From Chromatiales bacterium (GTDB lineage: Bacteria; Pseudomonadota; Gammaproteobacteria; Thiohalomonadales; Thiohalomonadaceae), in contig QKFD01000106.1 of NCBI GenBank assembly GCA_003251535.1, forward strand, positions 1-52,486: DNA of 52,486 bases, written 5' to 3'. Under the pieces are notes generated by a model. It was not told the DNA's origin. It worked only from the letters and a program-made list of their open reading frames with translations, and made no database searches. Below are positions 1-52,486 of this stretch, in pieces. The first letter of the stretch is position 1; each line of letters begins with the position of its first letter. A program made the position numbers and the translations under genes.

Positions 1-29
1 AGGCCCGAGGGACGGGCAGCAGACACCTA

Positions 30-356
30 ATGAGATATCTGGTTCTCGTCCTGCTCCTGTTCCTCGGGCTGCTTCAATATCGCCTCTGGTTCGGCGACGG
101 CAGCATCCCAAAGATTCAGCACTTCGAGGCGCTGATCGTCCAGCAGCAGGCGGAGAATGAGCGCCTGTTGGAGCGTAATCGTGCCCTGGAGGCCGAGGTG
201 CGGGACCTCAAACGGGGCCTGGAGGCGATCGAAGAGCGCGCCCGCAACGAACTCGGCATGATCAAAGAGGACGAGGTGTTCTACCAGATCGTCCGCGATC
301 CCGCCGCCGAGCAGGGGGCCCAAGGCCCCGATCCCGAAGAGGCCTACCTGCCTTAG
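30..356 (+). CDS. ftsB: Cell division protein FtsB
   Basis: A 108-residue protein with one N-terminal membrane helix (about residues 4-22, rich in Leu and Val). A charged heptad-like coiled coil follows (about 30-75), then a short polar tail ending in acidic and Pro residues. This is the FtsB/DivIC layout; family members are near 100 residues. FtsB forms the FtsQ-FtsB-FtsL complex at the septum and helps activate FtsWI. The ATG overlaps a TAA at 28-30, which would end an upstream gene cut off by the window edge. The position directly before ispD-ispF is usual in gammaproteobacteria, where enolase normally precedes ftsB. Confidence 0.93.
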   Translation: MRYLVLVLLLFLGLLQYRLWFGDGSIPKIQHFEALIVQQQAENERLLERNRALEAEVRDLKRGLEAIEERARNELGMIKEDEVFYQIVRDPAAEQGAQGPDPEEAYLP

Positions 357-393
357 CAGGGCGCCCAATCACACTGGTTACGAGCGTGCGAGC

Positions 394-1095
394 ATGAGTC
401 AGCCTGGATTTTGGGCCGTAGTGCCGGCGGCCGGGGTCGGACGGCGGATGGGCGGCGATCTGCCCAAGCAGTATCTGCCGCTGGCCGGGCGGCGGGTGAT
501 CGAGCACACCCTGGCCCATCTCTGTCACCCCGCTATCCAAGGTATGGTGGTTGCCATCACGCCGGGCGATCCCTACTTTGCCGACATCACCCTGCCGGAG
601 CGGCCGCTATGGCGTGCCGATGGTGGGGCCGAACGCTGCCACTCGGTACTGAACGCCCTTGATTTCCTGGCCAGCCACGCCGCGCTAGGGGATTGGGTGT
701 TGGTGCATGATGCCGCTCGTCCCTGCCTACGGGCGGCGGACCTAGATCGGCTCATTACCGAATTGACGGACCACGCCGTGGGCGGCCTACTGGGGTTACC
801 GGTGGCCGATACGGTCAAACGGACCGATGGCCGCGGCGACGTGGTGGCCACCGTGGAGCGGGAGGGGCTGTGGCGCGCCTTGACGCCCCAGATGTTTCGT
901 CTGGGTACCCTGCGCCAGGCGCTGCACCAGGCGGTAACCGCCGGTCAGCTGGTGACCGACGAGTCGGCTGCCATTGAGCGCCTGGGGCTCGCCCCCAGGA
1001 TGGTGGAGGGACACGCCGATAACATTAAAATCACCCGCCCGCAGGATCTGGCGTTGGCGGAACTCTATCTGCGACAGCAACAGGAGTCCCTATGA
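394..1095 (+). CDS. ispD: 2-C-methyl-D-erythritol 4-phosphate cytidylyltransferase IspD
   Basis: A 233-residue IspD, third enzyme of the MEP pathway, which joins CTP and MEP to give CDP-methylerythritol. The N-terminal nucleotide-binding loop reads [17 protein letters not shown], with the Gly-rich loop and the Lys expected for CTP binding. LVHDAARPC lies near residue 105 and VADTVKRT near 135. Length and motifs match the single-domain enzyme. Its last four bases overlap ispF (ATGA), so the two are probably translationally coupled. The ribosome binding site before the ATG is weak. Confidence 0.97.
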
Positions 1096-1565
1096 GAGTT
1101 GGTCACGGTTTCGATGCCCATCGCTTCGTGCCCGATCGTCGGCTGGTGCTAGGTGGGGTGGAGATCGCCCACGAGTTCGGGCTTGCCGCCCACTCCGATG
1201 GGGATGTCGCCATCCACGCCCTCTGTGATGCCCTGCTGGGGGCGGCGGGTCTGGGGGATATCGGGCGCCACTTCCCCGATAGCAGTGCGGAGTTCAAAGA
1301 TATCGATAGCCGCCTGCTGCTCCGGCGGGTGGTGACCCAACTGCGCGGTCGCGGCTGGCGGATCGGCAATGTCGATATCACCCTCATTGCCCAGGCGCCA
1401 CGCCTGGCCCCCCATGTCAGCCTGATGCGGGCCCGTCTGGCCGCCGATCTGGAGGTGGCACTGGATGCCGTCAACGTCAAGGCGACCACCACCGAGCAGA
1501 TGGGCTTCACCGGGCGCCAGGAGGGGATCGCCGCCCACGCTGTCTGCCTGTTGCTGGCGCTGTGA
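1092..1565 (+). CDS. ispF: 2-C-methyl-D-erythritol 2,4-cyclodiphosphate synthase IspF
   Basis: A 157-residue IspF, fifth enzyme of the MEP pathway, which cyclises CDP-ME 2-phosphate with loss of CMP. The start [12 protein letters not shown] carries the metal ligands Asp and His of the D-x-H motif. [17 protein letters not shown] holds the third ligand and the substrate loop, and [13 protein letters not shown] lies near the C-terminus. Length is typical for a homotrimeric IspF. It overlaps ispD by four bases and truD by four bases (GTGA), so this is a tightly packed operon. Confidence 0.97.
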
Positions 1566-2638
1566 GCGAGGCGTTGCCCCCCGATGGCGAGCAGGCGCCC
1601 GCCCCGGCCTGGGAGGAGGAGGCGGCGCTGCCGTATGCCTACGGCCCGCCCCCACTGAGGGCGCGGCTGCGGGCGGTGGCGGAGGATTTCTGGGTCGATG
1701 AGCGCCCCCTCTATCTGCCTGAGGGGCGCGGTAATCAGCTCTGGCTCAGGATCGAGAAGCGAGAGACCAACACCGAGTGGGTGGCGCGCCGTCTGGCGGA
1801 GCTGGTGGGGGTAGCGGCCAAGGAGGTGGGCTACGCCGGCCTCAAGGATCGCCACGCGGTCACCCGGCAGTGGTTCAGTGTGCCGGTATCGGCCACCGAG
1901 ACGCCGCCCTGGGGGCAGTGGCAGGAGGAGTTCACGGTGCTGGAGGCGGTCCGTAACCCGACCCGCCTGCGGCGAGGCGGGCTGGCCGGCAACCAGTTTC
2001 GTATCCTGTTGCGCGCCCCCGTTGGCGATCTGACCACCTTCCAACGGCGGGTGGCGCTCATCGCCAGCCACGGCTTCCCCAACTACTTCGGTGAGCAGCG
2101 TTTTGGCCATCAGGGGGCCAACCTGGGCCGGGCCGAGGCACTCTTTCGCGGGGAGCTACGGGAGCGGGATCGCCACCTGCGGGGTCTCTATCTCTCCGCC
2201 GCCCGCTCCCAGCTGTTCAATCAGGTGCTGGCACGCCGGGTGGAGCAGGGGAGCTGGGGCCGGGCCTTGGCCGGCGAACACCTGCTGCTCGCCAGCAGCC
2301 ACACCCACTTCATCGGCCGCTCCGATGCCCCCCATGTGGTGGCCCAGCTGGACGCGGGCCAGATCCACCCGAGCGGTCCGCTCTGGGGTAGCGGTGCACC
2401 GCAGGCCAAGGGGGAGGCGCTGGCCCTGGAGCTGGCGGCGGTGGCGAATAGCGAGACGCTGCGCCGTGGTCTGGAGCGGGCCGGCCTGCAACAGGAGCGG
2501 CGGCCACTGCGGGTGATCCCGGAGGGGCTGCGGGCGGCTGAGCAGGAGGGCCACCTCCTGTTGGAGTTTTTCCTGCCCGCCGGCAGCTACGCCACGGCCC
2601 TGCTGCGGGAGCTGGTGGCGCCAGCGGCCGGCCCCTAG
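1562..2638 (+). CDS. truD: tRNA pseudouridine(13) synthase TruD
   Basis: A 358-residue TruD, which isomerises U13 of tRNA-Glu and similar tRNAs. The catalytic motif [14 protein letters not shown] is present with the nucleophile Asp at residue 96. [13 protein letters not shown] and NYFGEQRFG further on are also family hallmarks. The start is a GTG overlapping the ispF stop. The expected neighbours surE and pcm, which follow truD in many gammaproteobacteria, are absent. Instead a convergent c-di-GMP gene begins 6 bp away, which suggests a rearrangement junction here. Confidence 0.95.
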
Positions 2639-2644
2639 CGGAGG

Positions 2645-5257
2645 CTATTCGGTCACCGCCCGGGGGCGATCGATCTCCAGCAGCACCGTCTCCAGCGAGC
2701 GCGGCTGGTCGATCAGGTAGCCCTGGGCGAAATCGACCCCGATCTCCTTTAGTGCCCGTAGCTGCTCCTCGGTCTCCACAAACTCCGCCACCGTCTCGAT
2801 GCCGAGCACCCGGCCTACCCGCACGATCGCCTCCACAATGGTGCGATCCATCGGCTCCCGTGGCAGGCCGCGCACGAAGGCGCCATCGATCTTGAGATAG
2901 TCCACTGGCAGGTTCTTCAGATAGGCGAAGGAGGAGAGGCCTGAGCCGAAGTCGTCAAGGGCAAAGCGGCAGCCGATCCGTTTCAGGTGTTTGAGGAAGC
3001 GGCTGGCACGGGCCAGATTGCCGATGGCCGCGGTCTCTGTGATCTCAAAGCAGATGGCGGCGGGGGAGACACTGAACTCACTGAGCTGCCCCTCGATGAA
3101 GTCGAGCAGCGAGTCGTCGGAGAGCGAGGCGCCCGACAGGTTGATGGCAAAGACGCAGCTGCGGGCGGTGCGACGGACACTACAGTGGTGCGCGATCTCG
3201 GCAAAGGTGTGGCGCACCACCCAGCGATCGATACTCCCCATCAGGGAGTAGCGCTCCGCTGCCGGGATAAAGGCCCCCGGTGGGATAAGGGTGCCATCCT
3301 CCCCCTCCAGGCGGATCAACACCTCAAAGTGCAGTGGGCCGGTGTGGCGGCCGATGGGTAGGATGCTCTGGAGATGGAGGCGGAAACGGTCGCCCTGTAG
3401 GGCGCGATGGATGCGGCTGATCCAGTGCATCTGGCTGTGGCGCTGGGCCAGATCGGTGTCATCCGGCTGGTAGCTGTGGACCCGGTTGCGGCCGGTATCT
3501 TTGGCGGTGTAACAGGCGACATCGGCGGCGGAGAGCAGATCGCCGGTATCGGGACTGAAGCGATCCACCGCCACCATACCGATACTCACCCCCAACTCGA
3601 AGCTCTGCTCACCCCAGCTGAAGCGGTGACCGTTGATCGCCTGGCGCATCAACTCCGCCAGCTCCCGCGCCTTCCCTTCAGGGCAATCCATCAGCAGCAC
3701 CCCAAACTCGTCCCCCCCTAGGCGGGCGAGGCTATCGGAGTCGCGGATCTGGCTGGAGAGCACATAGGAGAGTTGGCGCAGTAGCTCATCGCCGGCGATG
3801 TGGCCGCAGGTGTCGTTCACCACCTTGAACTGGTCTAGATCGAGGTAGAGGAGGGCGTGCTGACCATTGCCATCGACCCGCAAGCGCTCCAAGGCGCCGG
3901 CCAGGCGCCGCTCAAACTCCTGGCGATTGATGAGGCCGGTGAGGGCGTCATGGGTTGACTGGTAGTTGAGCTGCTGTGCCAGTTGGCGCCGCTCGGTGAC
4001 ATCCCGAAACACCACCACCACCCCGACGATGGTGTCGTTGCGGTGGCGAATGGGGGCCGCGGAGTCCTCGATAAATAGCTCGCTGCCCCCACGGGCCAGC
4101 AGCAGTTGCGGTTCACTGCTGTAGATCCCGGCCCGCTCCCGCAGGCAGCGTCCCGCCGGCTCCTCCAGGGGCAGGCGGGACTCCGCCTCCACCACACGGT
4201 AGATCTCGCGCAGATGGTGGCCGCGGGCGGCGCTGGCGCTCCAACCCAGTAGCCGTTCGGCCGCTGGATTGAGGTACTCCACCACCCCATCGGCCCGGGT
4301 GGTGATCACCGCGTCGGCAATGGAGTGGAGGGTCACCTCGGCCCGCTCCTTCTCCGTCGCCAGCGCCTCCTCCGCCTGCTGGCGGGCAAAGATATCGGCC
4401 TGCAACGCCTCGTTAGCCCGCTTCAGCTCCGTGGTGCGCTCATGCACCTTCCGCTCTAGGGCGCTATTGGTGCGGGCCAGCAGGCGGGCGTGGAGCAGGT
4501 TCTGGAGGGCGAGGCGGCGGTCGAAGAAGGAGGCCAGCAGGGTGATGGCCACGATTAGCAGGGTGATGGTCGAGATCACCAGCGCCAAGGCGGTGGGGTT
4601 GAAACCGCCATCCAGATGGAGGGCGTTGCTGGTGGCGATGAACTGTGCGGCAGCGACATCGGCGTAGTGGGTGCCACTGATGCCGATCCCCATCGCCCCG
4701 GCACCCGCCGCCAACCGCCAGTCGAGGCCGCGGAAGGTGTGGCGGTGGAGGTGGTGGACAAAGCCGAGCGCCACCCAGGCGGCGGCGGTGGCGAGTAGAA
4801 AGGAGGCGATTGAGAGGGGCAGGTGGTAGTGGATGGTGGCAGGCAGATCCAGCGCCCCCATGCCGGTGTAGTGCATGAGACTGACCCCTCCCCCCATGGC
4901 CAGCGCGCCCACGCCGCGTCTTTGCCAGGTGAGGGGGCCCTGTCCCACCATCTGGAGGGCCAAGAGGGCGGCCAGCGTGGCCGGCAGGATGGAGATGAGG
5001 GTGAGGGGGATGTCATAGCTCACCGCCACCGGTATACGCAGGGCGAGCATCCCGATGAAGTGCATCGACCAGATGCCAAACCCCATGGTGGCCGCCCCGG
5101 CCAGCAACCAGAGCCGCCGGGCGCGGCCAGCACTGTCGCTCACCCGGCCGGCGAGGGCCAGGGCGGTGTAGGAGACCACCACGGCGATCACCACTGAGAG
5201 GAGGACCAGCTGCGGGTCGTAGTCGCTGGTGAGTAGGGTTCCGGGGGAGGGGGTCAT
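2645..5257 (-). CDS. MHYT-PAS-GGDEF-EAL membrane protein (c-di-GMP turnover)
   Basis: An 870-residue integral membrane signalling protein. The N-terminal MHYT domain (about 10-240) has the repeated motifs MHFIG (65), MHYTG (128) and THYAD (196) within membrane helices; this domain is proposed to sense O2, CO or NO through copper. Then come a coiled coil (about 255-305), a PAS domain (about 306-418), a GGDEF domain (about 428-593) and an EAL domain (about 628-858). GGDEF is intact (514-518), with an inhibitory-site RDSD five residues upstream. The EAL signature reads EVL (645-647), but DDFGSG, the Lys of YLKIDG, EFVE and AQGYL are kept. The start at 5257 is chosen because AGGAGT precedes it; an upstream start would add 12 residues. 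The gene is divergent from nifB and may be bifunctional. The link to nif is inference. Confidence 0.93.
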   Translation of the reverse strand: MTPSPGTLLTSDYDPQLVLLSVVIAVVVSYTALALAGRVSDSAGRARRLWLLAGAATMGFGIWSMHFIGMLALRIPVAVSYDIPLTLISILPATLAALLALQMVGQGPLTWQRRGVGALAMGGGVSLMHYTGMGALDLPATIHYHLPLSIASFLLATAAAWVALGFVHHLHRHTFRGLDWRLAAGAGAMGIGISGTHYADVAAAQFIATSNALHLDGGFNPTALALVISTITLLIVAITLLASFFDRRLALQNLLHARLLARTNSALERKVHERTTELKRANEALQADIFARQQAEEALATEKERAEVTLHSIADAVITTRADGVVEYLNPAAERLLGWSASAARGHHLREIYRVVEAESRLPLEEPAGRCLRERAGIYSSEPQLLLARGGSELFIEDSAAPIRHRNDTIVGVVVVFRDVTERRQLAQQLNYQSTHDALTGLINRQEFERRLAGALERLRVDGNGQHALLYLDLDQFKVVNDTCGHIAGDELLRQLSYVLSSQIRDSDSLARLGGDEFGVLLMDCPEGKARELAELMRQAINGHRFSWGEQSFELGVSIGMVAVDRFSPDTGDLLSAADVACYTAKDTGRNRVHSYQPDDTDLAQRHSQMHWISRIHRALQGDRFRLHLQSILPIGRHTGPLHFEVLIRLEGEDGTLIPPGAFIPAAERYSLMGSIDRWVVRHTFAEIAHHCSVRRTARSCVFAINLSGASLSDDSLLDFIEGQLSEFSVSPAAICFEITETAAIGNLARASRFLKHLKRIGCRFALDDFGSGLSSFAYLKNLPVDYLKIDGAFVRGLPREPMDRTIVEAIVRVGRVLGIETVAEFVETEEQLRALKEIGVDFAQGYLIDQPRSLETVLLEIDRPRAVTE

Positions 5258-5440
5258 GACAGCGACTCCTGGCGGCGGGGGCCTCCCTGGCAAGGATGGG
5301 CTAGTGCGGGGGTACGGCTGGCGGCCCTACGGTATGCCGCGGCGCTGGCCCTCCAGGTTACGGATGGAGGGTAGGGGCGGTGAGCACACGCCAGGAGGCA
5401 CAAGGGAGGTACCAATTTGTCAAAAAATGTCGGCCGCGGG

Positions 5441-5456
5441 CGTTGGATTTGCGACA
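5441..5456 (+). promoter_or_regulatory. Imperfect NifA upstream activator site before nifB
   Basis: CGT-N10-ACA, one mismatch from the NifA consensus TGT-N10-ACA, centred about 86 bp before the predicted nifB transcription start. I found no perfect site between 5258 and 5500. The position is right for NifA but the match is imperfect. Confidence 0.35.
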
Positions 5457-5489
5457 AGGAGATCAACCCCTTTTGTGATTGTGGTTTGA

Positions 5490-5502
5490 AATCAATATGT
5501 TA
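5490..5502 (+). promoter_or_regulatory. IHF binding site before nifB
   Basis: AATCAATATGTTA matches the IHF consensus WATCAANNNNTTR at every fixed position. It lies just upstream of the sigma-54 -24 box and downstream of the weak NifA site. IHF bends DNA so that NifA can touch sigma-54 polymerase at nif promoters. Its centre, near -38, is closer to the promoter than is usual. The IHF beta subunit gene lies in this window at 46344. Confidence 0.6.
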
Positions 5503-5506
5503 TGTT

Positions 5507-5523
5507 CTGGCACGGCCATTGCT
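5507..5523 (+). promoter_or_regulatory. Sigma-54 (RpoN) promoter of nifB
   Basis: CTGGCACGGCCATTGCT fits YTGGCACG-N4-TTGCW perfectly. The -24 GG (5509-5510) and -12 GC (5521-5522) are separated by exactly 10 bases. Predicted transcription start is near 5534, giving a leader of about 27 nt that contains GGGAGGAG before the nifB ATG. Confidence 0.9.
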
Positions 5524-5560
5524 CAATCGCTCTCGAACTGATCTTCGAGGGAGGAGTCCG

Positions 5561-7063
5561 ATGAGCAACGCCACCGTACTGGAAGGGGCTGCCAAGCCGT
5601 CCGGGTGCAGCAGCTCGGGTTGTGGCAGTAGTGCCGATCACCTGTCCCACCTCTCCGACGATATCCGTCAGAAGGTGCAGAACCACCCCTGCTATTCAGA
5701 GCAGGCCCACCACTACTTCGCCCGGATGCACGTGGCGGTGGCCCCCGCCTGTAATATCCAGTGCAACTACTGTAACCGTAAATATGACTGCGCCAATGAG
5801 TCCCGCCCCGGCGTGGTCTCGGAACTCCTCACGCCGGAACAGGCGGTGAAGAAGACCCTGGCAGTGGCGGCCGCCATTCCGCAGATGACGGTCCTCGGCA
5901 TCGCCGGCCCCGGCGATCCGTTGGCCAACCCCGAGCGCACCTTTGCCACCTTCCGTGAGCTGTCAGAGAAGGCGCCGGACATCAAGCTCTGCGTCTCCAC
6001 CAACGGCCTCAACCTGCCGGACTGCGTGGAGGAGCTGACCCGCCACAATATCGATCATGTCACCATCACCATCAACTGTGTTGACCCCGACATCGGCGCC
6101 AAGATCTACCCCTGGATCTTCTGGAACAACCGCCGTATCCGGGGCCGCAAGGCGGCGCAGATCCTGATTGACCAGCAGCAGAAGGGGCTGGAGATGCTCA
6201 CCGCCCGCGGCGTGCTGGTGAAGGTCAACTCGGTGATGATCCCTGGCGTCAACGACGAACACCTGAAAGAGGTGAGCAAGATCGTCAAGGCCAAGGGGGC
6301 GTTCCTCCACAACGTCATGCCGCTCATCGCCGAGGAGGAGCATGGCACCTACTACGGCATCATGCACCAGCGCAGCCCCTCTGCCGAGGAGTTGCAGTCA
6401 CTCCAAGACGCCTGTGCCGGCGATATGGCGATGATGCGCCACTGCCGCCAGTGCCGGGCCGATGCCGTGGGCCTGCTGGGCGAGGATCGCGGTGCTGAGT
6501 TTACCCTGGATAAGATTGAACAGATGGATATCGACTACGGTGCTGCCATGACGCAGCGGGCCAAGGTGCAGGAGGAGTTGACCCAACAGCTCAACGCCTC
6601 CCGCAAGAGCACTCCGCAGACGGCCTTTGTCTCCCTGGATAGCCTGCGGCGCAAGCCAACCGCACGGCCGGTGCTGATGGCGGTGGCCACTGCCGGTGGC
6701 AATCTGGTCAACCAGCACTTCGGCCACGCCAAAGAGTTCCTGGTCTACGAGGCCTCCAGCCAGGGGGTCCGCTTCATCGGCCACCGCAAGACCGATCTCT
6801 ACTGTACGGGGGCCAACGAGTGCGGTGATCGGGATACCACCCTGACCCGCTCCATTGAGGCGCTCACCGGTTGTGAGGTGGTGCTCTGCTCGAAGATCGG
6901 CTTTGAACCATGGGAGCAGCTGGAGGCCGCGGGCGTCATGCCCAACTCCGAGCACGCCATGGAGCCTATCGAAGAGGCGGTGGCAGCGGTCTACGCCGAG
7001 TTGGTGGCGGCCGGCAAGCTGGTGGATAACACGGTCGGCAGTGATGCCAAGGCCATTGCGTAA
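5561..7063 (+). CDS. nifB: Nitrogenase cofactor biosynthesis protein NifB
   Basis: A 500-residue radical SAM enzyme that builds NifB-co, the [8Fe-9S-C] core of FeMo-co, inserting the central carbide from SAM. The radical SAM cluster motif CNIQCNYC has Cys64, Cys68 and Cys71, preceded by the typical HPCYSEQAHHYFARMH. NRKYDCANESRPGV and GIAGPGDPLANP follow. A NifX/NafY-like domain occupies about 369-485 (HFGHAKEF, DLYCTG), as in the long proteobacterial NifB. The ATG at 5561 is chosen because GGGAGGAG lies just before it and the sigma-54 promoter would be inside any longer reading frame. It heads a nifB-fdxN-nifO-nifQ cluster. Confidence 0.98.
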   Translation: MSNATVLEGAAKPSGCSSSGCGSSADHLSHLSDDIRQKVQNHPCYSEQAHHYFARMHVAVAPACNIQCNYCNRKYDCANESRPGVVSELLTPEQAVKKTLAVAAAIPQMTVLGIAGPGDPLANPERTFATFRELSEKAPDIKLCVSTNGLNLPDCVEELTRHNIDHVTITINCVDPDIGAKIYPWIFWNNRRIRGRKAAQILIDQQQKGLEMLTARGVLVKVNSVMIPGVNDEHLKEVSKIVKAKGAFLHNVMPLIAEEEHGTYYGIMHQRSPSAEELQSLQDACAGDMAMMRHCRQCRADAVGLLGEDRGAEFTLDKIEQMDIDYGAAMTQRAKVQEELTQQLNASRKSTPQTAFVSLDSLRRKPTARPVLMAVATAGGNLVNQHFGHAKEFLVYEASSQGVRFIGHRKTDLYCTGANECGDRDTTLTRSIEALTGCEVVLCSKIGFEPWEQLEAAGVMPNSEHAMEPIEEAVAAVYAELVAAGKLVDNTVGSDAKAIA

Positions 7064-7076
7064 CGGGGGTTGAGCC

Positions 7077-7349
7077 ATGGCGTTCTCCATCAATCAACAC
7101 TGCGTTAACTGCTTTGCCTGTGAGTCGGTCTGCCCCAATCAGGCGATCCACGAGGCCAAGCCCCACTTCATCATCGAAGCGAAGCTCTGCACCGAGTGCA
7201 ACGGCGAGTACGACGAGCCGCAGTGCGCCAGCATCTGCCCCATCGAAGGGGCGATCCTCGACGCCAGCGGTGAACCCCTCAACCCGCTCGGCTCGCTCAC
7301 CGGCATCCCCGTGGAGCGGTTGCGGCAGCTGGCGGAAGCGCGGCCGTGA
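7077..7349 (+). CDS. fdxN: 2[4Fe-4S] ferredoxin, FdxN type, nif-associated
   Basis: A 90-residue ferredoxin 13 bp after nifB. Cluster ligands are Cys9, 12, 15 and 19-Pro, then Cys38, 41, 50 and 54-Pro. The second motif has the eight-residue insertion (C-x2-C-x8-C-x3-CP) typical of the nif/alvin ferredoxin class. In Azotobacter the equivalent gene next to nifB supports FeMo-co synthesis, so it probably donates electrons to NifB. The stop codon overlaps the GTG of a small ORF. Confidence 0.93.
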   Translation: MAFSINQHCVNCFACESVCPNQAIHEAKPHFIIEAKLCTECNGEYDEPQCASICPIEGAILDASGEPLNPLGSLTGIPVERLRQLAEARP

Positions 7350-7465
7350 TCGCCCGGCTGAAGGAGATCTGGCAGCGTGGTGCCACGCCGCCAGTGGGTA
7401 TCCCACACCGTTGTTGGCGTCGCCACAGCGCCCTGCTGCTGGCGGCCCGGGGGAGGGCGGCGTGA
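7346..7465 (+). CDS. Possible 39-residue coupled small protein
   Basis: A short reading frame that starts with GTG overlapping the fdxN stop (GTGA, 7346-7349). It ends with TGA overlapping the GTG start of the next gene (GTGA, 7462-7465). The predicted product is 39 residues, basic (about nine Arg/Lys), beginning MIARLKEIWQRGA and ending LLLAARGRAA. I recognise no domain. The exact junctions at both ends favour a coupled gene, or at least translational read-on that delivers ribosomes to the next start. GC-rich DNA produces open frames easily, so it may be non-functional. Confidence 0.4.
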   Translation: MIARLKEIWQRGATPPVGIPHRCWRRHSALLLAARGRAA

Positions 7466-7896
7466 AGGTCGAGTTCTTCGAAAAGCCGGGGTGTATCAAC
7501 AACACCCGGCAGAAGACCCTGCTGCGGGAGGCGGGCCACGAGGTTGTGGCCCACAACCTGCTCAGCGAGGCGTGGACCCCGGATCGGCTCCGCCCCTTCT
7601 TTGGCAGCCTGCCGGTGGCGGAGTGGTTTAACCGCACGGCGCCGCGGGTGAAGAGTGGTGAGGTGGTCCCGGAGCAGCTCGATGAGACGGCGGCGCTGGC
7701 CGCCATGGTGATCGACCCACTGCTCATCCGGCGGCCGCTGATGGCGGTGGCCGGTGAGTGTCGGGTGGGGTTTGATCCCCGGGCGGTCTCGGCCTGGATC
7801 GGCCTTACCCCCACTGCACTCCAGCCAACTCTGGATCTTGAGCGCTGTCCCAAGCCGGAGGTGCCCTGCGCATCGCCGGTCCCTGAGGAGGGCTGA
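7462..7896 (+). CDS. nifO: ArsC/Spx-like nitrogenase-associated protein (NifO type)
   Basis: A 144-residue protein of the ArsC/Spx thioredoxin-fold family. The N-terminal FFEKPGCINNTRQK places a Cys at residue 11 in the ArsC active-site loop, and IDPLLIRRPLM near residue 90 is the family cis-Pro/Arg region. The GTG start at 7462 has GGGAGGG just upstream and overlaps the small ORF stop. The order nifB-ferredoxin-ArsC-like-nifQ matches Azotobacter vinelandii, where this gene is nifO and affects molybdenum use relative to nitrate assimilation. The symbol rests on family and order; the biochemical role is not settled. Confidence 0.85.
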   Translation: MKVEFFEKPGCINNTRQKTLLREAGHEVVAHNLLSEAWTPDRLRPFFGSLPVAEWFNRTAPRVKSGEVVPEQLDETAALAAMVIDPLLIRRPLMAVAGECRVGFDPRAVSAWIGLTPTALQPTLDLERCPKPEVPCASPVPEEG

Positions 7897-7898
7897 AG

Positions 7899-8477
7899 AT
7901 GGTTGCCGTACTGAATCACAACGAGGCGCTGCTGCGGGATACTTACGACCAGCTCAGCTACTACTCGGTGGGTCTCGGTAACGCCGAGAGTCTGGTGCGG
8001 ATGTTCGCCTCCCAGGTGGCTGGCAACGGTGAGATGCCGGACCGCCTGGGCCTCTCTGCTGCGGCATTCGAGCGGTTTATCGGCTGGTACTTTCCCGGTC
8101 TGCCGCCGCAGGGGGTCCCCCGCGGGGGAGCCACCCCGGCGGGGGGGCGCGAAGAGGAGCGGCGCGAGCTGATCGCCCTCTTTCTCGCCAACGCGCCGCG
8201 GCTGACCGAGGATAGCGAGTGGATGGCCACCATCCTGGCCACCGGCTGCATGGGGGGCAACCACCTCTGGCAGGACCTGGGGCTCTGGTCGCGCAAGGAC
8301 GTCTCCGCCTTCGTCACCCGTAACTTCCCGCTACTGCGGGAGAAGAACGACCGCGACATGAAGTGGAAGAAGTTCTTCTACAAGCAGCTCTGCAACCAGG
8401 AGGGGATCTACACCTGTCGCGCCCCCTCCTGCGAGGTGTGCAACGACTATCCATCCTGTTTCGGCCCCGAGGCGTAG
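7899..8477 (+). CDS. nifQ: Molybdenum donor protein NifQ
   Basis: A 192-residue NifQ, an Fe-S protein that delivers molybdenum for FeMo-co assembly on NifEN. The C-terminal signature C-x4-C-x2-C-x5-C is complete (Cys173, 178, 181, 187), preceded by the conserved ATGCMGGNHLWQDLGL and MKWKKFFYKQLC. A strong GGAGG lies before the ATG, two bases after the nifO stop. It is the last gene of the tight nifB group. A small GC-rich hairpin (8497-8513) follows but lacks a U run, so transcription may continue into draG. Confidence 0.96.
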   Translation: MVAVLNHNEALLRDTYDQLSYYSVGLGNAESLVRMFASQVAGNGEMPDRLGLSAAAFERFIGWYFPGLPPQGVPRGGATPAGGREEERRELIALFLANAPRLTEDSEWMATILATGCMGGNHLWQDLGLWSRKDVSAFVTRNFPLLREKNDRDMKWKKFFYKQLCNQEGIYTCRAPSCEVCNDYPSCFGPEA

Positions 8478-8647
8478 TGCTGCCCAGGTCGGGATGGCCG
8501 CCTTGTGGGCGGCAGGGGTGAGCCGGCACAATGGGGCCGGCCGGGGAGGGGCCTGACCCATCTGCAACTGAGTGTCTCGCCGGATGCCGCCGCGCTGACA
8601 CCGACCCGCCCCCCCGCAATCCATAACGATAACGGCAGGGGGAGCGT

Positions 8648-9535
8648 GTGACGGATCTGGAGCAGCGGGCCGTAGCGGCCTATCTCGGGCTGGCTATTGG
8701 CGACGCCCTGGGGGCGACGGTGGAGTTTATGACGCCACGGGAGATCGTCGTCGCCTATGGCCGTCATGATCACATCCGGGGCGGTGGTTGGCTCCACTTG
8801 AAGCCAGGACAGGTGACCGATGACACCACCATGAGCCTGGCCTTGGGGGAGTCGATCCTGGCCCAGGGTGGGGTGGAGGCGCAGAGTGTCGCCCAGGCCT
8901 TCGACGGCTGGATGCGGAGCAAGCCGGTCGATATCGGCAACACCGTCCGGCGTGGGATCGTCGAGTTTCGGCGCACCGGCCGCACGGAGGTCCCCCTCAA
9001 CGAGTTTGACGGCGGTAACGGCGCCGCCATGCGGGTCCTGCCGGTGGCGCTGGCCACCTTTGGCGCCGATCCGGCCACCATCCGCCAGGCGGCCCTGGTC
9101 CAGGCCCGCATCACCCACCACAACCCCCTCTCCGACGCCGGTACCCTCTGTGTCAACGCCATGGTGCAGCTGGCCCTAAGCGGCACCGACCGCGGCGCCC
9201 TGCGTCAGGGGCCGGTGGCCGACCTACTGGCGGAACAGCCCCGCTTTGCCTACGAGGGCAAGCCGCAGGAGAACCCCACCGGCTTCATTGTCGATACCTT
9301 GCAAGCGGTCTTCCAAGGGCTGTTTGCCACCGACAGCTTCGAGGCGTGTCTGGTGGAGGTGGTCAATCGCGGTGGTGATGCCGATACCACCGGCGCCATC
9401 GCCGGGATGATCGCCGGGGCGCTCTATGGGCTCGATGCCATCCCAGAGGCGTGGCGCCTCGCCCTCGATGGCGCCGTCAGCGAGCGGGTGGTGACCCAGG
9501 CCCGGGCCCTTATCGCCCTGGCCGGACAGCACTGA
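8648..9535 (+). CDS. draG: ADP-ribosyl-[dinitrogen reductase] hydrolase DraG
   Basis: A 295-residue ADP-ribosylhydrolase of the DraG/ARH fold that removes ADP-ribose from the modified Arg of NifH, switching nitrogenase back on. Dinuclear metal ligands are visible: TDDTTMS near residue 59 and GGDADTTGAIAG near 240. GLAIGDALGATVEF near the N-terminus and NGAAMRVLPVAL near 120 are also conserved. The GTG start is preceded by GGGGGAG. Length equals the characterised enzyme. Its usual partner draT is not in this window. It is separated by 170 bp from nifQ, in which I found no sigma-54 element. Confidence 0.93.
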   Translation: MTDLEQRAVAAYLGLAIGDALGATVEFMTPREIVVAYGRHDHIRGGGWLHLKPGQVTDDTTMSLALGESILAQGGVEAQSVAQAFDGWMRSKPVDIGNTVRRGIVEFRRTGRTEVPLNEFDGGNGAAMRVLPVALATFGADPATIRQAALVQARITHHNPLSDAGTLCVNAMVQLALSGTDRGALRQGPVADLLAEQPRFAYEGKPQENPTGFIVDTLQAVFQGLFATDSFEACLVEVVNRGGDADTTGAIAGMIAGALYGLDAIPEAWRLALDGAVSERVVTQARALIALAGQH

Positions 9536-9546
9536 GCGGCCTTGAC

Positions 9547-10824
9547 TCAGGCCACGAGATCGCAGCAGAGCACTTGGCGACCGGCGGCGCGGGTGACGGT
9601 GCAGGAGAGGGTGACGCAGAGGCGGGCGTCGGTGATGGAGAAGTAGGGGCGCGAGGTGCGGATCCGGCCGGGGCTGGCGAGGGCGCGGCGGAAGTAGGGG
9701 CGGCGGCTCCAGTCAACCCCATCGGCCTGCTGGAGCGGCTTGAAGCGGGGGTCTTCAAGGGCGGCGCGGGCCCGGCCCGGCAGGTTATTGCCCCGTTGGA
9801 TACCGTTGTCATCTAGCTGGTAGCAGCGCAGTACGTCGGCCCGTCCCAGCAACCCGCTGCACGCCTGCGCCAGCGGTTGGCCCGCGGCATAGCGTAGTAG
9901 TGCCTGTTCAAAGGCGCGGTAGGCCCCATCCAGCAGGGTCTGATCGCGGCGGGCGAGCACCTCGGCATCCTCCCCGGCTACGGCGATGAGCTGCTCCAGG
10001 GCCGCGGTCTCGCAGCTCACCTGGGGGGCTGCCAATGGGTGGCCAAACAGCCAACCCTGGACCAGATCGACACCGGCATCGAGCACGGCCACCCCCTCCG
10101 CCTCACTCTCGACCCCCTCCGCCAGCACCAGGCTACCCGCCTCGTGGAGCAGCGCGACGAGGTTGTGCAGCATCCGCTGTGCCCGCCCATCACTCCCGGC
10201 CCGTACCACCAGGGCGCGGTCCAGTTTGACGATATCGGGCTGCAACTCCACCAGTCGGGAGAAGTTGGAGTGGCCGGCGCCAAAGTCGTCGATGGCCACC
10301 AGGCAGCCGAGATCGCGGTAGAAGGCCATCGCCTCGCGCAGCCCCCCTTCGCCACTCGCGCTCTCCAGCACCTCCACCACCACCCGCTCCGGCGGTAGCT
10401 GGCACTGTTGCAGGAGATCGTGGAAGAAGGGGCCTAAGCGGTGGCCACCTATGGCTACCTCTGGGGCGACATTGAGGAAGAGCCAGCCAGCGGCGGGGGC
10501 GCTGGCGGGGAGAAAGGTGGTGAAGTTGTGGACGTGGAGCCGGCGGCAGAGGCGATCTAGTGTGACCCCTTGGCCGGCACTACGGGCCGCCTCAAACAGC
10601 ATGGCGGGGGAGACCGGCTGGCCACCAGCGTCTGCGGCGCGGATCAGCCCCTCAAAACCCACTGCACGGCGGTGGAGCAGGCTGAAGATGGGTTGGAAGG
10701 CGGAGTGTAGTAGCAGCCCGGCATACTCAACCCCAAAGCCCATGGGTCCACTGGCGAACAGGGTACCGGGGTCCATGGCCAACCCCGGCACCTCTTCAAA
10801 GGGATAGTCGGCCAGATCAGCCAT
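9547..10824 (-). CDS. EAL-domain c-di-GMP phosphodiesterase with C-terminal sensor-like region
   Basis: A 425-residue soluble protein. The EAL domain (about 35-285) starts with EGL in place of EAL. It keeps the other catalytic positions: the Asn of LNVAP, EVLES, DDFGAGHSNF, the Lys of VKLDR, AEGVE and the Gln of VQGWLFG. It therefore probably hydrolyses c-di-GMP. The last 130 residues (around PYFRRAL and RPYFSITDARLCVTLS) resemble PDC/Cache-type ligand-binding regions of other c-di-GMP proteins. The ATG overlaps the upstream SIR2-like gene by 8 bp, so the two form one operon behind a sigma-54/NifA control region. It converges with draG 11 bp apart. Confidence 0.9.
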   Translation of the reverse strand: MADLADYPFEEVPGLAMDPGTLFASGPMGFGVEYAGLLLHSAFQPIFSLLHRRAVGFEGLIRAADAGGQPVSPAMLFEAARSAGQGVTLDRLCRRLHVHNFTTFLPASAPAAGWLFLNVAPEVAIGGHRLGPFFHDLLQQCQLPPERVVVEVLESASGEGGLREAMAFYRDLGCLVAIDDFGAGHSNFSRLVELQPDIVKLDRALVVRAGSDGRAQRMLHNLVALLHEAGSLVLAEGVESEAEGVAVLDAGVDLVQGWLFGHPLAAPQVSCETAALEQLIAVAGEDAEVLARRDQTLLDGAYRAFEQALLRYAAGQPLAQACSGLLGRADVLRCYQLDDNGIQRGNNLPGRARAALEDPRFKPLQQADGVDWSRRPYFRRALASPGRIRTSRPYFSITDARLCVTLSCTVTRAAGRQVLCCDLVA

Positions 10825-11680
10825 TGGCCACGCGGGCCGGCGACGCCAGCCCGAGTAGCTCCTCGTAATCGGCGTCGATGAGGGTGAGCTGATGCTGATC
10901 GCAGAAGCGCATCTCGTTCTTTTTGGGGGCCGGCAGGAAGGCCCAGCCGCCGGGTTCGGCGTGGCCGTAGAGCACCTCGTGCATCACCATCCGCTCGGTG
11001 TCGCGGGTGAGTGGCAGGCCGAGGAAGAGGTAGCGTTTGCCCTTGCGCAGCTGCTTGAGGAAGCTGGGGATGGCGAAGCCGCCCATCAGCTCGGTCATGT
11101 AGTCCACAAAATCGGCATCGGAGGCGACGTAGTTGGGCTCCGGGCTGGGGGTGCCGAGGGGTTTGAAGATCACCGGCAGCTCGGGGTTGGCCTCCTCTTG
11201 GGTGATGGTGCGGTAGGCGCCGGCCTCAAACTGATAGATCTTGAAACGGTAGTCGGTGCCGCCAATACGGGAGAGCCCTACCACTAGGGTGTGGGGGGTG
11301 TCGGCATAGGTGGCCTGGAGCTGGGTGTCGCGGTTGAGATCGATGACATAGCGCGGTTTGAAACCGGCCAGCCAGTCATGCAGCGGGGCGCGGGTCCATT
11401 CGGTCTGGCCATAGACCTCGGTGAGGGTGCGATTGACGAAGTTGCGCCCCTTCTTGAGTTCAAAGTGCATCGCCGCCCGTGAGTACTCGTAGGCCACCTT
11501 GGGGGGGAGTGGCCGGCCACCGGTGAGGGTGGCGATGAGGCTGTCGCCATCGGCCGGCATCGGCCGACCATCGCTGGCAGCCACCGCGCCGCGCAGGGCG
11601 TAGGGACCGAGTACAGGTACAACACTACCCTCGCTCAGGGCATGGGTGATCTCTTCGATGAGGCGGGTGTCCAGGGCCAT
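10817..11680 (-). CDS. SIR2-like protein, nif-linked, probably catalytically altered
   Basis: A 287-residue protein that I align by eye to the SIR2_2 group of NAD-binding proteins. VVPVLGPYAL near residue 20 sits where the nucleotide loop GAGxS is expected. VIDLNRDTQL corresponds to the TNxD region, FKPLGTP to KLHGs, and RYLFLGLPLTRDTERM to the C-terminal GySlsD motif. The catalytic His of KLHG appears to be Leu and the Gly-rich loop is degenerate, so NAD cleavage is doubtful. The ATG at 11680 has AGGAG upstream; a longer frame would run through the sigma-54 promoter. First gene of the operon with the EAL protein. Function unknown; context says nitrogen fixation. Confidence 0.72.
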   Translation of the reverse strand: MALDTRLIEEITHALSEGSVVPVLGPYALRGAVAASDGRPMPADGDSLIATLTGGRPLPPKVAYEYSRAAMHFELKKGRNFVNRTLTEVYGQTEWTRAPLHDWLAGFKPRYVIDLNRDTQLQATYADTPHTLVVGLSRIGGTDYRFKIYQFEAGAYRTITQEEANPELPVIFKPLGTPSPEPNYVASDADFVDYMTELMGGFAIPSFLKQLRKGKRYLFLGLPLTRDTERMVMHEVLYGHAEPGGWAFLPAPKKNEMRFCDQHQLTLIDADYEELLGLASPARVANG

Positions 11681-11714
11681 CAGGTCTCTCCTGTGCAGAT
11701 TTACCTGAGTGAAT

Positions 11715-11731
11715 TGCAAGGACCTTACCAA
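11715..11731 (-). promoter_or_regulatory. Sigma-54 promoter of the SIR2-like/EAL operon
   Basis: On the minus strand TTGGTAAGGTCCTTGCA fits YTGGCACG-N4-TTGCW with two mismatches, both in the CAC part. The invariant GG (-24) and GC (-12) are exactly 10 bases apart. Predicted start of transcription is near 11704, leaving a leader of about 24 nt with AGGAG before the ATG at 11680. Confidence 0.8.
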
Positions 11732-11793
11732 TCGAAGGATAGCGCGGGGTAACAAGGGGTTAGCTGAATTGGCGGGGGGCGAGGCCGGGCGCT

Positions 11794-11809
11794 TGTCGGG
11801 AACACGACA
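11794..11809 (-). promoter_or_regulatory. NifA upstream activator site (perfect TGT-N10-ACA)
   Basis: TGTCGGGAACACGACA is an exact TGT-N10-ACA site, centred about 97 bp upstream of the predicted start of the SIR2-like/EAL operon. This is within the usual distance for NifA sites. It also lies about 75 bp upstream of the ndh -10 box, but the sigma-54 element points only to the minus strand. Confidence 0.75.
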
Positions 11810-11876
11810 GGGGGGGAGCGGCCAAAAGGGGGCTTTCTGACCCAACATAGTGCCCTTCAGCGGTGCTACCGGCGGT

Positions 11877-11882
11877 TATAAT
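11877..11882 (+). promoter_or_regulatory. Sigma-70 -10 box of ndh
   Basis: A perfect TATAAT 28 bp before the ndh ATG. No good -35 hexamer is visible at 16-18 bp, so the promoter may depend on an activator. Confidence 0.5.
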
Positions 11883-11909
11883 GAGCCGCTTTTCTATAGG
11901 GTCAATGCC

Positions 11910-13223
11910 ATGCCGGAACCGCGCCACCAAATCGTTATCGTCGGCGGCGGCGCCGGCGGCCTGGAGCTTGCCACCCACCTGGGTAAGAGCGTCGGTCGTC
12001 GGGGGCTCGCCGATATCCAGCTCATCGATATGAGCCGGACCCACATCTGGAAACCGCTGCTGCACGAGGTGGCGGCCGGCACCATGGACCCCAGTGAGGA
12101 TGAGCTGGAGTACCTGGCCCAGGCGCGCTGGCGCCATTTCCGCTTTCGGCTGGGGCGCATGGTGGGGCTGGATCGGGAGGCCCGTCAGGTCCATCTGGCG
12201 CCGGTGCTCAACGACCGCGGTGAGGAGGTGATCGCCGCCCGCAGCTTTCACTACGACACCCTGGTGATCGCTGTCGGCAGCGTCAGCAACGACTTCGGCA
12301 TCCCCGGCGTCAAGCAGCACTGCCTGTTCCTCGATACCACCGACCAGGCGGTACGTTTCCAACAGCGGCTGCTGGACGCCATGCTGCACGCCCACACCCA
12401 GGGCGGTCCGAGCCGGCCGGGGGAGCTGGGGGTGGCCATTGTGGGTGGCGGCGCCACCGGGGTCGAGTTGGCGGCCCAGCTGCGCCACGTCACCCGCCTG
12501 CTCTCCCAGTTTGGGCTGGATGAGATCGATCCAGAGCGCCACATCCAGCTGCATGTGATCGAGGCCTCGGAACAGATCCTGCCGGCACTGCCGCCGGAGC
12601 TGGCGGCGGCGGCCCGGCGCGAGCTGGAGCGGATCGGGTGCAAGGTCCACACCGGCGAGCGGGTGGTGGAGGTGAGCGCCGATGCCATCCACACCGCCTC
12701 CGGCAACACCATTCCGGCGGCCATCAAGGTGTGGGCGGCCGGCATCAAGGCGCCGGAGGTGTGCGGCGAGTTGGCGGGGCTGGAGGTCAATCGCATCAAC
12801 CAGCTGGTGGTGGATCGCCGGTTGCGCACCTCCGATCCCAACATCTTTGCCCTCGGCGACTGCGCCGCCTGCCCGCTGGACGATAGCTCCGACTGGCTCG
12901 TGCCGCCACGCGCCCAGGCGGCCCACCAGCAGGCCTCGCTGCTCTATCGCACCCTGCGCCGCCGGCTGGTGGGCAAAGATCCGCTCATCTATAGCTACCG
13001 TGACTATGGCTCCCTGGTGGCCCTGGGGCGCTACAGCACCGTCGGCAGCCTGATGGGCAATCTGACCGGCAGCATGATGGTCTCCGGTTTCATCGCCCGC
13101 CTGGTCTACCTCTCGCTCTATAAGATGCACCAGGCGGCCCTCTACGGTTGGCCGCGGGCGATGCTCTTCAGTCTGGTGCACCTGCTGCGTCGGCATGTGG
13201 ATCCGGAGATCAAACTCCATTGA
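11910..13223 (+). CDS. ndh: Type II NADH:quinone oxidoreductase (NDH-2)
   Basis: A 437-residue flavoprotein that passes electrons from NADH to quinone without pumping protons. Two dinucleotide folds are clear: IVGGGAGGLELAT (residues 9-21, FAD) and IVGGGATGVELAAQL (about 177, NADH). FALGDCA near residue 315 is the second FAD contact. The C-terminal 100 residues contain hydrophobic and basic segments for membrane attachment. The ATG at 11910 directly precedes the conserved fold; a longer frame exists but overlaps the TATAAT box. Divergent from the NifA-controlled operon. In Azotobacter NDH-2 supports respiratory protection of nitrogenase, a possible but unproven role here. Confidence 0.92.
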   Translation: MPEPRHQIVIVGGGAGGLELATHLGKSVGRRGLADIQLIDMSRTHIWKPLLHEVAAGTMDPSEDELEYLAQARWRHFRFRLGRMVGLDREARQVHLAPVLNDRGEEVIAARSFHYDTLVIAVGSVSNDFGIPGVKQHCLFLDTTDQAVRFQQRLLDAMLHAHTQGGPSRPGELGVAIVGGGATGVELAAQLRHVTRLLSQFGLDEIDPERHIQLHVIEASEQILPALPPELAAAARRELERIGCKVHTGERVVEVSADAIHTASGNTIPAAIKVWAAGIKAPEVCGELAGLEVNRINQLVVDRRLRTSDPNIFALGDCAACPLDDSSDWLVPPRAQAAHQQASLLYRTLRRRLVGKDPLIYSYRDYGSLVALGRYSTVGSLMGNLTGSMMVSGFIARLVYLSLYKMHQAALYGWPRAMLFSLVHLLRRHVDPEIKLH

Positions 13224-13239
13224 GCACCACGCACGCCCC

Positions 13240-13920
13240 ATGAGCGCCGCCCAACCGTTGGTTGAGCTGCGTCAGGTGACCCGCCAGTTCCGCGAGGGGG
13301 GTGGCCTGCGGCCGGTGCTGGCGGGGGTGGATCTGGCCATCTACCCCGGCGAGCGGGTGGCGCTGCTGGGGCGCTCCGGTTCCGGTAAATCGACCCTCCT
13401 CAACCTGTTGGGGGGGTTGGACCTGCCCGATAGCGGTAGCGTCCTCCTGCAAGGGGTAGCCCTCACCACCCTGGCGGAGCCGCTGCGCACCCAGCTGCGG
13501 CGCCGGGCGGTGGGTTTTGTCTACCAGTTCTTCAACCTCATCCCCACCCTGACGGTGGCCGAAAATGTCGCCCTGCCGTTGGAGCTGAACGGGCTACCGG
13601 ACGGTGCGGCCCGGGTGGCCGAACTGCTGGCCCGGGTGGGGCTCGCCGCCCGGGCCGACAGCTTTCCCGATCGCCTCTCCGGGGGCGAGCAGCAGCGGGT
13701 GGCGGTGGCCCGCGCCCTGGTCCATCGACCGGCGCTGGTGCTGGCCGATGAGCCCACCGGCAACCTGGATGGGGAGAGCGGCGCCCAGGTGATGGCGCTG
13801 CTGAATGGGTTGGTCCAGGAGACCGGCGGCGCCCTGGTGATGGTGACCCACGACCGCACCCTGGCGGAGGCGGGGGATCGGCTCCTCACCCTGCACGATG
13901 GCCAGCTGGTGGCGACATGA
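13240..13920 (+). CDS. ABC transporter ATP-binding protein (LolD/YbbA type)
   Basis: A 226-residue ATPase. Walker A GRSGSGKS, signature LSGGEQQRVAVARAL, Walker B VLADEPTGNLD and the switch His in VTHDRT are all present. It belongs to the MacB/LolD/YbbA branch that works with FtsX-fold permeases. It starts 16 bp after ndh and its last four bases overlap the permease gene (ATGA), so the two subunits are coupled. The ATG at 13240 is the first start after the ndh stop. Confidence 0.94.
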   Translation: MSAAQPLVELRQVTRQFREGGGLRPVLAGVDLAIYPGERVALLGRSGSGKSTLLNLLGGLDLPDSGSVLLQGVALTTLAEPLRTQLRRRAVGFVYQFFNLIPTLTVAENVALPLELNGLPDGAARVAELLARVGLAARADSFPDRLSGGEQQRVAVARALVHRPALVLADEPTGNLDGESGAQVMALLNGLVQETGGALVMVTHDRTLAEAGDRLLTLHDGQLVAT

Positions 13921-16430
13921 GGCTGCTGCTGCGCGCCACCCGGCGCGAGCTGCTGCGCCACGCCGGTCAAAGTACCCTGGCGGTGCTCGGGATAGCCCTC
14001 GGGGTGGCGGTGGTGGTGGCGGTCGCCTTGGCCAACGAGAGCGCCCGCCGCGCCTTTGGTCTCGCCATGGAGGAGGTGACCGGCGCCGCCACCCACCAGG
14101 TGGTGGCGGGGCCGCAGGGCTTCCCTGAGCAGATCTATCTCCAGCTGCGGCGTGCCGGTCTGCGCGACGCAGCGCCGGTGGTGGAGGGCTACCTGACGGT
14201 GGCGGGGGAGCCGCTCCAACTCATCGGCATCGATCCCTTTGCCGAGACCGGGGTGCGCCGCCATACCGCCCAATTGGGCGGGGAGACGCTACGCCAGCTG
14301 CTGCTGGAGCCGGGGGCGGTGGTGATGGCGGCCACCACCGCCGAGCGGCTCGCCCTCGCCCCGGGGGATCACTTTTCGGCCACCGCCGCAGGGGTGGAGC
14401 AGAGGCTATTGTTGGCCGGCCTCATTGAGCTGGAGGGGCGTTCGGCCCCTGGCCTGGAGGGGCTTGTCTTTGCCGATATCGCCACCGCCCAGGAGCTGCT
14501 ACAGCGGGAGGGGCGCCTGGATCGGCTGGACCTGGTGGCCCCCAGCGCGGAGACGCTGGCGGCCATCGCCGCCCAGCTCCCTGCCGGGGTGGGGATCCAG
14601 CCGGCCGCTGCCCACGCCGAAGAGAACCTGGCGCTGACCCGCGCCTTCCAGACCAACCTCACCGCCATGAGCCTCTTGGCGTTGGTGATCGGCGCCTTCC
14701 TCATCTACAACACCGCCACCTTCTCGGTGCTGCGTCGGCGCGCCCTGATCGGCTCCCTCCGGCTGGTGGGGGTGAGCCGGCGGCAGATCTTTGTCCTGGT
14801 GCTGGGGGAGGCGGCGATCCTCGGGGCCCTGGGGGCGCTACTGGGGTTAGGGGCGGGTCACCTCCTGGGGCGACTGCTGGTGGGGCTGGTGACCCGTACC
14901 ATCAACGACCTCTACTTTGTCTTGACGGTCACTGAATTCCTCCCCGCCCCCGCCCCCTACCTCTGGGGGGCGCTGTTGGGGGTGGGGGTGAGTGTGCTGG
15001 CGGCGCTGCCGCCGGCCATGGAGGCGGCCCGCATCTCGCCGCTGGAGGTGCGCCGTCGCTCCAGTGTGGAGTTGGCGAGTCGGCAGCGCGCCGGTCAGCG
15101 CCTCGCCCTCGGGCTGGTGGCGCTACTGGTGGGGTGGGGGTTGCTGGCGCTGCCCGGTCTGGTGGCCGGTTTTGGGGCGCTGTTCCTCATCCTGCTGGGC
15201 GGCGCCCTGTTTGCCCCGCTGCTGCTGGTGGGGGTGGGGCGGATCGCCGTGGTGCCCCTTGGGCGCGGGTTCGGCACCATCGGTCGGCAGGCGGCGCGGG
15301 GGATCGCCGGCGGCCACTCCCGCAGCGCAGTGGCGGTGGCGGCCCTGGCGGTGGCCATCTCCGCCACGGTGGGGGTGGGGGTGATGGTGGAGAGCTTCCG
15401 GAGCAGCGTCGATGCGTGGTTAGGCGAGCGACTCCAGGCCGATCTCTACCTCGCCGCGCCGGGGGGGCTCTCCGCCAGTCAGAGTGCCCCCCTGCTGCCG
15501 GAGGTGGTGGCGCGGGCGCAGGCCCTGCCCGAGGTGACCGCCATGAGCTTTGGGCGGCGGGTGACGGTGGCCAGCTCCAGTGGCCCGGTGCAGCTCCTCG
15601 CCCTGGAGCCCCACCCGCAGCGGCGGCCCGGTTTTCCACTGTTGGCCGGGGATCCCGAGCGCGCCTGGGCCGCCTTTAATGAGGGTAGCGGGCTCCTCAT
15701 CTCCGAACCGCTCGCCCAGCAGGGCGGGTTGGCGGTGGGGGATGACCTCCACCTCGGGCGCTTCGCGGAGGGGGTCACCCTGCCGGTGGTGGGTATCTTT
15801 CGGGAGTACGGCTCCAACCAGGGGGTGGTGCTGCTGCGCCTGGCCCACTACCGGCGCCTGTGGGGGGATGAGGCGCTCTCTAGTACCGGCCTCTATCTGC
15901 GGCCGGGTGCCGATCCGGCCGCGGTGGAGCAGCGGCTGCGGGCGGCGCTGGCCGATCTACCGCAGCGCCCCTTCATCCGCTCCACCGCCGCCATCCGCCA
16001 CACCTCCATGGAGGTGTTCGACCGCACCTTTCTCATCACCCGCGTGCTGCGCCTGTTGGCCATCGTGGTCGCCTTTGTCGGTGTCCTCAGTGCCTTGATG
16101 GCCCTGGCCCTGGAGCGGGCGCGGGAGCACGCGGTGCTGCGGGCCACCGGCCTGACGCCGGCCGGTTTATTTGGGCTGGTGGGGCTCCAGACCGGACTGT
16201 TGGGGGCCACGGCTGGGGTGTTGGCGCTGCCTCTTGGTCTGGTGATGGCGCTGATCCTGATCGAGGTGATCAACCGCCGCGCCTTCGGCTGGGGGATGAC
16301 CCTGACCCTCCCCTGGGAGGTGTTGGGGCAGGCGCTGCTGCTGGCCGTGGTAGCGGCGCTGCTGGCCGGTCTCTGGCCCGCCTGGCGCATCGCCCGCACT
16401 CCGCCTGCCTTGGCGTTACGGGAGGAGTAG
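13917..16430 (+). CDS. FtsX-family ABC transporter permease (YbbP type)
   Basis: An 837-residue permease with two FtsX cores. One membrane helix is near the N-terminus (about 15-40), then a large periplasmic region, helices at about 250-385, a middle pair near 400-450, a second periplasmic region and three helices at about 710-825. The tandem arrangement and length fit YbbP (about 800 residues) rather than LolC or LolE. Such type VII systems do mechanical work or release substrates rather than import. Codon use and GC match the neighbours. The substrate is unknown; the lipoprotein encoded next probably works with it. Confidence 0.92.
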   Translation: MRLLLRATRRELLRHAGQSTLAVLGIALGVAVVVAVALANESARRAFGLAMEEVTGAATHQVVAGPQGFPEQIYLQLRRAGLRDAAPVVEGYLTVAGEPLQLIGIDPFAETGVRRHTAQLGGETLRQLLLEPGAVVMAATTAERLALAPGDHFSATAAGVEQRLLLAGLIELEGRSAPGLEGLVFADIATAQELLQREGRLDRLDLVAPSAETLAAIAAQLPAGVGIQPAAAHAEENLALTRAFQTNLTAMSLLALVIGAFLIYNTATFSVLRRRALIGSLRLVGVSRRQIFVLVLGEAAILGALGALLGLGAGHLLGRLLVGLVTRTINDLYFVLTVTEFLPAPAPYLWGALLGVGVSVLAALPPAMEAARISPLEVRRRSSVELASRQRAGQRLALGLVALLVGWGLLALPGLVAGFGALFLILLGGALFAPLLLVGVGRIAVVPLGRGFGTIGRQAARGIAGGHSRSAVAVAALAVAISATVGVGVMVESFRSSVDAWLGERLQADLYLAAPGGLSASQSAPLLPEVVARAQALPEVTAMSFGRRVTVASSSGPVQLLALEPHPQRRPGFPLLAGDPERAWAAFNEGSGLLISEPLAQQGGLAVGDDLHLGRFAEGVTLPVVGIFREYGSNQGVVLLRLAHYRRLWGDEALSSTGLYLRPGADPAAVEQRLRAALADLPQRPFIRSTAAIRHTSMEVFDRTFLITRVLRLLAIVVAFVGVLSALMALALERAREHAVLRATGLTPAGLFGLVGLQTGLLGATAGVLALPLGLVMALILIEVINRRAFGWGMTLTLPWEVLGQALLLAVVAALLAGLWPAWRIARTPPALALREE

Positions 16431-16434
16431 GGCG

Positions 16435-17553
16435 ATGGGGCGGGGATACTACTGGCTGCTGATGGGGCTACTGCTGTTGGTCGGTTGCGATTCCCACCCG
16501 CCTGCCCCCTCGCGGGCGATGGCGGTGGCCAATGCACTGGGGGGCGAGAGTGCCGGGTTTGCCCGCGCCAGCGGGCCGCGCACCTTCCAGTTTCCCGCCG
16601 ACCACGGCGCCCACCGCGACTATCGCAACGAGTGGTGGTATCTCACCGGTCACCTAGAGGATGAAGCCGGTGGCCGCTACGGCTTTCAGATCACCTTCTT
16701 CCGCATCGGTCTGCGCCCCACCCCCGTCCGGCGCAGTTCGGCATGGGCCACCCATGAGGTGTGGATGGGCCACCTGGCCATCAGCGACGGGGTGGATGGC
16801 CACTTCTACGCCTTTGAGCGCTTCTCCCGCGGTGCTGCCGAACTGGCGGGGGTGCAGGCGGCGCCGTTCAAGGTCTGGATCGAGGATTGGCAGTTGGCCG
16901 AGCAGGGGGATGGGCAGTGGCGACTCCAGGCCAGCGCCGCTGGGGTCGCCATCGATCTACTCCTGCGGGCCGATAAGCCGGTGGTGCTGCAAGGGGAAGG
17001 GGGGCTGTCACAGAAGAGCGCCGAGGTCGGCAACGCCTCTTACTACTACTCGCTGCCGCGCATGAGTGCCCACGGTCACCTGACAACCACCGCCGGCGGG
17101 CCACACCCGGTGAGCGGCAGCGGCTGGTTGGATCGGGAGTGGAGCACCAGCGCGCTCGCCCCAGATCAGCAGGGTTGGGACTGGTTTTCGCTCCAGCTGG
17201 AGGATGGCCGCGAGTTGATGTACTACCGCCTCCGGCGCCACGACGGCTCGGTCGATCCCCACAGCGCGGGGGCGATCATCGATGTCGATGGCCAGCTACA
17301 CCCCCTCACCCCGCAGGATGTCCAGCTAGAGCCAGAGCAGTTCTGGGAGAGCCCGCAGGGGGGGCGCTATCCGGTGGGTTGGCGGATGGCGGTGGCCCCC
17401 CTGGGGCGGGTGCTGCGGATCGCCCCGCTGCTACCCCAGCAGGAGCTGGATCTCACGGTGCGTTACTGGGAGGGGGCAGTGCTCGCCACCACCCTGGAGG
17501 GGGCGCCGCTGGCGGGGCGGGGCTACCTGGAGATGACCGGTTATGCCCCTTAA
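16435..17553 (+). CDS. AttH/CrtC-like lipocalin-fold lipoprotein
   Basis: A 372-residue predicted lipoprotein. The signal sequence ends in a lipobox LLVGC (Cys near residue 19). The mature part begins with the hallmark EWWYLTGHL (about residue 64) of the AttH / carotenoid 1,2-hydratase-like family, and SGSGWLDREWS near 225 marks the second lipocalin-like domain. Genes of this family commonly sit behind a YbbA/YbbP-type ABC pair, exactly as here, 4 bp after the permease. It is not likely to be carotenoid hydratase, since no carotenoid gene is nearby. Probably an exported partner of the transporter. Confidence 0.88.
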   Translation: MGRGYYWLLMGLLLLVGCDSHPPAPSRAMAVANALGGESAGFARASGPRTFQFPADHGAHRDYRNEWWYLTGHLEDEAGGRYGFQITFFRIGLRPTPVRRSSAWATHEVWMGHLAISDGVDGHFYAFERFSRGAAELAGVQAAPFKVWIEDWQLAEQGDGQWRLQASAAGVAIDLLLRADKPVVLQGEGGLSQKSAEVGNASYYYSLPRMSAHGHLTTTAGGPHPVSGSGWLDREWSTSALAPDQQGWDWFSLQLEDGRELMYYRLRRHDGSVDPHSAGAIIDVDGQLHPLTPQDVQLEPEQFWESPQGGRYPVGWRMAVAPLGRVLRIAPLLPQQELDLTVRYWEGAVLATTLEGAPLAGRGYLEMTGYAP

Positions 17554-17725
17554 CCGGCCAGGTCGCGTGGATCTCGTCACCATTTTGCGATAGATAGATG
17601 CACTCGCACGACTCCCCTGCGGGGCTGCGCCTAGTGGGGGGGCGGGATTGTGCGCCGCGACCTCGGACCCGGTCGATTGCCGAAAGGAGGCGTTACCCAT
17701 CTTCAGCGACCCCGGAGCCTTAGCG

Positions 17726-18646
17726 ATGCCGGTAGATGACAAAGCGTTGCGCCTGTTTAAGGGCGAACACCGCTCCCTTCAGCGCGCCCTCCAGGTACTC
17801 GATGGGGCCAGTAGCCACGCCGACCTCCAGACAGAGCTACGCCGTCTGGCGGGCGACTATGCCCAGCTGCTCGACGACATGGAGCGGCTGGCCCGTATCA
17901 GTGACATCAACCACCGTAAGTTGTTCAACTCCCATGAGGGGGTCAACGCCTTCCTCGCCAATATGAGCCATGAGCTGCGTACCCCGCTCAACGCCATCAT
18001 CGGCTATAGCGAGCTGCTGGAGGAGGAGGCGAACGACCGTCAGCTCGACGGCATGGTGGCGGACCTGCGCAAGGTGCAGATCTCCGGTCGCCACCTGTTG
18101 ACGCTGCTCAATGACGTGCTGGACCTCTCCAAGATCGAGGCGGGCAAGATGCAGCTCTACCTGGAGGAGTTTGATATCGCCACCCTTAATCAGGAGGTGA
18201 TGACCATTGCCGAACCGCTGGCGCTGAAGGGGCGTAACCGCCTGGTGTTGGAGCAGGAGGGGGTGTTGGGGCGGGCGCTATCGGACCAGGTGCGCCTGCG
18301 CCAGTCGCTCTGTAACCTGCTCGCCAACGCCTGCAAATTCTGCGAGGAGGGGGTGGTGACCCTGCGTACTCGGGGCGAGCAGGTGGCCGGTGAGCGCTGG
18401 TTGCGCTTTGAGGTGAGCGATACCGGCATCGGCATGAGCGAGGAGCAGCAGGGGCGGCTGTTCAACCCCTTCACCCAGGCGCAGGCAGACACCTCCCGTC
18501 GCTACGGGGGTACTGGGCTTGGCCTCGCCCTGAGCCGCAAGCTCTGCCGTATGTTGGGGGGCGATATCACCGTGCGTAGCCATCTCGGCAGCGGCTCTAG
18601 TTTCACCATCTTGGTACCGGCGGTGGTGCGTGAGCGCAGCGCCTGA
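17726..18646 (+). CDS. Soluble sensor histidine kinase, orphan
   Basis: A 306-residue kinase without membrane segments. An N-terminal helical, coiled-coil-like region (about 1-70) precedes the HisKA domain with the H-box [13 protein letters not shown]. The HATPase domain has NACKF (N box), DTGIGMS (G1) and [10 protein letters not shown] (G2). All phosphotransfer motifs look intact. No receiver domain is fused and no response regulator lies nearby, so the partner is elsewhere. The start at 17726 has GGAG about 9 bases upstream; the frame is open a further 78 bases. The 172 bp before it holds no clear promoter. Confidence 0.9.
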
Positions 18647-18725
18647 GTGACGGCTTGGCACTCGCCTTGGGCGCGGCCGGCGGTGATCACCCATGGCAGC
18701 CGCTTTTGCTGTATCTTGCCCGCCC

Positions 18726-19979
18726 ATGACAACCGCTACCTTTGCCGAATTCTGCCTCTCGGAGCCGCTGGAGCAGGCGCTCGCCGATCTGGGCTTCAGC
18801 GCCCCCACGCCCGTGCAGGCGCAGGTGTTGCAGCCCGCCCTGGAGGGGCGGGACCTGCTGGTCTCCGCCGCCACCGGATCGGGCAAGACCGCTGCCTTTC
18901 TGCTACCGATGTTGGAGCGCTTCAGCGAGGCCCCCGGGCATGGGGTACAGGGGCTGGTGCTGGTGCCCACCCGGGAGTTGGCACAGCAGGTGTTGAGGCA
19001 GGGGCGCCAGTTGGCCGCCCACACCTCCGTACCGCTAGGGATCGTCACCGGCGGTGCCCCCACCCCCTCCCCGCGCGCCACCCCTCCGCCCGCACTCCTG
19101 ATCGCCACCCCGGGGCGGCTGCTGGCGCAGCTAGAGCAGGGGGCGATCGACCTCTCTGAGTTGCAGGTGCTGGTGCTGGACGAGGCGGATCGGATGCTCG
19201 ATATGGGCTTCTCCCCCACGGTACTGGCCATCTGCGGTCACGCCCCCGCCCAGCGGCAGACGCTGCTCTTCTCCGCCACCCTCCACCGGCGTGGGGTGAA
19301 GGAGCTATCCGCCGGCCTGCTGCGGGAGCCGCTCACCATCACCCTCGATGCGCCGCGCACCCAGCCGGAGGCGATCCACCAGCAGCTGGTGTTGGCGGAT
19401 GACCCGGCCCACAAGTTGGAGCTGCTGGTGTGGCTGCTACTCAACGAGTCGTTCGAGCGCGCCATGGTGTTCTGCAACACCCGGGAGCGGGCGGTTCGGG
19501 TGAGTGATCTGGTGCGGGTCCGTGGGGTGCGGGCGGCGGTAATCCACGGCGAGTTGGAGCCGCGTGAACGTGCCCGGGTGATGGACCTGCTCCGGCGTGG
19601 CGAGATCCGGGTGCTGGTGGCCACCGATGTGGCGGCCCGCGGCCTGGATCTGCCGGGGATGCAGCTAGTGGTCAACTACGATGTGGCGCGGCGCGGCGAT
19701 CACCACCTCCACCGCACCGGGCGCACCGGTCGGGCGGGGGAGGCAGGATTGGCGGTGAGCCTGGTGGAGCCCAACGACTGGAACCTGATGTTCTCCATCG
19801 CCCGTTACCTGCGGCTCGACCTGGAGCAGCGGCTGCTGCCCGGCCTCAAGGGGCGCTATGAGGGGCCGAAGAAGGTGAAAAAATCTGGCAAGGCGGTGGG
19901 CAAGAAGCGGCGCGAGCGGACCGCTAAAGGGGGGACGGGCGGTGGCAAGAAGGGGGGCCGTGGCGCGGGCAAGGGGTAG
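18726..19979 (+). CDS. DEAD-box RNA helicase, SrmB-like
   Basis: A 417-residue ATP-dependent RNA helicase. The motifs in order are the Q motif (FSAPTPVQAQ), AATGSGKT (I), PTRELAQQ (Ia), DEAD (II), SAT (III), ATDVAARGLDLPG (V) and HRTGRTGR (VI). The last 45 residues are a basic Gly/Lys/Arg tail. The N-terminal MTTATFAEF..LSEPLEQAL and overall length resemble SrmB, which helps 50S assembly, but RhlE-type identity is not excluded. The ATG at 18726 is preferred to one 33 bases upstream from similarity to SrmB; no strong ribosome binding site marks either. Confidence 0.93.
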   Translation: MTTATFAEFCLSEPLEQALADLGFSAPTPVQAQVLQPALEGRDLLVSAATGSGKTAAFLLPMLERFSEAPGHGVQGLVLVPTRELAQQVLRQGRQLAAHTSVPLGIVTGGAPTPSPRATPPPALLIATPGRLLAQLEQGAIDLSELQVLVLDEADRMLDMGFSPTVLAICGHAPAQRQTLLFSATLHRRGVKELSAGLLREPLTITLDAPRTQPEAIHQQLVLADDPAHKLELLVWLLLNESFERAMVFCNTRERAVRVSDLVRVRGVRAAVIHGELEPRERARVMDLLRRGEIRVLVATDVAARGLDLPGMQLVVNYDVARRGDHHLHRTGRTGRAGEAGLAVSLVEPNDWNLMFSIARYLRLDLEQRLLPGLKGRYEGPKKVKKSGKAVGKKRRERTAKGGTGGGKKGGRGAGKG

Positions 19980-20063
19980 TCGGCCGGCAGGGCGCCGAGA
20001 ACGGCGCTAAGATCGCCCTTCAGCCCCACCCGGCGGCCTGCACCCGCCAGAGGATGCCCCACC

Positions 20064-22019
20064 ATGTCGCTCCCCCCCCAGCAGCTGGAACTCCTCGCCC
20101 CCGCCAAGAGCGCCGCCATCGGCCGTGAGGCGATCCTGCACGGTGCCGATGCGGTCTACATCGGCGGCCCCAGCTTCGGCGCCCGGGCCAACGCCGGCAA
20201 TACGGTGGCCGAGATCGCCGACCTGGCCGAGTTTGCCCACCGTTATCGGGCGCGGGTGTTCGCCACCCTCAACACCATCCTCCACGACGCCGAGTTGGAG
20301 CCGGCCCGCCGGCTGGCGTGGGAGCTGTATGAGGCGGGGGTGGATGCCCTCATCGTGCAGGATATGGGGCTGTTGATGGTGGACCTGCCACCCCTGCCGC
20401 TCCACGCCAGTACCCAGTGTGATATCCGCAGCGTGGAGAAGGCGCGCTTCCTGGCCGACTGCGGCTTCTCGCAGCTGGTGTTGGCGCGGGAGCTGTCGCT
20501 GGAGGCCATCGCCGCCATCCACGCCACCACCGATGCCACGCTGGAGTTCTTCATCCACGGTGCCCTCTGTGTCGCCTACTCCGGTCAGTGCTACATCAGC
20601 CACGCCCAGACCGGGCGCAGCGCCAACCGTGGCGACTGCTCCCAGGCCTGTCGTCTGCCCTATACCCTGCTGGATGAGGCGGGGCGGGTGGTGGCGTTCG
20701 AGAAGCATCTGCTGTCGATGAAGGACAACAATCAGAGCGCCAATCTGGGCGAACTGGTGGATGCCGGGATCCGCTCGTTCAAGATCGAGGGGCGTTACAA
20801 AGAGGCCCCCTACGTCAAAAACATCACCGCCCACTACCGCCTGCTGCTGGATGAGATCCTGCATGAGCGGCCGGAGCTGGCCCCCGCCTCCAGCGGTCGC
20901 ACGGAGTTCTTTTTCCGGCCCGATCCAGAGAAGACCTTCCATCGTGGCACCACCGACTACTTCCTCCACGGTCGGCAGGGGGAGGTGGGGGCGTTCGATG
21001 CCCCGGCCTTCCGCGGGGTCCCCATCGGGCAGGTGCTGCGGTTGGGGGAGGGGTGGTTTGAGGCGACCAGCAGCGAGCCGTTGCACAACGGCGACGGTCT
21101 TAGCTACATGCACAAGCGCGAGGTGCGTGGCACCAAGGCCGACCGGGTGGCGGCGGTGGCGGATGGGTGGCGGATCTGGCCCAGTGAGCCGTTGACCGCC
21201 CTGGTGGGGCTGCGGCCGGGCAGTGAGCTGTTCCGCAATCGCGATCACGCCTGGGAGCAGGCCTTGACCAAGCGCTCCGCCGAGCGGCGCATCGATGTGC
21301 AATGGCAGCTCTTTGAGATCACCGATGGCCTCCGGCTCGTCATCAGCGATAGCGACGGCTTTAGCGCCGAGGTGGTGGTGGCCCAGCCACTGGAGCCGGC
21401 CTCGCAGCCGGAGCGGGCGGCGGCGGCGCTGCGGGAGGGGTTGGCCAAGTTGGGAAACACCCTGTTCCGGGCACAGGCGGTTGAGCTGCACCTGACGGCT
21501 CCCCGCTTTCTCCCCGCGGCCGTGGTCAACGGCCTGCGCCGGGCGGCGGTGGAGCAGTTGGAGGCGGTCCGACGGCAGGGCTGGCAGCGGGCGGGCCGGC
21601 GCGCCGAGGCCCTACCGCCAGCGATCTATCCGCTGGAGAGACTCAGCTATCTCACGAATGTCTATAACCAGGCGGCCCGCGATTTCTACCAGCGCCATGG
21701 TGTCCGGCTCATCGATCCCGCCTATGAGGCCCACGCCGAGGGGGGGGAGGTGTCGCTGATGATCACCAAACACTGCCTGCGCTGGTCCTACTCCCTCTGT
21801 CCCAAGCAGGCCAAGGGGGTGACCGGGGTCCAGGGGCAGCTCAAGGCCGATTCCATGACCCTGGTCAGTGGCAACGAGCGGCTGACCCTCACCTTTGACT
21901 GCCGCGCCTGTGAGATGCATGTGGTGGGGCGGATCCGCAAGGGGATCCGCAAAGGGCCGCCGCCGGGAAGCGTCCCTGTCACCTTCCAGCCCCGTGCCAA
22001 CCGCCCCACAGGCGAGTGA
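20064..22019 (+). CDS. rlhA: 23S rRNA 5-hydroxycytidine synthase RlhA (peptidase U32 family)
   Basis: A 651-residue U32-family protein that matches E. coli RlhA (YdcP, about 653) along its whole length. LELLAPAKSAAIGREAILHG opens the protein, and FIHGALCVAYSGQCYIS near 165 and GRSANRGDCSQACR near 190 carry the conserved Cys set. MITKHCLRWSYSLCPKQ near 570 has further Cys. RlhA hydroxylates C2501 of 23S rRNA using prephenate as a cofactor source, which fits a genome that keeps the prephenate pathway (pheA and tyrA in this window). It ends overlapping a GTG of the following frame. Confidence 0.93.
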   Translation: MSLPPQQLELLAPAKSAAIGREAILHGADAVYIGGPSFGARANAGNTVAEIADLAEFAHRYRARVFATLNTILHDAELEPARRLAWELYEAGVDALIVQDMGLLMVDLPPLPLHASTQCDIRSVEKARFLADCGFSQLVLARELSLEAIAAIHATTDATLEFFIHGALCVAYSGQCYISHAQTGRSANRGDCSQACRLPYTLLDEAGRVVAFEKHLLSMKDNNQSANLGELVDAGIRSFKIEGRYKEAPYVKNITAHYRLLLDEILHERPELAPASSGRTEFFFRPDPEKTFHRGTTDYFLHGRQGEVGAFDAPAFRGVPIGQVLRLGEGWFEATSSEPLHNGDGLSYMHKREVRGTKADRVAAVADGWRIWPSEPLTALVGLRPGSELFRNRDHAWEQALTKRSAERRIDVQWQLFEITDGLRLVISDSDGFSAEVVVAQPLEPASQPERAAAALREGLAKLGNTLFRAQAVELHLTAPRFLPAAVVNGLRRAAVEQLEAVRRQGWQRAGRRAEALPPAIYPLERLSYLTNVYNQAARDFYQRHGVRLIDPAYEAHAEGGEVSLMITKHCLRWSYSLCPKQAKGVTGVQGQLKADSMTLVSGNERLTLTFDCRACEMHVVGRIRKGIRKGPPPGSVPVTFQPRANRPTGE

Positions 22020-22066
22020 AGCGGGGGTATGCTGGGGCGGCGGCACTAGCGAGGCGGGAGGGGTTG

Positions 22067-22933
22067 ATGGGCTATCGATTCAAGACCGGCGAGACGGTGG
22101 CGGTGGCGCTGCACCGCATCCTGCGGGAGCAGATCGAGGGGGCCATAGCCGATCTGCGCCACCCTGATCGCGCCTATGGCGTACATGAGGCGCGCAAACG
22201 GTTTAAGCGCTGCCGCTCCCTATTGCGTCTCCTGCGCTCCGGTCTTAACGACCGCTTTCAGACGGAGAATCAGCGCCTGCGGCAGATGGGCCACGCCTTG
22301 GCAGCGCTGCGCGAGGTCGCTGCGCTGCGGGAGGCGTTGCAGCGGTTACAGGCCGAGCAGCGGCTACCCGCTGGGGCCGCGGCCGCCATGGGGCGCCGTC
22401 TGGCGGCCCGCCGGCGGAGTAGCCGGGGCGGGGCGGCGGAGATCGCGCAGGTCCAGGAGCAGCTGATCGCCTGGTGGGGGGGGGTGGCCGGTTGGCCGCT
22501 GGCCGCCGTCACCGAGGCGGATCTCTTCCGTGGGCTAGAGCGGAGTTACCAGCGGGGTCGTCGGGCCTGGCGGGCCGCCACCGCTGCACCGAGTGCCGAG
22601 CGCTACCATGAGTGGCGCAAGCGGGTGAAGGATCTGGGCTATCAGCTGCGACTGCTCACCGAGCTGTGGCCCATCCCCATGGCTGCTTGGCAGCAGGAGC
22701 TGGATCGACTGGCCGATCTGCTGGGGGATGACCACGACCTGGCCGCCCTCAGTGAGCTACTCCAGGAGGGGCCGAGGCGCCCCACCGATGACGCCATGGC
22801 CGCTGCCATCACCCAGAGCCAGCAGTGGTTGCGACGGGAGGCGGACCGCCTGGCGCGGCGTATCTATGCCGAGCGCCCCGCCGCCTTTGGCCACCGCATG
22901 GTCCGCTGGTGGCGCGCCTGGCAGCGGGATTGA
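22067..22933 (+). CDS. CHAD domain protein
   Basis: A 288-residue all-helical CHAD protein. Conserved His, Arg and Lys positions are visible in VHEARKRFKRCRSLLRLLR (about 38-56), YHEWRKRVKDLGYQLRLL (about 180) and GDDHDLAALSELL (about 220). CHAD domains bind inorganic polyphosphate and often associate with polyphosphate granules; here the CYTH domain found in many relatives is missing. The ATG at 22067 is chosen because GGGAGGGG lies just before it, though the frame also opens at a GTG overlapping the rlhA stop. Confidence 0.88.
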   Translation: MGYRFKTGETVAVALHRILREQIEGAIADLRHPDRAYGVHEARKRFKRCRSLLRLLRSGLNDRFQTENQRLRQMGHALAALREVAALREALQRLQAEQRLPAGAAAAMGRRLAARRRSSRGGAAEIAQVQEQLIAWWGGVAGWPLAAVTEADLFRGLERSYQRGRRAWRAATAAPSAERYHEWRKRVKDLGYQLRLLTELWPIPMAAWQQELDRLADLLGDDHDLAALSELLQEGPRRPTDDAMAAAITQSQQWLRREADRLARRIYAERPAAFGHRMVRWWRAWQRD

Positions 22934-22999
22934 GGCCACTACGGCGCGGCGTAGCCGATCCCCCCACAGCGGTCGCCCTCGCTTAGAATGGCGCCCGCC

Positions 23000-24382
23000 A
23001 TGACTCAGCGACGCTTTCTCCTGCAAGAGCTTCCCTATCGCGCCGCCGATAGCTGCGGGCTGTTTGCCCATCTCGCCCACCGCCCCTGGTCCGCCCTGCT
23101 GGATAGCGGCCGTCCCGCCGCCAGCGGCGGCCGCTACGACCTGTTGGTGGCCGATCCCATAGCGACCCTGGTGACCCAGGGCGAGGTGACCACCCTCCAG
23201 CGGGGCGCGGCACTACCCGAGATCTCCCAGGCCGATCCCTTGGTGCTGCTGGCCGAGCTGCTGACCGAGCTGCCTGCCTGCCCCCTGCCGGCCGAGGTGC
23301 CGTTCGCCGGTGGCGCCTTGGGTTGGTTCGGCTACGACCTCGCCCGGCGTCTCGCCCTGTTACCGCCGCTCCCGCCGGCCACTGGCCGGCTGCCGGAGTT
23401 GGCGGTGGGGATCTACCCCTGGGCCGTGGTGGTGGATCACCAGCTCGCCCGCAGCTGGTTGGCCGGCCACTTCCGGCCGGGGGAGGCGGAGCAGCTCGCC
23501 CGGCAACTGGGGGGGCCGGCCCCCCCCCAGCGGGGTGCATTGAGCGCCTTGGCGCCGGTCCAGCACCACACCGATGCCGCCGCCTATCGGCAAGCCATCC
23601 AGCGTATCCACCACTATCTGCGGGAGGGGGACTGCTATCAGGTCAACTTTGCCCAGCGCTTCAGCGTGCCGGTGGCGGGGGATGCCTGGGCCGGCTACTG
23701 CCAGCTGCGGCAGCGCAACCCCGCCCCCTTTGGCGCCTATCTCAACACCCCCTTCGGCCAGGTCCTCTCCTGTTCGCCGGAGCGCTTTCTCCAGGTGGAT
23801 AGGGCGGGGCGGGTGGAGACCCGCCCCATCAAGGGGACGGTGGCCCGGGGGGGGGATCCCGCGGCCGATGCCGCTGCCCAGGCGTGGTTGGTGGCGAGCG
23901 AGAAGGATCGGGCGGAGAACCTGATGATTGTCGATCTGCTGCGCAACGACCTGGGCCGGATCTGCGCCACCGGCTCCATTGCCGTGCCGTCACTCTTCGC
24001 GGTAGAGAGCTTTGCCACGGTCCACCACCTGATCAGCACCGTCACCGGCCAACTCGCCCCGGGGCGCAGCGCCCTCGACCTGCTGGCCGCCTGTTTCCCC
24101 GGCGGCTCCATCACCGGCGCCCCTAAACGGCGGGCCATGGCCATCATCGATGAGCTGGAGGGGCACCCGCGTGGGCTCTACTGCGGGTCCATCGCCTGGC
24201 TGGGCTGGGACGGGGCCATGGATAGCAACATCGCCATCCGCACCCTCACCATTGCCGCGGGGGAGGCGGAGTTCTGGGCGGGGGGTGGGGTGGTCTACGA
24301 CTCGCAGTGGGAGGGGGAGTATCGGGAGTCGCTGGCCAAGGCGCAGGCGCTGCTGGAGTTCTGTTACTCGATCGTCAGATAG
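23000..24382 (+). CDS. pabB: Aminodeoxychorismate synthase component I PabB
   Basis: A 460-residue chorismate-using enzyme making 4-amino-4-deoxychorismate for folate with the PabA amidotransferase. RPIKGTVARGG carries the Lys that marks PabB; anthranilate synthase TrpE has Ala there. ENLMIVDLLRNDLGRI, FPGGSITGAPKRRAM and GGGVVYDS complete the chorismate-binding fold. The N-terminal domain is intact. An alternative ATG lies 12 bases upstream (22988), and TAGAAT at 22984-22989 looks like a -10 box, which would give a very short or absent leader. Its 3' end overlaps a convergent gene by 19 bp. Confidence 0.94.
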   Translation: MTQRRFLLQELPYRAADSCGLFAHLAHRPWSALLDSGRPAASGGRYDLLVADPIATLVTQGEVTTLQRGAALPEISQADPLVLLAELLTELPACPLPAEVPFAGGALGWFGYDLARRLALLPPLPPATGRLPELAVGIYPWAVVVDHQLARSWLAGHFRPGEAEQLARQLGGPAPPQRGALSALAPVQHHTDAAAYRQAIQRIHHYLREGDCYQVNFAQRFSVPVAGDAWAGYCQLRQRNPAPFGAYLNTPFGQVLSCSPERFLQVDRAGRVETRPIKGTVARGGDPAADAAAQAWLVASEKDRAENLMIVDLLRNDLGRICATGSIAVPSLFAVESFATVHHLISTVTGQLAPGRSALDLLAACFPGGSITGAPKRRAMAIIDELEGHPRGLYCGSIAWLGWDGAMDSNIAIRTLTIAAGEAEFWAGGGVVYDSQWEGEYRESLAKAQALLEFCYSIVR

Positions 24383-24717
24383 AGGGTCTTCCACGGGGCG
24401 CAGAAGGCATCCGCCTCCATCACCTTCCAGATAAAGGTGAAGGGGGTGTGGGTGCCGATGGCGCCGTAGCTGGCGATGACCAGATCGTACTCCGGGTTAC
24501 CAAACACCTCGATGCAGGTGGGGGTGGAGACCTCCTCCGCATCCACCACCGCCAGCCAGCAGATGCGGGTGCCATCCGGGGCAACCCCCGCCAGCGAATC
24601 CTTCACCCAGTAGTAGATCTCACACGCCCCGAGCCGGCGCCGGCTGAGACAGACCACGCTGTAGTTAGGGTGGATGGGATTCTCTATGTCGGCAGGCTGG
24701 TAGGGCGGCCGGGTCAT
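24364..24717 (-). CDS. Conserved-looking small protein of unknown function
   Basis: A 117-residue protein I do not recognise. It is acidic to neutral with no signal peptide or membrane segment. It has a run of alternating hydrophobic residues (SVVCLSRRRLG, CEIYYWVKD, RICWLAVVDAEEV), suggesting a beta-rich fold. Four or five Cys are scattered without a metal motif. The start at 24717 is the ATG nearest the well-formed region; the frame stays open 105 bases further upstream. It overlaps the pabB 3' end by 19 bp on the opposite strand. The overlap is a reason for some caution, but codon use is like the neighbours. Confidence 0.65.
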   Translation of the reverse strand: MTRPPYQPADIENPIHPNYSVVCLSRRRLGACEIYYWVKDSLAGVAPDGTRICWLAVVDAEEVSTPTCIEVFGNPEYDLVIASYGAIGTHTPFTFIWKVMEADAFCAPWKTLYLTIE

Positions 24718-24782
24718 GGGGCTCGGGTGGAATAGGGGGGTAAGCAGTGCGCCATTATGCGCAAAGCGGCCGCCCGATGCGA

Positions 24783-24807
24783 CCGGCGGGGGAGAAACCC
24801 CCGCCGG
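24783..24807 (-). terminator. Strong hairpin after lplT
   Basis: A perfect 10-bp stem (24783-24792 with 24798-24807) and an AGAAA loop, enclosed by an outer 7-bp pairing of CGGCCGC (24767-24773) with GCGGCCG (24808-24814). It lies 43 bp past the lplT stop and before the next minus-strand gene. There is no U run, so termination efficiency is uncertain. Confidence 0.5.
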
Positions 24808-24849
24808 GCGGCCGCCGATCACCCCTACTCATCGCCCCGCTAGAGTGCC

Positions 24850-26028
24850 TCAGCCCTGTGTTGGCGGGGTGGCCGCCGGCTGCGGATCACGCGGTAGGTG
24901 CCACGCCACAATGGTGGTGGCCAGCATGACCATGAGCCCCAGCACCAAGATGCCCCCCACCGGGTTGGGCTGGGCGGTGAGGGCCAGGGTGTAGAGGCCG
25001 GTACCGGCCAACATCGCCAGGTTCTCAAAGAAGTTTTGGATGGCCACCGCGGCGCCGGCGCCAACGGTCCGCTGTCCCACCTCTTGTAAGGCGGCATTGA
25101 TCGGCACGACGAAGATCCCACCACTGAGACCGATGGCGAACAGTAGCCCTTTGGCCAGCAGCGGGTCTTGGGTGGTCCCCAAGAGGATGATCAGCCCCCC
25201 CATGCAGTAGGCGGCGAGCCGCGCCCGCCGCAGCCGTTCAATGGGGACCAGAAAGGGGACCAGGAAGGCGCCGACGGCGATGCCGATGGCGATGAAGACG
25301 GTGAGGTTGGCGATCTCCGAGGTGGTGGCGGTGAGGAGCACCGCCGGCGCCCAGGTGACCAGCATCACCCGCAGCACCACCGCCGCCGCCCAAAAGATGG
25401 CCGCCCCCAACATGGAGAAACGGGCCCGGGGGGTGACGAAGAAGCCCTGCATCCGCCGGAGAAAGCCGCGCAGCGCCGGGGAGTGATCGTTGCAGGTGGG
25501 GGGCGTGGCGGGGATGAGGAGGGTGCCGGCGAGGGAGAGGAGATAGCTGGCGGCCACCAGTGCCAGGCCCCAGGTGGTGCTCTGATCCGCCACCAGTGCC
25601 CCCACCACTGCACCGAGCACAATGGCGATGATGGTGGAGCCCTCCACCAGGCCGTTGGCGCTCACCAGCCGTTCGTGGGGTACCAGCTGCGGCAGGATGC
25701 CATATTTGGCCGGGCCGTAGATGGCGGCCCCTACCCCCACTATCCCGTAGGCCAGTAGCGGCTCCAGGCCGAACACCATCAGCAGCGCCCCGGCCGCCTT
25801 GATGGCGTTGCCGATGGCCAGCACCTCCCCCTTGCTGCGGCGGTCGCTGAAGGGGCCAACCCAGGGCGCCAGGGCGACAAAGGCGACCAAGAAGGCGGCC
25901 TGGAGCGCCGGTTTATACCACTCGCCCACCGGCGCTTGGCTCAGCATGGCGAAGGCGGTGAAGAGGATGGCGTTGTCGGCAAAGGCGGTGAGGAACTGGG
26001 TGACTAGCAGGGCGTAGAGCCGCTTCAT
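24850..26028 (-). CDS. lplT: Lysophospholipid transporter LplT
   Basis: A 392-residue major facilitator with about 12 membrane helices. The start MKRLYALLVTQFLTAFADNA and the following hydrophobic segments match LplT, the inner-membrane flippase that brings lysophosphatidylethanolamine to the cytoplasmic face for re-acylation. It overlaps aas by four bases, and GGAGGAG at the end of aas acts as its ribosome binding site. The aas-lplT pair is the standard arrangement and supports the name. Confidence 0.94.
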   Translation of the reverse strand: MKRLYALLVTQFLTAFADNAILFTAFAMLSQAPVGEWYKPALQAAFLVAFVALAPWVGPFSDRRSKGEVLAIGNAIKAAGALLMVFGLEPLLAYGIVGVGAAIYGPAKYGILPQLVPHERLVSANGLVEGSTIIAIVLGAVVGALVADQSTTWGLALVAASYLLSLAGTLLIPATPPTCNDHSPALRGFLRRMQGFFVTPRARFSMLGAAIFWAAAVVLRVMLVTWAPAVLLTATTSEIANLTVFIAIGIAVGAFLVPFLVPIERLRRARLAAYCMGGLIILLGTTQDPLLAKGLLFAIGLSGGIFVVPINAALQEVGQRTVGAGAAVAIQNFFENLAMLAGTGLYTLALTAQPNPVGGILVLGLMVMLATTIVAWHLPRDPQPAATPPTQG

Positions 26029-28205
26029 GGGGTGGTCTCCTCCTGTGAACCCAGCTGCCCTTGGACCAGCGCCTGGGTGGCCGGATAGTCGATCTTGCCG
26101 CTGCCGAGGAGCGGGATGCGGCTCACGCTCAGCAGCCGTTTGGGGACATGGATCTCCCCCACGGCACGGGCGCGGGCGGTGGCCAGCAGGGCCGACCGCT
26201 CCACCTCTGGGCGGTCGGTGACTAGCACCAGCTGCTCCCCCTTTTGGGGATCGGGCAGGGTCACTACCGCGTGTTGCGCCTCGGGCCAGGTGGTGGCCGC
26301 CAGCTCCTCCGCCACCGTGAGTGACACCATCTCTCCCCCCACCTTGGCGAAGCGTTTGGCCCGCCCCTCAATGTGGAGATAGCCCTGCTCATCCAAGGTG
26401 ACGATATCGCCGGTGTCGTACCAACCGGCCCCGACGCTGCTGTCGGGCGGCACCAGTAGGCCGGGGTGATCGGCCAACAGGTAGCCGAGCATGACGTTGG
26501 GGCCGTGGACATGGAGCCGCCCACCCCGCTCGATACCCGGTACCGGCAGCAGGCGGTGGTCGATGGCCGGCAGCAACCGGCCGACACTGCCGGGGCGGTT
26601 ATCCATGGGGGTGTTGACCGCCAACACCGGGGCCGTTTCGGTGGCGCCGTAGCCCTCAAAGATGCGCACCCCAAACTTCTCTGCCCAGACCCGGCGGGTC
26701 TCCTCTTTCAACTTCTCCGCCCCGGCAAAGACGTAGCGCACCGAGTAGAAGTCATAGGGGTGGGCGTGTTTGGCGTAGCCGGCGAGGAAGGTGTTGGTGC
26801 CAAATAGGATGGTGGCGTTGAGGTCGTAGGCCATCTCCGGGACGATGCGGTAGTGGAGCGGCGAGGGGTAGAGGAAGCAGCGCATCCCAGAGGTGATGGG
26901 CAGTAGCGTACCGGCGGTGAGGCCAAAGGAGTGGAACAGCGGTAGGGCGTTGAGCACCACATCCTGGGCACTGAAATCGACCCGGGCGGCGATCTGGGCG
27001 CGGTTGGCCAGGAGATTGGTGTGGGAGAGCACCACCCCTTTGGGACTCCCTTCGGAGCCGGAGGTGAAGAGCACCACCGCCGGGGCGTCGGGTCGCTGGG
27101 CCAAGCGGCGGGGGTAGAAGAGCGGCGCCAGGCGCCCCTTCAACAGCCCGATCAGGCGCTCCGGCAGGCCGATGGTGGCGGCCAGATCCTCCAGCCAGAT
27201 CAGCTCCACTCGGCTGGCGAGGGCGCTCGCCAGCTCACCGAGCCGCGCCTGCTCGATGAAGCGGCGGGAGGTGATCACCCGGCGGATGCGGGCGGTGGTG
27301 CAGGCGGAGAGCACCCCGTGGGCGCCGAGGGTGTAGTTGAGCATCGCCGGCACCCGGCCATAGGCGTGGAGCCCCAACAGGGAGGTGAGGGTGGCGACGG
27401 AGTTGGGTAGCAGCAGGCCGATCCGCTCCTCGGGGCGGGTGTCGGCGGTGAGCCGGCGGCCGAGGACAAAGCTGCCGGCGATGAGGCGGTGGTAGCTGGC
27501 CGGTCGCCGATTGATATCCTCGGCCACCAGCCGCTTGCCGCCGTGGATACGGCGGGCATCGAGTACCGCGCCAAAGAGGGTCTGGCGGTAGTCGGTGGTG
27601 GCAAACATCATCTCGGTCATCAGGTCAGACAACGCCCGCCCGGCGGCCTTGCGGCGGGCCCGCCCGCGGACCTCGGCGGGTGGCGAGATGGTGCGGGGCG
27701 GGAGGATGGTGAGGGTGATAGGGGGAAACCAGCGCAGCCGCACCCGCCCCCGCAGGCGGGAGAAGGGGGTGTACTGGGCGCCCTCGATGCGGATCGGCAC
27801 CACAGGGGCGGCGGCCTTATCCGCCACCAGCCCCGGGCCGTCGTAGATCTTCATCAAGGCGCCGGTCACGGTGATGCGCCCCTCGGGGAAGATGGCCACC
27901 CGCCGCCCCTCGCTGAGGTGGCGAATGAGCGACTTCATCGCCAAGGGGTTGGTGGGGTCCATCGGAAAGATGCGGGTCAGCGCCAGGAAGGGGCGGAAGA
28001 TGGGGTTGCGGGCCACCTGGGTGTTGACCGCAAAGGTGATCTCGCCAGGGAGGAAGACCGCCAGCAGTACCGCATCGAGAAAGGAGGTGTGGTTGGCCAC
28101 CACCAGTGCCCTCTCCCCCAGCTGCGCCAGGTGCTCTTCGCCCCGTATCTCTACCCGGTAGATCAGCCGGAGCAGCAGTCGCAAAAACGCTTTCAACAGG
28201 CCCAT
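26025..28205 (-). CDS. aas: Bifunctional acyltransferase / acyl-ACP synthetase Aas
   Basis: A 726-residue two-domain protein. The N-terminal part (about 1-200) is a PlsC-type acyltransferase with the NHTSFLD (H-x4-D) motif and an FPEGR motif. The C-terminal part (about 230-720) is an AMP-forming acyl-ACP synthetase with VVLFTSGSEGSPKG, GYGATETAP and YDTGD. It re-acylates lysophosphatidylethanolamine using fatty acid activated on ACP. The ATG at 28205 is chosen because GGAGGG precedes it and because it shares one base with the tetR stop (TGATG). Cotranscribed with lplT, which supplies its substrate. Confidence 0.95.
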   Translation of the reverse strand: MGLLKAFLRLLLRLIYRVEIRGEEHLAQLGERALVVANHTSFLDAVLLAVFLPGEITFAVNTQVARNPIFRPFLALTRIFPMDPTNPLAMKSLIRHLSEGRRVAIFPEGRITVTGALMKIYDGPGLVADKAAAPVVPIRIEGAQYTPFSRLRGRVRLRWFPPITLTILPPRTISPPAEVRGRARRKAAGRALSDLMTEMMFATTDYRQTLFGAVLDARRIHGGKRLVAEDINRRPASYHRLIAGSFVLGRRLTADTRPEERIGLLLPNSVATLTSLLGLHAYGRVPAMLNYTLGAHGVLSACTTARIRRVITSRRFIEQARLGELASALASRVELIWLEDLAATIGLPERLIGLLKGRLAPLFYPRRLAQRPDAPAVVLFTSGSEGSPKGVVLSHTNLLANRAQIAARVDFSAQDVVLNALPLFHSFGLTAGTLLPITSGMRCFLYPSPLHYRIVPEMAYDLNATILFGTNTFLAGYAKHAHPYDFYSVRYVFAGAEKLKEETRRVWAEKFGVRIFEGYGATETAPVLAVNTPMDNRPGSVGRLLPAIDHRLLPVPGIERGGRLHVHGPNVMLGYLLADHPGLLVPPDSSVGAGWYDTGDIVTLDEQGYLHIEGRAKRFAKVGGEMVSLTVAEELAATTWPEAQHAVVTLPDPQKGEQLVLVTDRPEVERSALLATARARAVGEIHVPKRLLSVSRIPLLGSGKIDYPATQALVQGQLGSQEETTP

Positions 28206-28810
28206 CACTTACCCTCCGAACGGTTGCGCACGGCGAGGCCGGCGAGAAAGTTGTCTATGAGCGAGGTGACCAGCGACTCCACCGATTCACCGCGGGTGAG
28301 GTGGATGCGGTGGGTCAACTCCAACATGCAGATCCCGTGGATGGCCCCCCACAGGGTGAAGGTGGCGTGGGCCACCTGGTCCGGTGGCGCCAACGGTTGA
28401 AGCGCCTCGAAGACCAGGGCAAATCCCCGTCCGGCCCGCTCCTGGTACCACTCCGGCGGATTGGCCGGCAGAGTGAACTGGTGGAGCATGGCCCAGCGCT
28501 GTGGCCAGGCACGGGCAAAATCGATGTAGGCACGGGCCAACGCCTCTATCCGCGGTTTGCCGGGTGGGGCGGCGGCAGCAGCGGCGGTGGCCGCCTCGGT
28601 GAGGCGGTCCAGGGTGCGGCCGTTGACCTGGAGGACCAGGTCCTCAAGATTGCGAAATACCAGGTAGAGGGTGCCGACGGTGTAGCCGAAACCGGCGACC
28701 ACCTTGCGGGCGGTGAGGCCGGCGTAGCCCTGCTGGTCAACAATCTGTTCGGCGCTCTCTAGCGCCATGGCGTGGATCTGCTCCCTGGTGTGGTCACTGC
28801 GGCGTCCCAT
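28205..28810 (-). CDS. TetR-family regulator of aas-lplT
   Basis: A 201-residue TetR/AcrR-type repressor. The helix-turn-helix lies near residues 25-55 (LTARKVVAGFGYTVGTLYLVF). The C-terminal helical domain contains the WGAIHGICMLE segment typical of the WHG-type ligand domain. It is the first gene of an operon with aas and lplT. The start at 28810 has GAGG about 9 bases before it. A perfect palindrome overlaps its own -35 box, so autorepression is likely. The ligand may be a lipid or acyl chain by analogy and context, which is inference. Confidence 0.92.
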   Translation of the reverse strand: MGRRSDHTREQIHAMALESAEQIVDQQGYAGLTARKVVAGFGYTVGTLYLVFRNLEDLVLQVNGRTLDRLTEAATAAAAAAPPGKPRIEALARAYIDFARAWPQRWAMLHQFTLPANPPEWYQERAGRGFALVFEALQPLAPPDQVAHATFTLWGAIHGICMLELTHRIHLTRGESVESLVTSLIDNFLAGLAVRNRSEGK

Positions 28811-28849
28811 GGTCTGGTTCCTCACTCTTTGCCACTGCTGCGAGGCGTT

Positions 28850-28878
28850 ACCATAACGTCCTATTGAACAAAGTTCAA
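28850..28878 (-). promoter_or_regulatory. Sigma-70 promoter of tetR-aas-lplT
   Basis: On the minus strand TTGAAC (28878-28873), a 17-bp spacer and TATGGT (28855-28850). The -35 box is one arm of the palindromic operator, so repressor binding would exclude polymerase. Confidence 0.65.
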
Positions 28879-28879
28879 T
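28863..28879. promoter_or_regulatory. Palindromic operator for the TetR-family regulator
   Basis: ATTGAAC-AAA-GTTCAAT, a perfect 7-bp inverted repeat with 3-bp spacing. It lies 53 bp upstream of the tetR ATG and over the -35 box. The size and position are typical of a TetR-family operator. It could also influence marC, which starts 99 bp away in the other direction. Confidence 0.7.
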
Positions 28880-28977
28880 TAGTGCATTGCTCACCGTTGA
28901 TGGCAGTGGATGAGGCGCAGGGGGTGGCGTGCTAGCCTTGGGGCGGGTGAGTTGGGCGAGTCGGAGGAGGTGGCGTG

Positions 28978-29613
28978 GTGGTGGATCTCAACGAGTATCT
29001 TAAGTTTCTTATCAGTCTGTTGGCTATTGTCAACCCCTTGGGCGTGGTCCCCATCTTTGTCACCTTGACGGCCAATCAGAGTGACATCGAGCGTAGCCGC
29101 ACTGGACGGCTGACCGCATTCACGGTGGCGGCAGTGCTGTTTATCTCGCTGCTCTTGGGGGAGTCGATCCTGGAGCTGTTCAGCATCAGCCTCGCCTCGT
29201 TCCGGGTGGGTGGGGGCATCTTGGTGCTGCTCATCGCGGTGTCGATGCTCCACGCCAAGCTCAGTCCGGCCCAGCAGAATCGGGAGGAGGCGCAGGAGCT
29301 GGCAGAGCGGGAGCCGGTGGCGGTGGTGCCCTTGGGGATCCCGCTGCTGGCCGGGCCAGGGGCCATCAGTACCATCGTGTTGCACGCCGCCCGCCACAGC
29401 GGTTGGGGGCACTATCTGGCCTTGACGGCGGTGATCCTGGTGGTGGCCGCCATCGTCTGGCTGGCGGTGCGTTCGGCGCCGTTGTTGGCGGAGGTGTTGG
29501 GACGGACCGGTATCAACATCATGACCCGCATTATGGGGCTGGTGCTGGCGGCGGTGGCGGTGGAGTTCATGGCCAACGGCCTGAAGCAGCTGCTACCAGG
29601 GTTGGCAGGTTAG
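28978..29613 (+). CDS. MarC family integral membrane protein
   Basis: A roughly 210-residue membrane protein of the UPF0056/MarC family with about six helices. The conserved LLAIVNPLGVVPIFVTLT near the N-terminus and PLGIPLLAGPGAIST near residue 120 are the two family repeats. Three in-frame GTG codons (28975, 28978, 28981) follow AGGAGG (28965-28970). The middle one has the best 7-base spacing and is used here. The function of the family is not established; the multiple antibiotic resistance role first proposed was not confirmed. It ends 4 bp before a convergent gene. Confidence 0.88.
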   Translation: MVDLNEYLKFLISLLAIVNPLGVVPIFVTLTANQSDIERSRTGRLTAFTVAAVLFISLLLGESILELFSISLASFRVGGGILVLLIAVSMLHAKLSPAQQNREEAQELAEREPVAVVPLGIPLLAGPGAISTIVLHAARHSGWGHYLALTAVILVVAAIVWLAVRSAPLLAEVLGRTGINIMTRIMGLVLAAVAVEFMANGLKQLLPGLAG

Positions 29614-29617
29614 CGGG

Positions 29618-31618
29618 CTATTCGCGGCTGTTATGGGCGCGGTCGAGGCGCAGCACATTGGGGGGGAGGTCATCCTCCGGCGCCGGGAGTTGGCCCACTA
29701 TGGCGCGGCGCTTCCAGAGGGCATCTTCGATCGCCCCGTAGGGGGCGTAGCCGTGGACCGCCTGGAGCAGGATGTTGCGGATCGCCTCGCAGTCGAAGCG
29801 CTGACAGGCGCTGTCGAGGTGATCGAGATGGTCGCGCACCTCGCTCCAGGGGAGGTGGTCGTCACCGGCGCGGAGGATCCGGGGGTGGCGGGTGCCGGTG
29901 GCGTTGTCGCCGATGAGCAGCTCCTCAAAGAGTTTCTCGCCGGGACGCAGGCCGGTGTATTGGATCTCGATATCCCCGTGGGGGTTCTTCTCGTCCCGCA
30001 CCTCTAACCCCATCAGATGGATCATCTTGCGCGCCAGATCGGCGATCTTGACCGGCTCTCCCATATCGAGCACAAAGATATCGCCCCCCACCCCCATGGA
30101 GCCGGCCTGGATCACCAGCTGTGCCGCCTCCGGGATGGTCATGAAGTAGCGGATGATCTCCGGGTGGGTCACCGTCACCGGCCCCCCCTTGCGGATCTGC
30201 TCGCGGAACAGCGGCACCACCGAGCCGGAGGAGCCGAGCACGTTGCCAAAGCGCACCATGGAGAAGCGGGGGAGACGGTGGTGATCGGAGAGCGCCTGGA
30301 GCACCAGTTCGGCGAACCGCTTACTCGCCCCCATCACGTTGGTGGGGCGCACCGCTTTGTCGGTGGAGATGAAGACGAAGGTCTCCACGCCGGTGTTGAT
30401 GGCGGCGGCGGCGGCGGAGAGGGTGCCAAAGACGTTGTTGCGCACCCCTTCGACCATGTTGTGCTCCACCATCGGCACATGTTTGTAGGCGGCGGCGTGG
30501 TAGATGGTCTGGACATGGAAGGCGCGGATCACCGCCTCCAGATGGTTGCGGTCCAGCACCGAACCGAGCAGCGCCACCAGCTCAACAGACCACTGCTCGC
30601 GGTTGATCAGCTCCCGCAGCTCCCGCTCCAGCTGGTAGAGGGCGTGTTCCGATAGCTCAAACAGCACCAGCCGCGCCGGCTTGTGGCGCAGGATCTGGCG
30701 ACACAGCTCCGAGCCGATGGAGCCGCCAGCGCCGGTGACCATCACCGTCTTGGCGCGTAGGCAGGCGTCCAGCAGGTCCTCCACCGGCTGCACCGGATCG
30801 CGGCCTAAGATGTCCTCGATATCGACCTCGCGGATCTCATCCAGCTGGGCGCCGCCGGAGACCAGCGCCTCAAAGGAGGGGACCGTGCGCACGTGGATGG
30901 GCAGGTGCTCCAGGCCATCCACAATGGCGCGGCGGCGGGCCCGGGGGACATTGGGCATGGCCAGCAGCACCTGGGTGACGCCAAACTGGTCCATCAGCCA
31001 GGGGAGCTGGTTTGGGTCGTAGATGCGCAGGCCGTGGATCACCCCGCCGTGCAGCGAGCGGTTGTCATCAATAAACGCCACCGGCTCAAACTCGCTGCCG
31101 TGGTTGAGGGCCGCCGCCAGCTGGGCGCCAGCGGCGCCGGCGCCGTAGATACAGATGGGCTCCCGCCGCTCCAGCAGCCGCGCTAGATGGTGGAAGTAGG
31201 CACGCATCAGGTAGCGGCTACCGCCGATATAGAGCAGCGCCACCCCCCAGTAGATGACAAAGACCGAGCGCGGCACGCCTCCGCCGGCGAAGAGCGCCAG
31301 GGTGGCCAGGATCAGGGAGGAGAGGGTCACCCCCTTCAACACCGCGACAAACGCCTGGGAGCCCATGAAGCGCAGCACCGCTCGATAGAGGCCAAGGCGG
31401 ATGAAGATGGGGATGCTGACCAGGGGGGCGGCGGCGAACAGCCACCACGGGGGACCAAATTGATCCGGTAGCCACTCCCCTAGCCGTAAGGCAAAGGCGG
31501 ACCAGATGGCCAGGGGGATCATCAGCAGATCGAGCGCCAACATCAGCAGCCGCTTAGTGCGGCGGGGCAGCCCGCTTGGATCTAGGTAGGTCTGAAGAAG
31601 TAGGAAGAGGTCCTTCAT
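29618..31618 (-). CDS. Nucleotide-sugar 4,6-dehydratase, WbpM/CapD type
   Basis: A 666-residue membrane enzyme. Four or five N-terminal helices (about 20-135) precede a CoA-binding-like Rossmann region (about 140-270). The catalytic short-chain dehydrogenase domain follows, with VTGAGGSIGSELCRQ (about 295) for NAD(P). ISTDKAVRPTNVMGASKR near 410 holds the M-x3-K catalytic pair used by WbpM/FlaA1-type UDP-GlcNAc 4,6-dehydratases in place of Tyr. Such enzymes start the synthesis of rare amino sugars for O-antigen or capsule. No other glycan-assembly genes are adjacent, so it is isolated here, though ugd and galU lie 20 kb away. Confidence 0.9.
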   Translation of the reverse strand: MKDLFLLLQTYLDPSGLPRRTKRLLMLALDLLMIPLAIWSAFALRLGEWLPDQFGPPWWLFAAAPLVSIPIFIRLGLYRAVLRFMGSQAFVAVLKGVTLSSLILATLALFAGGGVPRSVFVIYWGVALLYIGGSRYLMRAYFHHLARLLERREPICIYGAGAAGAQLAAALNHGSEFEPVAFIDDNRSLHGGVIHGLRIYDPNQLPWLMDQFGVTQVLLAMPNVPRARRRAIVDGLEHLPIHVRTVPSFEALVSGGAQLDEIREVDIEDILGRDPVQPVEDLLDACLRAKTVMVTGAGGSIGSELCRQILRHKPARLVLFELSEHALYQLERELRELINREQWSVELVALLGSVLDRNHLEAVIRAFHVQTIYHAAAYKHVPMVEHNMVEGVRNNVFGTLSAAAAAINTGVETFVFISTDKAVRPTNVMGASKRFAELVLQALSDHHRLPRFSMVRFGNVLGSSGSVVPLFREQIRKGGPVTVTHPEIIRYFMTIPEAAQLVIQAGSMGVGGDIFVLDMGEPVKIADLARKMIHLMGLEVRDEKNPHGDIEIQYTGLRPGEKLFEELLIGDNATGTRHPRILRAGDDHLPWSEVRDHLDHLDSACQRFDCEAIRNILLQAVHGYAPYGAIEDALWKRRAIVGQLPAPEDDLPPNVLRLDRAHNSRE

Positions 31619-31635
31619 GCTCTGGTTGGGCCTAT

Positions 31636-31652
31636 GCGGGAGGACCTCCTGC
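31636..31652. repeat. GCGGGAG palindrome, copy 1
   Basis: GCGGGAGGACCTCCTGC, a nearly perfect palindrome 18 bp upstream of the dehydratase gene. It shares GCGGGAG and the matching arm with palindromes at 36903 and 39252. It may be part of a dispersed intergenic repeat family or a coincidence in GC-rich DNA. Confidence 0.3.
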
Positions 31653-31717
31653 GGGAAAGGGGAGAGTATATCCCCTCGCCCTTAAGGAACACATTCATTT
31701 GCTCCATTTCATCCCCT

Positions 31718-31738
31718 TGTCACATGCCTACCGTGACA
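31718..31738. promoter_or_regulatory. Inverted repeat upstream of mtnA
   Basis: TGTCAC-N9-GTGACA, a perfect 6-bp inverted repeat with 9-bp spacing between the divergent dehydratase and mtnA genes. It could be a regulator site for either gene. A second small hairpin, GGCGC-TTTT-GCGCC (31763-31776), touches the mtnA ribosome binding site. Confidence 0.3.
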
Positions 31739-31787
31739 GCGACCCTAGCGGGTGGCAAATTAGGCGCTTTTGCGCCAGGAGCCCCGC

Positions 31788-32837
31788 ATGAGCGACCGCC
31801 ACGATACTGTTCGCGCCATTGAGTGGCGCGATGATCACCTGCTTTTGATCGACCAGCGGCTGCTCCCCCAGGAGAGCCGCTACAACTCCTACGACGACCC
31901 GCAGGCGGTGGCCGATGCCATCCGCGCTATGGTGGTGCGCGGCGCGCCGGCCATCGGTATCACCGCCGCCTATGGCGTGGTGCTGGCGGCCCGGGGCCGT
32001 TATACCGCCCTCGGTGAGGGGTGGCGTAGTGCGATAGCGGCGGATCTGGATCTGCTCGCCGCCTCCCGCCCGACGGCGGTCAATCTGTTCTGGGCACTGG
32101 AGCGGATGCGGCGCCTCATCGCCACCCTGGAGGCCGGTGATCCCACTCCAGCGCTGTTGGCCGAGGCGGAGCGGATCCACCGCGAGGATGTGGCCGCCAA
32201 CCGCCGCATGGGGGAGTTGGGGGCCGCCCTGATCACCGCAGGGGCAGGGGAGCTACTCACCCACTGCAACACCGGCTCTCTGGCCACGGGCGGCTACGGC
32301 ACCGCCCTCGGGGTTATCCGTAGCGCCTATGCCGCCGGGAAGGTGGCGCGGGTCTACGCCGATGAGACTCGCCCCTGGTTACAGGGTTCCCGCTTGACGG
32401 CTTGGGAGTTGGTGCAGGATGCCATCCCGGTGAGTCTGCTGGCCGATGGCGCCTCCGCCCATCTGATGAAGCAGGGGGGGGTACAGTGGGTGATTGTCGG
32501 GGCCGACCGCATTGCCGCCAATGGGGATGCCGCCAATAAGATCGGGACCTATGCCGCCGCGGTCAGTGCCCGCTACCACGGTGTCAAGTTCATGGTGGTG
32601 GCCCCCACCTCCACGGTGGATATGAGCCTTGCCGATGGCAGCGGTATCCCTATCGAGCAGCGGGCGCCGGAGGAGGTGTTGAGTCTGGCGGGTCGAGCCA
32701 TTGCCCCCGCTGGGGCGGAGGCCTGGAACCCCGCCTTTGATGTCACCCCCGCCACGCTGATCGATGCCATCGTCACCGAGAAGGGGGTGGTGCTCAACCC
32801 CACCACCGAGAAGATGGCAGCCATGATGGCGAGCTGA
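31788..32837 (+). CDS. mtnA: S-methyl-5-thioribose-1-phosphate isomerase MtnA
   Basis: A 349-residue isomerase of the methionine salvage pathway that converts methylthioribose 1-phosphate to methylthioribulose 1-phosphate. Motifs are [15 protein letters not shown] near residue 45, [19 protein letters not shown] with the catalytic Cys near 160, and [21 protein letters not shown] with the catalytic Asp near 240. The fold is shared with eIF2B-like proteins, but the Cys and Asp identify MtnA. The ATG at 31788 has AGGAG eight bases upstream. No other salvage gene is present in the window. Confidence 0.95.
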
Positions 32838-32874
32838 ACGCTCCCCCCCAACTGCCCTGCATGACCACCGCCCC

Positions 32875-32892
32875 GCCGCCCCGCGGGGCGGC
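32875..32892. terminator. Perfect GC palindrome between mtnA and gyrA
   Basis: GCCGCCCCGCGGGGCGGC is an 18-bp perfect palindrome 38 bp past the mtnA stop. It could fold as a terminator stem, but there is no U run, so assignment is weak. Confidence 0.3.
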
Positions 32893-32929
32893 ATCCCGCC
32901 GTTGCCCCCCTCCAAGAAACCGCCTCCTG

Positions 32930-32938
32930 TGGTATTAT
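32930..32938 (+). promoter_or_regulatory. Extended -10 promoter of gyrA
   Basis: TGGTATTAT combines an extended TG element with a good -10 box, 62 bp before the gyrA ATG. No recognisable -35 lies at the right spacing, as is common for extended -10 promoters. Confidence 0.5.
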
Positions 32939-32999
32939 CCGGCGGTTGTACAGCGCCTGCGTGCAATACGCATCCCATTGAAAGGAAAGCAGATCCCAG

Positions 33000-35561
33000 A
33001 TGGCTGAATTCGCAAAAGAGGTCCTCCCGATCAATATCGAGGAGGAGATGAGGCAGTCGTACCTCGATTACGCCATGAGCGTAATCATCGGTCGAGCACT
33101 CCCCGACGTCCGAGACGGCTTGAAGCCGGTCCATCGCCGGGTCCTCTACGGGATGCATGAGGGCAGTTACGACTGGAATCGCGCCCACAAGAAGTCGGCC
33201 CGCATCGTCGGTGATGTCATGGGTAAATATCACCCCCATGGCGACTCCGCCATCTACGACACCATCGTGCGTATGGCCCAGCCCTTTTCGCTGCGCTACA
33301 TGCTGGTGGATGGCCAGGGCAACTTCGGCTCCATCGATGGCGACTCTGCCGCCGCCATGCGTTACACCGAGGTGCGCATGGCGCGCATCGCCCATGAGCT
33401 GCTGGCAGATATCGACAAAGAGACGGTCGATTTCGGTCCTAACTATGACGGCAACGAGCAGGAGCCACTGGTCCTGCCGGCCAAGTTCCCCAACCTGTTG
33501 GTGAACGGCTCCTCAGGCATCGCCGTGGGTATGGCGACCAACATCCCGCCCCATAACCTCACTGAGGTGGTCAACGCCTGTATCGCCCTGCTCGATGACC
33601 CCTCGCTCGATATCGAGGGGCTGATGGCCCACCTGCCGGGGCCCGACTTCCCCACCGCCGGCATCATCAACGGCGCCCGCGGTATCCGCGAGGCCTATGA
33701 GACCGGACGGGGGCGCATCTATGTCCGGGCCCGCACCGAGATCGAGAACGAGGATAACGGCAAGCAGCAGATCGTCGTCACCGAGCTACCCTATCAGGTG
33801 AATAAGGCGCGGCTCATCGAGAAGATCGCCGAGCTGGTGAAGGAGAAGAAGATCGAGGGGATCACCGCCATCCGCGATGAGTCGGACAAGGATGGGATGC
33901 GGGCGGTGTTTGAACTGCGGCGGGGCGAGGTGCCGGAGGTGGTGCTGAACAACCTCTATCAGCACACCCAGATGCAGAACGTCTTCGGCATCAACATGGT
34001 GGCCCTGGTGGAGGGGCAGCCGCGCCTACTCAACCTCAAACAGATGCTGGAGGCGTTCCTCCGCCACCGGCAGGAGGTGGTGGTCCGGCGCACGGTGTTC
34101 GATCTGCGCAAGGCGCGGGAGCGGGCCCATGTGTTGGAGGGGTTGGCGGTGGCCCTGGCCAACATCGATCCCATCATCGAACTCATCAAGGCGGCGCCCA
34201 ATCCGGCCGAGGCCAAGCTGGGGCTGGTCTCCCGCCCCTGGGCCCCCGGGGTGGTGACCGACATGCTGGCACGGGCCGGCGCCAGCGCCTCCCGCCCCGA
34301 GGGGCTAGGCGCCGAGCTGGGGTTGGTGGAGGGGGGCTATCGCCTCTCCGAGACCCAGGCCCAGGCGATCTTGGATATGCGGTTACACCGCCTGACCGGC
34401 CTGGAGCAGGAGCGGGTGGTGGGGGAGTACCGGGAGATCTTGGGCAATATCGAGGAGCTGCTGCAGATCCTCAACTCCCGGGCGCGGCTGATCGAGGTGG
34501 TGCGCGAGGAGCTGGTGGCGGTACGCGATCAGTATGGTGATCCGCGTCGTACCGAGATCATCTCCTCTCAGCTCGACCTCACCCTGGAAGATCTCATCAA
34601 CGAAGAGGATATGGTGGTTACCCTCTCCCATGAGGGGTACGCCAAGGCGCAGAAGCTCTCTGATTACCGGGCCCAGCGGCGCGGTGGGCGGGGTAAATCG
34701 GCCACGGCGATGAAGGAGGAGGACTTCATCGACAAGCTATTCATCGCCAATACCCACGACACCATCCTCTGTTTCTCCAGCCGGGGTCGCCTCTATTGGC
34801 TCAAGGTCTACCAGCTGCCCCAGGCGGGGCGCGGGGCCCGTGGCAAACCGATGATCAATCTGCTGCCGTTGGAGGAGGGGGAGCGGATCAACGCCATCCT
34901 GCCGGTGCGGGAGTATGAAGAGGGGCGTTACATCTTCATGGCCACCGCCTCCGGTACGGTGAAGAAGACCCCCTTGGTGGACTTCTCGCGGCCCCGCAGT
35001 GCCGGCATCATCGCCGTCGATTTAGCGGAGGGTGACCAGCTGGTGGGGGTGGCCATCACCGATGGCGAGAGCGACATCATGCTCTTCACCTCGGGGGGCA
35101 AGGCGCTCCGTTTCAAGGAGTCGGATGTACGGCCGATGGGGCGTGGGGCCCGCGGTGTGCGCGGCATCCGCCTGCCGGATGACGATTCAGCCCAGGTCAT
35201 CGCCCTCATCATCGCCAGCGAGGGGGAGGTGCTGACCGCCACCGAGAATGGCTTTGGTAAGCGTACTCCCATCGATGAATACCCGGTCTACGGTCGCGGG
35301 AGTCAAGGGGTCATCTCGATCCAGACCAGTGAGCGCAACGGCAATGCGGTGGGCGCCGTGCTGGTCAATGACCAGAGCGAGCTGATGTTGATCACCAACG
35401 CCGGTACCCTGGTGCGGACCCGCGCCAGTGAGGTCTCGGTGCTATCGCGTAATACCCAGGGGGTTAAGCTCATCGCCCTGGGGAGCGGCGAGAAGCTGGT
35501 GGGGATCGAACACATCGCCGACAACGGTGATGATGATGAGGAGGAGGAGGGCGCCGAATAG
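33000..35561 (+). CDS. gyrA: DNA gyrase subunit A
   Basis: An 853-residue GyrA, the cleavage-religation subunit of DNA gyrase. The catalytic Tyr is at 122 (AAAMRYTEV), the same number as in E. coli. The quinolone region [13 protein letters not shown] has Ser83 and Asp87, the susceptible form. The GyrA box needed for DNA wrapping is present as QRRGGRGK near residue 560, followed by the beta-pinwheel repeats. The tail ends in an acidic run ([10 protein letters not shown]), as expected. GAAAGGA lies before the ATG. It heads the serine/aromatic gene series. Confidence 0.98.
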
Positions 35562-35657
35562 CGCCCGCGGCGGGCCGATCTGGCGACGGGGCAGGGCGCA
35601 AGCCCTGCGGGCGTTGCTCCACATCTTTGCGTGTTCTCAAGACCTAAGGGGGAGATG

Positions 35658-36740
35658 ATGAGTCGAGTGTTCAACTTCAGTGCCGGTCCTGCCATGCTGC
35701 CGCAGGCGGTGATCGAGCGGGCCCGCGACGAGCTGCTCGATTGGAACGGCAGCGGCATGTCGGTGATGGAGATGAGCCACCGTAGCAAGGAGTTCATGTC
35801 TATCGCCGCCAAGGCCGAGGCCGATCTGCGGGAGCTGCTCTCCATTCCGGCCGACTATAAAGTGCTGTTTCTCCAGGGTGGCGCCTCGCAGCAGTTCTCC
35901 ATGGTGCCGATGAACCTGTTGGACGGTAAGGGGAGTGCCGACTACATCAACACCGGGGATTGGTCAAAGAAGGCCATCGCTGAGGCGAAGCGCTTCTGCC
36001 AGCCCAATGTGATCGCCGATACCTCTGCCAATAACTTCACCAGCTGCCCAAGCCAGGCCGATCTCAAGCTCTCGCCCGACGCCGCCTACGTCCACTACTG
36101 CCCCAACGAGACCATCCGCGGCGTTGAGTTCCCCTACGTCCCGGAGACCGGCGATGTGCCGCTGGTGGCCGATATGAGCTCCACCATCCTCTCGCGGCCC
36201 ATCGATGTCTCCTGCTTCGATCTCATCTACGCTGGGGCACAGAAAAACATCGGTCCGGCGGGACTGACCCTGGTGATCATCCGGGATGATCTCCTGGGCA
36301 AGGCCACCCCCGGCATCGCCACCATGCTGGATTACAAGACCCACGCCGATAACGACTCTATGTACAACACCCCCCCTACCTACTCCTGGTATGTGGCGGG
36401 TCTGGTCTTTGAGTGGCTGAAGGGGATCGGTGGGCTCGCCGGCATGGAGGCGATCAATCGCCGTAAGGCAGAGAAGCTCTATGCCGCCATCGACGGCTCC
36501 AGCTTCTATAACAACCCGGTGGAGGCGAGCTGCCGCTCTTGGATGAATGTCCCTTTCACCCTCAGTAACCCAGAGCTGGATGAGCTGTTCCTGAAGGAGG
36601 CCAAGGGGGCTGGACTCACCACCCTGAAGGGGCATCGCTCCGTGGGTGGGATGCGCGCCAGCATCTACAACGCCATGCCGGAGGCGGGGATCGACGCCCT
36701 GGTTGCCTTCATGGCCGACTTCGAGAAGCGGCAAGGATAG
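35658..36740 (+). CDS. serC: Phosphoserine aminotransferase SerC
   Basis: A 360-residue class V aminotransferase that makes 3-phosphoserine in serine synthesis and also acts in pyridoxal phosphate synthesis. It begins [30 protein letters not shown] binds the cofactor phosphate, and the Schiff-base Lys is in [11 protein letters not shown]. Length equals E. coli SerC. AGGGGGAG precedes two possible ATGs, 35655 and 35658; the second gives the family-standard start. It is followed by a very stable hairpin and then serA. Confidence 0.97.
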
Positions 36741-36752
36741 GTAACACCGAGT

Positions 36753-36790
36753 AGGCCCACTGCGGTGGATGCCCCCACCGTGGTGGGCCT
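36753..36790 (+). other. Very stable 16-bp hairpin between serC and serA
   Basis: AGGCCCAC-TG-CGGTGG pairs with CCACCG-TG-GTGGGCCT around a 6-nt loop (36769-36774); the two TG steps form G-U wobbles in RNA. It starts 12 bp after the serC stop. There is no U run after it, so it may protect a transcript end, attenuate, or terminate with help. Confidence 0.5.
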
Positions 36791-36902
36791 CCGTGGGGAG
36801 GGCCCGGTGGCCGCTTGGGGGCGGCGCAAGGGGGTCTTGGGACCCGCACTTCGAGGCGCGAGCCGTGCAGCGCAGTGTGCCCACTCCCCGCAACGTCATG
36901 GA

Positions 36903-36921
36903 GCGGGAGTAGTCTCCCCGC
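36903..36921. repeat. GCGGGAG palindrome, copy 2
   Basis: GCGGGAG-TAGT-CTCCCCGC, a 7-bp stem with one extra C in the right arm, 38 bp before serA. The related copies are at 31636 and 39252. The following CGCCC and TCGT are also found after the copy at 39252. Confidence 0.35.
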
Positions 36922-36958
36922 CCTGTCGTGCATACCAGCCCAAGGGAAGCCAAACAAT

Positions 36959-38128
36959 ATGTATAAAATCCTCACCTTAAACGCCCTCTCCGTCGCCGGA
37001 TTGGAGCGACTGCCCCGGGAACGTTACGAGATCGCCTCTGAGATCCAGCACCCTGATGCCATCTTGGTGCGCTCCGCCAAGATGCACGAGTTGCCCATCC
37101 CTGACACCCTGAAGGCGGTGGGGCGGGCCGGGGCCGGAGTCAACAACATCCCGCTGGATAAGATGTCGGCGCGGGGGATCCCGGTATTCAATGCCCCGGG
37201 TGCCAATGCCAACGCGGTCAAGGAGTTGGTCATCGCCGGCATGTTGCTGGCCTGTCGCAATATCGGTCCGGCCTGGCGCTTCTCCCAAGCGCTGAGTGGC
37301 AGCGATGAGGAGATCGACAAGGCGACGGAGGCGGGTAAGAAGCAGTTTGTCGGCTTCGAGCTGCCGGGGCGTACCCTGGGGGTGGTGGGGTTGGGGGCCA
37401 TCGGTCGCCAGGTGGCCAATGCCGCCATTGCCCTGGGGATGAAGGTGATCGGTTTCGACCCCGGGATCACCGTGGAGGGGGCCTGGCGTCTCTCTTCCGA
37501 GGTGCAGAAGGCCAACAGCTTCGATGAGATGGCCTCCAAGGTGGATTTCATCACCTTCCACGTCCCGCTCATCGAGGCGACCCGCCACATGATCAACGCC
37601 GAGCGCCTCCAGCAGATGCGGCCGGGGCTGGTGATCCTCAACTTCTCCCGTAAGGGGATCGTCGATGATCAGGCGGTAAGCGCCGCCATCCAGAGCGGTA
37701 AGGTCTACGGCTATGTGTGCGACTTCCCCTCCAATCTGCTGAAGAACCACGAGCGGGTCATCTGCCTCCCCCATCTGGGGGCCTCGACCCGGGAGGCGGA
37801 GGAGAATTGCGCCATCATGGTGGCAGAGCAGGTGCGCGACTACCTCGAAAACGGCAACGTGATCAACTCCGTGAACTTCCCCGAGGTGGTGATGGCGCGG
37901 GCCGAGGCGGGCTACCGATTGGCCGTGGTGAATAGCAATGTCCCCAACATGTTGGGGCAGATCTCCACCTGCCTGGCCAACGCCGGCCTCAATATTCTCG
38001 ATATGTTGAATCGCTCCAAGGGAGATCTGGCCTACACCCTGGTGGATGTGGACCAGGCGATCTCCCCGGCGGCTATCGAGGCGATCCGTGCCATTGGCGG
38101 TGTGCTCGCCGTGCGTGTCATCCCCTAA
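36959..38128 (+). CDS. serA: D-3-phosphoglycerate dehydrogenase
   Basis: A 389-residue SerA, first enzyme of serine synthesis from 3-phosphoglycerate. The NAD fold motif is GVVGLGAIGRQVAN (about residue 140). The catalytic Arg, Glu and His are in the expected places, including the His of CLPHLGAST. A single ACT domain occupies about 315-389 (VPNMLGQISTCLANAGLNI), the likely serine-sensing part. It is shorter than E. coli SerA (410) but in the range of the ACT-bearing type. The ATG at 36959 has AAGGGAAG upstream; an open frame of 48 codons before it covers the hairpin leader and is not credible. Confidence 0.94.
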   Translation: MYKILTLNALSVAGLERLPRERYEIASEIQHPDAILVRSAKMHELPIPDTLKAVGRAGAGVNNIPLDKMSARGIPVFNAPGANANAVKELVIAGMLLACRNIGPAWRFSQALSGSDEEIDKATEAGKKQFVGFELPGRTLGVVGLGAIGRQVANAAIALGMKVIGFDPGITVEGAWRLSSEVQKANSFDEMASKVDFITFHVPLIEATRHMINAERLQQMRPGLVILNFSRKGIVDDQAVSAAIQSGKVYGYVCDFPSNLLKNHERVICLPHLGASTREAEENCAIMVAEQVRDYLENGNVINSVNFPEVVMARAEAGYRLAVVNSNVPNMLGQISTCLANAGLNILDMLNRSKGDLAYTLVDVDQAISPAAIEAIRAIGGVLAVRVIP

Positions 38129-38153
38129 ATTTCGACCTAAACCCATACGTTCC

Positions 38154-39233
38154 ATGTCTGATCGCCTACGCGCCATCCGTGACCGCATCGATAGCGTCGA
38201 TGCCCAGATCCAACAGCTCATCAGCGAGCGGGCCGCCCTCGCCCAAGAGGTCGCCCACATCAAGCTGGCCCAGGATGGGGATCCCATCTTCTATCGCCCC
38301 GAGCGGGAGGCGGAGGTGTTGCGCAAGGTGATGGAGCGCAACCAGGGACCGCTGCCGGCCGAGGAGATGGCGCGGCTGTTCCGCGAGATCATGTCGGCCT
38401 GTCTCGCCCTGGAGCAGCCGATGACCATCGCCTTCCTGGGCCCTGAGGGGACCTTCACCCAGGCGGCGGCGCTCAAGCACTTCGGCCACTCGGTGCGGAC
38501 CGTGCCGCTGCCCGCCATCGATGATGTCTTCCGCGAGGTGGAGTCGTTCCAGGCCAACTACGCCGTGGTGCCGGTGGAGAACTCCACCGGCGGGGTGGTG
38601 ACCCATACCCTGGATCGCATGGTCAGCTCACCCCTCAAGATCTGTGGCGAGGTGACCCTGCGTATCCACCAGCAGCTGATGGGGGGCATGGGCCGGCTCG
38701 ACCAGATCCGCCGCGTCTACTCCCACCCCCAGTCGCTGGCCCAGTGCCGCAAGTGGCTCGACACCCATCTGGCCCAAGCGGAGCGGGTGGAGGTGGCGAG
38801 CAACGCCGAGGCGGCGCGGTTGGCGGCGGGGGAGGAGGGGGCGGCGGCCATTGGCCCCGAGGCGGCGGCGGAGATCTATGCGGTGGAGATCCTCGCCCGC
38901 AACATAGAGGACTACCCCGACAACACCACCCGTTTCCTGGTGCTCGGTTATGGCGATGTCCCGGCGACTGGTAGCGACAAAAGCTCACTGCTGTTTGCCA
39001 GCCGCAATAAGCCAGGGGCGCTCTTCCATCTGTTGGAGCCGTTTGCGCGTGCCGGGGTCTCCCTCAGCCGTATCGAGTCCCGTCCATCGCGCCAAGCGGT
39101 GTGGGAGTACGTCTTTTTTGTCGATGTTGAGGGCCACCTCCAGGATGAGACTGTGGCCCAGGCGGTAGAGGCGTTGGAGCGGGAGGCGCAGCTATTCAAG
39201 GTGCTCGGCTCCTATCCCAAGGCGGTGCTTTAG
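38154..39233 (+). CDS. pheA: Bifunctional chorismate mutase / prephenate dehydratase
   Basis: A 359-residue P-protein that converts chorismate to prephenate and then phenylpyruvate for phenylalanine. The mutase domain (about 1-88) has the Arg and Lys set of AroQ (RDRIDSVDAQI, RAALAQEV). The dehydratase domain (about 93-270) opens IAFLGPEGTFTQAA and holds VVPVENSTGGVV. The ACT domain (about 278-359) has SRIESRPSR, the phenylalanine site. Only 25 bp separate it from serA, leaving no room for a leader-peptide attenuator. Confidence 0.97.
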   Translation: MSDRLRAIRDRIDSVDAQIQQLISERAALAQEVAHIKLAQDGDPIFYRPEREAEVLRKVMERNQGPLPAEEMARLFREIMSACLALEQPMTIAFLGPEGTFTQAAALKHFGHSVRTVPLPAIDDVFREVESFQANYAVVPVENSTGGVVTHTLDRMVSSPLKICGEVTLRIHQQLMGGMGRLDQIRRVYSHPQSLAQCRKWLDTHLAQAERVEVASNAEAARLAAGEEGAAAIGPEAAAEIYAVEILARNIEDYPDNTTRFLVLGYGDVPATGSDKSSLLFASRNKPGALFHLLEPFARAGVSLSRIESRPSRQAVWEYVFFVDVEGHLQDETVAQAVEALEREAQLFKVLGSYPKAVL

Positions 39234-39251
39234 GCGGGCTGCCGGGGCGTT

Positions 39252-39268
39252 GCGGGAGAAGCTCCCGC
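39252..39268. repeat. GCGGGAG palindrome, copy 3
   Basis: GCGGGAG-AAG-CTCCCGC, a perfect 7-bp stem 18 bp after the pheA stop and 79 bp before hisC. It resembles the copy at 36903 and is followed by similar sequence. Confidence 0.4.
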
Positions 39269-39347
39269 TCCGCCCCTCCTCGTATCGTGACAAACTGAGC
39301 GGTTGGCTCCCCAGGGCGGGGAGGACCTCTTTTCCAAGGAATTCACC

Positions 39348-40463
39348 ATGCGCAAGTTGATCGATCTGGCGGCTCCGGGTGTCCGTGGCCTCACCCCCTA
39401 TCTGCCGGGTAAACCCATTGAGGAGCTGGAGCGGGAGCTGGGGGTCAGCAACATCATCAAGCTGGCCTCGAACGAGAACCCCCTCGGCCCGAGCCCTCGG
39501 GTGCTGGCCGCCATTCAAGCGGTGCTGCCCGAGCTGTGGCTCTATCCAGATGGCAATGGTTTCATCCTCAAGGCCAAGTTATCGGAGCTGTTGGGGGTGC
39601 GGCCGGAGCAGATCACCTTGGGTAGCGGCTCCAGTGACCTCCTGGACTTCGCGGTGCGCGCCTTTGTCACCCCGGCCGATGAGGTGATGTTCTCGGAGCA
39701 CGCCTTCGCCATCTACTCCATTGTGACCCGTACCGCGGGGGCGACGGCGCGGATAGTCCCGGCCCGTCACTGGGGCAATGATCTGACCGCCATGGCCCAG
39801 GCGATCAGCGAGCGCACCAAACTCATCTTCATCGCCAACCCCAACAACCCCACCGGTACCTGGCTGCCCGGCGTCGAGCTGGAGGCGTTTCTGCGCGACC
39901 TGCCAGACCACGTGATGGTGTTGCTGGATGAGGCCTACTTTGACTACGCCGCCCACCCCGCCATGGGGGCGGTGGGTTATCCCAACGGCATCGAGTGGGT
40001 GGAGCGCTTTCCCCAGCTCATCGTGGCCCGCACCTTCTCCAAGTCCTATGGCATTGCCGGCCTGCGAGTCGGATATGGGGTGTCTCACCCCGAGGTGGCC
40101 GATCTGCTCAACCGGGTGCGGCCCCCATTCAACGTCAACACCCTCGGGCTGGTGGCCGCTGCCAGCGCCCTGGAGGATAGCGACCACCTGGCCCGCACGC
40201 TGGAGCTAAACAGCACCGGAATGGCCCAGCTCACCAAGGGATTTGGGGAGATGGGACTGGAATTTATCCCTTCGGTGGGCAATTTCGTCTCTGTAGACGT
40301 AGGTCGCCCCGCCGCTCCGGTGTATGATGCGCTGCTTCGTGAGGGGGTGATCGTGCGCCCGGTGGCCAATTATGGAATGCCCAACCATCTGCGCATCACG
40401 GTCGGTCTCCCAGAGGAGAACCAGCGCTGTCTGGAGGCGATGGCCCGGGTGCTGGCGCTCTAA
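39348..40463 (+). CDS. hisC: Histidinol-phosphate aminotransferase HisC
   Basis: A 371-residue class I/II aminotransferase. KLASNENPLGPSP near residue 37 and the cofactor Lys in TFSKSYGIAGLRVGYG are typical of HisC. In this genomic position, between pheA and the DAHP synthase gene, gammaproteobacterial HisC often also transaminates aromatic keto acids, so it may serve phenylalanine and tyrosine synthesis as well; that is inference from context. AAGGA lies before the ATG at 39348. The frame is open 45 bases further upstream. Confidence 0.94.
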   Translation: MRKLIDLAAPGVRGLTPYLPGKPIEELERELGVSNIIKLASNENPLGPSPRVLAAIQAVLPELWLYPDGNGFILKAKLSELLGVRPEQITLGSGSSDLLDFAVRAFVTPADEVMFSEHAFAIYSIVTRTAGATARIVPARHWGNDLTAMAQAISERTKLIFIANPNNPTGTWLPGVELEAFLRDLPDHVMVLLDEAYFDYAAHPAMGAVGYPNGIEWVERFPQLIVARTFSKSYGIAGLRVGYGVSHPEVADLLNRVRPPFNVNTLGLVAAASALEDSDHLARTLELNSTGMAQLTKGFGEMGLEFIPSVGNFVSVDVGRPAAPVYDALLREGVIVRPVANYGMPNHLRITVGLPEENQRCLEAMARVLAL

Positions 40464-40597
40464 TCACGGATAGGTAGCAAGGCAACGGTGCCCCACAGGC
40501 CGCCATTACGAAGTGGTCGGGCCCCGCGCTATTGGATAGTGGCAGTTGGGGAATAGGTGACCAGTCAATCGCAAGTAATCAAGAAGGGCTTCTCCCC

Positions 40598-41614
40598 ATG
40601 ATCATCATCATGAACGGCGATACCACCGATGCACAGATCGAGCAGGTGGTAGCGCGGCTGAAGACGATGGGTTGCGAGGCAAACGTCTCGCGCGGCATCG
40701 AACGCACCGTGATCGGCGCCATCGGCGACGAATCGAAGATCGACAAAGAGCTCCTCCAGGCCCTACCCGGGGTGGAGGATGTGATCCGGGTGATGAAGCC
40801 CTATAAGATCGTGGCCCGCTCCTATCACAAGGAGGACACGGTCGTCGATATCGGTGGGATCAAGATCGGCGGTAACACCGTCCAGGTGATCGCCGGCCCC
40901 TGCTCGGTGGAGACCCAACCGCAGATGGATGCCGCCGCCGCTGGCGTGGCGGCCGCCGGTTGTCGGCTGATGCGGGGCGGGGCATTCAAGCCGCGCACCA
41001 GCCCCTATACCTTCCAAGGGGCCGGGGTTGAGGGGCTGAAGATGTTCCGTCAGGCGGCCCAGGCCCACCAGCTGCCCATCGTCACCGAGCTGATGGATGT
41101 GCGGATGCTCGATACCTTCCTCGAACACGAGGTGGATTGTATCCAGATCGGCACCCGCAACATGCAGAACTTCGATCTGCTGAAAGAGGTCGGGCGCTGC
41201 AAGACGCCGGTGATCCTGAAGCGCGGCATGTCGGCCACCATCTCCGAGTGGCTGATGGCGGCGGAATATATCGCGGCGGGTGGCAACCACAACATCATCT
41301 TCTGCGAGCGCGGGGTGCGTTCTTTCGAGACCTACTACCGCAACATGCTCGACGTCACCGCTATCCCGGTGCTGAAGCGGGAGACCCACCTGCCGGTCAT
41401 CGTTGACCCCAGCCACGCCGGTGGCAAGTCGTGGATGGTGGCCGCGCTCTCCAAGGCCGCGGTAGCGGCAGGGGCCGATGGCCTGCTGGTGGAGATGCAC
41501 CCCTCCCCCTGTGAGGCGTGGTGTGACGCCGATCAGGCGTTGGACCCGCAGCAGCTGGTGCAGCTCATGGCCGATCTGCGGCTGCTGACCCAGGCGATTG
41601 GCCGGGATATCTAG
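40598..41614 (+). CDS. aroF: 3-deoxy-7-phosphoheptulonate synthase, type I beta
   Basis: A 338-residue DAHP synthase, first enzyme of the shikimate pathway, joining phosphoenolpyruvate and erythrose 4-phosphate. A ferredoxin-like regulatory domain forms residues 1-70 and the barrel follows. AGPCSVET, GGAFKPRTSPY, ILKRGMSATI and VDPSHAGGK are the substrate and metal motifs. The length and N-terminal domain match the Thermotoga-like I beta class, not the E. coli AroFGH class. The domain usually confers tyrosine feedback. The ATG at 40598 is the first of two (the other at 40610). Confidence 0.95.
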   Translation: MIIIMNGDTTDAQIEQVVARLKTMGCEANVSRGIERTVIGAIGDESKIDKELLQALPGVEDVIRVMKPYKIVARSYHKEDTVVDIGGIKIGGNTVQVIAGPCSVETQPQMDAAAAGVAAAGCRLMRGGAFKPRTSPYTFQGAGVEGLKMFRQAAQAHQLPIVTELMDVRMLDTFLEHEVDCIQIGTRNMQNFDLLKEVGRCKTPVILKRGMSATISEWLMAAEYIAAGGNHNIIFCERGVRSFETYYRNMLDVTAIPVLKRETHLPVIVDPSHAGGKSWMVAALSKAAVAAGADGLLVEMHPSPCEAWCDADQALDPQQLVQLMADLRLLTQAIGRDI

Positions 41615-41620
41615 GCCTCA

Positions 41621-42490
41621 ATGCTGATTCGTCGGCTTGCGGTCATCGGCCTTGGCCTCATCGGCGGCTCGCTGGCCCGCGCTTTGCGCGAGGCGGGGGC
41701 CGTCGGTGAGGTGGTGGGGTGTGGTCGCAACCCGGCGCAGTTGGCGCGAGCGCTGGAGCTGGGGGTTGCCGATCGGACCTGCCAAGATCCGGCCGAGGCG
41801 GTGGCCGGGGCCGATGTAGTACTACTCTCTGTACCCGTGGGCAGCATGGAGGCGATCTTCGCCCGCATCGCCGGCCATCTCGCCCCCTCCGCCGTACTGA
41901 CCGATGCCGGTAGCACCAAGGCGTCGGTGGTGGCGGCGGCGGTGCGGGCGTTTGGCGCCGTCCCTCCCAACTTTGTCCCTGGCCACCCCATCGCCGGTAC
42001 TGAGCGCAGTGGGGTCGAGGCGGCGTTTGCCGAACTCTATCGCCAGCGGCGCGTCATCCTCACCCCCCTCGACCACACCGATCGGCGTGCCGTGACCCTG
42101 GTGACCCGCATGTGGCAGGCGGCGGGGGCCGTGGTGGAGGAGATGGGGGTAGAGCACCACGACGAGGTGCTGGCGGCCACCAGCCATCTGCCCCATCTGC
42201 TCGCCTTCTCTTTAGTGGATACGCTGGCGCAGATGGAGGAGCGGACCGAGATCTTCCGTTACGCTGCCGGCGGCTTCCGCGACTTCACCCGTATCGCCAG
42301 CAGTGATCCGCAGATGTGGCACGACATCTCCATGGAGAATCGGGCGGCCCTGCTCAAGGTGCTGGCCCAGTTTCGCTCCGATCTCGACCGACTGGCGGAG
42401 GCCATCCGCGACGGCGAGAGTGACTACGTGCTCGAACTATTCCAGCGTGCCAAGGCGGCGCGCGACCGTTTCGCCAACCTGACTCCGTAG
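41621..42490 (+). CDS. tyrA: Prephenate dehydrogenase
   Basis: A 289-residue TyrA that oxidises prephenate to 4-hydroxyphenylpyruvate in tyrosine synthesis. The dinucleotide motif is AVIGLGLIGGSLAR (about 6-19). The catalytic His is in VPGHPIAGTERSG, and HHDEVLAATSHLPH near residue 180 is the dimer and substrate segment. No chorismate mutase domain is fused; PheA supplies that activity. It begins 6 bp after the DAHP synthase gene and ends 2 bp before aroA. It may accept arogenate instead, which the sequence alone cannot decide. Confidence 0.95.
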   Translation: MLIRRLAVIGLGLIGGSLARALREAGAVGEVVGCGRNPAQLARALELGVADRTCQDPAEAVAGADVVLLSVPVGSMEAIFARIAGHLAPSAVLTDAGSTKASVVAAAVRAFGAVPPNFVPGHPIAGTERSGVEAAFAELYRQRRVILTPLDHTDRRAVTLVTRMWQAAGAVVEEMGVEHHDEVLAATSHLPHLLAFSLVDTLAQMEERTEIFRYAAGGFRDFTRIASSDPQMWHDISMENRAALLKVLAQFRSDLDRLAEAIRDGESDYVLELFQRAKAARDRFANLTP

Positions 42491-42492
42491 AT

Positions 42493-43809
42493 ATGACCCA
42501 CGACATACGCTTCTCCGTTCAACCCGGCGGACGGCTCGCTGGTTCCATTCGCGTGCCCGGCGACAAATCGATCTCCCACCGCGCGATCATGTTTGGCTCT
42601 CTGGCCGACGGTACCACCGAGGTCAACGGCTTTCTGGAGGGGGAGGATAACCTCGCCACCCTGAACGCCTTCCGCGCCATGGGCGTGACGATCGAGGGGC
42701 CGCAGGATGGGCGGGTGGTGATCCATGGTGTCGGCATCGATGGCCTCAAACCCCCTCAGGGGGCGCTGGACCTCGGGAACTCCGGCACGGCCATGCGGCT
42801 GATGACAGGGCTGATGGCGGCGCAGTCGTTTGACGTCACCCTGGTGGGGGATGTCTCCCTTAGTAAACGGCCGATGCGTCGTGTGACCGAACCCCTGGCC
42901 CTGATGGGGGCCCGGGTGGGGACCACCGAAGGGGGGACGCCCCCCCTGCGGATCCAAGGGGGGACGACCCTACAGGGCATTGAGTTCACCATGCCGGTGG
43001 CCAGTGCGCAGGTGAAGTCGTGCCTGCTGTTGGCAGGGCTCTACGCCACAGGGCGCACCTGCGTGGTAGAACCGGCCCCGACGCGGGATCACACCGAGCG
43101 GATGTTGAGCGGGTTTGGCTATTCGGTCACCCGTGACGGACAACGGATCTGCATCGAGGGGGGCGGGCGCCTGGCCGCCACCGCCATCGATGTCCCGGCG
43201 GACATCTCCTCCGCTACATTCTTTATGGTGGGTGCCGCCATCGCCGAGGGCTCCGATCTACTACTGCAACATGTGGGGATCAATCCCACCCGGATCGGGG
43301 TCATCAACATCCTCCGGCTGATGGGGGCCGATCTCACCCTCACCAACGAGCGCACGGTGGGGGGCGAGCCAGTGGCCGATATCCGGGTGCGGGGCAACGG
43401 TCAGCTGCGCGGGATCCAGATCCCCGAAGATCAGGTCCCGCTCGCCATTGATGAGTTTCCGGCGCTGTTTGTCGCCGCCGCCTGCGCGAGCGGTGAGACC
43501 CGCTTGACGGGGGCCGAGGAGCTGCGGGTGAAGGAGAGTGATCGCATCCAGGTGATGGCCGATGGTCTCCTCGCCCTCGGTATTGATGCCCAGGCCACCC
43601 CGGATGGCATCGTCATCCAGGGGGGACAGTTGCAGGGGGGAGAGGTAGATAGCCACGGTGATCACCGCATCGCCATGGCCTTTGCCATGGCAGCGCTGCG
43701 CGCCGCCGGCCCCATCACTATCCGCGACTGTGCCAATGTCGCCACCTCGTTCCCCGGTTTCGTGGCCCTGGCCCAGCAGGCGGGGCTGACCATTGCGGAG
43801 AGCGCCTGA
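42493..43809 (+). CDS. aroA: 5-enolpyruvylshikimate-3-phosphate synthase AroA
   Basis: A 438-residue EPSP synthase, sixth step of the shikimate pathway. The opening PGDKSISHRAIMFGSLADG and LGNSGTAMRLMTGLMA (about residue 92) form the phosphoenolpyruvate site. RVKESDRI lies near 345 and DHRIAMAFAMA near 385. The LGNSGTAMR form (Ala where E. coli has LGNAGTAMR) belongs to the class II-like group, which includes naturally glyphosate-tolerant enzymes; tolerance is not shown. It ends one base before the cmk ATG. Confidence 0.95.
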   Translation: MTHDIRFSVQPGGRLAGSIRVPGDKSISHRAIMFGSLADGTTEVNGFLEGEDNLATLNAFRAMGVTIEGPQDGRVVIHGVGIDGLKPPQGALDLGNSGTAMRLMTGLMAAQSFDVTLVGDVSLSKRPMRRVTEPLALMGARVGTTEGGTPPLRIQGGTTLQGIEFTMPVASAQVKSCLLLAGLYATGRTCVVEPAPTRDHTERMLSGFGYSVTRDGQRICIEGGGRLAATAIDVPADISSATFFMVGAAIAEGSDLLLQHVGINPTRIGVINILRLMGADLTLTNERTVGGEPVADIRVRGNGQLRGIQIPEDQVPLAIDEFPALFVAAACASGETRLTGAEELRVKESDRIQVMADGLLALGIDAQATPDGIVIQGGQLQGGEVDSHGDHRIAMAFAMAALRAAGPITIRDCANVATSFPGFVALAQQAGLTIAESA

Positions 43810-43810
43810 G

Positions 43811-44524
43811 ATGACGCTTGAGCCGATCCCGGTCATCGCCATTGATGGGCCGAGTGGCGTGGGGAAGGGGACCATTGCCCTGCGGTTGGCCGGACGCCTG
43901 GGTTGGCACTTCCTCGATAGCGGGGCCCTCTATCGGGTCACGGCGCTGGCGGCACGGCGGGCCGGTGTTGCCCTGGAGGATGAGCCACAAGTGGCCGCCA
44001 TCGCCCGCGCACTGCCGGTGCAGTTCTTAGAAAATACTTTAGGTGAGACCTCTATCTTACTGAATGAAGATGATGTCTCCGTGGCGATACGTACCGAATC
44101 GGCCGGCAATGACGCCTCCCGCGTCGCCGCCCTGCCGCAGGTGCGGGCAGCCCTGTTTGATCGGCAGCGCGCCTTCCGTCAGCCGCCTGGCTTGGTGGCC
44201 GACGGCCGCGACATGGGAACCACGCTCTTTCCCGAGGCCGAAGTTAAGTTATTTTTGACCGCCAGTGCCGAGGTCCGCGCCGAGAGGCGCTATAAACAGT
44301 TGATAGAAAAGGGATTGGATGGTAGCATAAGCGTTCTTTTAGCCGAGATTGCCGCGCGCGATGCGCGTGACCGCGATCGCGCCGTGTCACCGCTTGTTCC
44401 CGCGGGCGATGCGGTGGTCATCGATACCTCCGAACTCTCCATTGAAGAGGTGATGGCCAAGGCGGTGGCGGTGTGCGAGGCCGCGTTCGGCGACCGGCTA
44501 TCCTTAAAGTTGCAACACCCGTAA
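43811..44524 (+). CDS. cmk: Cytidylate kinase
   Basis: A 237-residue CMP/dCMP kinase. The P-loop reads [13 protein letters not shown] (about residues 9-21), slightly unusual in having [23 protein letters not shown] and [12 protein letters not shown] are the family motifs. The ATG lies a single base after the aroA stop, so translation is coupled. The block aroA-cmk-rpsA-ihfB is standard in gammaproteobacteria. The middle of the gene (about 44030-44090) is less GC-rich than the surroundings, without other sign of transfer. Confidence 0.95.
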
Positions 44525-44531
44525 CGGTGGT

Positions 44532-44550
44532 CCCGCAGCAGCGGGCCTTT
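44532..44550 (+). terminator. Hairpin with short U run between cmk and rpsA
   Basis: CCCGC-AGCA-GCGGG, extended by GG/CC across one unpaired T, is followed by CCTTTATT. It lies 7 bp after the cmk stop. It may be a weak terminator or attenuator separating the aro genes from rpsA. Confidence 0.45.
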
Positions 44551-44615
44551 ATTCACAACTAACCCGCGGTCTTATGGCCGCAAGCTGTCTTTTGACAGCC
44601 AAGGATTACAGAGCG

Positions 44616-46286
44616 ATGAGCGAAAGCTTTGCACAACTCCTCGAGGAGAGCTTCGGCAAAACCGAGATGCGTCCCGGTTCCATCGTCAAGGGTCTGGTCG
44701 TTGAGATCGGCCCCGAGATGGTGGTGGTTAACGCCGGTCTCAAGTCCGAGGGCATGATCCCGGTCGACCAGTTCATCAACGAGCGTGGTGAGCTGGAGGT
44801 TCAGGTCGGCGATGAGGTCGATGTCGCCCTGGAGATGGTTGAAGATGGCTTTGGTGCCACCCGCCTCTCCCGCGAAAAGGCCAAGCGTGCTGAGTCCTGG
44901 ACCCGCCTGGAGAAGGCGTTCGATAACGGTGCCACCGTCACCGGTCGGATCATTGACAAGGTCAAGGGCGGTTTCACTGTCGAGCTTCAGGACATCCGCG
45001 CCTTCCTGCCTGGTTCCCTGGTGGATGTGCGTCCGGTCCGCGACCCCTCCTACCTGGAAGGCAAAGACCTCGAGTTCAAGCTCATCAAGCTGGATCGCAA
45101 GCGCAACAACGTCGTCGTCTCCCGCCGCGCGGTGGTGGAGGCGGAGTCGAGCGAAGAGCGCGAAGCGCTGCTCGACAGCCTGCAAGAGGGCCAGGTGGTC
45201 AAGGGTATCGTCAAGAACCTCACTGACTACGGCGCCTTCGTTGATCTGGGCGGCATCGATGGCCTGCTGCACATCACCGACATGGCTTGGAAGCGGGTGA
45301 AGCACCCCTCCGAAGTGGTCGCTGTGGGCGATGAGATCCAGGTCAAGGTGCTCAAGTTTGATCGGGAGCGCTCCCGTGTCTCTCTCGGCCTCAAGCAGCT
45401 GGGTGCCGATCCTTGGGAAGATATCACCCGTCGTTACCCCGAGGGGACCCGCCTGTTTGGCAAGGTCACCAACCTCACCGATTACGGCTGCTTCGTCGAG
45501 ATCGAAGAGGGGGTCGAGGGTCTGGTTCACGTCTCCGAGATGGATTGGACCAACAAGAACATCCACCCCTCCAAAGTGGTTCAGGTGGGGGACGAGGTGG
45601 AGGTCATGGTGCTCGACATCGACGAAGAGCGCCGTCGTATCTCCCTCGGCATGAAGCAGTGCCAGCCCAATCCGTGGGAAGAGTTTGCGGCTACCCACAA
45701 CAAGGGCGACCGGGTTGAGGGCAAGATCAAGTCCATTACCGACTTCGGCATCTTCATCGGTCTCGATGGGGGTATCGATGGCCTGGTGCACCTCTCCGAT
45801 ATCTCCTGGAACAGCCCGGGTGAAGAGGTGGTGCGGGACTTCAAGAAGGGCGATGAGGTGGCGGCTGTCATCCTCGCAATCGACCCTGAGCGTGAGCGCA
45901 TCTCCCTCGGCATCAAGCAGTTGGGTCAGGATCCGGTGGCCGGCTACATCGCTGAGAACAAGCGCGGTAGCATCGTGCGGGGCGTGGTGAAGGAGGTGGA
46001 TGCCAAGGGGGCCATCGTGCTGCTGAACGATGGTGTCGAAGGCTACCTGCGCGCCTCCGAGCTGGCCCGGGATCGGGTTGAAGACGCCCGCACGCTCCTC
46101 AAGGCGGGTGAGGAGATCGAGGCCAAGTTCATCGGCTTTGATCGCAAGAACCACGTGATCAATCTCTCTATCAAGGCTAAGGACTCCGACGAGGAGGCCG
46201 AAGCGATGCAGGATTACGCCCGTTCCGCGCCGATGAATCCGACGCTGGGCGACCTCATCAAAGAGCAGATGGAGAAGAACGACTAA
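44616..46286 (+). CDS. rpsA: 30S ribosomal protein S1
   Basis: A 556-residue S1 with six S1-type OB repeats, one less residue than in E. coli. It starts [37 protein letters not shown] near residue 208 and [23 protein letters not shown] near 380 are the central repeats. S1 helps the ribosome bind and unfold mRNA. The leader after the cmk stop is 91 nt with an upstream hairpin; in E. coli S1 represses its own translation through its leader. The ATG at 44616 has AAGGA about 11 bases upstream. Confidence 0.98.
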
Positions 46287-46298
46287 ATCGTCGCCTCT

Positions 46299-46330
46299 GA
46301 CGGGAGGGGGGATCCCCCTTCCCGTCTCTT
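46299..46330 (+). terminator. Rho-independent terminator after rpsA
   Basis: A 12-bp stem: GACGGGA (46299-46305) pairs with TCCCGTC (46320-46326) and GGGGG with CCCCC, with one bulged T and a GAT loop. TCTTT follows. It lies 12 bp after the rpsA stop and before ihfB. Confidence 0.6.
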
Positions 46331-46343
46331 TGTGGATACAGAT

Positions 46344-46649
46344 ATGACCAAATCGGAGCTGATCGAAATCCTCGCCCGCAAGCAGTCACAGCTGGCCTAT
46401 AAAGATGTCGAGCTGGCGGTGAAAACCATGCTTGAACATATGGCGCAGACCCTGGCGACGGGGGAGAGGATCGAGATCCGTAGCTTCGGTAGCTTTAGTC
46501 TCCACTTTCGTCCCCCCCGCACTGGGCGCAATCCCAAGACTGGGGAGGCCGTGGCCCTGGAGTCTAAGTTTGTTCCCCACTTCAAACCGGGTAAGGAGCT
46601 GCGGGAGCGGGTGAACGCTAACGCCGACATCCCCATCAAACCGGATTGA
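46344..46649 (+). CDS. ihfB: Integration host factor subunit beta
   Basis: A 101-residue DNA-bending protein. It starts [17 protein letters not shown] and carries [17 protein letters not shown] and the arm [14 protein letters not shown] with the intercalating Pro. It closely follows E. coli IhfB. It pairs with IhfA to bend DNA at promoters, including sigma-54 ones such as the nifB promoter in this window. The ATG at 46344 is preferred over a GTG 12 bases upstream on similarity. Confidence 0.97.
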
Positions 46650-46968
46650 GTGGCCTCGCCGAGGAACGGATTTTACGAGGGGGCTGTGGTGGTAGGCTAT
46701 CGCCCCTATTGTGCAAAGGTTTTGGCGCAGGTATCCGGGATAGTGGCTGACCTCGTTTCAGCCTCGCGCCGCTGTCGCTCCTTAGTGCCACGCTACCCCC
46801 TCTCCCTTTCATACCCTTCCAGATCATTAGGCGCTATTACAGTGCCTGCACGCCGGATCCCTCCGGGGGCGGATGCCCTCCCAAGGCGGACCCAACGAGG
46901 TTCGAGGCGCTCGGCGGTTTTGTGTAACATGCCCGCTCCATAATCGATCGTTCCTAAAGGCCCTGCCA
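46650..46968. other. 319-bp intergenic region between ihfB and lapA
   Basis: No convincing gene. A GTG frame at 46650-46943 has no family signature and an erratic composition. Near the end, TAACAT (46925-46930) with TTCGAG (46901-46906) is a weak sigma-70 candidate for lapA. Several GC-rich short inverted segments occur, but none has a U run. Confidence 0.5.
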
Positions 46969-47262
46969 ATGAAGAAGCTGCTGACCTTCCTTGCCCTGCT
47001 TCCAGTCTTTGCGCTTGGCCTGTTACTGGCGAGCCTCAACGTCGAACCGGTGCAGGTGCATTACTACATAGGCAATAGCGAACTCCCCCTTGCCGTCGTT
47101 GCCGGCGGGGCTCTGGCGATCGGGGTTGCTGTTGGGGTCTTGGCTAGTGTCGCCCTACTGCTCGGCCAAAAGCGGGAGACCGCACGTCTGCGGCGCCGTT
47201 TTGAACTGTGTGAGCAGGAGATCCGTAATCTGCGGCAGATCCCTATTCAGGACAAGCATTGA
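46969..47262 (+). CDS. lapA: Lipopolysaccharide assembly protein LapA
   Basis: A 97-residue inner-membrane protein with two helices (about 4-22 and 42-64) and a charged cytoplasmic C-terminal coil (about 66-92). VPVQVHYYIGNSELP-like spacing between the helices fits the LapA/DUF1049 family (here NVEPVQVHYYIGNSELP). LapA works with LapB and the protease FtsH to control LpxC and hence LPS amount. AAAGG precedes the ATG at 46969. It is 22 bp from lapB. Confidence 0.9.
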   Translation: MKKLLTFLALLPVFALGLLLASLNVEPVQVHYYIGNSELPLAVVAGGALAIGVAVGVLASVALLLGQKRETARLRRRFELCEQEIRNLRQIPIQDKH

Positions 47263-47284
47263 GCCCTAAGCGGCCACCCTCCTG

Positions 47285-48451
47285 ATGGTATTCGACCCCC
47301 TTCAGCTGCTGTTCCTGCTCCTGCCGGTAGCGGCTTGGACGGGTTATCGCTTAGGTCGGCGGGGTAGTGCCGGCGCCTATTCCGATCTCTCTCCGGACTA
47401 CTATCGCGGTCTGAACTATCTCCTCAATGAGCAGCCCGACAAGGCCATTGAGGTGTTCGTGCGCATGATGGAGCTGGATAGCGAGACGGTAGAGACCCAT
47501 TTTGCGCTAGGTAATCTGTTTCGCCGTCGTGGCGAAGTGGATCGCGCTATCCGTATCCATCAGAACCTCATTGCCCGCCCCACCCTCACCCCTACCCACC
47601 GCGAGCAGGCGCTATTTGAGCTGGGTATCGACTACATGCGCGCCGGCTTACTGGATAGGGCAGAGAACCTCTTTCTCGAACTGATCAACGACACCGCCTA
47701 TAGTCGCCAGGCGCTGCGCCAGCTCCTCGATGTCTACCAGCGGGAGCGCGATTGGCAGAAGGCGATCCAGACAGCGCAGCGGCTCGCCAGCCTGAAAGAG
47801 GAGCGCTTGGCGGCCGAGATTGCCCAGTTTCACTGTGAGCTGGCAGAGGCGGAGCTGGATCTTGATAATCCGGTGGCGGCAGTCAAACCGCTGCGCCAGG
47901 CCTTGGCAGAGGACTCCCGTTGTGTGCGGGCCAGCCTATTGGAGGCGCGCATGGAGCTGGCCCAAGGCTCGCCGCGGGCGGCGGTGCGGGCCTTGAAGCG
48001 TGTGGCCACCCAGGACCCCGATTATCTGCCAGAGGCGCTGGAGCCGTTGCGCCAAGCCTACGATGCCCTAGGTCGGCAGGATGAGTACCTGGAGTATCTG
48101 GCCCAACTCATGAACGGTCATGATGGTATCTCGGTGGTCCTGGCCTATGCCGAACTGCTACGGGCAAGTCGGGGAGATGGCGAGGCCATTGCGGTCATCA
48201 CCGAATATCTCCAGCAGCGCCCATCGGTGCGCGGCCTGGAGCGACTCATCGAGCTGAAGCTCCGTCTGACCGGCGAGGAGCTGCGGGGTGACCTGGAGGT
48301 GCTGCGGGAGCTGACCGATCGGCTGCTGCGGGATAAGCCTGTCTATAAGTGCGAGCGGTGCGGATTTACCGCCAAGAGCCTGCACTGGCAGTGCCCCACC
48401 TGTCGTCACTGGAATAGCATCAAGCCGATCCACGGTGTGGAGGGGGAGTAG
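47285..48451 (+). CDS. lapB: Lipopolysaccharide assembly protein LapB
   Basis: A 388-residue protein with one N-terminal helix (about 5-20), nine or so TPR repeats (about 35-340) and a C-terminal rubredoxin-like metal knob (Cys356, 359, 370, 373). Length is almost exactly E. coli LapB (389). It brings LpxC to FtsH for degradation and links LPS synthesis to transport. It follows lapA directly, as in other gammaproteobacteria, and precedes pyrF. Confidence 0.96.
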   Translation: MVFDPLQLLFLLLPVAAWTGYRLGRRGSAGAYSDLSPDYYRGLNYLLNEQPDKAIEVFVRMMELDSETVETHFALGNLFRRRGEVDRAIRIHQNLIARPTLTPTHREQALFELGIDYMRAGLLDRAENLFLELINDTAYSRQALRQLLDVYQRERDWQKAIQTAQRLASLKEERLAAEIAQFHCELAEAELDLDNPVAAVKPLRQALAEDSRCVRASLLEARMELAQGSPRAAVRALKRVATQDPDYLPEALEPLRQAYDALGRQDEYLEYLAQLMNGHDGISVVLAYAELLRASRGDGEAIAVITEYLQQRPSVRGLERLIELKLRLTGEELRGDLEVLRELTDRLLRDKPVYKCERCGFTAKSLHWQCPTCRHWNSIKPIHGVEGE

Positions 48452-48514
48452 GGGACGATATCCTCTCTGCTCTGACTCTGCCGCCTTTTTTGATTGCCCC
48501 ATCTGGAGATAACC

Positions 48515-49234
48515 ATGGCCGATCCGCGCATCCTCATCGCCCTCGATTACAGTGAACCTAAGGAGGCGGAGGCGTTGGTCGCACGGCTTGACCCCACCCG
48601 CTGCCGCCTCAAAGTGGGAAAAGAGCTATTCACCCGAGGGGGACCGGCCCTGGTGGAGCGGTTGCAGAGTCGGGGATATGAGATATTTTTGGACCTCAAG
48701 TTCCATGACATTCCCAATACCGTCGCCGGGGCGTGTTACGCCGCCGCCGAGCTGGGGGTGTGGATGGTCAATGTGCACGCCTTGGGCGGGCGCCGCATGA
48801 TGGAGGCGGCGCGGGATGGGGTCGATCGAGTCTCCCGTCCCCCCCTGCTCATCGGCGTCACCATCTTGACCAGCATGGGGCCGGAGGATCTGGCCGAGGT
48901 GGGGTTGGATCCGGCTCCCGGCCTACTGGTCGAGCGGTTGGCCACCCTGGCCTCCCGCAGCGGCCTCGATGGTGTGGTCTGCTCGCCGCGGGAGACGGAG
49001 ATGCTGCGGGGGGTACTTGGGGGGGGCTTTAAGCTGGTCACCCCCGGGATCCGTCCCGCCGGTTCAACCGCTGGGGATCAGGTGCGCATCACCACGCCCG
49101 CCGATGCCGTGCGCATGGGGAGTGACTTCTTAGTGATTGGCCGCCCCATCACTGCCGCCCCAGATCCCCTGGCGGCCCTGGCAGCCATCGAGCAGGAGAT
49201 GGCGCAGACCGCCAACACCCAGCCGCAGCCCTGA
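48515..49234 (+). CDS. pyrF: Orotidine 5'-phosphate decarboxylase PyrF
   Basis: A 239-residue decarboxylase making UMP, last step of pyrimidine synthesis. LIALDYSE near residue 7, the catalytic [13 protein letters not shown] (Lys and the Asp pair, about 60-72) and the phosphate loop [12 protein letters not shown] near 210 are clear. TGGAGATAACC lies before the ATG at 48515. The lapA-lapB-pyrF order is conserved in gammaproteobacteria. Confidence 0.96.
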
Positions 49235-49250
49235 ACACCCCACCCCCTGT

Positions 49251-49308
49251 CGGCCAGCCATCCGCTGGCCGGGGGGCCCGCCTCTATCCCACCCGCCCGA
49301 GGCGGGTG
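49251..49308 (+). terminator. Two tandem hairpins after pyrF
   Basis: CGGCCAGC-CATCC-GCTGGCCG (49251-49271) and CACCCGCC-CGA-GGCGGGTG (49290-49308), both with perfect 8-bp stems. The second is flanked by repeats of TCTATCCCA. Neither has a long U run; together they probably end the lapA-lapB-pyrF transcript. Confidence 0.45.
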
Positions 49309-49448
49309 TCTCTATCCCATCCCCCCATCGGTTAACGCCCCCGCCGCGCAATCGTGACTTGACGTGCCCGCCGCCGAATCGTAATGTTCGTTTCGGCACA
49401 TGAGTGCCATGCAATATGAAATGGAAACTCAAAAAAGGAGAGGTGGCT

Positions 49449-49715
49449 ATGTCACTACGTAAACTGTTTTTCGCTCTGGTTATGCTCTTTGGAATGGGGG
49501 CGGTTCAGGCCGCGCCGGTTGATATCAACAGCGCTGATCCGGCAACACTGGAGACCTTGGTGGGGATTGGTCCAAAGCTGGCGCAGGCCATCATCGACTA
49601 CCGCACCGCCAACGGTCCATTCAACTCTGTGGATGAGTTGGCGCAGGTGCCTGGCATTGGCCTCAAGTTCATCGAGCGCAATCGGGAGAGCATCGTAGTC
49701 AATAGCGGGCAGTAG
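49449..49715 (+). CDS. Secreted ComEA-like helix-hairpin-helix protein
   Basis: An 88-residue protein with a Sec signal peptide (about 1-22, cleavage after VQAA or VQA). A ComEA-type DNA-binding double helix-hairpin-helix follows: VDINSADPATLETLVGIGP and FNSVDELAQVPGIG. ComEA proteins bind DNA in the periplasm during natural transformation. The start at 49449 is fixed by AGGAGAGG just upstream. TTGACG (49359-49364) with TAATGT 17 bp later is a weak promoter candidate. No other competence gene is nearby. Confidence 0.9.
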   Translation: MSLRKLFFALVMLFGMGAVQAAPVDINSADPATLETLVGIGPKLAQAIIDYRTANGPFNSVDELAQVPGIGLKFIERNRESIVVNSGQ

Positions 49716-49728
49716 TTGCCCTATCGCC

Positions 49729-49758
49729 TACGCGGTCCAGATGGAGCTGGACCGCGTA
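49729..49758 (+). terminator. 12-bp hairpin after the ComEA-like gene
   Basis: TACGCGGTCCAG-ATGGAG-CTGGACCGCGTA, a perfect 12-bp stem with a 6-nt loop, 13 bp after the stop. There is no U run, but the stem is strong and well placed to end the transcript. Confidence 0.5.
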
Positions 49759-49784
49759 CATCGCCAGCAAGGGATGGGATGGCC

Positions 49785-49790
49785 TATAAT
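49785..49790 (+). promoter_or_regulatory. -10 box upstream of ugd
   Basis: A perfect TATAAT, with no convincing -35. It would give a leader of about 185 nt before the ugd ATG. The stretch in between holds no recognised structure. Confidence 0.4.
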
Positions 49791-49981
49791 TCTGCCGCCT
49801 CGGGTGGAGGCGGTTGCCCTCCGGTCAGTGTGAGATTGCCATCCAATTTTGGGGATACGCAGATCCCGCCATCCCATCAGGCAGTAGCGGGTCAGGGCAG
49901 TTTCTCTGGCCTGTTCACGCCGATGTAAATCACGGCGGCTATCCTGCTCGGCTTTGTCCCCGCCAATCGAAGGAATCCCCC

Positions 49982-51331
49982 ATGCATGTCACCGTCTTCG
50001 GGTCCGGATATGTCGGTCTGGTCACGGGTGCCTGTTTCGCCGAGGTCGGCAACCATGTTCTCTGCGTCGATGTGGACGAGGAGAAGGTGGCCAATCTGAA
50101 ACAGGGCATCATCCCCATCTATGAGCCGGGTCTAAAGGCCCTGATCGATCGTGCCCTCTCCCTGGGTTACATCGATTTCACCACCGATATGGAGCGGGCG
50201 GTGGCCCATGCCGAGGTGCAGTTTGTCGCCGTCGGGACGCCACCGGATGAGGATGGCTCCGCCGATCTGCGCTATGTGCTGGAGGTGGCGCGCACCATCG
50301 GTCGCTATATGCAGGGGCCGAAGGTGGTGGTGGATAAATCAACAGTCCCTGTGGGGACGGCGGATCGGGTCGCTGAAACCATCCGTACTACCCTGGAGCA
50401 GCGGGGTTTGGCGCTGGATGTGCATGTGGTCTCCAACCCCGAGTTTCTCAAGGAAGGGGCGGCCATTGATGACTTTATGAAGCCTGATCGCATCGTCGTC
50501 GGTACCGAGAGCGAGTACGCGGCGCGGCGTATGCGAGAACTTTATGCACCCTTCAATCGGAATCATGAGAAGCTCATCCTAATGGATGTGCGTTCAGCTG
50601 AACTGACCAAATACGCCGCCAACGCGATGCTGGCCACCAAGATCAGCTTCATGAACGAGATAGCCAATCTCGCGGAGCGGCTGGGGGCGGATATTGAGCA
50701 GGTGCGGCGCGGAATTGGTTCGGACCCGCGCATTGGTTACCACTTCATCTATCCAGGCTGTGGCTATGGGGGCTCCTGCTTCCCTAAAGATGTCAAAGCC
50801 CTGGAGCGCACCTCCCGGGAGGCGGCCTACGACAGTGAGCTGTTGCGGGCGGTGGAGGCGGTCAACGAGCGCCAGAAGCGGGTGTTGTTCGAGAAGATTA
50901 CCCGCCACTTTGGCGCTGATCTGCGGGGGCGGGTATTTGGCTTATGGGGTTTGGCCTTCAAACCCAATACCGACGACATGCGCGAAGCGCCGAGCCGGGT
51001 CTTGATGGAGGCACTGTGGGCCGCTGGCGCCAGCCTGCGCGCCTACGACCCAGAGGCGCAGTGTGAGGCACAACGGATCTACGGTGAGCGCGCCGATCTG
51101 CTGCTTTGTGATACACCGGAGCAGGCCTACCAAGGGGCCGATGCCCTGGTGGTCGTCACCGAGTGGAAGATGTTCCGCAGCCCCGACTTTAGCCGCATGA
51201 AACAGCAGTTGAAGCAGCCTGTGGTTTTTGACGGCCGTAACCTGTACGACCCCCGGCAGCTTGCCGAATTGGGGATTACCCACTATGCCATCGGGCGGGG
51301 CAATGCGATGCCGCCCACTTCATCGAAATGA
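49982..51331 (+). CDS. ugd: UDP-glucose 6-dehydrogenase
   Basis: A 449-residue dehydrogenase making UDP-glucuronate. The NAD fold motif is [19 protein letters not shown] (about 5-23). The thioester-forming Cys is at 266 in [12 protein letters not shown], and FAFKPNTDD-like [16 protein letters not shown] near 330 binds UDP. AAGGAA lies before the ATG. An upstream open frame of 56 codons has no domain and is not used. It is paired with galU, which makes its substrate. Confidence 0.95.
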
Positions 51332-51344
51332 CCTTGAGGACCAG

Positions 51345-52223
51345 ATGAGCAAACTTCGTGTCAAGACCGCCGTGTTCCCCGTTGCCGGTATGGGCACCCG
51401 CTTTCTCCCGGCGACTAAGGCCAATCCTAAGGAGATGCTGCCTATCGTCGATAAGCCGCTCATTCAGTATGCAGTTGAAGAGGCGGTGGAGGCGGGGATC
51501 GATAAGCTGGTGTTTGTCACCAGTAGTGCGAAGCGTGCCATCGAAGACCATTTCGACAAGAACTATGAGTTGGAGAGTGAGCTGGCCAAGCGCGGCAAGG
51601 GCGAGCTACTACAGCTGGTGAAGCAGGTGTTGCCGAAGGGGGTCTCCGCCATCTATGTGCGTCAGCCGGAGGCGCTGGGCCTCGGCCACGCCGTGCTGTG
51701 TGCCAGGCCAGTGGTGGAGGATGAGCCGTTTGCCGTTATCTTGGCCGATGACCTCATCTACAACGGCGAGCATGGCGCTCTGAAGCAGATGGCAGAGGTG
51801 TTTGCCGACCGCCAATGCAGCCTGCTGGGGGTGGAGGAGGTGCCGCCGGAGGACACCAGCAAGTACGGCATCGTCAAGACGGAGGGGGGGAGCGGCCAGC
51901 TCACCTCCGTGGTCAGCATCGTTGAGAAGCCGAACCCGGTGGATGCCCCCTCTAACCTGGGGGTGGTGGGGCGTTACATCTTGACCCCCCGCATCTTTGA
52001 GCTGCTGGCGCAGGTGGGGATCGGTTCCGGTGGGGAGATCCAGTTGACCGACGGCATCGCCCACCTGTTGGAGGATGAGTGCGTCCTGGCCTATCGCTTC
52101 GAGGGGACCCGTTACGACTGCGGTAGCAAATTGGGTTATCTACAGGCGACGGTGCAGTATGCCCTGCGCCATCCAGAGCTGGCCAAGGGCTTCCAGGCCT
52201 ATCTTGACCAGATCCATCGCTAA
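51345..52223 (+). CDS. galU: UTP-glucose-1-phosphate uridylyltransferase GalU
   Basis: A 292-residue enzyme that makes UDP-glucose from UTP and glucose 1-phosphate. It begins [19 protein letters not shown] with the nucleotide loop and has [14 protein letters not shown] and a [12 protein letters not shown]-terminus. It starts 13 bp after ugd, with GAGGA before the ATG. Together the pair makes UDP-glucose and UDP-glucuronate for surface polysaccharide. Confidence 0.96.
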
Positions 52224-52226
52224 GGG

Positions 52227-52255
52227 TTGACGCTCTAAAGGGGCCTCTGTATTAT
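52227..52255 (+). promoter_or_regulatory. Sigma-70 promoter of tRNA-Asn
   Basis: TTGACG, a 17-bp spacer and TATTAT, starting 4 bp after the galU stop. The sequence after the -10 is GC-rich, as in stringently controlled stable RNA promoters. The tRNA starts 13 bp after the -10. Confidence 0.8.
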
Positions 52256-52267
52256 TCGCGGCTCACT

Positions 52268-52343
<76 letters not shown>

Positions 52344-52454
52344 AGTTGAGGGTTTGGCTGTAGTTTTGGTGCCAAATCCGCTGGTTGAAGAGTGTGCAAG
52401 CCGGGCAGGGAAGTCGCCCACAGATAAAACAAAGCAGGCAGTAGTCCCTATTTT

Positions 52455-52486
52455 TCCCCGGTAGCTCAGTCGGTAGAGCAAGTGAC
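52455..52486 (+). tRNA. Second tRNA-Asn, cut by the window end
   Basis: Its 32 visible bases, from the acceptor 5' strand through the D arm into the anticodon stem, are identical to the start of the tRNA-Asn at 52268. The 111 bp between the two copies has no gene and may be the spacer of a joint transcript. Confidence 0.85.

Follow-up and report, generated by a model that had tools for sequence, protein, structure and literature searches.

The window analysed here, a 52,486-nt stretch from a Chromatiales bacterium, carries a gene for a SIR2-fold protein (10817-11680, minus strand) that we regard, with a probability of about two in three, as a NifA-controlled, conditional accessory of nitrogenase acting by binding and not by catalysis. 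The protein adds a member to a nif-associated family that is known but uncharacterised, and of which other members are already in print. Its gene goes with nitrogen fixation at large, not with the nearby draG in particular.

Fold and active-site residues

The gene starts with the ATG at 11680 and encodes 287 amino acids plus a stop codon. A frameshift or misread site can be ruled out, as the open frame aligns over its full length with clade I of the family (described below) at 48-60% identity. The SIR2-like identity given in the preliminary description is supported by a match to SIR2_2 (Pfam PF13289; residues 156-267, E 1.2e-7, 32.4 bits, cut-off 24.5), a domain also matched by 38 of 39 family rows (E <= 1), and by the predicted fold. 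The AlphaFold2 model, for which the window protein was aligned with 30 relatives (31 sequences), reached a mean pLDDT of 91.4 and a pTM of 0.90. Foldseek returned 87 matches to this model at E <= 0.001, including DSR2 (E 1.5e-8). When VIA-align 2 was applied to Foldseek's own matches, the best Z was 18.7, for KomC (rmsd 3.4 A over 243 residues, nearly the whole chain of the window protein), with best values of 18.6 for ThsA, 18.2 for DSR2 and 12 to 13 for classical Sir2 proteins. The profile search and structure prediction earlier proposed as checks thus led to a SIR2 fold and excluded an unrelated one.

In profile searches, the joint profile of the two family clades found KomC among the PDB chains (E 3.2e-6), and the clade II profile also found SIR2 chains. 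The window protein alone gave only chance matches in the PDB, and a search with the clade I profile by itself turned up no SIR2 chain there (one galectin at E 1.9), so that the tie of clade I to solved SIR2 proteins rests on Pfam, clade II and the fold. Among the NCBIfam models, the window protein had no match and the 39 rows gave single-row weak matches only. No PADLOC defence family matched the window protein up to E 1; the ThsA and LmuA models of PADLOC matched 15 and 11 of the 39 rows, respectively (E <= 1). DRAT (PF07357) was absent among the Pfam matches of the window protein up to E 1.

The likeness to defence proteins goes together with clear differences. The KomC SIR2 NADase (PDB 9v0g, 9xvc) shares the fold but has the His (an H146N mutant appears in a PDB title) and a defence context, whereas the window protein has Leu and a nif context. 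The SIR2 domains of ThsA and DSR2 likewise share the fold, but both are larger, multi-domain defence NADases. ThsA and DSR2 carry the Asn/His site, and a DSR2 H171A mutant appears in PDB titles. Classical deacetylases have a Cys4 zinc site; the window protein has none, because it contains a single Cys.

The catalytic His of the HG motif had been described as apparently replaced by Leu, and the alignment agrees: the position is Leu175, in the local segment F-K-P-L-G-T-P. The changed glycine loop is likewise present at residues 22-29 (P-V-L-G-P-Y-A-L; P-Y-L-G-P-G-x-L in most relatives), where the GAGxS nucleotide loop is replaced by G25-P-Y27-A-L29 in the window protein and mostly by GPGxL in the family. 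Aligning the family therefore recovers the loop in most relatives, whereas in the window protein both loop and His stay lost, and this second possible refutation of the preliminary description falls away. The Asn of TQNID/TTNYD, which that description did not mention, is retained as N116-R-D118, aligned via the family profile to the TTNYD of KomC. Across the 39-row alignment, position 175 is Met in 20 rows, Leu in nine, His in six and another residue in four, position 116 is Asn in 22 and Trp in 17, and position 27 is Gly in 31 and Tyr in the window protein alone.

The alignment was extended to 50 rows (39 full proteins and 11 best-aligned stretches). Near-copies (L061/L074/L075, L015/L017 and L026/L028) are each counted separately in it; G392, G514 and short fragments from the phylum search lie outside it, G013 is already represented by L031, and the window itself by L073. 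The His is present in nine of the 50 rows and missing in 41, G27 is present in 38, and in 43 a Leu takes the place of the GAGxS Ser. Both catalytic residues, Asn and His, occur together in one row (L004, from Aquisphaera insulae), which could be an active enzyme. Such changes from polar to other residues at aligned active-site positions (Ser to Leu; His to Met, Leu, Tyr or Trp; Asn to Trp in one clade) argue against an ordinary NAD site.

The family tree has two clades, clade I with 26 rows including the window protein and clade II with 24. Clade I keeps the Asn and has Met or Leu in place of the His, L004 excepted; clade II has Trp in place of the Asn, and the His in eight of its 24 rows. Compared as profiles, the clades match along their length (E 3.3e-36, about 25% identical), and the order of the residue changes is not fixed by the tree because a very long branch (3.2 plus 4.0 changes per column) separates them. 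Fifteen residues are identical across all 50 rows of both clades, among them E74, R79, P174, D188, D190, R212, R230 and E256. This invariance shows that a function with no need of the catalytic pair is under constraint. The L004 copy (8004-8852) stands inside the nif cluster of a planctomycete; a clade I copy in such a place suggests lateral transfer of the cluster.

Locus and promoter

The end of the SIR2 gene overlaps by 8 nt the start of a gene for an EAL-domain protein (9547-10824, minus strand). From this overlap, the two genes probably belong to the same operon, and the EAL gene may be transcribed from the NifA-type promoter of the SIR2 gene. Convergent with the pair is draG (8648-9535, plus strand; TIGR02662, 411.7 bits against a cut-off of 337), so that the SIR2 gene is indeed near draG, as first described, with one EAL gene between them. 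Further genes on the plus strand are nifQ (7899-8477; PF04891, 178.7 bits), a gene for a NifO/ArsC-like protein (7465-7896, start not fixed), a relative of which in locus L042 has an ArsC match only below the cut-off of that model, a gene for a YfhL-like 4Fe-4S ferredoxin (7077-7349; NF033683, 78.3 bits, below the cut-off of 86) and nifB (5561-7063; TIGR01290, 655.7 bits), the start of which was placed by eye at the ATG at 5561 in an open reading frame listed from 5417. Just upstream of nifB and on the opposite strand lies a large open reading frame (2645-5293) that resembles, by eye, a GGDEF-EAL signalling protein.

The window, which is contig C2 of its genome, holds no draT, as the preliminary description had stated. 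The full-genome search that it proposed yielded a sole match on another contig (C81:33-788, 348 bits). That description had also thought an alternative ADP-ribosyltransferase unlikely; this candidate is now ruled out by the SIR2 fold together with the true draT elsewhere in the genome. On contig C81 (L060, G000:C81), genes that match JetA, JetB and JetC of the Wadjet defence system adjoin draT (829-7017).

A sigma-54-type -24/-12 promoter, TGGTAAGGTCCTTGCA (11715-11730, minus strand), is found about 50 nt upstream of the SIR2 ATG, and another precedes nifB (5508-5523, plus strand). These two are the matches to the strict -24/-12 pattern in the window, against 0.12 expected. The pattern of the NifA-type upstream activator site, TGT-N10-ACA, is matched at 11794-11809. 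In the window as a whole this pattern alone occurs at chance (5 found, 4.46 expected), but the site gains weight because such sites recur upstream of clade I relatives: they are present in 18 of the 20 clade I loci with 450 nt of upstream sequence and in none of nine clade II loci, with 0.14 expected per 480-nt stretch. With nifH in a divergent position at many loci, some of them may serve that gene. Upstream matches to the strict -24/-12 pattern are found in only one of these 20 other clade I loci and to a relaxed pattern in two, and a -24/-12-like element scoring at least 12 of 15 at -42 to -66 is found in 15 of the 20 and in none of the nine clade II loci. The individual scores of these elements are weak (background fraction 0.003 to 0.18), and it is their clustered positions that matter. 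From the sequence patterns we infer that the window copy is probably under NifA/sigma-54 control.

Occurrence and gene neighbourhoods

Occurrence was followed in a class sample of 369 genomes, where relatives were defined by E <= 1e-5 with one query protein, so that remote members may be missed. A relative was found in 28 genomes, nifB over the cut-off in 32, DraG over the cut-off in 16 and DraT in 19. The counts of nifB and DraG depend on the threshold: at E <= 0.001 they would be 68 and 71 of 369, and the counts over the cut-off (32 and 16) were used. Of the 28 genomes with a relative, 27 have nifB; conversely, of the 32 genomes with nifB, 27 have a relative and five have none (Fisher p 8e-35). 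In the lone genome with a relative but no nifB (G268), the copy is at a contig edge, and the genus-mate G157 has nifB. Similarly, in a phylum sample of 254 genomes, all 15 with a member are among the 39 with nifB over the cut-off, and the other 24 have no member. The SIR2 gene is nearly confined to genomes with nifB and is far from universal among them.

Over all 369 genomes, DraT is present in 13 of the 28 with a relative versus 6 of the 341 without (p 3e-12) and DraG in 12 of 28 versus 4 of 341, as is expected of two nif-linked genes. Within the 32 nifB genomes, where the group without a relative has only five members, neither is enriched with the relative (DraT 13 of 27 versus 4 of 5, p 0.34; DraG 12 of 27 versus 3 of 5, p 0.65). 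Neither DraT nor DraG is over the cut-off in 13 of the 28 genomes with a relative; in G343, a DraG fragment at a contig end falls below it. The specific tie to DraG supposed in the preliminary description thus finds no support, since the relatives track nifB and show no association with DraG or DraT within the nifB genomes.

Besides the window, 21 clade I loci were compared (L002-L004 and the wide loci L033-L050). A divergent nifH is found within about 3.5 kb in 14 of them, with contig ends limiting the view in several others. In seven of the ten clade I genomes of the class sample with DraT (G032, G084, G125, G184, G318, G343 and G350, but not G000, G240 or G249), draT lies upstream of the SIR2 gene on the same strand within 2.5 kb, and draG is near the SIR2 gene in several clade I loci. 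The SIR2 gene is also found beside nifH where DraT is absent (L033, L035, L036, L039, L041 and L043). In eight of the 21 loci (L002, L036, L037, L038, L039, L041, L044 and L046), the SIR2 gene is followed within 1.2 kb by a hemerythrin-like gene in the same orientation (one confirmed by Pfam), possibly an oxygen-related partner. An EAL gene follows the SIR2 gene also in G125, from the same family as the window genome, which hints that c-di-GMP turnover is tied to nitrogen fixation in the host family. In clade II, the SIR2 gene comes immediately after nifT within the nif operons of six rhizobial plasmid loci, five of which show the order nifB-fdx-...-nifZ-nifT-SIR2, and the gene that comes next in eight clade II plasmid loci is neither a hemerythrin nor an EAL gene.

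Proposed role in nitrogen fixation

The class search and the clade profiles establish that the window protein and the SIR2 proteins in nif clusters of other diazotrophs are homologues, and annotated nif clusters name the family members 'SIR2 family'. Several papers describe such proteins, of which Msi351, Rcc03262 and ZMO1821 were placed in the family by gene order and annotation, not by sequence. In Mesorhizobium loti R7A, the sirtuin-like Msi351 is encoded by the last gene of nifB-fdxN-nifZ-fixU-msi351 under a NifA/RpoN promoter, an msi351::lacZ mutant is fully effective in symbiosis, and several rhizobia have no such gene (PMC3538637). Msi351 is sirtuin-like, as is the window protein. It would belong to clade II (Asn to Trp), as judged by the Mesorhizobium relative in our alignment (L065, order nifA-nifB-fdx-nifZ-nifT-SIR2), whereas the window protein belongs to clade I, is about 25% identical and has its own promoter. 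In Rhodobacter capsulatus, the SIR2-family protein Rcc03262 was detected in the wild type but not in a nifA double mutant (PMC6925177). ZMO1821 of Zymomonas mobilis, a predicted deacetylase, rises under nitrogen fixation, and nitrogenase proteins and NifA are reported as acetylated in that organism (PMC8600466); its gene lies in the nif cluster of an organism described as having no identified draT or draG (PMC8594446). A figure legend places a SIR2-like protein after nifT in Rhodovulum (PMC9412634). Rcc03262 and ZMO1821 are, like the window protein, SIR2-family members of nif clusters; the former is NifA-dependent and the latter up under nitrogen fixation, and the deacetylase function is, in print, a prediction only. 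Among the matches listed from the open-licence literature, no paper reports the loss of the catalytic pair in a nif-linked SIR2 family; in the Azoarcus Tn-seq paper (PMC9769520), the matched text for nif and dra terms is one line of the reference list only. A SIR2 mention in PMC11227200 was not counted as referring to this gene.

We propose that the protein is a conserved accessory of proteobacterial nif regulons. Its gene would be transcribed by sigma-54 RNA polymerase with NifA, so that it would be made together with nitrogenase. The protein shares its SIR2 fold with NAD-cleaving proteins of bacterial defence, but its active site is broken: N116 is kept, Leu175 replaces the His, Tyr27 the second Gly of the loop and Leu29 the Ser of GAGxS. 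In FAM118A/B, which are of the same fold class, mutants of the Asn or the His lose the raised NAD processing (PMC12700824). Because of this, and because the Asn-His pair occurs in one of 50 rows, the window protein most likely neither cleaves NAD nor deacylates proteins. It would instead act by binding, presumably as a scaffold or partner of the machinery that assembles or protects nitrogenase, and may be useful under some conditions only, as the msi351 mutant without phenotype suggests. That the window protein might be catalytically active even without the pair is an alternative reading.

Several other roles were weighed. Along the lines of the preliminary description, the protein could bind NAD or ADP-ribose, report on redox conditions and so tune the control of nitrogenase through DraT or DraG, but this seems unlikely. 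DraT itself uses NAD, and the best evidence for such a sensor is the draT upstream in seven of ten clade I genomes with DraT, to which the nearby draG of several loci and the co-occurrence with DraT over all 369 genomes may be added. The 13 of 28 genomes with neither protein, the absence of an association within nifB genomes (a small comparison group), the copies beside nifH without DraT, the six rhizobial copies directly after nifT and ZMO1821 in an organism with no identified draT or draG (PMC8594446) all speak against it; where draT does precede the SIR2 gene, a link to the Dra switch is possible, at a lower probability. A helper role in a small operon with the next gene, as an oxygen or c-di-GMP module outside nitrogenase assembly, would suit the hemerythrin-like followers in eight of 21 clade I loci, the EAL follower in G125 and the 8-nt overlap here, but is distinctly improbable, as the next gene varies and is of neither kind in the eight clade II plasmid loci.

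Catalytic roles fare worse still. We give very little weight to an active lysine deacylase with nitrogenase or NifA as its substrate, a role proposed for ZMO1821. In its favour are the predicted SIR2 family of ZMO1821, its rise under nitrogen fixation and the reported acetylation of nitrogenase proteins and NifA (PMC8600466). Against it, 41 of 50 rows lack the catalytic His, the nearest folds are defence NAD hydrolases (best Z 18.2 to 18.7) with classical Sir2 proteins lower, and the window protein has no Cys4 zinc site. Equally slight are the chances of an NADase-type guard of diazotrophs, for which nif clusters would have captured a protein of defence or abortive function. Its closest solved relatives (KomC, ThsA and DSR2) and the ThsA or LmuA matches of some family rows would fit such a guard, but the window protein has no PADLOC match, its residues are broken, its promoter is of nif type and the family occurs almost exclusively with nifB. 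The binding accessory that we prefer has its own difficulties: the sole published mutant, msi351::lacZ, was fully effective and some rhizobia have no such gene (PMC3538637), the SIR2 gene is missing from 5 of 32 class and 24 of 39 phylum nifB genomes, the strict -24/-12 pattern is found in one of 20 other clade I loci only, and L004, with both Asn and His, could be active.

A wider reading, which we offer tentatively and hold to be more doubtful than not, is that the nif-linked SIR2 proteins form a pseudo-sirtuin family. Defence NAD-cleaving domains would have been recruited by diazotrophs and their catalytic pair broken differently in the two clades (the His lost in one; the Asn, and partly the His too, in the other), with the invariant residues kept to bind a partner in nitrogenase assembly or a nucleotide signalling the energy state during nitrogen fixation. 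Because one family member was considered a probable deacetylase, the role of acetylation in nitrogen fixation came under study (PMC8600466). If the pair is broken family-wide, there is less ground for that deacetylase inference, and nif regulons contain a widespread accessory protein with no assigned function; this family-wide break is the part of interest to specialists.
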